From NCBI RefSeq assembly GCF_003336425.1, contig NZ_QEIO01000018.1, forward strand, positions 1 through 62,219: 62,219 nucleotides of DNA, in the 5' to 3' direction. Shown here in pieces: positions 1-62,219 of this stretch. Numbering within the stretch: the stretch's first letter is position 1; every line of letters starts with the position of its first letter. Under the pieces are notes generated by a model, which saw nothing but the letters and a program-made list of their open reading frames with translations, was not told where the DNA came from and did not search any database. This stretch comes from Marinitenerispora sediminis (GTDB lineage Bacteria > Actinomycetota > Actinomycetes > Streptosporangiales > Streptosporangiaceae). The translations under genes and the position numbers were made by a program.

Positions 1-2
1 AC

Positions 3-1088
3 CCGGGGCCGCCGCCCGCCGCGCCGCCGTGGCCCGGCCAGGCGCCGACGGGAGGCCAGCACCCCCTGCAGGGCCGGGTCATCCCGCCCGGCAGCCCCGA
101 TCCCGGGGCCTCGCGGGCCGAACCCGTCTTCCCCGACGCCGCGACGCAGAACATGAACGCGGTCGTGGACGACGGCGCCACGCAGATGATCCCCCCGGTG
201 GCCGACGACGGCGCCACCCAGACCATCCCGCCGGTACGCGACGAGCGCCCGCCGGCACCGCCCGCCGAGGACGTGTTCGGCGGCCGGCCGATGTTCCGGG
301 ACGAGGCCCCGGCGCGCGACGCCGGATCCGCGACCGCCCAGTTCGACATGTCCGGCTTCGACGCCGGCCCCGGCCCCGGCCGCGACGAGCGCGGCGGCCG
401 GCCGCCGCGCGGCAGCGGACCGCAGGCCCGGCCGCGGCGCTCCGGCGGGCTGTCGCCGAAGGTCCTCGTGGGCGCCGGGTTCGGCGTGCTGGTGCTGCTC
501 GGCGGGATCGGGGCCTTCGTGCTGGCCACCAACGGCTCCACCGGCCCCGGGGAGTACGAGGTCAGCCGGGTGGCCGACGAGGGTGTCGACCCCGACCCGC
601 TGCAGGTGGACGACGTCTTCGGCGCCGAGAGCGTCGAGATCGGCGGCGAGACGTTCACCCGGGTGCAGACCGACGACACCGAGAAGTGCGACACCGTGAC
701 GCACGGGGACTACGGCCAGGTACTCGTGGAGAACGACTGCCGGCAGGTCGTACGGGCCTCCTACGTCAACGAGGAGGGCACCCGCGCCGTCACGGTCGGG
801 GTCGCCGCGATGGCCGACCAGGGGGGCGCCCAGGCCGCGCAGGAGGGCCAGGACCTCGCTTCGTCCCAGTGGTTCGCCGGCCTCGCCGGCCAGGACGGCA
901 GCGGAGCCGAGCGCATGGACGTCGCCGGCGGCCACGGCTCCGGCGCCACCTGGGGCCGCTACGTGGTCTTCGCGCTGGCGGCCAACGCGGACGGCCGCAC
1001 CCCGGAGGGCGACGCCGCGGACCTGGCCGAGCTCAGCGGCCAGTTCGTCAACCTCCCGCTCGTCCCGCTGGGCGAGCGCGCGGCGTAG
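3..1088 (+). CDS. Membrane-anchored protein with Thr-Gln repeats, 5' end outside window
   Basis: The reading frame is open to the left edge, so the true start lies outside the window; 361 codons are visible. The visible N-terminal ~150 residues are Pro/Gly/Asp-rich and look disordered. They hold two near-identical copies of DDGATQ(M/T)IPPV and a third weaker AATQ site. One hydrophobic segment follows (about nt 462-527), preceded by basic residues, so the N-terminus is probably cytoplasmic and the C-terminal ~180 residues extracytoplasmic. That domain has two cysteines (EKCD, NDCRQ) that could form a disulfide. I recognise no named family. It converges on truA. Function unknown; a regulatory anchor protein is possible but unproven. 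Confidence 0.8.
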   Translation, partial: PGPPPAAPPWPGQAPTGGQHPLQGRVIPPGSPDPGASRAEPVFPDAATQNMNAVVDDGATQMIPPVADDGATQTIPPVRDERPPAPPAEDVFGGRPMFRDEAPARDAGSATAQFDMSGFDAGPGPGRDERGGRPPRGSGPQARPRRSGGLSPKVLVGAGFGVLVLLGGIGAFVLATNGSTGPGEYEVSRVADEGVDPDPLQVDDVFGAESVEIGGETFTRVQTDDTEKCDTVTHGDYGQVLVENDCRQVVRASYVNEEGTRAVTVGVAAMADQGGAQAAQEGQDLASSQWFAGLAGQDGSGAERMDVAGGHGSGATWGRYVVFALAANADGRTPEGDAADLAELSGQFVNLPLVPLGERAA

Positions 1089-1130
1089 CCGCCGTCCCGG
1101 CACGCGGCCGGGACACCGCCCGAACCGGAC

Positions 1131-1184
1131 GAGGGCCTCGCGGACCGGTGGAGCAGGACGTCTCCACCGGCTCCGGAGGCCCTC
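1131..1184 (+). terminator. Strong stem-loop after the first gene
   Basis: Two nested inverted repeats form one hairpin: GAGGGCCT (1131-1138) with AGGCCCTC (1177-1184), and CCGGTGGAG (1145-1153) with CTCCACCGG (1162-1170). It begins 42 nt after the stop codon. There is no T-tract, as is common in high-GC actinobacteria. Confidence 0.6.
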
Positions 1185-1192
1185 GCCGTCGT

Positions 1193-1308
1193 CCGCGGGT
1201 CCCGCCTGCGACCGCCGCTCGGGCGGTCCCGGCAGCCAGGAACCGCCGGGCCGCGGGTCCCGCCTGCGACCGCCGCTCGGGGCGTTCCGGCACCCGGGAA
1301 CCGCCGGC
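1193..1308. repeat. Two-copy 58-bp tandem repeat between convergent genes
   Basis: Copies start at 1193 and 1251. The first 31 bases are identical and the remainder is similar. Each copy carries its own GC-rich inverted repeat (GGCGGT...AACCGCC type). It lies between a + strand gene and truA on the minus strand, so it could serve as a bidirectional terminator. Confidence 0.6.
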
Positions 1309-1347
1309 CGGACCCGGCCAGGCGCATCGCCGCCCTCCCGGCGGGGC

Positions 1348-2196
1348 TCACCCTCCGGGCAGCGTCCGGACCCGGCGGGTGGCGCGGGCCCGTCCGGCCA
1401 GCTCGGCGTCGGGCGGGTAGCGCACCTCCTCCAGGCTGAGGCCGTGCGGCGGGACGACGTGCACCGCGGAGTCGCGGACTCCGGCGGCCAGCACCTGCCG
1501 CGGCCAGTCGGGCGCGCGACGGCCGTCGCCCACCGCGAGCAGGGCGCCGATCAGCGCACGGACCATGTTGTGGCAGAACGCGTCGGCCTGCACGGTCGCC
1601 GCGTACAGGTGGGCCTCCTCCCGGTCCCAGCGCAGCCGCAGCAGCTCGCGGATGGTGGTCGCGCCCTCCCGTCGGCGGCAGAAGGCGGCGAAGTCGTGCT
1701 CGCCGAGCAGCTCGGCAGCGGCCGCGTTCATCCGGTCGAGGTCCAGGGGGCGCTTGTGCCAGAGCACGTCGTTGCGCCGCAGCGGTGGTACGCCGGCCGG
1801 CGCGTCGCAGACCCGGTACACGTAGCGGCGGAACAGCGGGGAGAAGCGCGCGTCGAACCCCTCGGGGGCCGGCCGGACCGCGCGGACCCGCACGTCCGGC
1901 GGCAGGACGCCGGCCAGCCGCCGGAGCAGCCGGCCGCCCTCCGCGTCCCAGACCGCGGCGGGCACGCTCACCTCGGCCACCTGCCCCCGCGCGTGCACCC
2001 CGGCATCGGTGCGCCCCGCGCAGGTGATGGCGGCCTCCTCCGGCAATCGCAGCACCCGCGTGACGGCCTCCTGCAGGACGCCCTGCACGGTGCGCCGGCC
2101 CGGCTGGGCGGCCCAGCCGGAGAAGTCGGTGCCGTCGTAGGCGATGTCCAGTCGAAGTTTGACCGGTGCCGCCGCGTCGGCGCGGTCCTCAGTCAT
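1348..2196 (-). CDS. truA: tRNA pseudouridine(38-40) synthase TruA
   Basis: Isomerises uridines 38-40 in the anticodon arm of tRNAs to pseudouridine. The product is 282 aa, a normal length for the family. The catalytic-aspartate motif is visible as [15 protein letters not shown], with further conserved segments around [16 protein letters not shown] and the C-terminal [15 protein letters not shown] start at ATG 2196 because GGGGGAG lies about 9 nt upstream; the longer reading from 2235 would run through the rplQ terminator hairpin. It is the last gene of the alpha-operon cluster, after rplQ, as in Streptomyces. Confidence 0.95.
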
Positions 2197-2222
2197 CCAG
2201 ATCCGTCTCCCCCAGCAGATGC

Positions 2223-2255
2223 GAGAGCCCGCCACCTGCGCGGTGGCGGGCTCTC
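2223..2255 (-). terminator. Terminator hairpin downstream of rplQ
   Basis: A perfect 14-bp stem: GAGAGCCCGCCACC (2223-2236), a 5-nt loop, and the complement at 2242-2255. A second hairpin (GAGGACGC/GCGTCCTC, 2274-2291) sits just before it in the direction of transcription. The pair separates rplQ from truA, though some read-through is likely. Confidence 0.65.
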
Positions 2256-2297
2256 CCCGACTCTCGGGCGACCGAGGACGCGAGCGTCCTCAGCGGG

Positions 2298-2822
2298 TCA
2301 CTCCTTGGTGTCCTCGGCCTTGTCCTCGGCGGCGGCCTCCGCGGCCCCCTCCGCCTGCGTGCCCTCGCCCGCCTGCGCGGTCTGCTCGGACGTGGTGTCC
2401 TCCGCGGGCTGCGAACCCGCCTCGGTCGCTGCCGGGGCCTTCGCGGTGGTCGCCGCGGGGGCCGGCAGCGCCTCGACCAGCTCGATCACGGCCATGGGCG
2501 CGTTGTCGCCCTTGCGCGGACCGATCTTGGTGATACGGGTGTAACCGCCCTCGCGGTTCTCGTACCGCGGGCCGATCTCGGTGAAGAGCTCGTGGACCAC
2601 GCTCTTGTCGTGGATCTTCGTCAGCACCTGCCGACGCGCGTGCAGGTCGCCGCGCTTGCCCAGGGTGATGAGCTTCTCCGCGTAGGGACGCAGGCGCTTG
2701 GCCTTCGCCTCCGTGGTCTTGATACGACCGTGCTGGAACAGCGAGGTCGCCAGGTTCGCCAGCATGAGCCGCTCATGAGCCGGGCCGGAACCCAGGCGCG
2801 GCCCCTTCGTTGGCGTGGGCAT
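2298..2822 (-). CDS. rplQ: 50S ribosomal protein L17
   Basis: Large-subunit protein at the base of the exit-tunnel region. The core ([17 protein letters not shown], then the [18 protein letters not shown] segment) covers about the first 120 residues. Residues ~125-174 are an Ala/Glu/Thr-rich acidic tail, an actinobacterial extension that makes it longer (174 aa) than the E. coli protein. It follows rpoA by 65 nt, the standard alpha-operon order. Confidence 0.97.
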
Positions 2823-2887
2823 GGTGTCGTTCTCCTAGTGGTGCGATCCTCGACCAGCACTCGGTCGTGGACCATGGGCGACGTCTT

Positions 2888-3907
2888 CTAGTACTGCTCG
2901 GTCTCGACGTAGGACTGGTCGTCCTCTTCGGACCCGTAGGAGTCGGCCGCGCTGGTCGGGTCGAATCCGGGCGGGGAGTCCTTCAGCGACAGGCCCATGT
3001 CGATGAGCTTCTGCTTGACCTCCTCGATGGACTTCGCACCGAAGTTGCGGATGTCGAGAAGGTCCTGCTCGGAGCGGGCCACGAGCTCACCCACACTGTG
3101 GATGCCCTCGCGCTTCAGGCAGTTGTAGGAACGGACGGTGAGGTTCAGGTCCTCGATCGGCAGCGCCAGGTCCGCGGCCAGGGCGGCGTCCGTCGGCGAC
3201 GGGCCCATGTCGATGCCCTCGGCGTCGACGTTGAGCTCCCGCGCCAGGCCGAACAGCTCGACCAGCGTCTTGCCGGCGCTCGCGACGGCGTCGCGCGCCC
3301 GGATGGACGGCTTGGTCTCGACATCCAGGACGAGGCGGTCGAAGTCCGTCCGCTGCTCGACACGGGTCGCCTCGACCTTGTAGGTCACCCGCAGCACCGG
3401 CGAGTAGATCGAGTCGATCGGGATCCGGCCGATCTCCTGGCCCGGCTGCTTGTTCTGCGTCGCCGAGACGTAGCCGCGGCCGCGCTCGACCGTCAGCTCC
3501 ATCTCCAGCTTGCCCTTGCCGTTCAGGGTGGCGATGTGCAGGTCGGGGTTGTGCACCTCGACGCCTGCCGGCGGCGCGATGTCGGCCGCCGTGACGACAC
3601 CCGGTCCCTGCTTGCGCAGGTACATCAGAACCGGCTCGTCGTGCTCGGAGCTGACGACGAGGCCCTTGAGGTTCAGGATGATCTCGGTGACGTCCTCTTT
3701 GACGCCGGGCACGGTGGTGAACTCGTGCTCGACGCCCTCGATGCGGATGCTGGTGACAGCGGCACCGGGGATGGACGACAGCAGGGTCCGGCGCAGAGAG
3801 TTGCCGATGGTGTAGCCGAAGCCCGGCTCCAGGGGTTCGATGACGAACTTGGAGCGGAACTCGGAGACCGACTCCTCGGTCAGGGTGGGACGCTGAGCGA
3901 TCAGCAT
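2888..3907 (-). CDS. rpoA: DNA-directed RNA polymerase subunit alpha
   Basis: Dimerises to nucleate RNA polymerase assembly. The N-terminal domain includes [20 protein letters not shown] (residues ~29-48), which contacts beta and beta'. The C-terminal domain (about 245-310, [15 protein letters not shown]...FGAKSIEEV) contacts UP-element DNA and activators. The length of 339 aa is normal, with a short acidic tail ending in Tyr. It lies downstream of rpsK, with attenuator-like hairpins between them. Confidence 0.98.
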
Positions 3908-3957
3908 GGTCCGTCTTCCTTTCCCACGACCGCCCGCTATATGACGGTCACTGGTCA

Positions 3958-4010
3958 GCTCCGCGGTCGCGGAGCCTGGTACCCGGCCCCGGGGGGCCCG
4001 AAGGCCCCCT
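3958..4010 (-). terminator. Attenuator-like hairpins between rpsK and rpoA
   Basis: Two stem-loops lie in the 136-nt gap: GGGGGGCC/GGCCCCCT with a CGAA loop (3991-4010, one wobble pair) and GCTCCGCG/CGCGGAGC (3958-3975). They could lower rpoA expression relative to the ribosomal proteins upstream. No T-run follows. Confidence 0.4.
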
Positions 4011-4043
4011 CGGGGTCAGCGCGGCTGATTCCGCGGAGTCGGG

Positions 4044-4448
<405 letters not shown>

Positions 4449-4520
4449 TCTGCATAACTCCCAAGATCATCGATCCGTTGGCGATCCGGACGAACAGCCC
4501 TCGTCCGGCTCTGAGGCGGA

Positions 4521-4901
4521 CTACTTCTTGCCGGCCTTCTTCTTGCCGGCCACGGTCTTCTTCTTGCCCTTGCGGGTCCGCGCGTTGGTCTGCGTGCGCT
4601 GACCGTGGACGGGGAGGCCACGGCGGTGCCGGATGCCCTGGTAGCAGCCGATCTCGATCTTGCGGCGAATGTCGGCCTGGACCTCGCGGCGCAGGTCGCC
4701 CTCGACCTTGTAGTTGGCGCTGATCCACTCGCGCAGCTTGACCAGCTCTTCCTCGGTCAGCTGGTGGACGCGCGTGTCCGGGTTGACCCCGGTGTTCTGG
4801 AGGGTCTCGATGGCGCGAGAGCGCCCGATCCCGAAAACGTAGGTGAGAGCGATCTCCACCCGCTTGTCGCGGGGAAGGTCGACGCCTTCGAGGCGTGCCA
4901 T
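4521..4901 (-). CDS. rpsM: 30S ribosomal protein S13
   Basis: Head protein that contacts L5 and the P-site tRNA. The product is 126 aa, starting [14 protein letters not shown], with the helical core [12 protein letters not shown] and the Lys-rich C-terminal tail that approaches tRNA. ATG 4901 is chosen because AAGGAG lies 9 nt upstream and all family members begin with MAR(L/I); the frame is open to 4964 but that extension is not conserved. Confidence 0.97.
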
Positions 4902-5109
4902 CTGGGCGAACTCCTTCGTGCTGTAGCGGAGGTCTGTCCCGTCCGCGGTCCTCTCGTCGCCCAATCGACGAGGCCCCGGCCTCCGACCGGGGGTGGTTCC
5001 CGCCGACCGCCGCTCGGCGGGCGTCGGGAATCGGGACGGGTTTCGGTTGTGGTGTCCCGCGGACCGGTGGTCCGCGAGGCGGATCGCGCGATCAGGAAGT
5101 CAGGCTGGA

Positions 5110-5223
5110 CTAGCCCTGCCGCTGCTTGTGGCGCGGGTCCGCGCAGATGACCATGATCCGGCCGTTGCGGCGGATCACTCGGCACTTCGCGCAGATCTTC
5201 TTGACGCTCGGCTTGACCTTCAT
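5110..5223 (-). CDS. rpmJ: 50S ribosomal protein L36, zinc-ribbon type
   Basis: A 37-residue protein beginning [14 protein letters not shown]. The C-x2-C, then C and H (ICADPRH) set forms the zinc ribbon of the C+ type. Such versions are commonly backed up by zinc-free paralogues under Zur control; none is present here. It lies between infA and rpsM, the standard order. Confidence 0.97.
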
Positions 5224-5290
5224 GGTGGCTCCGGACTCGATGCATCCACCCCATCCCGGCCTGCGACCAGGTCGGGCGCGAGTGGTGCGG

Positions 5291-5512
5291 CTACTTGTAG
5301 CGGTAAACGATGCGCCCGCGCGTGAGGTCGTAGGGGCTCAGCTCCACGACGACGCGGTCGTCGGGGAGGATGCGGATGTAGTGCATCCGCATCTTGCCGC
5401 TGATGTGGGCAAGCACCTTGTGCCCGTTGTCGAGCTCCACTCGGAACATAGCGTTGGGTAGGGACTCGATAACGGAGCCCTCAATCTCGATGGCGCCGTC
5501 TTTCTTGGCCAT
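5291..5512 (-). CDS. infA: Translation initiation factor IF-1
   Basis: A 73-aa S1/OB-fold protein that blocks the A site during initiation. It starts [12 protein letters not shown] and ends [12 protein letters not shown], almost identical to family consensus. GGAGG lies only 2 nt before this ATG, and an in-frame GTG at 5521 gives a 3-residue longer alternative. I prefer the ATG by conservation. The 275-nt region upstream probably holds its own promoter. Confidence 0.96.
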
Positions 5513-5787
5513 GTCCTCCACGCTTCGTTCATCGACTTGGTTAACGTAACCCGACGGGTCTCCTACCGGGTGACCGGCACGCGTTCACGCGGGGCCGTCC
5601 CGGTTCGGGGTCCGGCTCCGGTTCTGGGAACGCTGGAAGATCAGGTCAACTGCAATAGCATACGCCAACGCGACGAACAGACGCGAACGAAGGCAGACTG
5701 ACCCAACAGCCCGCGTGTGGGCACGCCCAGTCTACCCGGTCCCGGCACCAGCGGCGCCGGGGCGCGGGCGGGCGGGGCAGCGCGGCG

Positions 5788-6261
5788 CTAGTCGCGGCCG
5801 TCCGGTACGTCCGACCGGCGCACGGCGGCGATGCCGATGGTGGCGAACAGCATCACGATGCCCCACGGCGCCATCACCCAGATCCACCAGGGATAACCGC
5901 CGTGGGCGCCCGTGACCACCGTGATCAGCCAGATGGTGAAGCAGAGCGTGTTGACCCCGCCCCAGATGAGCCACGGGATCTGGACGATGGGCTCGCGCAG
6001 GACCCCGCGGCGGCGCCCCGGGCTCCGGCCGGCCGGCCGCCGCGGCGCCGGGCGCAGGTCGGCGAGGTCCCGCTCGGGGAGGTCCTCGGTGATGCGCTCC
6101 AGCTCCGCGCCGGTGCGCGCGCGGTACACCCGGGTCAGCCGCTCGTTGAAGTCGTCGCTGTCCAGCCGCCCCTGGGCGAAGTGCTCCTGCAGTCGCCGCG
6201 CCACCCGGTCGCGGTCGGCGTCGGAGGCCCTGGTCTCCGGGGAGAACTCGGACACGGTCAT
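5788..6261 (-). CDS. DUF1707 protein with two-helix membrane tail
   Basis: 157 aa. Residues ~9-62 match the DUF1707 (SHOCT-like) domain: RASDADRDRVARRLQEHFAQGRLD, then FNERLTRVYRARTGAELERITEDLP. Two hydrophobic helices follow at about 100-125 and 128-147 (a 2TM tail) before a short charged end. Domain function is unproven; such proteins are common small membrane-associated proteins of actinobacteria. It sits between map and infA. A second DUF1707 protein with a different C-terminus lies at 59113-59730. Confidence 0.85.
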   Translation of the reverse strand: MTVSEFSPETRASDADRDRVARRLQEHFAQGRLDSDDFNERLTRVYRARTGAELERITEDLPERDLADLRPAPRRPAGRSPGRRRGVLREPIVQIPWLIWGGVNTLCFTIWLITVVTGAHGGYPWWIWVMAPWGIVMLFATIGIAAVRRSDVPDGRD

Positions 6262-6290
6262 TCACCCATCTGGTCGGGGGCCGCGACCCG

Positions 6291-6334
6291 CGCGAGGCCC
6301 GTCACCGCCATGGTAGTGGCGGACGGGCCTCGCG
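6291..6334 (-). terminator. Terminator hairpin downstream of map
   Basis: An 18-bp stem with a 2-nt bulge: CGCGAGGCCCGT..CCGCCA (6291-6310) pairs with TGGCGGACGGGCCTCGCG (6317-6334) around a 6-nt loop. It lies 29 nt after the map stop and separates secY-adk-map from the DUF1707 gene. Confidence 0.65.
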
Positions 6335-6362
6335 ATCCGGACTTCTCGGACGGGCTGGCGGC

Positions 6363-7187
6363 TCAGTACCCCGGGTCCGGCAGCCCCATGGCGGCGATGC
6401 GCTCGCGGTTGTCCTCGCGCGCGGTCAGCACCAGCGGCCCGTCGTCGGTGACCGCCACGGAGTGCTCGAAGTGCGTCGACCGCTTGCCGTCCCGGGTGAC
6501 CACCGTCCAGCCGTCGTCGAGCTGGAGCACGTGCCGGGTACCCCGGTTGACCATCGGCTCGATGGCCAGGCACATGCCCGCCACGAGTTCGATGCCCTTC
6601 CCCCGGCGGCCGTGGTTGAGGACGTGCGGCTCCATGTGCATCTCAGTGCCGATCCCGTGGCCGCCGTACTCCTGCACGTTGCCGTAGCGCCCGCGCGCGG
6701 ATATGAGGGAGTCGATCGCGTGGCCGATGTCGCCGAGCCGGTTGCCGACCCGCATGGCGTCGATGCCGGCCCACATGGCGTCCTCGCAGACCCGCATGGC
6801 CTCCTCGTCGGCCGGGTCGGCGGCGCCGACCGCCACCGTGATGGCGGAGTCGCCGTGCCAGCCGTCGAGGATGGCACCGCAGTCGATCGCGATGAGGTCG
6901 CCGTCCCGCAGCACCTTGTCGGCGCGCGGGATGCCGTGCACGACCTCCTCGTTCACGGACGCGCAGATGGAGCCCGTGAAGCCGTGGTAGCCCTTGAAGG
7001 AGGGCACGGCCCCCGCCTCGCGGATGCTGCGCTCGGCGATGGCGTCGAGGTCCAGCGTGCTGATCCCCGGGCGCACCGCCGCGCGCAGCGTGTCGAGCGT
7101 GCGGGCCACGACCTGGCCCGCCGCCCGCATCTTCTCGATCTGCGCCGGCGTCTTCAGCTGGACGTCCGGCTGGTCCCTGCGGAACAT
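6363..7187 (-). CDS. map: Methionine aminopeptidase, type I
   Basis: Removes the initiator Met from nascent proteins whose second residue is small. 274 aa. The five metal ligands are placed by IDCGAILDGWHGDSAI (two Asp), GGHGIGTEMH (His), CLAIEPM (Glu) and FEHSVAV (Glu). The N-terminal extension is short and there is no zinc finger. Its ATG overlaps the adk stop by one base (TGATG), implying translational coupling in the secY-adk-map operon. Confidence 0.97.
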   Translation of the reverse strand: MFRRDQPDVQLKTPAQIEKMRAAGQVVARTLDTLRAAVRPGISTLDLDAIAERSIREAGAVPSFKGYHGFTGSICASVNEEVVHGIPRADKVLRDGDLIAIDCGAILDGWHGDSAITVAVGAADPADEEAMRVCEDAMWAGIDAMRVGNRLGDIGHAIDSLISARGRYGNVQEYGGHGIGTEMHMEPHVLNHGRRGKGIELVAGMCLAIEPMVNRGTRHVLQLDDGWTVVTRDGKRSTHFEHSVAVTDDGPLVLTAREDNRERIAAMGLPDPGY

Positions 7188-7836
7188 CAGTCCCGGGCTC
7201 TCAGCACCTCGAGGGCGCGCCGGGTGACCTCGTCCACCGCGCCGGTGGCCTCGATCGCCGTCAGGAGCCCCTCGTTGGCGTAGAAGGAGACCAGGGGCTC
7301 CGTCTGCTCCCGGTAGACGTCCAGCCGGTGCCGGATCGTCTCCTCGCGGTCATCGTCCCGCTGGAAGAGCTCGCCGCCGCAGACGTCGCACACGCCCTCG
7401 CGCTTCGGCGGGTCGTAGGCGACGTGCTGCACGTGCCCGCACCCGCGGCAGGTGCGCCGCCCGGAGAGCCGCTTGACGACCTCCTCCTCGTCGACCTTCA
7501 GCTCCAGGACGACGTCGAGCGCACGGCCGGAGTCGTCGAGCATCTTGTTCAGCCACTCGGCCTGGGCGACGTTGCGCGGGAAGCCGTCGAGCAGGAAGCC
7601 CTCGCGCGCGTCGGGCTCCGCGAGCCGGTCCCGGACCATCGCGTTGGTCACCTCGTCGGGGACCAGGTCCCCGCGGTCCATGTAGGACTTGGCGAGGTTA
7701 CCCAGCTCCGTGCCGCCGCTGACGTTGGCACGGAAGATGTCACCGGTGGACACCTTCGGAATAGACAATTCGGACGCCAAGATTTGGGCCTGGGTGCCCT
7801 TACCGGCTCCCGGGGGTCCCACCAATACGGCACGCA

Positions 7837-7837
<1 letters not shown>
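7187..7837 (-). CDS. adk: Adenylate kinase with zinc-binding lid
   Basis: Interconverts ATP + AMP and 2 ADP. 216 aa, beginning [17 protein letters not shown] (P-loop at residues 7-15). The LID carries a four-cysteine zinc site (CRGCG ... CDVCG), as in Gram-positive long-form kinases. AMP-binding residues lie in [12 protein letters not shown]. The start is GTG and shares one base with the secY stop (TAGTG). Confidence 0.97.
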
Positions 7838-9153
<1,316 letters not shown>

Positions 9154-9458
9154 GTCTCCTCCTGCGAGGCTTCGGCGGCGGCGGAGCCGATTCGAGACAT
9201 CGCGGCCGATCCTGAGTCGTCGTTGTACGTCAGCTCGGAGCCGGCGCCCCGAGCCCGGGAGTTCTCTTCGTAAGCAGATGGCACTTTAACAGCCGTTCGA
9301 CAGGTGACGCGTGACGGCGACCTCACTACGCGTGCGACAAGGCCGATCGCCAGGTAACCCGCCGCTCTCCCTAAAAGATAACGGGGCGCCGGCCGGTTTC
9401 CCCAACCAAATGGGTTGACCCGGCAGACGCCCCGTGAACTCAACTATACGAGTCCGCG
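9154..9458. other. 305-nt gap between rplO and secY
   Basis: No gene seen. It holds the rplO terminator (9373-9435) and, on the minus strand, presumably a promoter and leader for secY-adk-map; I could not place convincing -35/-10 boxes. Confidence 0.5.
9373..9435 (-). terminator. Intrinsic terminator after rplO
   Basis: Outer stem ACGGGGCG (9381-9388) with CGCCCCGT (9428-9435) and an inner CAACC/GGTTG stem. In the direction of transcription it is followed by TATCTTTTAG, an uncommonly good U-tract for this genome. It marks the end of the spc-operon transcript. Confidence 0.7.
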
Positions 9459-9923
9459 CTACAGCTCGGTGACAGTGCCACCGGCCGCGGCGATCTTCTC
9501 CTTCGCCGACGCCGAGAACGCGTGCGCGCTCACCTGCACGGCGACCGAGATCTCGCCGGTGCCCAGCACCTTCACGGGCTGGTTCTTGCGAACCGCGCCC
9601 TTGGCGACCAGGCCCTCGACGGTGACCTCGCCACCCTCGGGGAAGAGCTCGCCCAGCCGGTCCAGGTTGACGACCTGGTAGGTCGTCTTGAACTGGGCGT
9701 TGCTGAAGCCCTTGAGCTTCGGCACCCGGCGGATGAGCGGCATCTGGCCGCCCTCGAAACCGGCCGGCACGGTGGAACGAGCCTTCGTGCCCTTCGTACC
9801 ACGACCAGCGGTCTTACCCTTGGACGCCTCGCCGCGGCCCTTGCGGGTCTTCGACTTGTTGGCGCCCGGAGCGGGACGCAGGTGGTGGATCTTGAGCAGC
9901 TCGTCGGGAGAGTAGTCGTTCAT
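9459..9923 (-). CDS. rplO: 50S ribosomal protein L15
   Basis: 154-aa early-assembly protein of the large subunit. It shows the Gly/Lys-rich N-terminal extension ([20 protein letters not shown]) that threads into 23S rRNA, then the globular [19 protein letters not shown] segment. Its start overlaps the rpmD stop by 4 nt (ATGA). Confidence 0.97.
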
Positions 9924-10105
9924 TCGCCGACCTCCTCGACGGTGACGAGGTGCGCGACCACGTTCAGCTGGCCGCGGACCTCGGGACGGTCCTCACGCAC
10001 GACCGACCGGCCGATCCGCCCGAGTCCGAGCGACCGCAGGCTGTCGTGCTGCTTCTGCTTGCCGCCGATCTTGGAGCGGACCTGCGTGATCTTCAGCTTC
10101 GCCAT
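9920..10105 (-). CDS. rpmD: 50S ribosomal protein L30
   Basis: 61-aa protein ([19 protein letters not shown]...), usual length. It contains the family segment [21 protein letters not shown]. It lies 3 nt after rpsE and overlaps rplO by 4 nt. Confidence 0.97.
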
Positions 10106-10108
10106 GAC

Positions 10109-10711
10109 CTAGGCCCCCGCCTTCGCTTCCGCGCGGGCCCGCAGCATGGCAGCCGGAGCGACGTCCTCGATCGGCAGACCGCGGCGCGCCGCGATCTCCT
10201 CGGGACGGTTCAGGCCCTTCAGCGCGGTCACCGTCGCGTGCACGATGTTGATCGGGTTGGACGAACCGAGCGACTTGCTCAGGACGTCGTGGATACCGGC
10301 GCACTCCAGCACGGCGCGCACCGGGCCGCCCGCGATCACACCGGTACCGGGGGCCGCCGGACGCAGCAGCACCACGCCGGCCGCGTCCTCGCCCTGCACC
10401 TGGTGGGTGATCGTGCCCTGGATGCGCGGGACGCGGAAGAAGTTCTTCTTCGCCTCCTCGACACCCTTGGCGATCGCGGCCGGGACTTCCTTGGCCTTGC
10501 CGTAGCCGACACCGACCATGCCGTTGCCGTCGCCGACGACGACCAGGGCGGTGAAGCTGAAGCGCCGGCCGCCCTTGACGACCTTGGCGACCCGGTTGAT
10601 GGTCACCACACGCTCGATGTAGGAGACACCCTTGTCTGCGGCGCCGCCGCGGCGATCGTCACGGCGGTCACGCCGCTCGCCACCGGCGCCGCGCCGCGGA
10701 GCTGCAGCCAT
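10109..10711 (-). CDS. rpsE: 30S ribosomal protein S5
   Basis: 200-aa protein at the mRNA entry site, important for decoding accuracy. The first ~30 residues are an Arg/Asp/Gly-rich extension. The dsRNA-binding fold follows ([21 protein letters not shown], then [21 protein letters not shown]), and then the C-terminal domain ([20 protein letters not shown]). ATG 10711 has an AGAGGAA site upstream; the frame is open further but the extra sequence is not conserved. Confidence 0.97.
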
Positions 10712-10761
10712 CAGTGGTTCCTCTTCTCGTTGACGTAAATGCCCTTGGCCGGAGTCATCAC

Positions 10762-11148
10762 TTAGAGCTCCAGCCCGCCGGCACGCGCGCCGTCGGCCAG
10801 CGCGGCGATACGGCCGTGGTACTTGTGACCGCCCCGGTCGAAGACGACCGCGGTGACGCCGGCGTCCTTCGCACGCTTGGCGAGCAGCTCGCCCACCTTG
10901 CGGGACTTCTCGGTCTTCGTGCCCTCGAACGCACGGAGGTCCTTCTCCAGCGTGGAGGCCGACACGAGGGTGATGCCCTTGGTGTCGTCCACGATCTGGA
11001 CGAACATGTGCTTGGAGGAGCGCGTCACGACCAGGCGCGGACGCTCGGGGGTGCCCGTGACCTTCTTGCGGATCCGCAGGTGCCGCCGCGCACGGGAAGC
11101 CGCGCGCGAGGCCGTGCCCTTGCGGACCAGCGTCGTGCTCTTCGCCAT
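10762..11148 (-). CDS. rplR: 50S ribosomal protein L18
   Basis: 128-aa 5S rRNA-binding protein of the central protuberance. Conserved features are [21 protein letters not shown] and the C-terminal [25 protein letters not shown]. It starts 2 nt before the rplF stop on the upstream side, so is closely coupled. Confidence 0.97.
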
Positions 11149-11150
11149 GC

Positions 11151-11687
11151 TTACCTACCAGCCTTTCCGGCCTTGCGGCGGATCTGCTCACCCTTGTAGC
11201 GCACGCCCTTGGCCTTGTACGGGTCGGGCTTGCGCAGCTTGCGGATGTTGGCCGCGACCTCGCCGACCTTCTGCTTGTCGATGCCGTCGACGTGCAGCAG
11301 GGTCGGCTTCTCCACCCGGAACGAGATGCCCTCGGGCGGCTCCACCACGACGGGGTGGCTGTAGCCGAGCGAGAACTCCAGGTTGGCGCCCCGGGCCTGG
11401 ACCCGGTAGCCGACGCCGTGGATCTCCAGCGTCTTGCTGAAGCCCTTGGAGACGCCCTCGATGTTGTTCGCGAGCAGCGCGCGGACCAGACCGTGCAGTG
11501 CACGGTTGTCCGGCTTGTCGTCGGGACGCCCGACCTTGATCTGGCCGTCCTCCAGGACGACGGTGATCGGGTCGACGACGGTGTGCGTCAGTTCGCCCTT
11601 CGGCCCCTTGACTTTGACGTCTTGCCCGTCAATCGTGACTTCGACGCCCTTCGGGACCGAGATCGGCAGTCGACCGATACGCGACAT
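11151..11687 (-). CDS. rplF: 50S ribosomal protein L6
   Basis: 178-aa protein near the GTPase centre. Both duplicated L6 domains are present; the C-terminal signature [14 protein letters not shown] is intact. ATG 11687 ([15 protein letters not shown]) is chosen because GGGAGAG precedes it and all homologues begin MSRIG; the longer frame to 11741 lies within the rpsH end. Confidence 0.97.
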
Positions 11688-11703
11688 GCTGAAATCTCTC
11701 CCT

Positions 11704-12102
11704 CTACCAGACGTAGGCGAGGACTTCGCCGCCCACGCCACGCTTCTTGGCCTGCTTGTCGGTCATCAGGCCGCCGGACGTCGAAATGATCGCCACGCCG
11801 AGGCCACCCAGGACCCGCGGAAGGTTGTCCTTCTTCGCGTAGACCCGCAGGCCGGGCTTGGAGACCCGGCGGACGCCGGCGATCGAACGCTCACGGGTGG
11901 GCCCGTACTTCAGCTCCACCACGAGGTTCTGGCCGACGGGCGCGTCCTCGGTACGCCAGCCCTGGACGTAGCCCTCCTGCTGGAGGATCTCGGCGATGTG
12001 CGCCTTGATCTTGGAATACGGCATCGTCACGGTGTCGTGGTACGCCGAATTCGCGTTACGCAGACGCGTCAGCATGTCTGCGATCGGGTCGGTCATCGTC
12101 AT
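11704..12102 (-). CDS. rpsH: 30S ribosomal protein S8
   Basis: 132-aa primary 16S rRNA-binding protein and, in E. coli, translational repressor of the spc operon. Conserved [16 protein letters not shown] and C-terminal [28 protein letters not shown] (split across strands two and three) are seen. A 280-nt hairpin-rich gap precedes it, a possible regulatory site. Confidence 0.97.
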
Positions 12103-12209
12103 GGCCGATTGGCCCTTCCTCGCCGCGGTTTCCCCAAGGACAGACTGTCCCTCACAGCCTGTTCCCCCGCCTGGGCGGGAGTTCCTCTAGGACCTTCGGC
12201 GTGGTCATG

Positions 12210-12252
12210 GGCACCGTGTCGGGGCCGAGCTCGGTCGGTCCGACACCGTGCC
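12210..12252 (-). promoter_or_regulatory. Hairpin-rich leader between rpsN and rpsH
   Basis: A perfect 13-bp stem, GGCACCGTGTCGG (12210-12222) with CCGACACCGTGCC (12240-12252), encloses a loop containing CCGAGCTCGG. Nothing coding is seen in the 280-nt gap 12103-12382. It may be an attenuator or an RNA target for a ribosomal-protein repressor; this is inferred from position only. Confidence 0.4.
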
Positions 12253-12382
12253 TGGTCGGTTATGTGTCTTCGTGCGGCGGATCACCAGTGACTTCGCGGG
12301 CCACTGGCTCCGGGGGCCGCCGCGGGCGCCGCCGGACCCGGTACACACCGGGGCCGGCCCTCGCGGGCCGGCCGACCGGTCG

Positions 12383-12568
12383 CTACCAGCTGGACTTGGT
12401 GATGCCCGGGAGCTCACCCCGGTGCGCCATCTCGCGGAAGCAGATGCGGCAGAGGCCGAACTTCCGGAAGACGGCGCGCGGGCGGCCGCACCGCGAGCAT
12501 CGAGTATACGCGCGAACCTCGAACTTGGGCTTCCTGTTCGCCTTGGCGATCAGTGCCTTCTTAGCCAT
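12383..12568 (-). CDS. rpsZ: 30S ribosomal protein S14, zinc-binding type Z
   Basis: 61-aa short S14 with two C-x2-C pairs (CSRCG and CRICF) binding zinc. This C+ form is the standard spc-operon copy in Gram-positives; a zinc-free, longer paralogue is often encoded elsewhere under Zur. It lies between rplE and rpsH. The gene is also called rpsN. Confidence 0.96.
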
Positions 12569-12627
12569 GTCTGGTTACCCTTCGGGCTTCCTGGTCGTCC
12601 CCGGCCGCCTCGGCCACCCGGAACGAA

Positions 12628-13203
12628 CTACGCTTCCTTGAAGGGGAAACCAAGCCGCCTGAGCAGGCTCCGCCCCTCGTCGTCGTTGGTCGCCGTGGTG
12701 ACGACCGTGATGTCCATACCGCGCTGGCGGTCGACCTTGTCCGGGTCCACCTCGTGGAACATGACCTGCTCGGTCAGCCCGAAGGTGTAGTTGCCGTTGC
12801 CGTCGAACTGCTTCGGCGAGAGGCCGCGGAAGTCCCGGATACGGGGCAGCGCCAGGGAGAGCAGCCGGTCGAGGAACTCCCACATCCGGTCGCCGCGCAG
12901 CGTGACGCTGGCGCCGATCGGCTGGCCCTCGCGCAGCTTGAACTGCGCGATGGACTTCTTCGCGCGGTTCACCTTCGGCTTCTGGCCGGTGATGGCCGAC
13001 AGGTCGGCGATCGCGCCCTGGATCAGCTTCGCGTCGCGGGCCGCCTCGCCGACGCCCATGTTGACCACGATCTTGGTCAGCCCGGGCACCTGCATGATGT
13101 TGCCGATCTCGAACTCCTCGCGGAGCCCCGGCACGATCTCGGTGCGGTACTTCTCCTTGAGGCGCGGCAGCGCCGGAGCGGCCGTGTCACTGGTGACCGT
13201 CAT
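12628..13203 (-). CDS. rplE: 50S ribosomal protein L5
   Basis: 191-aa 5S rRNA-binding protein that contacts P-site tRNA and S13. Conserved [40 protein letters not shown] and the RDFRGL segment are all present. Its start shares one base with the rplX stop (TGATG). Confidence 0.97.
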
Positions 13204-13508
13204 CAGATGTCCTTACCGGTACGGCGGGAGATCCGAACCTTGGTGCCGTCTTCCTCGAAGCGGTACCCGACGCGGGTGGGCTTGCCGTCCTCGACGATCG
13301 CCACGTTGCTCACGTGGATCGGCGCCTCCTGGGTGACGACCTCGCCCTGCTGGCCGCCCGCCTGGTTGGCCTTCTTGTGCTTCTTGATGAGGTTGACGCC
13401 CTCGACGACGACACGCTGCTCCTTGGGAAGGGCCCGCAGGACCTTCCCGGTGGCACCCTTGTCCTTGCCGGCGATGACGATGACCTCGTCGTCCTTCTTG
13501 ATCTTCAT
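13203..13508 (-). CDS. rplX: 50S ribosomal protein L24
   Basis: 101-aa assembly initiator with an N-terminal KOW motif ([21 protein letters not shown]). The C-terminal part has the conserved [18 protein letters not shown]. It is separated from rplN by 3 nt. Confidence 0.97.
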
Positions 13509-13511
13509 CGC

Positions 13512-13880
13512 CTACAGCACCTCCGGCGCTAGCGAGATGATGCGCATGAACTTCTTGTCCCGCAGCTCGCGGCCGACCGGGCCGAAGATACGGGTGCCTC
13601 GCGGGTCCCCACCGTCCTTGATGAGCACGGCGGCGTTCTCATCGAAGCGGATGTAGGAGCCGTCGGGCCGGCGGCGCTCCTTGGTGGTGCGCACGACAAC
13701 GGCCTTGACGACATCGCCCTTCTTCACGCCGGCGCCGGGAAGGGCGTCCTTCACCGTCGCCACGATGATGTCGCCGATGCCCGCGTATCGCCGACCCGAA
13801 CCGCCGAGGACACGGATGGTCAGGATCTCCTTGGCCCCCGTGTTGTCGGCGACCTTGAGTCGCGACTCCTGCTGAATCAC
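13512..13880 (-). CDS. rplN: 50S ribosomal protein L14
   Basis: 122-aa universal protein at the subunit interface; the whole sequence from [18 protein letters not shown] to the C-terminal [12 protein letters not shown] is close to consensus. Start is GTG. It is the first gene of the spc group, after a 100-nt gap behind rpsQ. Confidence 0.97.
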
Positions 13881-13980
13881 GTCTGCTCCTGATATATCGC
13901 GCGGGAACGCGTCCCGCGCTGCTAGGTGGTCTCACCCCAGCGGCGGCCGATCTCCACCAACCGGCCGCCGATGCAGGGGT

Positions 13981-14256
13981 CTACTTAGCCTTCTCCAGGA
14001 TCTCCACGACGCGCCAGCGCTTGGTCGCCGACAGCGGGCGGGTCTCCATCAGGCGGACCCGGTCGCCGACACCGGCGGTGTTCGCCTCGTCGTGGGCCTT
14101 GTACTTCGTGGTGCGGCGGAGGACCTTGCCGTACAGCGCGTGCTTGACGCGGTCCTCCACCTCGACAACGACGGTCTTGTCCATCTTGTCGCTGACAACG
14201 TAGCCCTCGCGGACCTTGCGGTAGTTCCGCTGGGTCACGGCCTTGTCCTCGCTCAT
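13981..14256 (-). CDS. rpsQ: 30S ribosomal protein S17
   Basis: 91-aa OB-fold primary 16S rRNA binder. Conserved [36 protein letters not shown] and [20 protein letters not shown]. Its start overlaps the rpmC stop by 4 nt. It ends the S10 operon. Confidence 0.97.
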
Positions 14257-14507
14257 TCGGCTGCTTCCTTCGTCTTGTCAGCCGACTCGCCGGCCAGCGC
14301 CACGATGCCCAGCTCGTGCTCCCGCATCACGGTGTAGATCCGGGCGATCTCCCGCTTGACGGTGCGCAGCCGAGCGTGGTTGTCGAGCTGCCCGGTGGCG
14401 GCCTGGAAGCGGAGGTTGAACAGCTCCTCCTTCGCCTCCTTGAGCTTGCCGACCAGGTCCTCCACGGACTGGTCCCGCAGCTCCTGGGCGGTCAGGGACT
14501 TCGCCAT
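14253..14507 (-). CDS. rpmC: 50S ribosomal protein L29
   Basis: 84-aa helical protein at the tunnel exit. Starts [14 protein letters not shown] and shows [21 protein letters not shown]. The ATG at 14507 overlaps the rplP stop (TGATG). The longer open frame to 14651 runs antisense-free through rplP and is not real. Confidence 0.96.
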
Positions 14508-14923
14508 CACGCCTCCACTTCGCGCTTCACGAACTTGCACTTCATCGGGAGCTTGTGCATGGCCCGACGCATGGCCTCCTTGGCCACCGCCTCCGGCACA
14601 CCCGACAGCTCGAACATCACGCGCCCGGGCTTGACCGGGGCGACCCACCACTCCGGGGAGCCCTTACCGGAACCCATGCGGGTCTCCGCGGGCTTCTTGG
14701 TCAGCGGCCGGTCCGGGAAGATGTTGATCCACACCTTGCCACCGCGGCGGATGTGCCGGGTCATCGCGATACGCGCCGACTCGATCTGCCGGTTGGTGAC
14801 GTAGGCCGACTCCAGGGCCTGGATGCCGTACTCACCGAAGTTGACCTTCGTACCGCCCTTGGCGCGACCGGCCAGGCTGGGGTGGTGCTGCTTGCGGTAC
14901 TTGACCTTGCGGGGAATAAGCAT
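14507..14923 (-). CDS. rplP: 50S ribosomal protein L16
   Basis: 138-aa protein near the A-site tRNA elbow. [14 protein letters not shown], the loop [13 protein letters not shown] and the conserved [22 protein letters not shown] are present. It lies 3 nt after rpsC and overlaps rpmC by one base. Confidence 0.97.
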
Positions 14924-14926
14924 CGG

Positions 14927-15747
<821 letters not shown>

Positions 15748-15748
<1 letters not shown>

Positions 15749-16125
15749 TATCGGGTCCTTTCCTGCGTCTTGGTGGACGAGGCGCCCGCGGTCTCACGCG
15801 GCGCGACGACCACGGTGATGTGGCTCGTCCGCTTCGTGACCCGGAACGCCCGGCCGAAGCCCCGCGGCCGGATCCGCTTCAGGGTCGGACCCTCGTCCAC
15901 CCAGGCCCGGCTGACGACCAGCGTCTCGCGGTCCAGTTTGTCGTTGTGCTCGGCATTGGCGATGGCGCTCGCGAGCACCTTGCCCACCGGCTCACTCGCC
16001 GCCTGGGGCGCGAACCGCAGCACCGCCTGTGCCTCGTCAGCGGGCAACCCGCGAATAAGGTCCACCACCCGGCGGGCCTTTCGGGGCGTAACACGGACAA
16101 ACCGTGCCTGTGCCCTCGTTCCCAT
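15748..16125 (-). CDS. rplV: 50S ribosomal protein L22
   Basis: 125-aa protein whose beta-hairpin lines the nascent-chain tunnel (macrolide-relevant loop near [21 protein letters not shown]). ATG 16125 ([20 protein letters not shown]) is selected because GAGGGAAG precedes it and homologues begin M-x-x-RAQARY; the frame opens to 16158. Confidence 0.95.
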
Positions 16126-16197
16126 CGCTCTTCCCTCGCTCACGGAACTCACCCCCACGCACCGTGGGGAACATTGCTCTTACTCTGCGTGCAACCG

Positions 16198-16476
16198 CTA
16201 ACGGCGGCTACGGCGGTCTTCCTTGACGTGGCTGCGGAAAGTGCGCGTGGGAGCGAACTCGCCGAGCTTGTGACCGACCATCGACTCCGACACGAACACC
16301 GGGATGTGCGTCTTCCCGTTGTGCACGGCGATGGTGTGCCCGATCATCTCGGGGATGATCATGGAACGGCGGGACCACGTCTTGATGACGTTCTTGCTGC
16401 CCTTCGCGTTCTGCTCCTGCACCTTCTTGAGCAGGTGTTCGTCGACGAACGGGCCCTTCTTAAGGCTACGTGGCAT
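16198..16476 (-). CDS. rpsS: 30S ribosomal protein S19
   Basis: 92-aa head protein binding 16S rRNA with S13. [16 protein letters not shown], the segment [23 protein letters not shown] and [13 protein letters not shown] match consensus. It lies 12 nt after rplB. Confidence 0.97.
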
Positions 16477-16488
16477 CAGACGTGCTCC

Positions 16489-17322
16489 TTACCGCTTCTT
16501 CTTGCTACGCCGACGCACGATGAGCCGGTCACTGGCCTTGTTCGGCTTGCGGGTGCGGCCCTCGGGCTTGCCCCACGGGCTGACCGGGTGGCGGCCACCC
16601 GAGCTCTTGCCCTCGCCACCGCCGAGCGGGTGGTCCACCGGGTTCATGGCGACACCGCGGACGGTCGGGCGCTTGCCCTTCCACCGCATCCGGCCGGCCT
16701 TGCCCCAGTTGATGTTGGACTGCTCGGCGTTGCCGACCTGTCCCACGGTCGCCCGGCAGGACACCTCGACCTGCCGCATCTCACCGGAGGGCATGCGCAG
16801 CGTGGCGTAGGCGCCCTCCTTCGCGAGCAGCTGGATCTGCGAGCCCGCGGAGCGGCCCAGCTTGGCGCCACCGCCCGGCTTCAGCTCGACCGCGTGCACG
16901 AACGTACCCGTGGGGATGTTGCGCAGCGGGAGGCAGTTGCCCGGCTTGATGTCGGCCTGGGGGCCGTTCTCGACGCGGTCGCCCTGCTTGAGGCCGGCCG
17001 GCGCGAGGATGTAGCGCTTCTCGCCGTCCACGTAGTGGAGCAGCGCGATGCGCGCGGTGCGGTTGGGGTCGTACTCGATGTGCGCGACCTTGGCCGGGAC
17101 CCCGTCCTTGTCGTGGCGCCGGAAGTCGATGACCCGGTAGGCCCGCTTGTGTCCGCCACCCTGGTGGCGGGCGGTGATACGGCCGTGGCCGTTGCGCCCG
17201 CCCTTGGAGTGCAGCGGACGCACCAGGGACTTCTCCGGCGTCGAACGCGTGATCTCGACGAAGTCGCTCACGCTGGCGCCGCGACGACCCGGTGTCGTCG
17301 GCTTGTACTTACGAATGCCCAT
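16489..17322 (-). CDS. rplB: 50S ribosomal protein L2
   Basis: 277-aa core protein required for subunit association and peptidyl transferase activity. The catalytically important His region is seen in [21 protein letters not shown] near residue 230, with the N-terminal [12 protein letters not shown] and the basic C-terminus. Confidence 0.98.
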
Positions 17323-17377
17323 CTTCTTCGCGCATTCCTTTACGTGGTGCTTGAGATGAAGCGGTCAGGCCGGTGGA

Positions 17378-17668
17378 TCAGACGCCGAAGATGTCGATCC
17401 GGTCGCCGTCCCGCAGGCTCACGATCGCGCGCTTGGTGTCGGGGCGCTTGCCGTACCCGAACTTCGTGCGCTTGCGCTTGCCCTGACGGTTGATCGTGTT
17501 CACGCTGGTGACCTTCACGTCGAAGATCTTCTCCACCGCGATCTTGATCTGCGTCTTGTTGGCGTCCGGCCGGACGATGAACGTGTACTTGTTCTGGTCC
17601 ATCAGGCCGTAGCTCTTCTCGGAGATCACCGGCTCGACGATGATGTCCCGAGGGTCGGGGATCCTCAC
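17378..17668 (-). CDS. rplW: 50S ribosomal protein L23
   Basis: 96-aa tunnel-exit protein, docking site for trigger factor and SRP. Core [22 protein letters not shown] and the extended loop [23 protein letters not shown] are present. GTG start overlaps the rplD stop by 4 nt (GTGA). Confidence 0.97.
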
Positions 17669-18333
17669 TGGTCGTCCTCCTGAGACGTCGCAGCCGAGGC
17701 GCCCTGGACGTGGCCCAGGAACGCGTCGTAACCGCGCTCGGTGAACACGATGTCGTCCGCGACCAGGACGTCGTAGGTGTTGACCTGGCCGGCGTCGAGG
17801 ATGTGCACCTCGCCGAGGTTCCGCAGCGCGAGGCGGTTGTGCTCGTCCTCGCGGCCGAGGACCACCAGCACCTTGTCGGAGTCGGTGACCTGGCGCAGCG
17901 CCTTCAGGGCCGTCTGGGTCCGCTTGGTGGTGACGTCGGCGGCGACGAAGTCGCTGATGACGTGCACGCGGCCGTGGCGGGCCCGGTCGGAGAGGGCGCC
18001 CCGCAGCGCGGCGGCCTTCATCTTCTTGGGGGTGCGCTGGCTGTAGTCGCGCGGCTTGGGGCCGTGCACCACGCCGCCGCCGGTGAACTGCGGAGCGCGG
18101 ATGGAGCCCTGCCGGGCGCGACCGGTGCCCTTCTGGCGGTACGGCTTCTTGCCGCCGCCGCGGACCTCGCCGCGGGTCTTGGTGGAGTGCGTGCCCTGCC
18201 GGCCCGCGGCCTCCTGCGCGACAACGACCTGGTGGATCAGCGGGATGTTGACCTGCTGGTCGAAGATCTCACCGGGGAGCTCGACGCTCCGGCCGGCCGC
18301 GCCGTCGGGGTTCTTGACCTCGATCGTCGCCAT
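17665..18333 (-). CDS. rplD: 50S ribosomal protein L4
   Basis: 222-aa protein with the long tunnel loop ([19 protein letters not shown], residues ~60-80). In E. coli it represses the S10 operon. The C-terminal globular domain is normal and ends in an acidic/Ser tail. It starts 3 nt before rplC ends. Confidence 0.97.
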
Positions 18334-18336
18334 GGC

Positions 18337-18987
18337 TTACTTCTCCCCCTTCGCGGCGGTGCGGACGAGCACCAGCCCGCCGTTGGGGCCGGGGACCGCA
18401 CCCTTGACCAGGATGAGGCCCTTCTCGGCGTCAACCGCGTGCACGGTGAGGTTCTGGATGGTCTTGCGCACGTTGCCCATACGACCCGCCATCCGCAGGC
18501 CCTTGAACACGCGGCCGGGGGTGGCGCAGCCGCCGATGGAACCCGGCGAGCGGTGCTTGCGCTGGGTGCCGTGCGTGGCGCTGAGGCCGCGGAACCCGTG
18601 GCGCTTCATGACGCCCGCGAAGCCCTTGCCCTTGCTCTTGCCGGTGACGTCGACGAGCTGGCCCGCCTCGAACGTCTCGGCGGTGAGCTCCTGGCCGAGC
18701 GTGTACTCGGTGGCGTCGGTGGTGCGGACCTCGACGTAGTGGCGGCGCGGGGTCAGGTCGTGCTTGCGCAGGTAGTCGCCGAGCGGCTTGTTGACCTTGC
18801 GCGGGTTGATCTGCCCGTAGCCGAGCTGGATGGCGGAGTAGCCATCGGTCTCCGGAGTGCGGACGCGCGTCACGACGCACGGACCGGCCTTCAGGACGGT
18901 CACCGGCACGATCTTGCCGGCGTCGTCGAAGACCTGGGTCATGCCGAGCTTCTCGCCCAGGACTCCCTTGATCTGCTTGGTGGCCAT
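18337..18987 (-). CDS. rplC: 50S ribosomal protein L3
   Basis: 216-aa protein reaching the peptidyl transferase centre. [15 protein letters not shown] at the N-terminus and the tip loop [31 protein letters not shown] (split around residues 125-155) are conserved. It follows rpsJ by 13 nt. Confidence 0.97.
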
Positions 18988-19000
18988 GTCTGTGCGTCCC

Positions 19001-19309
19001 TTAAAGCTTGATCTCGATGTCGACGCCGGCCGGGAGGTCGAGCCGCATGAGCGAGTCGACGGTCTTCGGCGTCGGGTCGATGATGTCGATCAGCCGCTTG
19101 TGCGTGCGCATCTCGAAGTGCTCGCGCGAGTCCTTGTACTTGTGCGGCGAACGGATGACGCAGTACACGTTCTTCTCCGTCGGCAACGGCACCGGGCCAG
19201 CGACCTGCGCGCCGGTCCGCGTCACAGTCTCGACGATCTTGCGCGCCGAGCTGTCGATGACCTCGTGGTCATAGGCCTTCAGCCGAATGCGGATCTTCTG
19301 TCCCGCCAT
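19001..19309 (-). CDS. rpsJ: 30S ribosomal protein S10 / NusE
   Basis: 102-aa protein with a dual role in the 30S head and in transcription antitermination with Nus[20 protein letters not shown] and the loop [30 protein letters not shown] are typical. First gene of the S10 operon, 260 nt after tuf. Confidence 0.98.
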
Positions 19310-19482
19310 GGTGGCCTTTTCGTCCTTCGCTTCAGTGTCCGTAGAGGCGCGGTACCGTGATCGGCCCGGTGCCCTCCGGGGCTGCCCTTGTGTTCGAGGC
19401 TCTATTCACCTGAGAAACCGCTGCAGGGCTGTCCCCTGAGTGAGGTGGCATCACCGCTACAGAGCCCGATGACGTCGTTCAT

Positions 19483-19523
19483 GGTGGGGCGGCCGAACCG
19501 ACCAGCGGCTCGGCCGCCCCACC
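19483..19523 (-). terminator. Terminator between tuf and rpsJ
   Basis: A perfect 14-bp stem, GGTGGGGCGGCCGA (19483-19496) with TCGGCCGCCCCACC (19510-19523). It begins 46 nt after the tuf stop, so the str and S10 operons are separately transcribed; the S10 promoter should lie in 19310-19482. Confidence 0.65.
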
Positions 19524-19569
19524 GGGGCGGGCCCACGGTTCCCCGTCGGCGCCGCCCCGCGCGGTCGTG

Positions 19570-20763
19570 CTACTTGATGACCTTGGTCACCCGGCCGGCG
19601 CCCACCGTCCGACCACCCTCGCGGATGGCGAACTTCAGGCCCTCCTCCATGGCGACCGGCTGGATGAGCTCCACCTTCATCTCGGTGTTGTCACCGGGCA
19701 TGACCATCTCGGTGCCCTCGGGCAGCGTGACGACGCCGGTGACGTCCGTGGTGCGGAAGTAGAACTGCGGCCGGTAGTTGTTGAAGAACGGCGTGTGGCG
19801 GCCACCCTCGTCCTTGGACAGGATGACGACCTGGGCCTCGAACTCGGTGTGCGGGGTGGTCGTGCCCGGCTTGATGACGACCTGGCCGCGCTCGACGTCC
19901 TCGCGCTTGGTGCCGCGCAGGAGCAGACCGACGTTGTCACCGGCCTGGCCCTGGTCGAGCAGCTTGCGGAACATCTCGACACCGGTGACCGTGGTGGTCT
20001 GCTTCTCCGTCTTGATACCGACGATGTCGACGGTCTCGTTGACGTTGATGACACCGCGCTCGATGCGGCCGGTGACGACCGTGCCGCGGCCGGTGATCGA
20101 GAAGACGTCCTCGATCGGCATCAGGAACGGCTTCTCGACGTCGCGGACGGGCTCCGGGATGTTCTCGTCCACGGCCTTCATGAGCTCCAGGATGGCCTGG
20201 CCCCACTCGGCGTCGCCCTCCAGCGCCTTGAGCGCGGAGACCTTGACGACCGGGACGTCGTCACCCGGGAACTCGTACTCGTTGAGGAGCTCGCGCACCT
20301 CGAGCTCGACGAGCTCGAAGATCTCCTCGTCGTCCACCATGTCGGCCTTGTTCAGGGCGACAACGATGTACGGAACGCCGACCTGGCGGGCCAGGAGCAC
20401 GTGCTCCTTGGTCTGCGGCATCGGGCCGTCCGTGGCGGCGACCACCAGGATCGCGCCGTCCATCTGGGCGGCACCGGTGATCATGTTCTTCACGTAGTCC
20501 GCGTGACCCGGGCAGTCGACGTGGGCGTAGTGGCGCGCCTCGGTCTGGTACTCGACGTGCGCGATCGAGATGGTGATACCGCGCTCGCGCTCCTCCGGCG
20601 CCTTGTCGATGTCCTCGAACGGCGTGAAGGGGTTGAGGTCGGGGTACTGGTCGTGCAGGACCTTGGTGATCGCCGCGGTCAGCGTGGTCTTGCCGTGGTC
20701 GATGTGACCGATGGTCCCGATGTTTACGTGCGGCTTGGTCCGCTCGAACTTGGCCTTCGCCAC
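19570..20763 (-). CDS. tuf: Elongation factor Tu
   Basis: 397-aa GTPase delivering aminoacyl-tRNA. G1 GHIDHGKTT (residues ~19-27), G3 DCPGHADY and G4 NKADMVD are intact. Domains 2 and 3 are complete, ending [12 protein letters not shown]. It is 70 nt downstream of fusA, as in the canonical str operon. Confidence 0.98.
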
Positions 20764-20833
20764 TGGATTTCTCCTACTGGGTCTAACGCCGTGTGACGTA
20801 CGAGGTTGCTAGCTGTCTGGTTACGTGGCGCGG

Positions 20834-22948
<2,115 letters not shown>

Positions 22949-22993
22949 GTGGCTCGTCTTCTCTCGGTCTCTCGTCTCGATAGGCCGCGGGGA

Positions 22994-23464
22994 TTACCAG
23001 CGGTAGTGGGCGAAGGCCTTGTTCGACTCCGCCATCTTGTGCGTGTCCTCGCGACGCTTGACGCTCGCGCCCAGGCCGTTGCTGGCGTCCACCAGCTCGT
23101 TCAGCAGGCGCTCGGTCATGGTCTTCTCGCGACGCTGGCGGGCGTACTGCACCAGCCAGCGCAGGGCGAGCGTCGTGCTGCGGGACGAACGGACCTCGAC
23201 CGGCACCTGGTAGGTGGCGCCACCGACGCGGCGGCTGCGCACCTCCAGAGCGGGCTTCACGTTGTCCAGCGCACGCTTCAGGACCACGAGCGGGTCCTGT
23301 CCGGTCTTCTCGCGGGCTCCTTCGAGGGCGTCGTACACGATGCCCTGCGCGATGGAGCGCTTGCCGTCGAGCAGCACCTTGTTGATCAGTGCGGTGACCA
23401 GCGGCGAACCGTAGACCGGGTCGGTGATCAGCTGGCGCTTTGGCGCCGGGCCCTTGCGCGGCAT
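22994..23464 (-). CDS. rpsG: 30S ribosomal protein S7
   Basis: 156-aa assembly initiator of the 30S head. [21 protein letters not shown] and the segment [23 protein letters not shown] fit consensus (cut here by strand register). It ends with the FAHYRW motif. It lies 2 nt after rpsL. Confidence 0.98.
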
Positions 23465-23466
23465 GC

Positions 23467-23838
23467 TTACTTCTCCTTCTTAGCGCCGTAACGGCTGCGC
23501 GCCTGCTTGCGGTTACGGACGCCCTGGGTGTCCAGAGAACCGCGGATGACCTTGTACCGGACACCCGGCAGGTCCTTCACACGGCCACCGCGCACGAGCA
23601 CGATGGAGTGCTCCTGGAGGTTGTGCCCGACGCCGGGAATGTAGGCCGTGACCTCGATCCCGCTGCTGAGCCGGACACGGGCGACCTTGCGCAGAGCGGA
23701 GTTCGGCTTCTTCGGCGTAGTGGTGTAGACACGCGTGCACACACCACGACGCTGCGGACTCCCCTTCAGCGCCGGGGTCTTGTTCTTCGAGACCTTGTCC
23801 TGTCGGCCCTTGCGGACCAGCTGCTGGATGGTGGGCAC
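23467..23838 (-). CDS. rpsL: 30S ribosomal protein S12
   Basis: 123-aa decoding-centre protein. GTG start at 23838 ([15 protein letters not shown]) with GGAGA about 7 nt upstream; the frame remains open to 24033 but upstream residues are not conserved. Streptomycin-relevant segments [11 protein letters not shown] and [13 protein letters not shown] carry wild-type lysines. It heads the str operon. Confidence 0.97.
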
Positions 23839-24407
23839 CGCGTCTCCGTCTTTCTCGTGACCTACGCCGGTTCTGTTAGCCGATTGCGCTATTGACCTGC
23901 TGGATTTCCCGTCTCCCCCGACCCCCGCATCCGGGCGTGTCGCACTCTGCCCGAACATGACGGTGCCGACACGCTCGACCTCGCGGCCGACTGTCGTGGG
24001 AGGAGGTGTCACGCGTCGCTGTCGGGACGCCACCTCAAGGCAACCGGGGAAGCCCAGGAGGAACGGTCTCCAAAGCGCACACGTGTGACCCGCTGACTCA
24101 CGGGCACGAAGTTGAAGAGTACCGAACGGCGTCTACCTGGTCAAAACAGCGGCGTCCGTGCTCGGTACCCGTGGCTCCGCAGCCTCATGCTGCCGTAGGT
24201 CACCCTCTAGTGTACGGGCAGTCAAGAGTGGACGCGTTCCGATTTTCGCGCTCCCCGGCGTCCGCGCTCCGGCCCCGGTTCACTCTGCCCCTCGCCCTAC
24301 CCATCCGGGACCGCGGCACACGTGCCGACCGCACGAACCTCCGAACGCGTACGGCCCGCCCCGACCGGAGTCGGAAGCGGGCCGTACGCGGCGCCGGCGG
24401 CCCCGGC
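23839..24407. other. Leader region of the str operon and tail of the DPL-repeat gene
   Basis: 569 nt without a convincing gene on either strand. On the minus strand it must carry the rpsL promoter; TACACT at 24209-24214 is a possible -10 box but no good -35 is aligned with it. Confidence 0.4.
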
Positions 24408-27299
24408 TCAGAACAGCAGCGACACGCCGCCGATGACGATCTCCAGCACCGACAGCGCGATGCCGATCCACGCCGTGACGACTCCGCCGCGCACCAGGTG
24501 CTCCCCCTCCAGCTGCCCGTTGGAGGACCGGATGGCCCGCCGGACGCCGGGAGCGAGCACCAGTGCGGCGATCGCCGTGCACAGGCCGAGCACCGGGACC
24601 AGCCCGAGGATGCCCAGCCAGAGCGTGGCGCCGGCGCGCGGCGCGGTCTCCGGCCAGTCGTCGATGTTGTCGTAGCCCGGGTACTCCTCACCCGCCGAGC
24701 CGCCGAGCGGGCGGTCGTCGAAGCCGGGGAACTCGTCGGCCACCCGGTCCCGGCCGCCGCGGCCGCGCCGGCCGCGCGGCCCGGGACGCGCGGTCCCGTC
24801 CGCCTCGTCGTAGCCGCCGGACTCCGGGTAGTCCGGGTAGTCCGGCTCGTCCCGGTAGTCGGCGCGGTCGTCGTACCGGTCGTCGTAACCGCGCTCGCCG
24901 TACCGGTCGTCGGCGCGGTCGTCGTACCGGTCGTCGTAACCGCGCTCGCCGTACCGGTCGTCGGTACGGTCGCCGTACCCCCGGCCGTCGTGACCGCGAT
25001 CGCCGTACCGGTCGTCGGTACGGTCGCCGTACCCCCGGCCGTCGTGACCGCGGTCGCCGTACCGGTCGTCGACGCCGTCGCCGTACCCCCGGTCCTCGTC
25101 ACCGCGGCCGGGTTCGCCGTAGCCGTCGGCCTCGCGGCCTCGGGCGAAACCGGCGTCCTCGTCGCGGCGGTCCCCCCGCTCGTGCGGTTCGCCACCGAGG
25201 AGGTCGTCGCTGAGGACGGGCATCGCCTGGGTGCCCTCACCCGGGTCCGGGTGGTGCGGGTCGGCGTGCCAGTCCTCGCCGGTCACGGGCGGCACGGGGC
25301 CGTCGCCGCGCAGGTCCTCCGGCCGCAGCGCCTGGGTGGTGTGCGTCGGGTTGCCGTCCCGGCGCCGGTCCTGGGCCTCGGCGCCGATCCGCCGCACCTC
25401 CTCCGGAAGGCGCGGATCGTCCCGGCTGAACGCCCAGGTGTTGCCGCTGCCGGTCCCGAGGTCGCCGCCCAGGGTGGGCTGCTCCGCGGCCGGCGGCTCA
25501 GGACGCGACTCGGTTCCGGCCCGTCCGCCCGCGGGTTCGAAGGGATCGGTGAGCGGGTCCGCGGCGCGGTCCGCCGCCGGACCACCCGGCGAACCGGCGC
25601 CGACGGGTGCCGGGTCCCGCCAGTCGCGGGGAGCGCCGAGCTCGTCGGCAGGCGCGCCCCCGGTCGGCGGCCGGTGGCCGCCATCCCAGGGCTCGGCGCC
25701 CAGCGGGTCGTCGTACCTGCGCTCGGCATCGGCGCGGTCGGTGTCGAGGCCGCCCGTGCTGGGCGGCCAGGCGGTGTCGGCCGCGAGCGGGTCCGGCCCC
25801 GGGGTCCCCGCCGCCTCCCGGCGTGTGTCCCAGTGCCCCGCGCCCGGCGATCCCGACAGCGGGTCCGACCGGTAGTCCGCCAACGGATCCAGCGGATCGG
25901 GCCGGCGGTCCCCCAACGGTCCGCGTGTGTCGTGCTCGGCCGCCCCGGCCCCCCGGTACGTCGGTCCGCCGAGCGGGTCCGCGTCCGCCCGCTCCGGGGC
26001 CTCCGGAACCCGGTACGGCCCGTCAAGGGGATCGAAGCCCGGGTACGCCGGCTCCGGGCCGCCGGACGGGCGGCCCAGCGGATCGGCGTCGCCCGCGGAC
26101 GGCCCCCGGTCCTCGGCGCGCGGCCAGGCGGTGTCGGCCGCGAGCGGGTCCGGCCCCGGGGTCCCCGCCGAATCCCGAGGCGTGTCCCAGTGCCCCGCGC
26201 CCGGCGCACCCGAGGGCGCATCCGACCGGTAGTCCGCCAACGGATCCAGCGGGTCGTGCTCGGCCGTCCCGGCCCCCGGGTACGTCGGCACGCCCGGCGG
26301 TTCCGCGTCTGCGCGGTCGGGCGCGCCCGGGCCCCAGCCGGGATAGCCGGCGGCGGTCCCGCTCCCGCCGGAGGAGAACGCCGCCGGCTGCTCGCCGGTC
26401 GGCACGCGGTAGACGCCGGCGTGCGGCGCATCGTCGCCGCCGCGGCCCGGCGAGCCGTCGGCCGCGGGTGCCGGGCCACCCAACGGGTCGCCGGCGCGCT
26501 CACCGGACGGCGCCGGGTTCCAGGCGTCGGCGGAGCCGGTGTAGGGCCGGTCCAGCGCGGGGTCCGGCCGCCGCGGTTCCCCGTGGTCGGAGGCGCCGCC
26601 GGCTTCGCCGGCACCGTTGCGGTACCCGCCCCAGTCGTCCGTGCTGCCGCCGGACGGCCATCCGCCGTCGGAGCGGGAGGAGGCCGCCCCGAGGCCGGAA
26701 TGGCCGTCGGCCAGCGGGTCGCGGCCGGCGTCGGAGTACCCCCCGAAGGCGGCCGGCTCGCCGACCGGGGTGTGCGCTGCGGGCCACGGCCGGCCGTCGT
26801 CGAGCGGGCGCCCGGACCGGTCCGGTGCCGGCCCGCCGGCGTCGCCGGCGGGCCGGTAGGAGTCGCCCAGCGGGTCACCGTACCCCGTCGGCGGCCGCCC
26901 GTCCCCCTGCGCCGCGGCGGCGGCGTCGGGGTAGGCCCCCGGGTCTCCGGCCGGAGCCGGCTCCCCCATCCCGCCGAGGGCGGAGGGGTAAGGCTCGGCC
27001 ATGCCGGGACGCCGGGCGGCGTCCCCGTAGCCGAGCCCCGGGTACCCGCCCGCACCGGGCGCCGCCACGTCACCGTGGCCCCGCAGATAGGGATTGTCCG
27101 TCAAAGGCGCGGGCCGCTCACCGCCGGGTGCGGTCTCGGGGCCGTCCTGAGTCCGCTGCTCGTCGCCGCTGGGGTCCTCGTACCGCGCCTGGGCCCGGTA
27201 CCGGTCGCCGCTGGGCGTGAACCACGAGTCCGGCGTATGCTCCGGCTGCTCGTTCCGGTCCTCCGGCGACCTGTACGGCCCTCCCCCGTTTTCGGTCAC
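24408..27299 (-). CDS. 963-aa DPL/Gly-rich repeat protein with C-terminal DUF4190-like membrane domain
   Basis: About 850 residues of Gly/Pro/Asp/Arg-rich low-complexity sequence precede two C-terminal membrane helices (TLWLGILGLVPVLGLCTAIAAL and VVTAWIGIALSVLEIVIGG) resembling DUF4190. The tripeptide DPL recurs more than a dozen times in the first 620 residues. A 119-residue period is duplicated (around residues 351-391 and 470-510). Residues ~744-813 are 17- and 18-residue tandem repeats of DDRYG(E/D)RG type. It therefore looks like a long disordered cytoplasmic region anchored by a C-terminal hairpin. It lies between rpoC and rpsL. Function unknown; scaffolding or a phospho-target are guesses. 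Confidence 0.8.
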   Translation of the reverse strand: MTENGGGPYRSPEDRNEQPEHTPDSWFTPSGDRYRAQARYEDPSGDEQRTQDGPETAPGGERPAPLTDNPYLRGHGDVAAPGAGGYPGLGYGDAARRPGMAEPYPSALGGMGEPAPAGDPGAYPDAAAAAQGDGRPPTGYGDPLGDSYRPAGDAGGPAPDRSGRPLDDGRPWPAAHTPVGEPAAFGGYSDAGRDPLADGHSGLGAASSRSDGGWPSGGSTDDWGGYRNGAGEAGGASDHGEPRRPDPALDRPYTGSADAWNPAPSGERAGDPLGGPAPAADGSPGRGGDDAPHAGVYRVPTGEQPAAFSSGGSGTAAGYPGWGPGAPDRADAEPPGVPTYPGAGTAEHDPLDPLADYRSDAPSGAPGAGHWDTPRDSAGTPGPDPLAADTAWPRAEDRGPSAGDADPLGRPSGGPEPAYPGFDPLDGPYRVPEAPERADADPLGGPTYRGAGAAEHDTRGPLGDRRPDPLDPLADYRSDPLSGSPGAGHWDTRREAAGTPGPDPLAADTAWPPSTGGLDTDRADAERRYDDPLGAEPWDGGHRPPTGGAPADELGAPRDWRDPAPVGAGSPGGPAADRAADPLTDPFEPAGGRAGTESRPEPPAAEQPTLGGDLGTGSGNTWAFSRDDPRLPEEVRRIGAEAQDRRRDGNPTHTTQALRPEDLRGDGPVPPVTGEDWHADPHHPDPGEGTQAMPVLSDDLLGGEPHERGDRRDEDAGFARGREADGYGEPGRGDEDRGYGDGVDDRYGDRGHDGRGYGDRTDDRYGDRGHDGRGYGDRTDDRYGERGYDDRYDDRADDRYGERGYDDRYDDRADYRDEPDYPDYPESGGYDEADGTARPGPRGRRGRGGRDRVADEFPGFDDRPLGGSAGEEYPGYDNIDDWPETAPRAGATLWLGILGLVPVLGLCTAIAALVLAPGVRRAIRSSNGQLEGEHLVRGGVVTAWIGIALSVLEIVIGGVSLLF
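24861..25070 (-). repeat. In-frame 51-bp and 54-bp tandem repeats
   Basis: Two identical 51-bp units (24861-24911, 24912-24962) are followed directly by two 54-bp units (24963-25016, 25017-25070) that differ at one base. All keep frame and encode Asp/Arg/Tyr/Gly repeats inside the 963-aa protein. Confidence 0.9.
25771..26252 (-). repeat. Direct repeat of ~125 bp at 357-bp spacing within the DPL gene
   Basis: 25771-25895 and 26128-26252 are nearly identical. The 357-bp offset is exactly 119 codons, so the duplication preserved the reading frame. Good substrate for slippage or recombination. Confidence 0.85.
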
Positions 27300-27372
27300 T
27301 GTGTTCGATCTCCCGACCGCGCGTGCGCGCTCTTCCGACTGTCCGCCCGAGTATGGCGGGCGGCAACGACGA

Positions 27373-27412
27373 ACGGCGGCAGTACCACCCCTCCGGAGTG
27401 GACCACCGCCGT
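27373..27412 (-). terminator. Terminator hairpin after rpoC
   Basis: ACGGCGG (27373-27379) pairs with CCGCCGT (27406-27412), with further imperfect pairing inside. A shorter CAACC/GGTTG hairpin lies closer to the rpoC stop (27420-27444). Both fall between rpoC and the repeat-protein gene. Confidence 0.5.
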
Positions 27413-27452
27413 CGCCAGTTCAACCAATCGATCTCACCGGTTGGTTCTCAGG

Positions 27453-31328
<3,876 letters not shown>

Positions 31329-31359
31329 TTAATTCGTCCCCTGCTCTTGGATCGCGGAA

Positions 31360-34827
<3,468 letters not shown>

Positions 34828-35012
34828 CAGGGGTCCTTCCGAAGGCTTGTGGCGGTTGATGCGCGCGCACGCCGGACGACCCGAATGTCGAGGAACCGCC
34901 GGACAGGGGCGGCTCCCATCTAGAGGACGTACGCACCAGCCCAATCACGCAAGAATTGGACACTACGTACGGACTCCGGCACAGGATTCGTCAATGGGCA
35001 GCGCAAAAGGGC

Positions 35013-35042
35013 AGTGTAGCCGAATACTACACCGCTGTCCAA
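35013..35042 (-). promoter_or_regulatory. Candidate rpoBC promoter
   Basis: On the minus strand -35 TTGGAC (35037-35042) and -10 TACACT (35013-35018) are separated by 18 nt, fitting a housekeeping sigma-70 (HrdB-type) promoter. Transcription would begin near 35006. Confidence 0.55.
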
Positions 35043-35387
35043 CGGCAGCCCCCGGAGTCAGTCACGACACCACGCAGCATCGCCGCAACCGGCGGATCCG
35101 TCAAGCCCAGATCCGACAGAACAGGTCATTCCGCCTCCGTGAGAGGTCCCACAGGCCCCGGCAGGTGTGAGGGAGCATACATCCGGGAAGGACTCCCGGT
35201 TCCCCCGCTTCTGCTGCCGGCCTCCCGCGCCGGCCCGCCCGTAACCCGTCCGCCGGCTCGGAACCGGCGGGAGGCGCGGACGGACGCCGTCGCGATTATT
35301 CCAGTCCCCGCGACCGCTCGCGGCGCCGACAGGCGGCGTCCCGCCGTTTTTCCGGGCCCGCTCCGCCCGCCGGCCCCGGGGACGCCG

Positions 35388-35421
35388 ACGGGCGGCCGCC
35401 CCCGAGGGAGCGGCCGCCCGT
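35388..35421 (-). terminator. Attenuator/terminator hairpin after rplL
   Basis: A perfect 12-bp stem, ACGGGCGGCCGC (35388-35399) with GCGGCCGCCCGT (35410-35421), 10-nt loop, 22 nt past the rplL stop. No T-tract, so partial read-through into rpoB is plausible. Confidence 0.55.
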
Positions 35422-35443
35422 ACCGGCAGCCGGGAAGACCGGA

Positions 35444-35833
35444 CTACTTGAGCGTGACGGTGGCGCCGGCGCCCTCCAGGGCGGCCTTGGCCTTCTCCGC
35501 GGTCTCCTTGTTGACACCCTCCAGCAGCGGCTTCGGGGCGTTGTCGACCAGGTCCTTGGCCTCCTTGAGGCCCAGGCTCGTGAGGCTGCGGACCTCCTTG
35601 ATGACCTGGATCTTCTTGTCGCCCGCGGCCTCGAGGACGACGTCGAACTCGTCCTTCTCCTCCTCGGCGGCGGCCTCGCCGCCGCCGGCGCCCGGAGCGG
35701 CGGCCACGACCGCGGCCGGAGCGGCGGCGGTGACGTCGAAGCGCTCCTCGAACTTCTTCACGAAGTCCGCGAGCTCCAGGAGGGTCATCTCCTCGAAGGA
35801 GGCGAGCAGTTCGTCGGCGGTGAGCTTCGCCAT
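35444..35833 (-). CDS. rplL: 50S ribosomal protein L7/L12
   Basis: 129-aa stalk protein that recruits translation factors. N-terminal dimerisation helix ([16 protein letters not shown]), an Ala/Gly hinge (residues ~38-55), and the C-terminal domain ([23 protein letters not shown]). It follows rplJ by 102 nt. Confidence 0.98.
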
Positions 35834-35935
35834 GATTGCGGTCTCTCTTTCTCTTCCGGCCCGGGCGCCGGACGGCGCCGTGCCGAGCCTGTGCCTCCGG
35901 CGCGCGGCGCACCGGAGCGGGGTGGTCTGGGGTGG

Positions 35936-36457
35936 TTAGGCTTCCGCTCGCTTGTCGTGCAGCGCCTGGGCCAGCCGCACGGTCTTGGACGGGAGCGCCT
36001 GGAACAGGGCGGCAGCCTGCCCCTGCTTGGCCTTGAGCGCTCCGGCCAGCTTCGAGAGGAGAACCTCGCGGGACTCGAGGTCGGCCAGCCTGGTGATGTC
36101 CTCGGGGGTCATCGCCTTGCCGTCGATGACACCGCCCTTGATCACCAGCGGCGGGTTCGCCTTGGCGAAGTCACGCAGACCCTTGGCGGCCTCGACCACG
36201 TCGCCCTTGACGAAGGCGATGGCGGAGGGGCCCTGGAACAGGTCGAGGACCTGCTCGTCCAGGCCGGCCTCGGAGGCCGCGATCTTGGTGAGCGTGTTCT
36301 TCACGACGCGGAACCGCGCGTTCTGGCCGAGGCTGCGGCGCAGTTCGGTGACCTGCGCGACAGTGAGCCCACGGTACTCGGTCAGCACGGCGCCCGACGA
36401 ACTCTGGAATTCCTCCGTGAGTTCGGCGACGGCGGCTGCCTTCTCCGGCTTCGCCAT
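35936..36457 (-). CDS. rplJ: 50S ribosomal protein L10
   Basis: 173-aa stalk base protein that binds 23S rRNA and L12 dimers. It also represses its own operon by binding the leader upstream. ATG 36457 ([17 protein letters not shown]) has AAGGAG 7-8 nt upstream; the frame is open to 36517 but that region is leader RNA. Conserved [13 protein letters not shown] is present. Confidence 0.97.
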
Positions 36458-36511
36458 GGGACTCCTTCCAACTGTGAACACCGGCCAAGGAGCCATCGGA
36501 GTGGGCGGCGG

Positions 36512-36675
36512 AGGCATGAGAAAAGCCCCGGCGCGGGCGCACGGGGCGAGGGCCGGGTTGCGCTGCCGTCGGAGGGACGGGGCATCCGGCCACTGCTCAC
36601 ATCACGCCTGCGCTGGCCGCCCATTCGCATGGGACCTTGGGTCACCCGACGGGTGACGACCGGCGGTCTTCGGCA
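36512..36675 (-). ncRNA. L10 leader (autoregulatory 5' UTR of rplJ-rplL)
   Basis: The RNA starts with GCCGAAGACCGCCG (36661-36674), then a 7-bp GTCACCC/GGGTGAC hairpin (36641-36657), and ends in a GC-rich hairpin and CCGGGGCUUUUCUC (36515-36530). These are hallmarks of the ribosomal L10 leader family. L10 (with L12) binding there is known to repress translation of the operon. The assignment is from motif memory, not a covariance search. Confidence 0.7.
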
Positions 36676-36681
36676 CCACTC

Positions 36682-36710
36682 ATACTAGGCCACGTTCCCG
36701 GGTGGTCAGA
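36682..36710 (-). promoter_or_regulatory. Candidate rplJL promoter
   Basis: -10 TAGTAT (36682-36687) with -35 TCTGAC (36705-36710) at 17-nt spacing on the minus strand. The predicted start falls at the first bases of the L10 leader, which supports both calls. Confidence 0.55.
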
Positions 36711-36790
36711 ACAGGTGCGGCGCGGTCCGCAGCGGCCGGCCCTCGGTCTGCCGTCCCGGTCCCCGCGGCGCGGGTGGCCCGGAGACGCGC

Positions 36791-36832
36791 CGGGCGCCCC
36801 GGCCGCACGCGGGGTGCGGACCGGGGCGCCCG
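36791..36832 (-). terminator. Long terminator hairpin after rplA
   Basis: CGGGCGCCCCGG (36791-36802) pairs with CCGGGGCGCCCG (36821-36832) and extends inward through CCGCAC/GTGCGG, giving 18 bp with one bulged A. It sits 37 nt after the rplA stop and insulates rplKA from the rplJL promoter. Confidence 0.75.
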
Positions 36833-36869
36833 TGAGACCTGCGACGCCGGCGCGGGGCGCCGGCCGCTG

Positions 36870-37580
36870 TCAGGCGGAGGCCGCGGCGAGGTTGCGCGTC
36901 ACGTTGGGGTCGACCGGGATGCCCGGGCCCATGGTCGTGGTCAGCGTGGCCTTCTTGATGTAGCGGCCCTTCGCGGCCGACGGCTTGAGCCGCAGCACCT
37001 CGTCGAGGGCGGCGCCGTAGTTCTCGACCAGCTTCTGCTCGTCGAACGACACCTTGCCGATGATGAAGTGCAGGTTGCCGTGCCGGTCCACGCGGAACTC
37101 GATCTTGCCGCCCTTGATCTCGGTGACGGCCTTGGCGACGTCAGGGGTGACGGTCCCGGTCTTGGGGTTCGGCATCAGGCCGCGCGGGCCGAGCACCCGG
37201 CCCAGCCGGCCGACCTTGCCCATGAGGTCGGGGGTGGCGACCACGGCGTCGAAGTCGAGGAAGCCGTTCTGGATCTCCTGGACGAGGTCGTCGTCGCCGA
37301 CGTAGTCGGCACCCGCGGCGCGGGCCTGCTCGGCACGCTCACCGGTGGCGAAGACCAGGACCCGAGCGGTCTTGCCGGTGCCGTGCGGCAGGTTGACGGT
37401 GCCGCGCACCATCTGGTCGGCCTTGCGGGGGTCGACCCCGAGGCGCAGGGCGACCTCGACGGTGGCGTCGAACTTGACGGAGACGGTCTCCTTGGCGAGC
37501 TTGACGGCCTCGGCCGGCGCGTACAGCCGGCTGCGGTCGACCAGCTCGCTGGCCTTGCGGTGGTTCTTGCTGCGCTTCAC
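36870..37580 (-). CDS. rplA: 50S ribosomal protein L1
   Basis: 236-aa L1-stalk protein and translational repressor of rplKA in E. coli. GTG start at 37580 (reads [17 protein letters not shown]) with AGGAG upstream matches homologous N-termini. Conserved [17 protein letters not shown] and [15 protein letters not shown] are present. Confidence 0.97.
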
Positions 37581-37657
37581 GGAACACTCCTGTCGAGGGG
37601 CTGTGGTGTACGGGCCAGCGCCTGGCCCTGCCACGGTGGACGAGACCGGGACGGGCG

Positions 37658-38089
37658 TCAGCCCGTCACCTCGATGCCCATGGAGCGGGCGGTGCCGGCG
37701 ACGATCTTCTCGGCGGCGTCGAGGTCGGCGGTGTTGAGGTCGGGCAGCTTGGTCTGCGCGATCTCCCGCACCTGCTCGCGGGTGATGGACCCGGCGCTGG
37801 TGCGGTTCGGGTCGGAGCTGCCCTTGTCGAGGCCGGCGGCCTTGAGGATCAGCTTCGGCGCCGGCGGCGTCTTGGTGATGAAGGTGAACGTCCGGTCCTC
37901 GTAGATGGTGATCTCCACGGGGATGACGCTGCCGCGCTGGGCTTCCGTAGCAGCGTTGTACTGCTTGCAGAAGTCCATGATGTTGACGCCGTGCGGACCG
38001 AGGGCGGTACCGACCGGCGGCGCCGGCGTGGCCTGCCCGGCCGGGAGCTGCACCTTGACGAGTGCCGCGATCTTCTTCTTCGGAGGCAT
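37658..38089 (-). CDS. rplK: 50S ribosomal protein L11
   Basis: 143-aa GTPase-centre protein, target of thiopeptides together with 23S rRNA and needed for RelA activation. It begins [20 protein letters not shown] and has the proline pair [23 protein letters not shown] 38089 chosen by homology; upstream in-frame residues are not conserved. Confidence 0.97.
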
Positions 38090-38256
38090 TTCGGGTCCTT
38101 TGCCGGATCTACTGCGTGATGAGGTCCCTGCCCCACGCGTCGTGGGACCATGACCGTCCGCGAGGCCCCCGCCGCCCGGAGGCGGCACGGGGCGCCCCGG
38201 CCCTCGACGGGCGGGGGTGGACGCGCGTCCGCCGGGACCCGGGCGGGCGCGAACGA

Positions 38257-38304
38257 GCCCCGCCGAAGCGGGGCGCGGTGGGTCCGCCGGCCGGCGGACC
38301 CACC
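38257..38304 (-). terminator. Palindromic terminators between nusG and rplK
   Basis: A perfect 28-bp palindrome with arms GGTGGGTCCGCCGG (38277-38290) and CCGGCGGACCCACC (38291-38304), starting 17 nt after the nusG stop. A second hairpin GCCCCGC/GCGGGGC with CGAA loop lies at 38257-38274. Together they should separate secE-nusG from rplKA. Confidence 0.65.
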
Positions 38305-38320
38305 AAGTCTAGGCGATCGG

Positions 38321-39112
38321 CTAGATCTTCGAGACCTGGTTGAACGCCAGCTCCACGGGCGTCTCGCGGCCGAAGATCGAGACCAGCACCTTGAGCTTCT
38401 GGGTGTCGGGGTTGATCTCGCTCACCGTGGCGGGCAGCGTCGCGAACGGGCCCTCCATCACGGTGACGGACTCGCCCACCTCGTAGGCCACGTCCGAGCG
38501 GGTCTCGGTCTCCTTCTTCTTCGCCTGCTCCGCCTCCTCCTCCGGCTCCGGCGCGAGGAGGTCGGCGACCTCCTGCAGGCTGAGCGGAGCGGGGCGGTTG
38601 GACAGGCCGACGAAACCGGTGACGCCGGGAGTGTTGCGGACCGCCGCCCAGGACTCGTCCACCAGGTCCATCCGGACCAGGACGTAGCCCGGCAGCACCT
38701 TCTCGGTGACCTGCTGGCGCTTGCCGCTCTTGACCTCGGTGACCTCCTGCGTGGGCACCTCGACCTGGAAGATGTAGTCCTCCATGTTGAGCGACTGGGT
38801 GCGGCTCTCGACGTTGGCCTTCACCCGGTTCTCGTAGCCCGCGTAGGTGTGTACGACGTACCAGTCGCCCGGGAGCAGGCTCAACTGGGACTTGAACTCC
38901 TCGACCGGGTCGGGCCGGGGCGCCTCCTCCTCGGCGGCGGCCTCCTCCTCGACCTCCTCGGCACCCTCGCCGGCGGCCGCGGTGTCGGCCGCCGCGGCCT
39001 CGCCCGCGTCAGCAGCATCCGTCTGCTCGGTCCGCGGACCGGTCTCGTCCGCCGACGACTGATCCCGCTCCTCGGTGGGGAGATCGTCAGAGGTCAGTGG
39101 GGACTCGGACAC
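38321..39112 (-). CDS. nusG: Transcription elongation/termination factor NusG
   Basis: 263 aa. The first ~85 residues are an Ala/Glu/Asp-rich acidic extension seen in actinobacteria. The NGN domain ([20 protein letters not shown] onward, ~93-190) binds RNA polymerase beta', and the C-terminal KOW domain ([21 protein letters not shown]) binds Rho or S10. Start is GTG with a modest AGAAAGAG site. It follows secE by 169 nt. Confidence 0.97.
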
Positions 39113-39166
39113 GGCTGCTCTTTCTCTCGTCGGGTACGCGCTCCCAGCCGCGTGGCGGCCGAGAGA

Positions 39167-39192
39167 GTCGACAGCTGTCGACGCCTGTCGAC
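39167..39192. repeat. GTCGAC palindrome cluster upstream of nusG
   Basis: GTCGACAGCTGTCGAC (39167-39182) is a perfect 16-bp palindrome; another GTCGAC lies at 39187-39192, making CTGTCGAC occur twice. It is 55-80 nt before the nusG start and could be an operator or RNA hairpin. Confidence 0.5.
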
Positions 39193-39281
39193 AACGCCAG
39201 CTTACGGTCTCGGCCGGTGGGATGGGACCAACAGCCCATCAAAGCGCGGCACGGCCGGCGGCGCCGCGGACCCGACCCGGG

Positions 39282-39530
39282 TCAGGCCGGCGCGCCGAGG
39301 TTCCCGAACAGCCAGACAACGCCCTCCCCGAAGAGGACGTCGAGCCCGTAGACGTACCCGACCATGATCACGACGAACACGATGACGACGATCGTGTAGG
39401 TGATGAGCTCGCGGCGGGTGGGCCAGCGGACCTTGCGCAGCTCGCCGACGACCTGCTTGGTGAAGGTCACCGGACCGGTACGACGCTTGCGCTCCTTCTC
39501 CGGCTTGGCGTCGGCGTCAGTCTGTGTCAC
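39282..39530 (-). CDS. secE: Preprotein translocase subunit SecE
   Basis: Small Sec translocon clamp, one membrane helix (LITYTIVVIVFVVIMVGYVYG) after the conserved amphipathic motif VGELRKVRWPTRREL. I take GTG 39530 (82 aa) because GAAGGA lies 7 nt upstream. An in-frame GTG at 39566 (94 aa) has its only purine run directly abutting the codon, so is less likely. It follows tRNA-Trp. Confidence 0.93.
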   Translation of the reverse strand: MTQTDADAKPEKERKRRTGPVTFTKQVVGELRKVRWPTRRELITYTIVVIVFVVIMVGYVYGLDVLFGEGVVWLFGNLGAPA

Positions 39531-39627
39531 CTTGAGGTCCTTCGGAGTCGTCGGTTCACCTGGCACCTCCCGGCGATCCGCCGGTCGGCCGGGCGCTCAC
39601 TACCACTGCGCTCCCAGATCGCTCTTG

Positions 39628-39700
39628 CAGGGCAGGAGGGACTCGAACCCCCAACCGCCGGTTTTGGAGACCGGTGCTCTACCAATTGAGCCACTGCCCT
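39628..39700 (-). tRNA. tRNA-Trp (anticodon CCA)
   Basis: 73-nt cloverleaf: acceptor AGGGCAG/CTGCCCT, D-arm GCTC...GAGC, anticodon loop CTCCAAA, T-loop TTCGAGT. The 3' CCA is not encoded. It lies immediately upstream of secE, a common actinobacterial arrangement. Confidence 0.97.
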
Positions 39701-39794
39701 TCGGGGAACCCGCGTCCCCCACGATAGCCGCTGCGGCGAGCGGACGCGCGCGATTATTCGGCGTGTGCGCCACCCCAGGGCCCTCGGTCGCCTG

Positions 39795-39824
39795 AGTCTA
39801 TGCCCATTCCGCGCACAGGACCAA
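39795..39824 (-). promoter_or_regulatory. Candidate promoter for tRNA-Trp-secE-nusG
   Basis: Minus-strand -35 TTGGTC (39819-39824) and -10 TAGACT (39795-39800) with 18-nt spacing. Start near 39788, about 88 nt before the mature tRNA. Confidence 0.5.
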
Positions 39825-39933
39825 CCCGGCACGTCGCGGACGCCCGGCGGCGCGGTTCCACGCCTTCGCGGCGGCGCCCCCGCTCCGGGCCCGTCCGCCC
39901 CGCACCCGCCCGCCACGTGCGAGCATGGGCGTC

Positions 39934-41142
39934 ATGACTGACCGACCTCGTATCTCCGCGCGTATCGGCGGCATCTCCGAGTCAGCGACCCTGGCGGTGG
40001 ACGCGAAGGCCAAGGCCATGAAGGCCGCCGGGCGCCCCGTCATCGGGTTCGGGGCCGGGGAGCCCGACTTCCCGACCCCCGACTACATCGTCGAGGCCGC
40101 CGTCCAGGCGTGCCGCGAGCCCCGCTTCCACCGCTACACCCCGGCCGGCGGCCTGCCCGAGCTGAAGGAGGCGCTCGCCGCGAAGACGCTGCGCGACTCC
40201 GGGTACCAGGTGGACCCGAGCCAGATCCTGGTGACGAACGGCGGCAAGCAGGCCATCTACGAGGCGTTCGCCACGCTGCTGGACCCCGGCGACGAGGTCA
40301 TCGTCATCGCGCCGTACTGGACGACCTACCCGGAGTCGATCCGGCTGGCCGGGGGCGTGCCCGTCTACGTCGTCACCGACGAGACCACCGGCTACCTGGC
40401 GTCGGTCGAGCAGCTGGAGGCCGCGCGCACCGAGCGCACCAAGGTGCTGCTGTTCGTCTCGCCGTCCAACCCGACCGGCGCGGTGTACACCCCGGAGCAG
40501 GTCGGCGAGATCGGCCGGTGGGCGGCCGGGCACGGGCTGTGGGTGCTGACCGACGAGATCTACGAGCACCTGGTGTACGGCGACGCCCGCTTCAGCTCGC
40601 TGCCGGTGCAGGTGCCCGAGCTGGCCGAGCGCACGGTCGTGGTGAACGGCGTCGCCAAGACCTACGCCATGACCGGCTGGCGGGTCGGGTGGGTCATCGG
40701 CCCCAAGGACGTGGTGAAGGCCGCGAGCAACCTGCAGTCGCACGCCACCTCCAACGTCGCCAACGTGTCGCAGGTCGCCGCGCTGGCCGCCGTCTCGGGC
40801 GACCTGGCGGCCGTGGCCGAGATGCGCACCGCGTTCGACCGGCGCCGGCGGACCATCGTCCGGCTGCTCAACGAGATCCCCGGTGTGTTCTGCCCCGAGC
40901 CGCAGGGCGCCTTCTACGCCTACCCCTCGGTCAAGGCGGTGCTGGGCAAGGAGATCCGCGGCCGCCGTCCGCAGACCTCCGCCGAACTCGCGGAGCTGAT
41001 CCTGGAGCAGTCCGAGGTGGCCGTGGTGCCCGGCGAGGCGTTCGGCACGCCCGGCTACCTGCGGCTCTCCTACGCGCTGGGCGACGCCGACCTCGTGGAG
41101 GGGGTCGGCCGCATCGCCAAGCTGCTGGGCGAGGCCGAGTGA
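39934..41142 (+). CDS. PLP-dependent aspartate aminotransferase (class I)
   Basis: 402 aa; transfers amino groups between aspartate and 2-oxoglutarate, linking the TCA cycle with amino-acid synthesis (substrate inferred from family). PLP-site features: [20 protein letters not shown] and the Schiff-base lysine in [16 protein letters not shown]. The C-terminal arginine region ([14 protein letters not shown]) matches the subgroup-I-gamma enzyme next to secE in Streptomyces. Start is ATG 39934 or 39925; neither has a clear ribosome site, so it may be leaderless. Confidence 0.92.
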
Positions 41143-41169
41143 CCCGGGCTCCCGGACCCCGCTGATCGC

Positions 41170-41253
41170 GGCCGCGGACCCGCTGTCCGCGGCCCCGCAC
41201 CCTGCCGAGGGGGCCACCCCGATCTCCCGCGAGATCGGGGCGGCCGCGTTTTT
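41170..41253 (+). terminator. Double terminator after the aminotransferase gene
   Basis: First stem GGCCGCGGAC/GTCCGCGGCC (41170-41194). Second stem CCCCGATCTC/GAGATCGGGG (41217-41240), followed by GGCCGCGTTTTT (T-run 41249-41253). Confidence 0.75.
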
Positions 41254-41299
41254 CCGAGTACGGGACAACGGCCCGATCGGTTTGCGGCACCCTTGTGTC

Positions 41300-42328
41300 A
41301 TGGAACGCCCGATCACTCGACTGCCCAAGGCCCACCTGCACCTGCACTTCACCGGATCCATGCGGCACGGCACGCTCGTGGAGCTCGCCCGGCTGCGCGG
41401 GGTGCACCTTCCGCAGGCGCTGGTCGAGGAGTGGCCGCCCAAGCTCAGAGCCACCGACGAGCGCGGGTGGTTCCGGTTCCAGCGGCTCTACGACATCGCC
41501 CGGTCGGTGCTGCGGGAGCCGGAGGACGTGTACCGGCTGCTGCGCGAGGCCGCCGAGGACGAGCGGGCCGCCGGCTCCGGGTGGCTGGAGATCCAGGTCG
41601 ACCCGAGCGGGTACGCGGCGCGCTTCGACGGCCTCACCGCGACCATGGAGCTGATCCTGGACGCCGCGCGGACCGCCGAGCGCGGCACCGGAGTGGGGAT
41701 CGGCGTGGTGGTGGCGGCGAACCGCACCCGGCACCCGCTGGACGCCAAGGCGCTGGCGCGGCTGGCCCGGCAGTACGCGGACCGCGGAGTGGTCGGCTTC
41801 GGGCTGAACAACGACGAGCGCCGCGGCCGGGCCCGGGAGTTCGAGGGCGCCTTCCGCATCGCGCGGCGGGCCGGCCTGCTGTCCGTGCCGCACGGCGGCG
41901 AGCTCCAGGGGGCCCGCAGCGTGCGGGAGTGCCTGGACGAGCTGGACGCCCACCGGATCGGGCACGGGGTACGCGCCGTCGAGGACCCCTACCTCGTGGA
42001 GCGGATCGCCACCCAGGAGGTCACGCTGGAGGTGTGCCCGAGCTCCAATGTCGGGCTCGGCGTGGTGGAGGAGCTCGCACACGTGCCGCTGCGCCGGCTG
42101 TTCGACGCCGGCGCGCCCATCGCGCTCGGCACGGACGACCCCCTGCTGTTCGGCCCGCGCCTGGCGGAGCAGTACGAAACCGCCCGGCACGTCTTCGGCT
42201 TCTCCGACGCCGAGCTGGCCGAACTCGCCCGGATGTCGATCCGCGGCTCCGGAGCGCCGGAGAGCCGGCGCAAGGAGCTGCTGGCCGGCGTCGACGCCTG
42301 GCTCGCCGCCCCGCCGGCCGGCGCCTGA
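41300..42328 (+). CDS. Adenosine deaminase family protein
   Basis: 342-aa TIM-barrel amidohydrolase, probably converting adenosine to inosine in purine salvage. Zinc ligands sit in LHLHFTG (His at ~14 and 16), then PHGGE (catalytic Glu), GHG and GTDDP. The usual LD of HxHLDG is FT here, seen in a divergent Streptomyces-type subgroup, so another purine substrate is possible. ATG 41300 (MERPITRLPKAHLHLH) is chosen over 41282 by homology. Convergent with the GDT1 gene. Confidence 0.88.
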   Translation: MERPITRLPKAHLHLHFTGSMRHGTLVELARLRGVHLPQALVEEWPPKLRATDERGWFRFQRLYDIARSVLREPEDVYRLLREAAEDERAAGSGWLEIQVDPSGYAARFDGLTATMELILDAARTAERGTGVGIGVVVAANRTRHPLDAKALARLARQYADRGVVGFGLNNDERRGRAREFEGAFRIARRAGLLSVPHGGELQGARSVRECLDELDAHRIGHGVRAVEDPYLVERIATQEVTLEVCPSSNVGLGVVEELAHVPLRRLFDAGAPIALGTDDPLLFGPRLAEQYETARHVFGFSDAELAELARMSIRGSGAPESRRKELLAGVDAWLAAPPAGA

Positions 42329-42346
42329 CCGCCGCGGCGCGCGGCG
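42328..42346. terminator. Hairpin between convergent genes
   Basis: CCGCCGCG (42328-42335) pairs with CGCGGCGG (42339-42346), overlapping the adenosine-deaminase stop codon region. Could serve both converging transcripts. Confidence 0.4.
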
Positions 42347-42365
42347 GCCGGGCGGGGCAGGCACG

Positions 42366-42956
42366 TCAGAACACCAACTGGCGGACGCCCTCGAAGACCA
42401 TCGCGGCCCCGGCCACGAAGAACAGGACGGCCGCGCCGATCTGGATGGCGCGCTCCGGCAGCTTCTTGCCGAGCATCGCGCCGACCGCGATCGCGAGGCC
42501 GTCGGCCAGCACCATGCCTGCGGTGGAGCCGATCCACACCGGCAGCCACGGGTACTGGGTGCCCACCGTGATGGTGGCGAGCATGGTCTTGTCCCCCAGT
42601 TCGGCGAGGAAGAAGACCGCGCAGACGGTGAGGAAGCCCGAGCGGATGCGCCGGGAGGCCGCGCGCTTCTCGTCCTTGTCGGTCATCTCGTCTCCGCGCA
42701 GCGTCCACGCGCCGAAGGCGAGGAAGGCCAGACCGGCGACGAGGGTGACCCATTCGGTGGGGATCGCGAGTCCGAGCACTTCGGCGATGAGCACGCTGAG
42801 GCCGTGTACCGCGACGGTGGCGGCGGTGATGCCGAGGAGCACGGTGCGTGCGCGGTAGCGCGTCGCGAGGGACATCGCGACGAGCTGCGTCTTGTCCCCC
42901 ATTTCGGCGACGAAAATGGCCGCGCCACTGACGCCGAGTGCGGTGAGGAATCCCAC
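42366..42956 (-). CDS. GDT1/TMEM165 (UPF0016) family cation transporter, likely Mn2+ exporter
   Basis: 196 aa with about six membrane helices in two homologous halves. Each half carries the family motif E-x-G-D-K-(T/S): EMGDKTQL near residue 18 and ELGDKTML near residue 120. Family members move Mn2+ or Ca2+. The yybP-ykoY riboswitch directly upstream argues for Mn2+ efflux. A Lys/Arg-rich cytoplasmic loop (MTDKDEKRAASRRIRSG) joins the halves. Start is GTG. Confidence 0.9.
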   Translation of the reverse strand: MGFLTALGVSGAAIFVAEMGDKTQLVAMSLATRYRARTVLLGITAATVAVHGLSVLIAEVLGLAIPTEWVTLVAGLAFLAFGAWTLRGDEMTDKDEKRAASRRIRSGFLTVCAVFFLAELGDKTMLATITVGTQYPWLPVWIGSTAGMVLADGLAIAVGAMLGKKLPERAIQIGAAVLFFVAGAAMVFEGVRQLVF

Positions 42957-42997
42957 GGAGATCTCTGCCCTTCAGTCATGGACCGGGCAGAAGTGCG

Positions 42998-43142
42998 GGC
43001 GGACACACCACTTCGGCCCGGTACCGGCTACCGGGCCGAAGGTCTCGTCCGCCTGAACTCGGGTCAGGCCTGTGCGCCCGGGTCCCACCAGGGAGGACGG
43101 GGACCAGTCTGTCGAGCACACAATTGGGGACTACTCCCCTTC
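42998..43142 (-). promoter_or_regulatory. yybP-ykoY manganese riboswitch
   Basis: The minus-strand leader begins GAAGGGGAGTAG (43131-43142) and contains the conserved GAGACCTTCGGCCC (43033-43046) pairing with GGGCCGAAG (43011-43019). These are signature elements of the yybP-ykoY class, which senses Mn2+. GGCGGAC (43047-43053) can instead pair with GTCCGCC (42998-43004), a possible expression-platform stem. Position before a GDT1-type gene is the expected context. Confidence 0.82.
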
Positions 43143-43152
43143 GACGAATTCC

Positions 43153-43180
43153 ACGCTACCAGAAAAATGGATTCCCGCAA
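43153..43180 (-). promoter_or_regulatory. Candidate promoter for the riboswitch-GDT1 transcript
   Basis: -35 TTGCGG (43175-43180) and -10 TAGCGT (43153-43158), 16-nt spacing, minus strand. Predicted start about 43146 coincides with the first riboswitch bases. Confidence 0.5.
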
Positions 43181-43252
43181 TTTCTGGGAATGCCAATGAA
43201 TTTCCGGTGAGTATCCGAAGAAATGAGTTCGGCGCACCGAAAAGAATTGCTG

Positions 43253-44335
43253 TCAGCCGTCAAGTGCGACGCCGACCATCACGGGCTCGTTGACCAGGGT
43301 GACGCCGAACGCCTCGGCCACACCGGCCCGCACCTCGCGCGCCAGTGCCAGCAGGTCGGCCGTGCTGGCCCCGCCGGGGTTGGTGAGGGCGAGGGTGTGC
43401 TTGCTGGATATGCGGGCCGGGCCGGTGCCGTGCCCCTTGGCGAAGCCGGCCCGGTCGATCAGCCAGGCCGCCGAGGTCTTCACCCGGCCGTCGGGCTCCG
43501 GGTAGCCCGGCGGCTCCACGTCGGGGCCCAGCCGCTCGGCGACCCGCTTGCGCAGCTCGGTGAAGGCGTCCGGGTCCAGCAGCGGGTTAGTGAAGAAGGA
43601 GCCCGCGCTGCGGGTGTCGGGGTCCGCCGGGTCGAGCACCATGCCCTTGCCGCGCCGCAGCCGCAGCACCGCGGCGCGGGCGTCGGCCAGGGGGACCCGC
43701 CCGCCCGGCTCGACGCCGAGCGTCCGCGCGAGTTCGGCGTAGCGGACCGGCCGGCTGAGGTCGGAGCGGGTCAGCTCGAAGACCACCTCGCACACCACGT
43801 AGCGGTCGGTGCCCTTGAAGGCGCTGTCCCGGTAGGAGAAGGCGCAGTCGGCGTTGCCGAGGACCCGCATGGCGCCGGCGGCGCGGTCGTGGACGAGCAC
43901 CTCGACGACGGTCTCGCTGACGTCTTGGCCGTAGGCGCCCACGTTCTGGATCGGCGTCGAGCCGACGCGGCCCGGGATCCCGGACAGGCACTCGACCCCG
44001 CTGAGCCCTTCGGCGACGCACCGTGCGACGAGCGCGTCCCACTCCACGCCCGCGCTCGCGCGCACCCGCACGGTGCCATTCGCACCGGCCCGCAGGTCGA
44101 TCCCCTCGGACGCGACATGCACGACCGTGCCCGGGAAGCCCGCGTCGGAGACCACCAGGTTACTGCCGCCGCCGAGGACGAGCAGCGGGTCGCCGGCGGC
44201 ATCGGCCGCCACCACGGCCGCCACCAGCTCGTCGGTGGAGCGGGCCGTGACGAAGGCGGCGGCCGGGCCGCCGAGGCCGAGCGTGGTGTAGCGGGCCAGG
44301 GGCACGTTGCGGGTGGGAACAGCGGACACGGGCAC
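43253..44335 (-). CDS. murB: UDP-N-acetylmuramate dehydrogenase MurB
   Basis: FAD enzyme making UDP-MurNAc from UDP-GlcNAc-enolpyruvate in peptidoglycan synthesis. 360 aa. FAD-binding VLGGGSNLVVSDAGF, the signature SGIPGRVGSTPIQNVGAYGQ, the catalytic-serine region RSAGSFFTNP and the C-terminal Glu in LVNEPVMVG are present. It is monocistronic or followed by nothing on its strand until the GDT1 promoter. Confidence 0.96.
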   Translation of the reverse strand: MPVSAVPTRNVPLARYTTLGLGGPAAAFVTARSTDELVAAVVAADAAGDPLLVLGGGSNLVVSDAGFPGTVVHVASEGIDLRAGANGTVRVRASAGVEWDALVARCVAEGLSGVECLSGIPGRVGSTPIQNVGAYGQDVSETVVEVLVHDRAAGAMRVLGNADCAFSYRDSAFKGTDRYVVCEVVFELTRSDLSRPVRYAELARTLGVEPGGRVPLADARAAVLRLRRGKGMVLDPADPDTRSAGSFFTNPLLDPDAFTELRKRVAERLGPDVEPPGYPEPDGRVKTSAAWLIDRAGFAKGHGTGPARISSKHTLALTNPGGASTADLLALAREVRAGVAEAFGVTLVNEPVMVGVALDG

Positions 44336-44453
44336 CTCTGCGTCGGGGACGGGCGCGCCGGCGGGGGCCGGCGGGGACGGCCGGGTTCGTCAGGCCGCTC
44401 CGGGGCGGGGCTGCCGCGGCCCGGAGGCGGTCGAGGAACGCCTTCCTGGGCTG

Positions 44454-44882
44454 CTAGGCGAGCCGGACGACGGCGCTGGAGCGGGCCAGCACCTTGGCCC
44501 CGCCGCTGCGGGCGGTGATCTTCACGACGACCAGGTTGCCGTCGCGCTTCTCGCTGACCACGCCGCTCACGGCGATCTCGGCTCCGGTGTCGTCGTCGGG
44601 CACGACGACCGGGGCGGAGAACCGGACCCCGTACTCGACGAGGGCGCCGGGGTCGCCGGCCCAGTCGGTGACCAGCCGGCCGGCCTCCGCCATCGTGAAC
44701 ATGCCGTGCGCGATGACGTTGGGCAACCCGACGGACTTGGCGACGCGCTCGTTCCAGTGGATGGGGTTGAAGTCACCGGAGGCGCCGGCGTAGCGGACGA
44801 GGTCGAGGCGGCGCACCGGGAAGGTCCGCTCGGGAAGCTCGGTGCCGACCTCAACGTCGGCGTATCGGACGGTGGCGGTCAT
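44454..44882 (-). CDS. MaoC-like dehydratase, HadB type
   Basis: 142-aa hot-dog protein with the hydratase-2 motif YAGASGDFNPIHWNE and HGMFTMA. It resembles the catalytic subunit of the FAS-II (3R)-hydroxyacyl-ACP dehydratase. Its partner lies just upstream (28-nt gap). In an actinobacterium without mycolate genes the physiological substrate is uncertain. Confidence 0.88.
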   Translation of the reverse strand: MTATVRYADVEVGTELPERTFPVRRLDLVRYAGASGDFNPIHWNERVAKSVGLPNVIAHGMFTMAEAGRLVTDWAGDPGALVEYGVRFSAPVVVPDDDTGAEIAVSGVVSEKRDGNLVVVKITARSGGAKVLARSSAVVRLA

Positions 44883-44910
44883 GGACTCTCCTCTGGCTGC
44901 CCGGGTCTGG

Positions 44911-45372
44911 CTACTTCACGTCCTGCTCGGCGCCGCCGCGTACCACCAGCATGATGACGGCGGTGACGACGTGCTCCCCCTCGACCGTGCTGATCTCGCT
45001 CTCCAGCGTCAGCATCTCGTTGCCGCCGAGCGCCTTGATGGCGGAGATCCGGGTGGCGGTCTCGACCACGTCGCCGGCCCGCATCGGCCGGCTGTAGCGG
45101 AAGGACTGGTCGCCGTGCACGACCATCGAGAAGTCCAGGCGCAGCTCCGGGTCGAGGGCGGCCTGGGCCACCCCCGCCATACCCATGATGATCGGGAAGG
45201 TGGGCGGCGCGACGACGTCGGTGTGCCCGGCGGCCTTGGCCGCCGCGACGTCGCGGTACACCGGGTTCGGGTCCTGGATGGCCTCGGCGAACTCCCGGAT
45301 CTTGCCGCGGGTCACCTCGTAGGGCTCCGGGGACTGGTACACCCGCCCCAGGTAGTCGCGGTTGATCGGCAT
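44911..45372 (-). CDS. MaoC N-terminal-domain protein, HadA type
   Basis: 153-aa hot-dog protein (MPINRDYLGRVYQSPEPYEVT...) of the FAS1/HadA dehydratase-subunit family, lacking the catalytic D/H pair and probably forming a heterodimer with HadB. Conserved APPTFPIIMGM and HGDQSFRYSRPMRAGD are visible. ATG 45372 has GGAGAGGGAG upstream. rpmG-hadA-hadB order matches Streptomyces and mycobacteria. Confidence 0.88.
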   Translation of the reverse strand: MPINRDYLGRVYQSPEPYEVTRGKIREFAEAIQDPNPVYRDVAAAKAAGHTDVVAPPTFPIIMGMAGVAQAALDPELRLDFSMVVHGDQSFRYSRPMRAGDVVETATRISAIKALGGNEMLTLESEISTVEGEHVVTAVIMLVVRGGAEQDVK

Positions 45373-45481
45373 GGGCTCCCTCTCCAGACAGGTTCTCGGC
45401 GGCGGTCCGCCCGCGCGGCGCACCGGCCGGATCCGATCCTGCCAGCGCGGACCGGTCCGCGCACCGGGCGCCCACACAGTA

Positions 45482-45515
45482 GTAGCCCAGCGAGCGCGTC
45501 AGCTCACTGGGCTAC
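45482..45515 (-). terminator. Terminator after rpmG
   Basis: 14-bp stem with one wobble: GTAGCCCAGCGAGC (45482-45495) and GCTCACTGGGCTAC (45502-45515). It lies between rpmG and hadA. Confidence 0.6.
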
Positions 45516-45557
45516 GGGGTTCAGGCCGGTCGGTCCGCCACGGGTGCGGAGCGGGCC

Positions 45558-45722
45558 CTATCGGGTCTCGCGGTGCTCCGAGTGCTGCCGGCAGTTGGGG
45601 CAGTACTTCTTGAGCGAGAGCCGGTCAGGGTTGTTCCGCCGGTTCTTGCGCGTGATGTAGTTACGGTGCTTGCACTCCTGGCAGGCCAGGGTGATCTTCG
45701 GCCTCACGTCGGTGGCAGCCAC
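45558..45722 (-). CDS. rpmG: 50S ribosomal protein L33, zinc-binding type
   Basis: 54 aa; GTG start then [21 protein letters not shown], ending HRETR. Two C-x2-C pairs (CQEC, CPNC) bind zinc (C+ form). Short and absent from simple long-ORF scans. Next to tRNA-Met/tRNA-Thr and the HadAB pair. Confidence 0.95.
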
Positions 45723-45762
45723 GTTGGAGTGCCTTTCTCGCTGAACAACACGTCGAACACTG

Positions 45763-45800
45763 AAAAAGACCCGCGGTGACCCCTGAGCTGGCCAGGGGTC
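45763..45800 (-). terminator. Terminator after tRNA-Met
   Basis: GACCCCTG (45778-45785) and CAGGGGTC (45793-45800), 7-nt loop, followed on the minus strand by ACCGCGGGTCTTTTT. Confidence 0.6.
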
Positions 45801-45807
45801 GCGCGAG

Positions 45808-45883
45808 TGGTAGCGGAGGCCGGACTTGAACCGACGACACAGCGATTATGAGCCGCTTGCTCTACCGACTGAGCTACTCCGCC
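45808..45883 (-). tRNA. tRNA-Met (anticodon CAT), elongator type
   Basis: 76 nt including encoded CCA. Acceptor GGCGGAG/CTCCGCT, anticodon stem AGCGG/TCGCT around CTCATAA, T-loop TTCAAGT. It lacks the C1-A72 mismatch and the G-C-rich anticodon stem of initiators. A lysidine-modified Ile(CAT) cannot be excluded by eye. Confidence 0.92.
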
Positions 45884-45992
45884 TTAGAGCCGGGTTTCCG
45901 GACCTCTTCTGAGACTACCGGAACCCGATCAGACCGGCGAACATGATTTCCACCGGTCACCCACAGATGTGGACCGGACCTCATCAAGTGGT

Positions 45993-46067
45993 GGAGCCCC
46001 TTTACGGAATCGAACCGTAGACCTTCTCCTTACCATGGAGACGCTCTGCCGACTGAGCTAAAGGGGC
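45993..46067 (-). tRNA. tRNA-Thr (anticodon GGT)
   Basis: 75 nt with encoded CCA. Acceptor GCCCCTT/AAGGGGC, anticodon stem TCTCC/GGAGA around ATGGTAA, T-arm TACGG-TTCGATT-CCGTA. Located just before tRNA-Met on the same strand. Confidence 0.96.
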
Positions 46068-46234
46068 GCGCTTCCGTGGCTTCCTCCCCGTGGGGGTTCC
46101 GCCCTTCGCGTCGGTCATGACTATACAGGGGTTCCGGGGTGCTCTGCCAACTCGGACGCGGCGGCCCGCCGGCGCCCGGCACCGGCTCCTCCCCGGCCGG
46201 GGAGGAGCGCCGCCGGCACCCGGCGGAGGGGCGC

Positions 46235-48322
46235 TCAGTCGACCCAGACGTTGGACATCGCGTCGCGGTGGATCATCCGGATGGTGGCCGGCAGGCCCAG
46301 CCGGTGCAGGGAGTCGGGGAGCCGGGTGTCGTGGGTGAAGACCACGAGCTGACGGTGCCGGCCGACCTCCGCCAGCACCGCCGCCAGGCCCTCGACGGTC
46401 TCGGTGTCCATGGCCTGCACCGGGTCGTCGAGCACCAGGAACCCGAACGGGTTGCCCGGGACCATGGTGCGCGGCAGGCAGATGGACAGCGCGAGCGCCT
46501 GGAACTCCCCCTGGCTGAGCAGCCCCGGCGCGTGCCCGGCGCTGCCGGTGCCGTCCACGCTGACGTCCACGGCGACCCTGCGCTGGGCGCCCCGGCCGAC
46601 CAGGCGCAGCGCCTCCAGATCGATGTGGCGCTCCTGGCGGAGCCGCTGCCACACGCGTTCGGCGTGCGACGCGAGCGGGCGCAGCCGTTCGGCGCGCAGC
46701 TCCCGGGCGCACGCGGTGAACCAGTGCAGCGCCTGCTCCGCCGGGCGCAGCGTCTCGCGCGCCCGCAGCGCCGCGCGGGCGTCGTCGACCCACGCGGCGA
46801 GCTGCTCGGCGAGCTCCGCCCAGCCGTCGGTGGGATCGGCCAGCCGCTCCGTGGCCGCCTTGCGCGCGGCCACCGCGCTGGACCGCAGCCGCCGCCCGGT
46901 GCTCTCGATGTGCTCGGCCAGCTCCCCGAGGTCGGTGAGCTCGGCGCCGGCGGCCCACTGCGCCCAGACCTGTCCGAGGTCGCTGTCGGCCGGCAGCCAC
47001 GAGGGCGGCGGGGCCATCAGGAACCTGGCCTGGTCGCGGGCCTGCTCGGCGCGCTCGTAGGCGGCCGCCGCACCGGCCGCCGCCGGCTCCAGCCGGGCGA
47101 TCTCCGCCCGGGCGCGCGCCACCCAGTCGGCGTCGAGGGCGTCCGCCGCGCCGCAGGTCGGGCAGTCGGCGTCGCCGGGATGGCGCTGGTGGTGCTCCAT
47201 GGCCTGGCGGAGCAGCTGGACCACCCCGCGGGCCCGGTCCCCCTTGGTGCCCGCGGCCATCGCCAGCTCCATCGCGGCGCCGCGCAGCTCGCTGACGACG
47301 TCGGCCATCAGCGCGCGTTCGGGGACCGCGAGGCGGCGCAGCCGGCGCAGCACCACCTGCCGGGCGGGGTCGCTGGGACCGTCGTCGGCGGCGACGGCGG
47401 CCACCCGGTCGAGGTCGATCGAGGGCGCGGTCAGCAGCTCCAGGGCGCGCGCGGCGCGCGGATCGGTGCTGCCGCGCAGCTGCTCCACCAGGTAGCCGAG
47501 GTCGCGCGCCGGGCGGCTCTGCTGCTTGTCCAGCCGGTCGCACGCCTTGGCGAGCCGGCGTTCGGTCTCCGCCAGCTCGGTGAGGCCGAGCAGCGTGGTC
47601 AGCGTGTCGTAGAGTTCGGCGGCCCGGCCGGTGACGGTCCGGCCGAGTTCGTCGTAGGAGAGGAACGGCCGGAAACGCAGCAGCTCGTCCCCCCAGCCCA
47701 GCTCGCCCAGCGGGCCCGTCTCCCCGGTGGGGAAGACCACCTCGCCGTGCGCCGAGCGGACGCTGGCGCCGGCCCAGGTCCGGGTGACGCGGGTCCACTG
47801 GGAGTCGCCGGCCATCTGGAGCTCGACGGTGATCTCGGTGCGGTCGTCGAAGTGCAGGTTGCGCCACCCGTCCCGCCATGCGGTGGGCATCCCGTCCCAG
47901 CGCAGGTTGCGGCCGGTGAGCGCCGCCTCGATGGCCTCGGCGAAGCTGGACTTGCCAGAGCCGTTGCGGCCGACGATCACGGTCAGCCCCGGGCCCGGCG
48001 GGAACTCCAGCACCGAGGCCCGGCCGATGCCGCGGAAGCCCTGGACCTCGACCCGGCCCAGGTAGCTGCGGCGCGAGCGGCGCACGGGCGAGCCCGGCTC
48101 GGCCGGCATGGGGAGGTCGGGCGCCTCGCCGCTGGCGCACGCGGCCAGGGCGTCGTCGCCGTGCAGGGCCGCGACGACCCACCGCCGGGCGGCGGGGTCC
48201 AGCGGCGCGGCCGACAGCCGCGCCGTGAGGGACTGCCCCGCCTCGGGCGCGTCCTCGTCGTTCCGTCGTCGTGGAGCCTCATTGGCGGACGTTGTCAGGG
48301 CTGTCGTCACTGTCGTCACCAC
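46235..48322 (-). CDS. Rad50/SbcC-like ATPase with zinc-hook motif
   Basis: 695 aa from GTG 48322 (GGAG 6-7 nt upstream); the open frame continues to 48841 but that part is Arg/Pro-rich and non-conserved. Walker A GRNGSGKS (118-125), ABC signature LLSQGEFQALALS (~605) and Walker B/D-loop FLVLDDPVQAMD (~630). A CPTC at 387-390 near the centre suggests a Rad50-type zinc hook joining short coiled coils. It resembles DNA-end or chromosome-maintenance ATPases but is not canonical SbcC (too short, no sbcD nearby). It lies directly downstream of the JetC-like gene, in the place where JetD would be expected. Confidence 0.8.
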   Translation of the reverse strand: MVTTVTTALTTSANEAPRRRNDEDAPEAGQSLTARLSAAPLDPAARRWVVAALHGDDALAACASGEAPDLPMPAEPGSPVRRSRRSYLGRVEVQGFRGIGRASVLEFPPGPGLTVIVGRNGSGKSSFAEAIEAALTGRNLRWDGMPTAWRDGWRNLHFDDRTEITVELQMAGDSQWTRVTRTWAGASVRSAHGEVVFPTGETGPLGELGWGDELLRFRPFLSYDELGRTVTGRAAELYDTLTTLLGLTELAETERRLAKACDRLDKQQSRPARDLGYLVEQLRGSTDPRAARALELLTAPSIDLDRVAAVAADDGPSDPARQVVLRRLRRLAVPERALMADVVSELRGAAMELAMAAGTKGDRARGVVQLLRQAMEHHQRHPGDADCPTCGAADALDADWVARARAEIARLEPAAAGAAAAYERAEQARDQARFLMAPPPSWLPADSDLGQVWAQWAAGAELTDLGELAEHIESTGRRLRSSAVAARKAATERLADPTDGWAELAEQLAAWVDDARAALRARETLRPAEQALHWFTACARELRAERLRPLASHAERVWQRLRQERHIDLEALRLVGRGAQRRVAVDVSVDGTGSAGHAPGLLSQGEFQALALSICLPRTMVPGNPFGFLVLDDPVQAMDTETVEGLAAVLAEVGRHRQLVVFTHDTRLPDSLHRLGLPATIRMIHRDAMSNVWVD

Positions 48323-48859
48323 ACCCGCTCCATTCTTGACTTCGCCTCTGCAGACTAGGACAGGACGGGTGAAACCAGTAGAGCGTTTCTCGCATCCGGG
48401 CGGAGGCGGGCCAAGTGTGGCCGGAGTCATAGCAGGGCGGGCGCGGGCGTTCGCGCCCGGCCGGGTCCGTGCCGGAGGCCGCCGGGCCGACCGCGGGCAC
48501 GGCAGGGGGCACCCGTAGCCGCGGTGGGCGTCGGCCGGGCCCCACGCCCCGGCCACCGTACGCCGCGCCCATCGGAAACGGCCACGTCCGCGCCCGCACG
48601 CGGACGCCGCCGCACCCCCGGCCGCCCCGAGGAGGCGGGTCACCGCACACGGGGCCGGCACCTGCCGCGCGTCCAGCGGGCCGTGGCCGGCCCCGGGCTG
48701 CCGACTGGCCGGGGCCACCGTGTGACGGCGGGTCCGGACCTGTGCCGGGGCGTCCCCGTCCCGGCCGCCGCCCCGGCGGCTCTCCGCCGATGGGCGGCCG
48801 CACCGGGCCGCGTCAGCGCCGCTGCGGCCGCTGACCGGCACCCGGCCCCGCCGACCGGG
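48323..48859. other. 537-nt gene-free stretch between ATPase and JetC-like genes
   Basis: No ORF with recognisable protein sequence on either strand, and no DUF2399/DUF3323 (JetD) remnant that I can recognise. On the minus strand TAGTCT (48353-48358) could be a -10 box for the ATPase gene; no -35 is convincing. Confidence 0.45.
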
Positions 48860-51800
48860 CTACACCCCCACCATGCGGCGCCGGTTGCCGTCCCAGCTGA
48901 AGTGCAGGGTGGCGATGCCGGGGGTGGCGGGGTCCCGCAGGCACTCGTAGATGTGCAGGCTCGGCACGGTGGGGAAGCAGCCCCAGACGCGTTCCGAGGT
49001 GAGGACGAAGTCCAGGTCCAGCTCGACGAGGAGGCCGAGCAGCCGGCCGTGCGTGGGCTCGTCGACCTTGGCGAAGGCGTCGTCGAGCAGGATCAGCCGG
49101 GGGGCGTGCGGCGCGCCGGAGGCCAGGGAGTCGAACTGGGCGGCGGCGGTGGCGAACAGCACCAGGTAGGCGATCACCCGCTGCTCGCCCTGGCTGAGCG
49201 CGGTGCGGTGGCTGAGCCGGCGCTCCCGCTCCGGATGCGCGGCGTCGGTGACGTAGACGGTGAAGGCGAACCAGGACCGGTAGTCCAGCGCCATGCGCAG
49301 CTGCGCGCCGTTCGCGGCGGTGGGGTCCAGCCGCCGGATCGCCTCGATGCAGCGGCGCAGGGCGTCGCGCAGCCGGGTGGTCTCCACCCGCGTGCGCTGC
49401 TCCGCGGGGCGCTCCAGCAGCGGGACCACGGCGCTGACGTCCTCGTCGGCGTCCGGGGCCAGCCGCCAGTCCAGGCGCACGCCCAGCCCCTGCGAGGTGG
49501 TGACGTCGCGCAGCACGGCGTTCATCCGGGCGATGAGCGAGCGCGCCTCCTCGATCTGCCGGGACAGGTGCCCGGCCAGCTCGCCCAGCAGGTGCCGCTC
49601 GAACGCCTCCTCCTCCCGCAGCCGGACGGTCTCCTCCGCCTCCGCGATGGCCTGCTCCAGGCGTTGGGCGTAGCCGGTCACGTCGTGGGCGCCGTCGTCG
49701 TCGTGGACCGTGAGCCGCTTCACGCCGGCCGGCTCGGTGAGCTCGGTGCGCGCCCCCACGACGTCGGTGGAGGCGAGCGCCCGGTGCAGCTCCTCCCGCC
49801 GGCGGAGGATGCCGTTGTCGTCGACGTCGGTGGCCGGGTCGGGGTCGAGGCGGGTCGCGACCGCGTCCACGAACGCGGCCAGGGCCGCCACCCGTTCGGC
49901 GGGCTCCGCCGTCCGCGCGGCGTCGTAGCCGGTGAGGGCGCCATCGGGGGCGGCCGGCTCGTCGAGGCCGGCCGCGGTGAGCAGCGCCGGGTCGGGCTCG
50001 CCGTGCGCGTCCTGGAGCATGGAGCGCAGCGCGTCACCGGCCGCGAGGGCCCGGCGCGCCTGCTCGGCGCGTTCGCGGCGGGCGGTCTCCAGCCGGCTCT
50101 CGGCGGCCACCCGGTCGTCCCGGGCCCGCTGGGCGGTGCGCTCCAGCTCGGGGAGCCGGTCGGCGGCGCCGTCCATGCGGGCCCGCACCTCGGCGACGGC
50201 GGCCTCGATCTGGGCGGGGTCGGCGGTGCGCGCGCGGTCGGTGAGTTCGGTCTGGCGGCGCACGGTGATCATGTCGCCGATCGCGGTCGCGCGCACGTCC
50301 TCGGCGACCACGCGGTCGGCCCGCGCCCGCTGCCACTCCTCGACGTGCGCCCGGTAGTCCTCCAGGCCGTGCGCCAGCGCCTCGAGTTCGCGGTGGGCGG
50401 CCCAGACCCGTACCAGCAGCCGGCCGAGCGCCGCCCGGGTCTGGGCGAGCTCGTCGCGGTCGGTCGGCAGCGCGTGCTCACGGGCCAGCGCCGCGACGTC
50501 GCCGCGGAGCTCCAGCGCGGTGCGCCGGGCGGAGTCGGCGGCCTCCTGCGCGGCGGCGAGCTCGCGGGTGGCCCCGGCGAGCCAGGTCCGCGCGTCGTCC
50601 AGCGCCGCCCAGGCCGCGATCAGTCCGCCGCCGCTCGGCAGGGCGCGGGCGGTCGCGATGAGCTCGTCGTGCTGGCGTTCGACGTCGCCGCGGCGCTCCT
50701 GGGCCTCGGCGAGCAGCGCCTCGGCGATCGCGATCCGCCGGTCGAGCTCGGCGAGGTGGCGGGCGCGGCTCTGCGTGCGCGCCTCCTCGCCGATGTACTC
50801 GGGGACGGCCTTGCGGTGGGCGCCCGCCGCCACGCCGAGCCGCCAGCGGCCGTCCACCGACACGGCGCTGGACGCGGGCGCGGCGCGTTCGAGGTGGAAG
50901 AGCGGACCGAGTTCGTCGGCCGGCTCGGCGCCGGCGGGGTCCAGCCGGACGGAGCCCAGCAGTGCGCGGACGTCGGCGGCCGCGACCCCCGAGCCGGGCA
51001 CCTCGACCGGGATGAGGACGTCGGCCAGGCTGCGGCCGGATACCGGGCCGGCCGGGCTGAGGAGCAGATCGCGGGTGCCGGGGTCGACGACCGCACCGCC
51101 GGGGGCGATCCAGCCGGAGAGCAGCCCGGACGCCTCCAGCGCGGCCTCCAGGCCGGCGCGCTCGGCGGGGACGAGCTCGTCGGCGAAGTCCACGGCGAGG
51201 TAGAGCGGCACACCCGCGGCGGTGTCGCGGGCGGCCGTGGCCCACGCGGCGCGCGGAGCGGGGAGGTGCTCGCCCACCGCGGCGCGCCGCTCGGAGAGGT
51301 CGTCGAGTTCGGTGGCGAGTTCGCGCTCCTCCTCCACCGCCGTGTCGCGCCGGGCGCGCAGGTCGGCGAGCGGAGGATCGACGATCTCGTTCGCGCGCCG
51401 CGCCACCTCGGCGGGGACGTCGGCGTCGAGGACGCGCAGCGCGTCGTCCAGCGGCATCTCGACGCACTCCTCCAGGGCGGTGAGTGCCGCCTCCAGGTCG
51501 CTGTCGGGAGCCGCGGCCCGGACCGCGCCGATCCAGCCCCGGACCTCCGCGGCGTAGTCGGCGCTCGCGGCGCGCACGGCGGCGATGCCGGCTGCCTCGC
51601 GCTCCCTGGCGCGCTCCACGGCGGCGTCGGCCCACTCCGCCTCGTCGGCGAGTGCCTCGGCCCGGCGCTCGGCGGCGGCGAGGCCGGTGGCGCGCTCGAA
51701 CAGGTCCGTCGCGGCGGCCTCGCGCTCGGCCCCCCGCTCGGCGCCCCGCGTCAGCCGGTCGTGCAGTTCGGCGAGCCGTCCGCGCAGCTCGGCGAGGTCC

Positions 51801-53203
51801 ACGCCGGGGACGGGGTCGCGCTCGACGGCCTGCTCCAGGCCCTCCAGGTTCACGTGGGTGCTGCTCTCGCGAGGAGCGAGCACGATGCTGGCCGCCCGGG
51901 GCACCTCGCCCAGCTCCGCCGGGTCCACGCCCGCCGCGCGGGCGGCGTCCGCGAGCGGGGCGTGCGCCTGGCGCAGGCCGGTGAGCGCCCGGTCGATGGC
52001 GGCGACGTCGGCGGTGAGCCGCCGCTCCGCCTGCCGCTCGGTGGTGAGCGCGTGGCTCGCGGCCGCCCACGCGGCCTCGGCGGCGCGGATGTAGGCCGTG
52101 ACGGCGGCGAAGCGTGCCTGCCGTTCGGCCTCGCTCGGGGCCGGGGCGCCGGGCGTACCGGCGGACAGGGTCGCGACGTCGGCGGCCGCGGTGTCGCGCG
52201 AGCGCCGCGTCTGGTCGCGCTCCTCCTGCACGGCCCCCTCGGCCGCCGTGAGCCGGTCCAGCTCCTCGGCGAGGCGGTCGACCTCGGCGTCGCGCTCGGC
52301 GTGGTCGTCGAGCTGCCGGCGCACGACCTCCGCCTGGCCGCGCAGCCGGCCGTGCAGGTAGCGGCGGTAGTCGGCGAGGAACTCCTCGACGCGCTCCCTG
52401 GCGGAGCGCAGCCCGGTGAGGCGGGCGCGGGCGTCGTCGAGGTCGGAGATGTTGCGCGCCACCGCGTCGAGCACGGTCTCGTCCATCGGCGGCAGCGCCT
52501 CGGACAGCACCTCCACCAGTTCGCCGGCCTCCAGCCGCTCGCCGACCGTGGGGCGGCGCAGCCGGTAGAGCAGGTGGACCAGGTTGCGGTAGCGCATCGG
52601 GTCATCGAGCCCGAACAGCTCCCGCATGACCCGCGCACGGTAGCCGGTGGCGGTGTCGTAGCAGTTCTCCGGACCGACCTCGGCACGCAGCCGGTCGATC
52701 GCGAGCGGGCGTTCGCCGACGACGAGGGCGAGGTCCTCTCCGACCCGGCGGTCGGTGACGAAGAACACGGCACGGGCGTCGCCGGCGCCGGGGGAGGCGG
52801 TGATCGCCGCGCCCAGGGTGCGCCACCGGGGCCGGTCGGCGCCGTCGCGCCCGGCGAACTCGATCCACAGGTAGCCGAGGGTGCTGGTCGGCGCGGCCTC
52901 GGCGGCGCCGGCGTCCGGCGCGGCGGCCCGGCTGTCCACCAGGAGCCAGCGCAGGCTGGTCCGGCTGGTGCCGGTGGTGTCGAGCCGGCGGGCGTCGCCG
53001 TCGAGCAGAAACGGCAGCAGCATCTCCAGCGCCTTGGACTTGCCGGCGCCGTTGCGGCCGCGCAGCAGCAGCCGGCCCTCAGCGAACCGGAAGACGTGGT
53101 CGTCGTACTGCCAGACGTTGTGGATACCGGCCCGGTTCAGCCGGTAGCGGCCGGGAGGAGCCGTCTCCTCCTCCGCCGTGGCGGGGTGTCCGGCGTCACT
53201 CAT
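48860..53203 (-). CDS. TIGR02680-family SMC-like ATPase (Wadjet II JetC-like)
   Basis: 1447 aa, MukB/SbcC-like. Walker A GRNGAGKS at residues 49-56 in the N-terminal head; >1100 residues of Ala/Arg/Glu-rich sequence consistent with coiled-coil arms and a hinge; ABC signature LSQGEQRVIAYL (~1335) and Walker B LILLDDAFAKVD (~1368) in the C-terminal head. TIGR02680 proteins are the loop-extruding motor of type II Wadjet, which recognises and cleaves small circular plasmids when JetD is present. ATG with GGAGGG upstream. Separated from jetB by 568 nt, unlike the usual tight operon. Confidence 0.85.
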   Translation of the reverse strand: MSDAGHPATAEEETAPPGRYRLNRAGIHNVWQYDDHVFRFAEGRLLLRGRNGAGKSKALEMLLPFLLDGDARRLDTTGTSRTSLRWLLVDSRAAAPDAGAAEAAPTSTLGYLWIEFAGRDGADRPRWRTLGAAITASPGAGDARAVFFVTDRRVGEDLALVVGERPLAIDRLRAEVGPENCYDTATGYRARVMRELFGLDDPMRYRNLVHLLYRLRRPTVGERLEAGELVEVLSEALPPMDETVLDAVARNISDLDDARARLTGLRSARERVEEFLADYRRYLHGRLRGQAEVVRRQLDDHAERDAEVDRLAEELDRLTAAEGAVQEERDQTRRSRDTAAADVATLSAGTPGAPAPSEAERQARFAAVTAYIRAAEAAWAAASHALTTERQAERRLTADVAAIDRALTGLRQAHAPLADAARAAGVDPAELGEVPRAASIVLAPRESSTHVNLEGLEQAVERDPVPGVDLAELRGRLAELHDRLTRGAERGAEREAAATDLFERATGLAAAERRAEALADEAEWADAAVERAREREAAGIAAVRAASADYAAEVRGWIGAVRAAAPDSDLEAALTALEECVEMPLDDALRVLDADVPAEVARRANEIVDPPLADLRARRDTAVEEERELATELDDLSERRAAVGEHLPAPRAAWATAARDTAAGVPLYLAVDFADELVPAERAGLEAALEASGLLSGWIAPGGAVVDPGTRDLLLSPAGPVSGRSLADVLIPVEVPGSGVAAADVRALLGSVRLDPAGAEPADELGPLFHLERAAPASSAVSVDGRWRLGVAAGAHRKAVPEYIGEEARTQSRARHLAELDRRIAIAEALLAEAQERRGDVERQHDELIATARALPSGGGLIAAWAALDDARTWLAGATRELAAAQEAADSARRTALELRGDVAALAREHALPTDRDELAQTRAALGRLLVRVWAAHRELEALAHGLEDYRAHVEEWQRARADRVVAEDVRATAIGDMITVRRQTELTDRARTADPAQIEAAVAEVRARMDGAADRLPELERTAQRARDDRVAAESRLETARRERAEQARRALAAGDALRSMLQDAHGEPDPALLTAAGLDEPAAPDGALTGYDAARTAEPAERVAALAAFVDAVATRLDPDPATDVDDNGILRRREELHRALASTDVVGARTELTEPAGVKRLTVHDDDGAHDVTGYAQRLEQAIAEAEETVRLREEEAFERHLLGELAGHLSRQIEEARSLIARMNAVLRDVTTSQGLGVRLDWRLAPDADEDVSAVVPLLERPAEQRTRVETTRLRDALRRCIEAIRRLDPTAANGAQLRMALDYRSWFAFTVYVTDAAHPERERRLSHRTALSQGEQRVIAYLVLFATAAAQFDSLASGAPHAPRLILLDDAFAKVDEPTHGRLLGLLVELDLDFVLTSERVWGCFPTVPSLHIYECLRDPATPGIATLHFSWDGNRRRMVGV

Positions 53204-53771
53204 CGACCACCCTCCGCTCCGTTCCGCGCCGCGTCGCGCGGTCTGGGTCCACTGCTGACGGTCGTGTCATTCTCCCGGATCCGAGAGGCGGCCGCGTCCC
53301 GGCCGCCGGCGACCGGAGGGCCGCCCGCCGGACCCGCCGGCCGCGACCGGATCCGCCCGGACGCCCGTCCGTGGTGGCCGCCAGCGCCGTGCGGGGGCCC
53401 GCACCGGACTCCGCGCGGGACGTGCACCGGCGCACACCCGGCACCGGCCCGCAGCAGGGCGAGCTGCGGAGGGGCGGCCGCGCCGGTTCCCGTCGGGGCC
53501 GGGTCCCGGCAAGCACGGCAGGACGACGTCGTCCGGGCCGGTCGGCGGCGGTCGGCGCCGGAGGCGCGGTGCACCCGGCCCGAGCACGACGGCGTCCCGA
53601 GCGGCGGGTGCGACGGGCGCTGAGCGGCGCGGCCACGGGCCGCACCGCGGACACGCGTCCTCGGTCCGGACCGCCTGCCCGGCCGGCACCCGTGTCCGGC
53701 GCCCGGGCGTCCTCCCCCGCGGCCCCGCGCGGCCGGGGGCGGAGTCCCGGTCGGGCGGGCCACCGGAGGAG
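53204..53771. other. 568-nt gene-free stretch inside the Wadjet-like locus
   Basis: Open frames here are antisense or Arg/Pro-rich without similarity that I recognise. The minus strand near 53210-53220 carries the JetC ribosome site. It may be a scar of a lost gene or a promoter region for jetC. Confidence 0.45.
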
Positions 53772-55013
53772 TCACCGGTCCTCCTCCGCGGCCGGCTCCG
53801 AGCGGCCCGCGTCCGGCGGGACGGTGTCCGTGCGGCTCGGCCCGTACCGTCCCGCTGCGGCGAGCAGCCGCCATCCAGAGCCGGAGGCCGCTCCCGTCTC
53901 GCGCGCCATGAGCCGGGCGTCGGCGAGCACGCCGAGGACGCGGCCGGTGAAGTCGGCCGCGTCGGGGACGTAGCTGACGGCCGCGCGCGACCAGGGGCGG
54001 CCGGACTCCGCGTCGGAGCCCGCCAGCCGGTCCAGTTCGGCGCGCAGCAGGTCGTCCGGCACCGGGACCTCTGGAGCAGGCCCGGCGGCCGGCCGGAGCT
54101 GGTGGACCAGCCGGCCGACGAGCAGCAGCGCCGCCTGGCCGACGGGGTCGGAACTGGGGAAGGCGGCGGGGCGGTCGGTGCCGCGGGCGTCCGACCCGCC
54201 GTCGTCGGGCATGATCAGCGCGACTCCCTCGGCGCGGATCTCCGCGTCGCATCCGAGGAGGGCGGCGAGTTCGGCCACAGCCCGCCACTGGTGGTGGGCG
54301 AGCCGGTCGCGGTGCTCGGCCGGCAGGTCGTCCCGGTACAGGACCGCGGTCTCCGCCAGGCGCCGGCGGATGGTGAGTTCGACGCCGCGGGTGCCGGCGG
54401 GGGCGGCGTCCGCCGCGGCGAGGAAGCCGCCGGAGTCGGCGGCGGCGCCCGGCGGGTGCGCGAGCACCTGGCGGACCGCCTCGTGGTGGACGTCGAGGAC
54501 GGCCTCGGAGCCCTCGGCGCCGTATCCGGACAGGGTGCCCTCGTGCTCCTCGACGGCCCCCCAGTCGGCGAGGACGCGCAGCGCGGCGGCGAAGGCGCGC
54601 CGCTCGCCCGCGCGGTCGGCCGGGTCCAGGCCGAGTCCGGCCTCCCCCGCGGCGACGCGGACGTCGGCCGCGAGCCGGGTGACCGCGATCCGCGGCGGGG
54701 CCTCCAGGAGGGCCGCGACCGCGAGCGCCAGGTAGCTGTAGGTGCGCGGGGTGAAGTACCCGCCGCTGCCGCGGACCAGCGGCCGGCGCACCGCGGCGAC
54801 CAGTCCGGTCTTGACGAGGCGGGCGTGCTCGGCGGCCACGGTGAGGCGGTAGTCGAGGACGCGGCGGAAGCGCTGCACCAGCCACTCGGCGTGCGCGCGG
54901 ATCAGCGCGAAGTCCTCCGGGTGCGTGTGCGCGGTGACGAGCGGGTCGGCGAGCAGCCGCCGGGCGGCGGTCTGCCGCTCCACGGTGAGGGCCACGTCCT
55001 CCCTGGAGGCCAT
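53772..55013 (-). CDS. DUF2398 / TIGR02678 protein (Wadjet II JetB-like)
   Basis: 413 aa. MASREDVALTVERQTAARRLLADPLV, then RRVLDYRLTVAAEHARLVKTG and the segment FTPRTYSYLALAVAALLEAP, are characteristic of DUF2398, the kleisin-associated winged-helix (MukE-like) partner. A second half with LAHHQWRAVAELAALLGCDAEI follows. Apparently full length. ATG 55013 has GGGAGG upstream at 10-nt spacing. It starts 193 nt after the truncated JetA-like frame ends. Confidence 0.82.
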   Translation of the reverse strand: MASREDVALTVERQTAARRLLADPLVTAHTHPEDFALIRAHAEWLVQRFRRVLDYRLTVAAEHARLVKTGLVAAVRRPLVRGSGGYFTPRTYSYLALAVAALLEAPPRIAVTRLAADVRVAAGEAGLGLDPADRAGERRAFAAALRVLADWGAVEEHEGTLSGYGAEGSEAVLDVHHEAVRQVLAHPPGAAADSGGFLAAADAAPAGTRGVELTIRRRLAETAVLYRDDLPAEHRDRLAHHQWRAVAELAALLGCDAEIRAEGVALIMPDDGGSDARGTDRPAAFPSSDPVGQAALLLVGRLVHQLRPAAGPAPEVPVPDDLLRAELDRLAGSDAESGRPWSRAAVSYVPDAADFTGRVLGVLADARLMARETGAASGSGWRLLAAAGRYGPSRTDTVPPDAGRSEPAAEEDR

Positions 55014-55206
55014 CAGTGGGGTCACCTCCCTGCGTGCCGGTCGGGGGCGGACGCGCGGTCGCCGGGTGGATCCGTTCGGGCCTCGGCGCCGCTGGCCCGG
55101 CGGTCCCGCCGCCCTTGGCGGTCGCCCGGTACGTGCGACCGGAGTCCCATGGTGCCGTGCCCGGCCCGGGCCGTCAGGGGTCGATGGGCGCAGGGTGATC
55201 CGTCTC

Positions 55207-55935
55207 TCATCCGTGCCGCGCCAACCGGTGGGCGATGCGGTGCCGGGCCGGGCGGCCGGCGCCGGGCTCGGGCTCCGGCGGGCCGCCGGGCTCCTCGGCC
55301 GCGTAGCCGGTCGCCCGTAGCCGGAGGGACTCCAGGACGAGGTCGCCCCCGGCCTCGCGCAGGGTGAGGACGGCACCGGGGTCGTGCCGGACGTGCAGCC
55401 GCACGTCGAGTTCCAGGTCTCCGGCCGAGACGGGGGCGGAGCCGGCGTCACCGGAGCCCAGGGCCGCCGTGAGCAGCTCCATGAGCACGTCCATGGCGGC
55501 CGAGGACAGCCGCAGCGGTTCACCGTCCGCGGCGGGCTCGGCCAGCACGCGGCGGACCTCCTGCGCGGCGGACCGCCGCCAGTGGGCGGCGGCCTCGGCC
55601 GCGTCGCGCAGCCGCGCCTGCTGCTCCGAGTGGTCGTCGACGAGCGCGGCCGGCCCGCGGGGCGCGGAGCGGGACACCGGGGTTGCCGCCGGGGCGTCCC
55701 ACCAGCTGGTGGTCGCCGCGACCGACTCGTCATGGGTACCGCCCAGGTGCCGGGCCGGGTAGAGGGCGAACGCGGCGGTGCACAGGGCGTGGGCGGTCTC
55801 GGTGTCGGCGGCCTCGAACCACGCCGCGAGTCGCAGGAGCTCGGCCCGGCCGCGTCGCGAGCTCCGGCCGGCCGGTCCAGCCGTCCCCGGGTCCGCGGAG
55901 CCGATCGTCGTCGCCTGGTTCGGTGAGTCACCCAC
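55207..55935 (-). CDS. N-terminally truncated DUF2397 / TIGR02677 protein (JetA-like)
   Basis: 242 aa. From about residue 30 it matches the C-terminal half of DUF2397 (RAELLRLAAWFEAADTETAHALCTA, then ALYPARHLGG, TTSWWDAP and LSSAAMDVLMELL). Full-length JetA proteins are about twice this size; the N-terminal winged-helix/kleisin part is missing. An in-frame TGA lies two codons upstream of GTG 55935, so no longer start exists. There is no ribosome site, but a TAGTCT box 8 nt upstream could give a leaderless mRNA. Likely a remnant, though possibly a minimal kleisin. Called CDS rather than pseudogene because the frame is intact. Confidence 0.75.
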   Translation of the reverse strand: MGDSPNQATTIGSADPGTAGPAGRSSRRGRAELLRLAAWFEAADTETAHALCTAAFALYPARHLGGTHDESVAATTSWWDAPAATPVSRSAPRGPAALVDDHSEQQARLRDAAEAAAHWRRSAAQEVRRVLAEPAADGEPLRLSSAAMDVLMELLTAALGSGDAGSAPVSAGDLELDVRLHVRHDPGAVLTLREAGGDLVLESLRLRATGYAAEEPGGPPEPEPGAGRPARHRIAHRLARHG

Positions 55936-55943
55936 AACTCAGC

Positions 55944-55949
55944 AGACTA
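55944..55949 (-). promoter_or_regulatory. Candidate leaderless -10 box before the JetA-like frame
   Basis: TAGTCT on the minus strand ends 8 nt before the GTG start, the spacing expected for a transcript beginning at the start codon. No matching -35. Confidence 0.35.
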
Positions 55950-56083
55950 GAGACCCCGCGCCACCACCGTGCCCCGAACCGGGCCGCCGCGCGGTCCTCC
56001 CGCCGTCGGACCACCCGCCTGACCTCCGGCTTCCGCGGCCGCCTTTTTCGTCACCGCTCCGGCGGCCGCGCCCGGCCGCCGCG

Positions 56084-56659
56084 TCAGGACGGCCCGTCGG
56101 CGGGCGGGCCGGAGCCGTCCTCGGGCAGCATCAGGCGGCCGCCGTCCACCTGCCGGAGCAGCTCCCGCTGGTCCTCGGGCATGCCGGGCGCCTCGATCAC
56201 CTCGTACCTGCTGAAGAAGGCGGTGTCGTCGACCGTGCGGGGCTCGCTGAGGACGACGGTGACCTGGTACGGCTCGTTCTGGCAGCCGGGGAGGCACCAG
56301 GTGCCCCGCAGCTCGCCGCTGGCGGTCGCCGAGTCAGCACCCCACGAGTCCCATTCGAGGGCGGTGAAGGTGGTGAACTCCGAGGCGGTGAGCCCTTCGG
56401 GCTCGCGGTCCTCGCGCCCCTGCTCGCGGCGGAAGAGGTTGTACACGTAGACCTCCGACCCCTCGCCCCCGGACTCGGCCGGGTGCCCGCCGGGTGCGGT
56501 GCCGGGGGAGGCAGGGGGCGTGGACGGGGCGCCCGGCGAGGTCGAGGGCGCGGTGTGGTGGCCGGGCCCGGGGGCTCGGGAGTCGAGTGACCCGCCGCCG
56601 CAGCCCGTGAGCAGGATCAGGCAGGATGCCGCCACGGCGGCAGCGCGTGCTGTTCTCAT
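56084..56659 (-). CDS. Putative secreted lipoprotein
   Basis: 191 aa. The signal peptide MRTARAAAVAASCLILLTGC ends in a lipobox (LTGC), so the mature protein should be lipidated at Cys20. A Ser/Pro/Gly linker of ~40 residues precedes a ~110-residue domain with two cysteines close together (WCLPGCQNEPY). No family recognised. ATG 56659 has AAAGGAA upstream; the frame extends to 56719. It lies between the Wadjet-like locus and the chaplin-like array. Confidence 0.8.
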   Translation of the reverse strand: MRTARAAAVAASCLILLTGCGGGSLDSRAPGPGHHTAPSTSPGAPSTPPASPGTAPGGHPAESGGEGSEVYVYNLFRREQGREDREPEGLTASEFTTFTALEWDSWGADSATASGELRGTWCLPGCQNEPYQVTVVLSEPRTVDDTAFFSRYEVIEAPGMPEDQRELLRQVDGGRLMLPEDGSGPPADGPS

Positions 56660-56885
56660 GGGTTCCTTTCCGGATGACCGACCACGCAGTGGCAATTGGC
56701 ATCTCCTCGCGAACCACACTAAGCGCGCGTACCGCGCCGTATCCGTAACGACGCGCTCGACGTTTTACCGCCCCTCCCTCGATAAACCACCGCTTTCGCC
56801 AACAACGCGGTTTTCGCGGCGTGATCGGCGGTACCGAAAGGCGGGCGCCGAAGTAAGTCGACACAGACCGGACCGCGACAGGGCA

Positions 56886-56935
56886 CACGAAAAGATCCCC
56901 CGGTGTCCACGCGATTGCGTGGACACCGGGGGATC
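56886..56935 (-). terminator. Strong intrinsic terminator of the chaplin-like array
   Basis: A perfect 19-bp stem (56894-56912 with 56917-56935) around a GATT loop, followed on the minus strand by TTTTCG. It lies 85 nt past the last peptide gene. Confidence 0.85.
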
Positions 56936-57020
56936 GGGTCACCGGCCACCGGAACGCGGTCGCGATGTGGCGCCGTCGATGACGGCTCCCCCGCGCCCCG
57001 GCCGGCTGGCGACCGTTGCC

Positions 57021-57314
57021 CTAACCGCCTGCGCCGTTCTTCCTCGGGATGGCGTCCCAGGCGGCGTCAGAACTGAGGTTTCCGCTGATGGGCCCGTTGA
57101 CGCAGTCGCCCGTGGTCTGCGGCGAGAGCGCGACGACGGTCGCGCCGAGCACCGCCACGTTGGCGTTGCACACCTGGACCGGCAGGACCTGCAGGTTCTG
57201 GTTGAACTTCTGGCGGGCCTTCTCGACGACGTCGGCCTGAGCCGGGGCGGCCATGAGGACCGCCCCGAGCACCGCGCCGACGATCAGCCCCGCGACCGCT
57301 GGTTTCCGCGGCAT
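57021..57314 (-). CDS. Small secreted chaplin-like protein, copy 4
   Basis: 97 aa. Signal peptide MPRKPAVAGLIVGAVLGAVLMAAPAQA, then NQNLQVLPVQVC and ALSPQTTGDCVNG: the same two-cysteine core as its three neighbours. It differs by a ~15-residue C-terminal extension (SSDAAWDAIPRKNGAGG) and the lack of a clear ribosome site. Probably co-transcribed with the upstream copies. Confidence 0.75.
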   Translation of the reverse strand: MPRKPAVAGLIVGAVLGAVLMAAPAQADVVEKARQKFNQNLQVLPVQVCNANVAVLGATVVALSPQTTGDCVNGPISGNLSSDAAWDAIPRKNGAGG

Positions 57315-57328
57315 GGACGTCGGTCCGG

Positions 57329-57577
57329 TTACAGGTCGACGTTGGTGCCCTGGGCACCGTTCACGCAGTCGCCGGTGGTCTGCGGCGACAGGACCGGCAC
57401 GACGATGGCGAGCACGCCGACGTTGGCGTTGCACACCTGGATCGGAACGCCCTGCAGGTTCTGGTTGTACTGCTGCTCGGAGGCGTTGACGTCCACGGCC
57501 TGCGCGGGCGCGGCGGCGAGGACGGAACCGAGGGCGATACCGGCGACGGCGCCGGCGATTCCCAGCTTGCGCAGCAT
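57329..57577 (-). CDS. Small secreted chaplin-like protein, copy 3
   Basis: 82 aa; MLRKLGIAGAVAGIALGSVLAAAPAQA signal peptide, then VDVNASEQQYNQNLQGVPIQVC and LSPQTTGDCVNG. Spacing between the two cysteines is 21 residues, versus 17 in Streptomyces chaplins. AGAAGGGA precedes ATG 57577. Almost identical to copy 1. Confidence 0.8.
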   Translation of the reverse strand: MLRKLGIAGAVAGIALGSVLAAAPAQAVDVNASEQQYNQNLQGVPIQVCNANVGVLAIVVPVLSPQTTGDCVNGAQGTNVDL

Positions 57578-57650
57578 GGTGAATCCCTTCTGGAAGTACA
57601 CGGAGTACGTGTGGAGTTCTGGATCGGCGATGGTCGCGGGCTGACCCGGA

Positions 57651-57890
57651 CTAGCCGACGTTGGTGGAGACCGGTCCGTTGATGCAGTCGCCGGTGGTCT
57701 GCGGGGACAGGATCGGAATGACGACGCCGGCCACCGCGATGTTGGCGTTGCAGATCTGGATCGGAACGACCTGCAGGTTCTGGTTGAACTGCTGGTCCGA
57801 GACGTTCTTGGCCTGGGCGGGAGCCGCCATCAGGACCGAGCCCAGGGCGGCCGCGGCCACCAGGCCGACGGCGCTCAGCTTGCGCAGCAT
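57651..57890 (-). CDS. Small secreted chaplin-like protein, copy 2
   Basis: 79 aa; signal peptide ending APAQA, then KNVSDQQFNQNLQVVPIQIC and LSPQTTGDCING. AAGGAG lies 7 nt before ATG. Hydrophobic, two-cysteine mature peptide of about 52 residues, the size of short chaplins. Confidence 0.8.
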   Translation of the reverse strand: MLRKLSAVGLVAAAALGSVLMAAPAQAKNVSDQQFNQNLQVVPIQICNANIAVAGVVIPILSPQTTGDCINGPVSTNVG

Positions 57891-57902
57891 GCGCCTCGCT
57901 CC

Positions 57903-58160
57903 TTAGCGGAAGTCGACGTTGGTGCCCTGCGGGCCGTTGACGCAGTCGCCGGTGGTCTGCGGCGAGAGCACCGGAACCACGATGGCGAGCACGCCGACGT
58001 TGGCGTTGCACACCTGGACCGGGACGACCTGCAGGTTCTGGTTGTACTGCTGCTCGGAGGCGTTGACGTCCCAGCCGTGCGCCTGGGCGGGCGCGGCGGT
58101 CAGCAGCGCGCCCATCGCGGCGCCAGCGACGAGACCGAATGCGGTCAGCTTCTTGAGCAT
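57903..58160 (-). CDS. Small secreted chaplin-like protein, copy 1
   Basis: 85 aa; MLKKLTAFGLVAGAAMGALLTAAPAQA signal peptide, then NASEQQYNQNLQVVPVQVC and LSPQTTGDCVNG. First gene of the array, with a GGGGAA site before ATG 58160 (an in-frame ATG at 58169 is an alternative). The core QNLQVVPVQVCNANV recalls the chaplin GN-V-QVPVHVPVNVCGN. A role in surface hydrophobicity or aerial growth is an inference. Confidence 0.8.
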   Translation of the reverse strand: MLKKLTAFGLVAGAAMGALLTAAPAQAHGWDVNASEQQYNQNLQVVPVQVCNANVGVLAIVVPVLSPQTTGDCVNGPQGTNVDFR

Positions 58161-58169
58161 CTTTTTCCC

Positions 58170-59112
58170 CATCAAATCAGGCGAGGATTGAATAAGACGC
58201 CGAGCGGCGCCCGACGTTGCGGTGGACTGCCGCAATCATTGACCGCTCTCCCGCTTTTTGTCAACGCCGAAATCAGAGAAATCGAAATGTCCGCTTCACA
58301 CACCTCGCCCCCATTTGAAGAGAGAAGCAAGAAATGGCAGTAAATAAGTTTGCGGAGCTTTCCAGTTCGTTTACCGTGTCGCACCTGACAATGGCGAGTA
58401 CGGTAAAGTCCGCGACGGGAAAAGCGGCGGTGAACCGCTGCTGGGAGCGGCCCCGTCCCACCGCATAGCACCACGGACCGCCGGCTATCCCCGCAGAAGC
58501 GGCGGCATTACCGCTCCGCACGTCCACCGCTCGTCCAGTGCCTGTCCACAGACCTGTGGACATCCCGTGCATACCGGCGACGAACCGATTACGGGCATGC
58601 TCTAATTCACCCTCGCCATGCTGCCCTCTTCGCGGCCGTGCGCAGGCATGAGCTGGGGTTTCGGCACTCTCGGCGCGGGCTGCGGCAGGACCGGAAAGCG
58701 GAACGGTCAACGTGGGGCCGGGACGTGCCCACAGGAGGGCGCGGGCACGGCGGGAAGAGCGGGAACCGGACCGACGCGACGTGGGGCGGCGCGGCCGGGG
58801 AACGGATCGCCCTGCCGCCGGAAGGCGCCCGCGGACGCCGTACGGCACCGGCACCGGGTCCGGCGGCGGCAAGGGGCGGGAAACGAGGCCCGCGACCTGT
58901 GATGATGCCACAGCCGGCGCGGTCCGCGCACGCCCTCGCGCACAGTCAGCCGGGCATCCCCGGCCTTACCGAGGAGGAGTTCCCTGGGACTACCAGTCCG
59001 CGACCGGCAGCCGCACACCTCCGTAGGCGGCGCTGCGGCGGTGTTCGAGATGCGGTGTGCAGGCCCAGTCGACCCAGTCCGCTCGGTCCGCCAGCTGCTT
59101 ATCCTTGTGGCC
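58170..59112. other. Gene-poor region upstream of the chaplin-like array
   Basis: About 940 nt. 58250-58370 is clearly AT-richer than the surroundings. It holds the array promoter, a possible 44-codon + strand ORF (58334-58468, ATG with purine-rich AGAGAAGCAAGAA before it, no homologue recognised), and a DnaA-box-like inverted pair (58542-58563). The rest shows no gene that I can support. Confidence 0.45.
58235..58264 (-). promoter_or_regulatory. Promoter of the chaplin-like array
   Basis: Consensus -35 TTGACA (58259-58264) and -10 AATGAT (58235-58240), 18-nt spacing, minus strand. Start near 58228 gives a ~70-nt leader before copy 1. Confidence 0.6.
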
Positions 59113-59730
59113 ATGACTGCCCAGCCTCCGGAGCCCTCTCCGCGCCCTGCACCATCCGGACAGTTCCGGGCCTCTCACGACGACCGGGAAGCGGTGGTGG
59201 AGCGGCTGCGCGACGCGGCAGCCGAGGGGCGCATCGATCTCGATGAGCTGGATTCGCGCCTGGAGCAGGCGCTGACGTCCAAGACCCACGCCGAGCTGGC
59301 TGCTCTGACCGCCGACTTGCCCAAGCCGCATTCCTCCGCGAGCCAGCCGCCGCTGGTACTCAGGGGCGGCCTGCATGGCGCGTCTCGCGGCCCCGGGCGC
59401 TGGGAGGTTCCCGGGCACGTGATCGCTCACGGAGGCATGGGGGGCGTGAAGCTCGACTTCACCCGGGTTGAGTGCAACCTCCCGGAGGTCACGGTGGAGG
59501 CGTACGGGGAGGCGGCTGGTGTCACGATCGTCCTCCCCGACGGCTGGGCCGCGGACACCAGCGGCATGGATCCCGGCCTCGGCGGCCTGACGGACAAGAC
59601 CACTCCCGACCGGCGTCCGGGAACTCCGCTCATCCGGCTCACTGGGTCCGGCGGCATGGCGGGAGTCGTCATCCGCCACCCCAACCGCTGGGAACGGCGC
59701 AGGTTGGAGAGGCATCCGAGACAGGGCTAG
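59113..59730 (+). CDS. DUF1707 protein with LiaF-like C-terminal domain
   Basis: 205 aa. Residues ~18-70 are DUF1707 (RASHDDREAVVERLRDAAAEGRIDLDELDSRLEQALTSKTHAELAALTADLP split across helices). The C-terminal ~100 residues (VIAHGGMGGVKLDF, VTIVLPDGW, GSGGMAGVVIRHPNRWERR) resemble the soluble beta-helical LiaF/DUF2154-type domain that follows DUF1707 in many actinobacteria. No membrane helix. ATG 59113 is supported by TATCCT 7 nt upstream (59100-59105), suggesting leaderless translation. Confidence 0.8.
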   Translation: MTAQPPEPSPRPAPSGQFRASHDDREAVVERLRDAAAEGRIDLDELDSRLEQALTSKTHAELAALTADLPKPHSSASQPPLVLRGGLHGASRGPGRWEVPGHVIAHGGMGGVKLDFTRVECNLPEVTVEAYGEAAGVTIVLPDGWAADTSGMDPGLGGLTDKTTPDRRPGTPLIRLTGSGGMAGVVIRHPNRWERRRLERHPRQG

Positions 59731-59929
59731 GACGCGCGCCGGGGCGTTGCTGTGGACAGGCGACGGCCCGAGCGGGCCGGCCGCACGGCCGCGATGGCGC
59801 GCAAGCGCCGTCGCCCCTGCTCAGGAGCCGACCGGTGTCAACGCTCCTCCGCGCCGCTCCGCGCATAGTCCGCGACGACCCGAAGCTTCCCGCATCCGGT
59901 GGCCTGCGGCCGCACGTCCCAGGACATGA

Positions 59930-59973
59930 GAAGACCCCCGGCCACCCAGCATCGCTGCTGGCCGGCGGGGGTT
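59930..59973 (-). terminator. Terminator after tRNA-Tyr
   Basis: GACCCCCGGCCACCCAGCA and TGCTGGCCGGCGGGGGTT form a long imperfect hairpin just after the tRNA 3' end; TCTTCTC follows on the minus strand. Confidence 0.6.
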
Positions 59974-59979
59974 CCGTTC

Positions 59980-60064
59980 TGGTGGCAGGTGCAGGGTTCG
60001 AACCTGCGTAGGCTGAGCCGGCGGTTTTACAGACCGCTCCCTTTGGCCACTCGGGCAACCTGCC
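59980..60064 (-). tRNA. tRNA-Tyr (anticodon GTA)
   Basis: 85 nt with encoded CCA. Acceptor GGCAGGT/ACCTGCC, anticodon loop CTGTAAA between CGGT and ACCG, a long class II variable arm, T-loop TTCGAAC. Confidence 0.97.
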
Positions 60065-60311
60065 TGGAGTGCGGCGATGTGGTGGTCGCTGCGGGAACCA
60101 CGATAGCGGACATGACTGGCGGACAGGAAATCGATAAGTCCACCCCGGCGGGCGCGTCCCGGGCGCGGGCCGCGCCGCCGGCGGCGGCCGCGCGGCTAAG
60201 CTCTGTCTCTGCCGCAGCCGGACGGCGCCCCAGGGCGGGCCGGCGGGCTGACAGAGCAACCGGCCGTCCGCTCGTGGACGGCCCCGGACCGTCTCGGGGG
60301 TGCCAGCGTTC

Positions 60312-60809
60312 GTGGCAGCTGAATCCAGTTTCGACGTCGTCTCCAAGCTCGACCGCCAGGAGGTCGACAACGCGGTGACCCAGACCGCCAGGGAGCTCGC
60401 CCAGCGCTTCGACTTCAAGGGCACCGGCGCCTCGATCAGCTGGTCCGGCGACCGGAGCGTGGAGATCAAAGCCAACGCCGAGGGACGCGCGAAGGCGGTG
60501 CTCGAGGTCTTCAAGGAGAAGCTGGTCAAGCGCGGCGTCTCCCTCAAGGTGCTGGACACCACCGGGGAGCCGCGCCTCTCCGGCAAGGAGTACCGCCTGG
60601 CGATCGACCTCAAGGAGGGCATCTCCACCGAGGACGGCAAGAAGATCTCCAAGATCGTCCGCGACGAGGGGCCCAAGGGGGTCCGCGCGCAGATCCAGGG
60701 CGAGGAGCTCCGGGTGAGCTCCAAGAAGAAGGACGACCTGCAGGCCGTCATCGCCCTGCTCAAGGGCAAGGAGCTCGACATCGCGCTGCAGTTCGTCAAC
60801 TTCCGCTGA
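60312..60809 (+). CDS. YajQ-family nucleotide-binding protein
   Basis: 165 aa; two ferredoxin-like domains of the YajQ family, some members of which bind cyclic di-GMP or [22 protein letters not shown] and the C-terminal [30 protein letters not shown] match (residues run across two domains). GTG 60312 (VAAESSFD) has a GGGGG run 8 nt upstream; GTG 60300 is a 4-residue longer alternative. Confidence 0.9.
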
Positions 60810-60820
60810 GGGGTCGACCG

Positions 60821-60844
60821 CCGGGGCCGGGTCCGCGGCCCCGG
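60821..60844. terminator. Hairpin between convergent yajQ-like and htpX
   Basis: CCGGGGCCG (60821-60829) pairs with CGGCCCCGG (60836-60844), 6-nt loop, 12 nt after the YajQ-family stop; can serve both strands. Confidence 0.6.
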
Positions 60845-60895
60845 CCGCTGTCCGGTGCCCGCCGGCTCCGGGCCGGGCCGCCGAGGGGCTCCCGG

Positions 60896-61759
60896 TCAGC
60901 CCAGATCGAGGCCGTCGGCCATCGCGCGCAGCCGCCGGATGCGCTCCGTCGTGGGCGGGTGGACCGAGAAGAGCCGGCTCATGCCGCGGTTGGGGAACGG
61001 GTGCGCGATCATCAGGTGCCCGGCGGCCAGCAGCCCGCGCTCGGCCGGCAGCGGGTGGGTCCGGCCGCCGATCTCCACCTTGCGCAGGGCACCGGCCAAC
61101 CCGAGCGGATCACCGGTGAGCCGCGCCGCGGCGAGGTCGGCGCGGTACTCGCGCGACCGGCTCACCGCGAGGTGGATCATCAGGGCCGCCACCGGCCCGA
61201 GGACCAGGAAGAGCAGCCCGCCGAGCAGGCTGGGGACGTCCTCGTCCTCGGAGTCGCCGAGGGGCAGCAGCAGGGCGAGCGCCGTCAGCGAGGTGATGAA
61301 GGTCGCCAGCGTGGCGGCCACCGAGCACACGAGGGTGTCGCGCTCGCGGATGTGCGCGAGCTCGTGCGCCACGACACCCCGCAGCTCCCGCTCGTTGAGC
61401 ATCCGGAGCAGCCCGGTGGTGCAGCAGATGGCGGCGCGGCGCGGGCTGCGCCCGGTGGCGAAGGCGTTGGGAGCCGCCGTGGGCGAGAGGTAGATCCGCG
61501 GCATCGGCTGCCGCGCCGCGGTGGCGAGCTCCCGGACGATCCGGTACAGCTCGGGCCGCTCGATCTCGCTGATGGGGCGGGCGTGCATGGCGCGCAGCGC
61601 CATGGTGTCGCCGAAGAAGTAGAGCAGGCCGTTCACCGCGATCGCGGCGACCAGGCCGAGCTGCAGGCCGCCGGTGCCGCCGCCCAGCCAGCCGCCCAGG
61701 ATCACCGCGCCGGAGATGCCGGCGAGGAGGGCGGTCACGCGGATCGTGTTGCGGTGCAC
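60896..61759 (-). CDS. htpX: Zinc metalloprotease HtpX
   Basis: 287-aa membrane protease for damaged membrane proteins. Two N-terminal helices, the M48 zinc motif HELAH (about residue 131, VVAHELAHIRERD), the third ligand Glu in SREYRAD, and two more helices between them. Start is GTG, with GGGAGG about 13 nt upstream. Common heat- or envelope-stress gene; no heat-shock element identified. Confidence 0.95.
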   Translation of the reverse strand: MHRNTIRVTALLAGISGAVILGGWLGGGTGGLQLGLVAAIAVNGLLYFFGDTMALRAMHARPISEIERPELYRIVRELATAARQPMPRIYLSPTAAPNAFATGRSPRRAAICCTTGLLRMLNERELRGVVAHELAHIRERDTLVCSVAATLATFITSLTALALLLPLGDSEDEDVPSLLGGLLFLVLGPVAALMIHLAVSRSREYRADLAAARLTGDPLGLAGALRKVEIGGRTHPLPAERGLLAAGHLMIAHPFPNRGMSRLFSVHPPTTERIRRLRAMADGLDLG

Positions 61760-62039
61760 GACGTTTCACAGCCTCCCTCGTCATGGGCCCCCTTCGGGCT
61801 GTCCACCGAGTCAAACGTCCGGATCGGTGCCCGGCGTTCCCGGTACCGGTGACGGAAGTCCCCCTCGCGGCCGGTCCGCCCGTAGGGCTCCGGTTCCGGC
61901 GCCCTCGGGGAGGCCACGCGCCGCATCACCACCGGAAATCCGGCCGAACCCCCGCAGAACCTCCGGCAGCCGGGCGAGCGGGGGGCGACGCCCGGGTGAC
62001 ATCCGCCACCCCGACCGCGCGACACCGCCGGTGACGACC

Positions 62040-62045
62040 TATAGT
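62040..62045 (+). promoter_or_regulatory. -10 box of a leaderless promoter
   Basis: TATAGT ends 7 nt before the GTG of the short peptide, so transcription would begin at or next to the start codon. No clear -35. Confidence 0.55.
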
Positions 62046-62052
62046 CGGCAGA

Positions 62053-62151
62053 GTGACCGTTATCACCTATGGCAGCGCACCCGGCGTCCGGCTGGCCGGC
62101 CGCCGGCACGTGGACCTCCTGCGGGTCGCCAGCGCGCTGTGTCACGGCTGA
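62053..62151 (+). CDS. Short leader peptide of the RRHVDLLRVASALC type
   Basis: 32 codons, GTG start, TGA stop; ends GRRHVDLLRVASALCHG. This tail is the hallmark of actinobacterial putative leader peptides, usually upstream of sulfur-assimilation, sulfonate-transport or sulfurtransferase genes, with a cysteine close to the stop. By analogy with cysteine-responsive attenuation described in mycobacteria, ribosome stalling at Cys30 could control the next operon, which would lie beyond the right edge. Confidence 0.75.
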   Translation: MTVITYGSAPGVRLAGRRHVDLLRVASALCHG

Positions 62152-62219
62152 CCCCGGCCGAGCCGTTCCGGTCCCCTCTCTCCGGCGCCGCCCCGATCCC
62201 GGGCCCCGCCGCCCGGGCC

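Follow-up and report, generated by a model that had tools for sequence, protein, structure and literature searches.

The DNA analyzed here (the window, 62,219 nt) is one whole contig, C80, of the 6.01-Mb draft genome of Marinitenerispora sediminis (441 contigs, 99.3% complete). Three genes of Wadjet type II families lie on its reverse strand, followed by an ATPase gene and two tRNA genes:

55939..55953, reverse strand: conserved leaderless-promoter-like element TCTCTAGTCTGCTGA, 3 nt ahead of the JetA start codon (putative promoter)
55207..55935, reverse strand: short JetA, C-terminal part of a kleisin (DUF2397), 242 aa, from the DUF2397 profile and a structure model
53772..55013, reverse strand: JetB, KITE-like, DUF2398, 413 aa, from PADLOC and Pfam profiles
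48860..53203, reverse strand: JetC, SMC-like, TIGR02680, 1447 aa, from TIGR02680 and PADLOC JetC2
46235..48256, reverse strand: SMC/Rad50-like ATPase with a CxxC pair; uncertain start codon in a frame that stays open up to 48841
45992..46067, reverse strand: tRNA-Thr, a constant downstream neighbor in all 45 loci compared
45808..45883, reverse strand: tRNA-Met, likewise constant in all 45 loci compared

In profile searches, JetC scored 838 bits against TIGR02680 (cut-off, 462.85) and 1167 bits against PADLOC JetC2, and its best JetC1 match was 41 bits. JetB scored 255 bits against DUF2398 (cut-off, 26.9) and 92.9 bits against TIGR02678, below the cut-off of 124.65. JetA matched only profile positions 295–481 of the 483 of DUF2397 (99 bits; cut-off, 28.5) and reached 61.2 bits against TIGR02677, below the cut-off of 165.85. 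These TIGR02680, JetC2, DUF2398, and DUF2397 scores bear out the first-pass annotation, which had read JetA, JetB, and JetC on one strand with JetA at half length. That annotation had proposed TIGR02677–02680 as a check, of which TIGR02680 was above its cut-off, TIGR02678 and TIGR02677 were below theirs, and TIGR02679 gave no match; the TIGR02680 and DUF2398 assignments, whose failure would have undone its reading, both held. The ATPase gene directly downstream of JetC, absent from its gene list, is part of a conserved block.

The extent of this block was examined in two sets of loci. For the first, the 80 genomes that make up the relatives set were scanned for JetC2, and the sequence flanking the matches was extracted. 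Twelve of 20 regions (L035, L037, L039–L046, L048, and L050) contained the block in the same surroundings, although the contig ends before JetA in L048 and before nearly all of the ATPase in L045. The remaining eight were different JetABC loci. The neighbor queries were partly longest ORFs, maybe in the wrong frame, and their matches show conserved DNA order only. The other set, L075–L119, comprised 45 loci that formed the top part of the best 80 matches in GTDB genome contigs (ATPase alignment); their titles named Nocardiopsis, Thermobifida, Streptomonospora, Marinactinospora, Murinocardiopsis, Actinorugispora, Allosalinactinospora, one actinomycete MAG, and one Glycomyces fuscus. Among these best 80 matches listed, tRNA-Thr and tRNA-Met stood right behind the ATPase in 45 of 45 loci, the short JetA, JetB, JetC, the ATPase, and the tRNAs occurred together in 37 of 45, and the full block was present in 37 of the 38 loci with more than 8 kb of upstream sequence. 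The sole exception, N. endophytica (L086), carried the ATPase alone at the site. L097 and L098 each have JetB divided between two frames, and in L115 several genes are broken. These four copies indicate either that some species can do without the block or that some assemblies contain errors.

Of the 341 genomes in the GTDB family, 70 from 16 genera, M. sediminis included, matched a short-JetA profile with at least 259.8 bits (among the matches listed). Next below, among the matches listed, came G099 (181.9 bits) and G265 (166.4 bits), and the weaker family matches were frames of at least 506 aa, except G165 (334 aa, 55.6 bits). In a class sample of 394 genomes, matches outside the family scored at most 131.9 bits and lay in frames of at least 505 aa, except for G643 (367 aa) and G623 (253 aa, with no JetB found in the 7.5 kb of sequence retrieved).

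The nuclease JetD was not found near the locus, as had been noted at first, and the proposed search for an unlinked copy was also negative: neither TIGR02679 nor DUF2399 had a match in the M. sediminis genome. A JetD elsewhere in the genome together with an intact JetA, which would have spoken against an incomplete system, is thus not found in this organism. The TIGR02679 search was positive in 34 of 80 relatives-set genomes, indicating that it works in this group. Our own JetD profile detected no remnants around the block, and the 45 loci L075–L119 (among the best 80 ATPase matches listed) all lacked a JetD match. A JetABC complex lacking JetD should leave plasmids uncut, as judged from the gene content. 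One alternative is that JetD is borrowed in trans from a canonical Wadjet system elsewhere in the genome. Of 14 genomes carrying the locus, 8 had a DUF2399 gene at another place, so that JetD might act in this way in them, and TIGR02679 was above its cut-off in 7 of 15 further genomes of a second set. We consider this explanation improbable, since no such gene was found in the other 6 of the 14 genomes, that of M. sediminis included, nor any TIGR02679 match in another 7 of the 15. The JetD-free genomes with the locus include assemblies of 1–4 contigs.

The second missing part is the N-terminal half of JetA. The whole-genome DUF2397 search of M. sediminis gave one C-terminal match only, and thus no separate N-terminal half was found in this genome; the match was likewise confined to the C-terminal part in 14 of 14 genomes tested. 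This direct test covered the 14 genomes and the fetched loci. The C-terminal domain started at residues 18–124 of frames of 234–346 aa in 11 block loci and the window, whereas in the other JetA proteins (19 of 20 further relatives' loci) it started at residue 304 or later in frames of at least 513 aa; these full-length and short calls were made with our own profiles, trained on the same loci and Pfam-checked on 14 genomes and 8 frames. JetD was adjacent in 17 of those 19 full-length-JetA loci, the exceptions being L064 and L065 (own profile). In L076 and L101, the JetA frame was open further upstream, with domain starts at 124 and 299, respectively, and Pfam detected no N-terminal half in the longest frames of L101, L076, and L117.

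The structure model of the short JetA (mean pLDDT, 74.9) was built from an alignment of 36 of 38 sequences, with L107 and L117 left out, and consisted of two helices at residues 27–58 and a winged-helix-like domain. Residues 97–213 were superimposed on residues 389–494 of the Neobacillus vireti Wadjet type II JetA (9qe0_E) with Z 7.1 and an rmsd of 3.1 over 104 aligned residues, a moderate fold match (Z below 8); the next unrelated chain had Z 3.5. Foldseek returned nothing at E of 0.001 or less, and its top matches were 9qe0_E (0.0066) and 9qe1_E (0.014). A weak profile match (E 0.2) put the first helices near residues 319–381 of 9qe0_E. The fold and this weak profile alignment suggest that roughly the first 300 JetA residues are missing. 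Beyond the core, the C-terminal tail of the short JetA in L107, L117, and other Nocardiopsis was rich in Pro, Glu, and Ala and ranged in length between about 30 and 340 aa.

The start of the short gene is itself conserved. A 15-nt element near TCTTTAGTCTGCTGA, with at most three mismatches, was found immediately 5′ of the JetA start codon in 37 of 38 loci, L108 being the only one with a larger deviation. In 31 of the 38 JetA loci, a GTG start lay directly behind the codon that follows an in-frame stop. The element contains TAGTCT, which we take to be an actinobacterial −10 box, and its spacing from the start codon presumably fits a leaderless transcript; it is therefore described here as leaderless-promoter-like, with a predicted promoter role. 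In G265, a stretch resembling the element preceded JetA and failed the three-mismatch search.

Selection on the four genes was estimated from 14 pairs chosen by hand. The dN/dS values were 0.15–0.35 for JetC, 0.11–0.26 for the ATPase, and 0.19–0.47 for JetB, with 0.62 in the pair containing the broken L098 copy. For JetA, they were 0.28–0.58 including the variable tail and 0.14–0.35 for the core alone. All four block genes are under purifying selection. The first-pass annotation had offered decay as one of two readings, in which the locus is a Wadjet remnant with JetD and half of JetA deleted and the rest drifting. The two missing parts and the broken or missing copies in a few species would fit such a remnant, but synteny kept long-term over many genera, dN/dS values well below 1 in all four genes, which contradict drift, and the conserved JetA start element make it very improbable.

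The position of the block among Wadjet systems was examined with JetC trees that excluded fragments of up to 1150 aa; the first tree contained some genomes twice. In it, the JetC proteins of 52 short-JetA sequences formed one clade against 25 others (support, 1.0). In a reduced tree with five more loci, G099 was sister to G265 plus the Nocardiopsaceae (both nodes, 1.0), and all of these were nested with the JetD-bearing loci L073, L157, and L159 (0.999). Whether G265 falls inside or outside the Nocardiopsaceae set had a support of 0.41. G099 has a full-length JetA (DUF2397 positions 2–480), JetB, and JetC, with the ATPase on the opposite strand; no JetD was found at its site, and elsewhere in its genome there was one partial TIGR02679 match with a stop. 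G265 has the short JetA, JetB, JetC, and the ATPase at its site, with no JetD there and no TIGR02679 match anywhere in its genome. Both loci lie between tRNA-Tyr and tRNA-Thr/tRNA-Met. Because G099 and the short-JetA loci are nested within JetD-bearing Wadjet type II, JetD was probably lost first and the kleisin N-terminus second. This order leans on a single full-length-JetA genome, G099, in which JetD may possibly have been lost separately. L117 (Glycomyces fuscus) and L107 (Streptomonospora nanhaiensis) grouped among Nocardiopsis in the JetC tree, and either the names are off or the genes have moved.

The motifs LSQGE (signature) and LDD (Walker B) were present in all 52 short-JetA JetC proteins. 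They were considered as a mark of altered activity and dropped, as SQGE and LDD are shared by the JetD-bearing loci L067, L070, and L073. A search for close JetC proteins on plasmids gave 21 records, all below 60% identity and none with a single stretch covering 80% of the query.

The model of the ATPase (mean pLDDT, 88.0; alignment of 39 of 81 sequences at hand) had Rad50 and SMC heads as its best solved-structure matches. The protein scored 84 bits against mad3 and 54 bits against LmuB through shared ATPase motifs. Like Rad50/SbcC and Lamassu LmuB, it has ABC-type heads on a coiled coil with a CxxC pair, and the likeness rests on the heads. ATPases about 40% identical were found in 35 loci (L120–L154), which belong to other actinomycetes and, in a few cases, to other bacteria; none of them stood beside JetC (both among the best 80 matches listed). 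A small conserved gene with no family match follows several of these distant ATPases.

These features raise the alternative that the block still serves defense, with the ATPase or another factor replacing JetD as effector. The ATPase is a fixed neighbor of the block and resembles both defense ATPase heads (mad3 and LmuB) and Rad50. However, a Pfam-type profile search detected no nuclease domain in it, it stands without JetABC in L086 and in the 35 distant loci (among the best 80 matches listed), and it lies on the other strand in G099. The fixed chromosomal site and the vertical pattern are also unlike those of mobile defense loci. We regard a remaining defense role as rather unlikely, though less so than a JetD supplied in trans.

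The block shares with Wadjet type II (JetABCD; N. vireti, PDB 9qe0/9qe1) the JetB and JetC families, the gene order, and the JetA C-terminal domain. It differs from that system in having no JetD, a JetA without about the first 300 residues, and a constant place in the chromosome, next to a Rad50-like ATPase. Like MksBEF and MukBEF, it combines an SMC protein, a KITE protein, and a kleisin without a nuclease subunit; unlike them, it has a JetC of the JetC2 (type II) kind, with a JetC1 match of only 41 bits, and the kleisin N-terminal dimerization part is missing, JetA beginning at DUF2397 position 295. The N-terminus of a kleisin binds the SMC neck. According to PMC10586767, the kleisin N-terminus connects two motors in type I Wadjet and MukBEF, and MksBEF and MukBEF are proposed there to derive from nuclease-armed defense systems. 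N. vireti type II JetABC is treated as a dimer in PMC12647877.

We therefore favor, with a probability of roughly 0.6, the reading that the block is a Wadjet type II derivative that lost JetD and then the kleisin N-terminus and has been kept at one chromosomal site as a non-cutting SMC complex. The gene content, the negative searches for JetD and the JetA N-terminal half in the M. sediminis genome, the conservation, the purifying selection, and the nested tree position are observed, and from them we infer complex formation, a single-motor state, the order of losses, and a chromosomal role. Selection would retain the block between tRNA-Tyr and tRNA-Thr/tRNA-Met in Nocardiopsaceae. JetC would dimerize as an ATP-driven SMC protein whose heads carry JetB and the short JetA, the latter comprising a hairpin and a C-terminal winged helix. 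Known Wadjet complexes have two motors connected by the kleisin N-terminus, so a complex with half a kleisin should not link two motors and should act as a single motor or clamp. Its target would most likely be chromosomal DNA, in compaction, tethering, or the processing of damage, and the Rad50-like ATPase next to it may be a partner.

Conservation at one site and purifying selection point to a cellular role and suggest a defense system turned to another job. The other reading of the first-pass annotation, a JetD-less condensin that may have been reused for another task, agrees with the conservation, with the fixed chromosomal site, and with the JetC tree. All 14 of the 14 locus-bearing genomes examined contained ScpA and have thus retained the Smc-ScpAB kleisin. 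More tentatively, at somewhat below even odds, the complex may work with half a kleisin: with the motor-linking and neck-contacting part gone, the kleisin would no longer close the ring and would serve as a head cap holding JetB. Such a complex would have arisen from plasmid-cutting defense through JetD loss and then truncation, and may pair with the Rad50-like ATPase.

Under the favored reading, steps of a change like the one proposed for MksBEF and MukBEF would be visible at one chromosomal site in related genomes, here in another Wadjet type, and the half kleisin would offer a natural test of which parts of an SMC ring DNA binding and loop extrusion require. Defense finders that count JetC matches could wrongly label such strains as plasmid-restricting. 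A literature search by titles and abstract starts, with most subscription journals and bioRxiv outside its scope, gave no paper on a JetD-less block among the matches listed and, within the same scope, no paper naming 9QE0.

Other JetABC loci without an adjacent JetD were also found (L036, L038, L047, L049, L052, L053, L064, and L065; own profile), all with full-length JetA and with no JetD among the ten neighbor proteins scanned. L047 and L053 both lie beside superoxide dismutase and X-Pro peptidase genes, and perhaps represent a second JetD-less lineage. Just upstream of the block in the window, an array of genes for small secreted proteins with a repeated motif, which we presume to be rodlin-like, occupies positions 57000–58300 of the reverse strand, and DNA resembling this array lies upstream of the block in several relatives.
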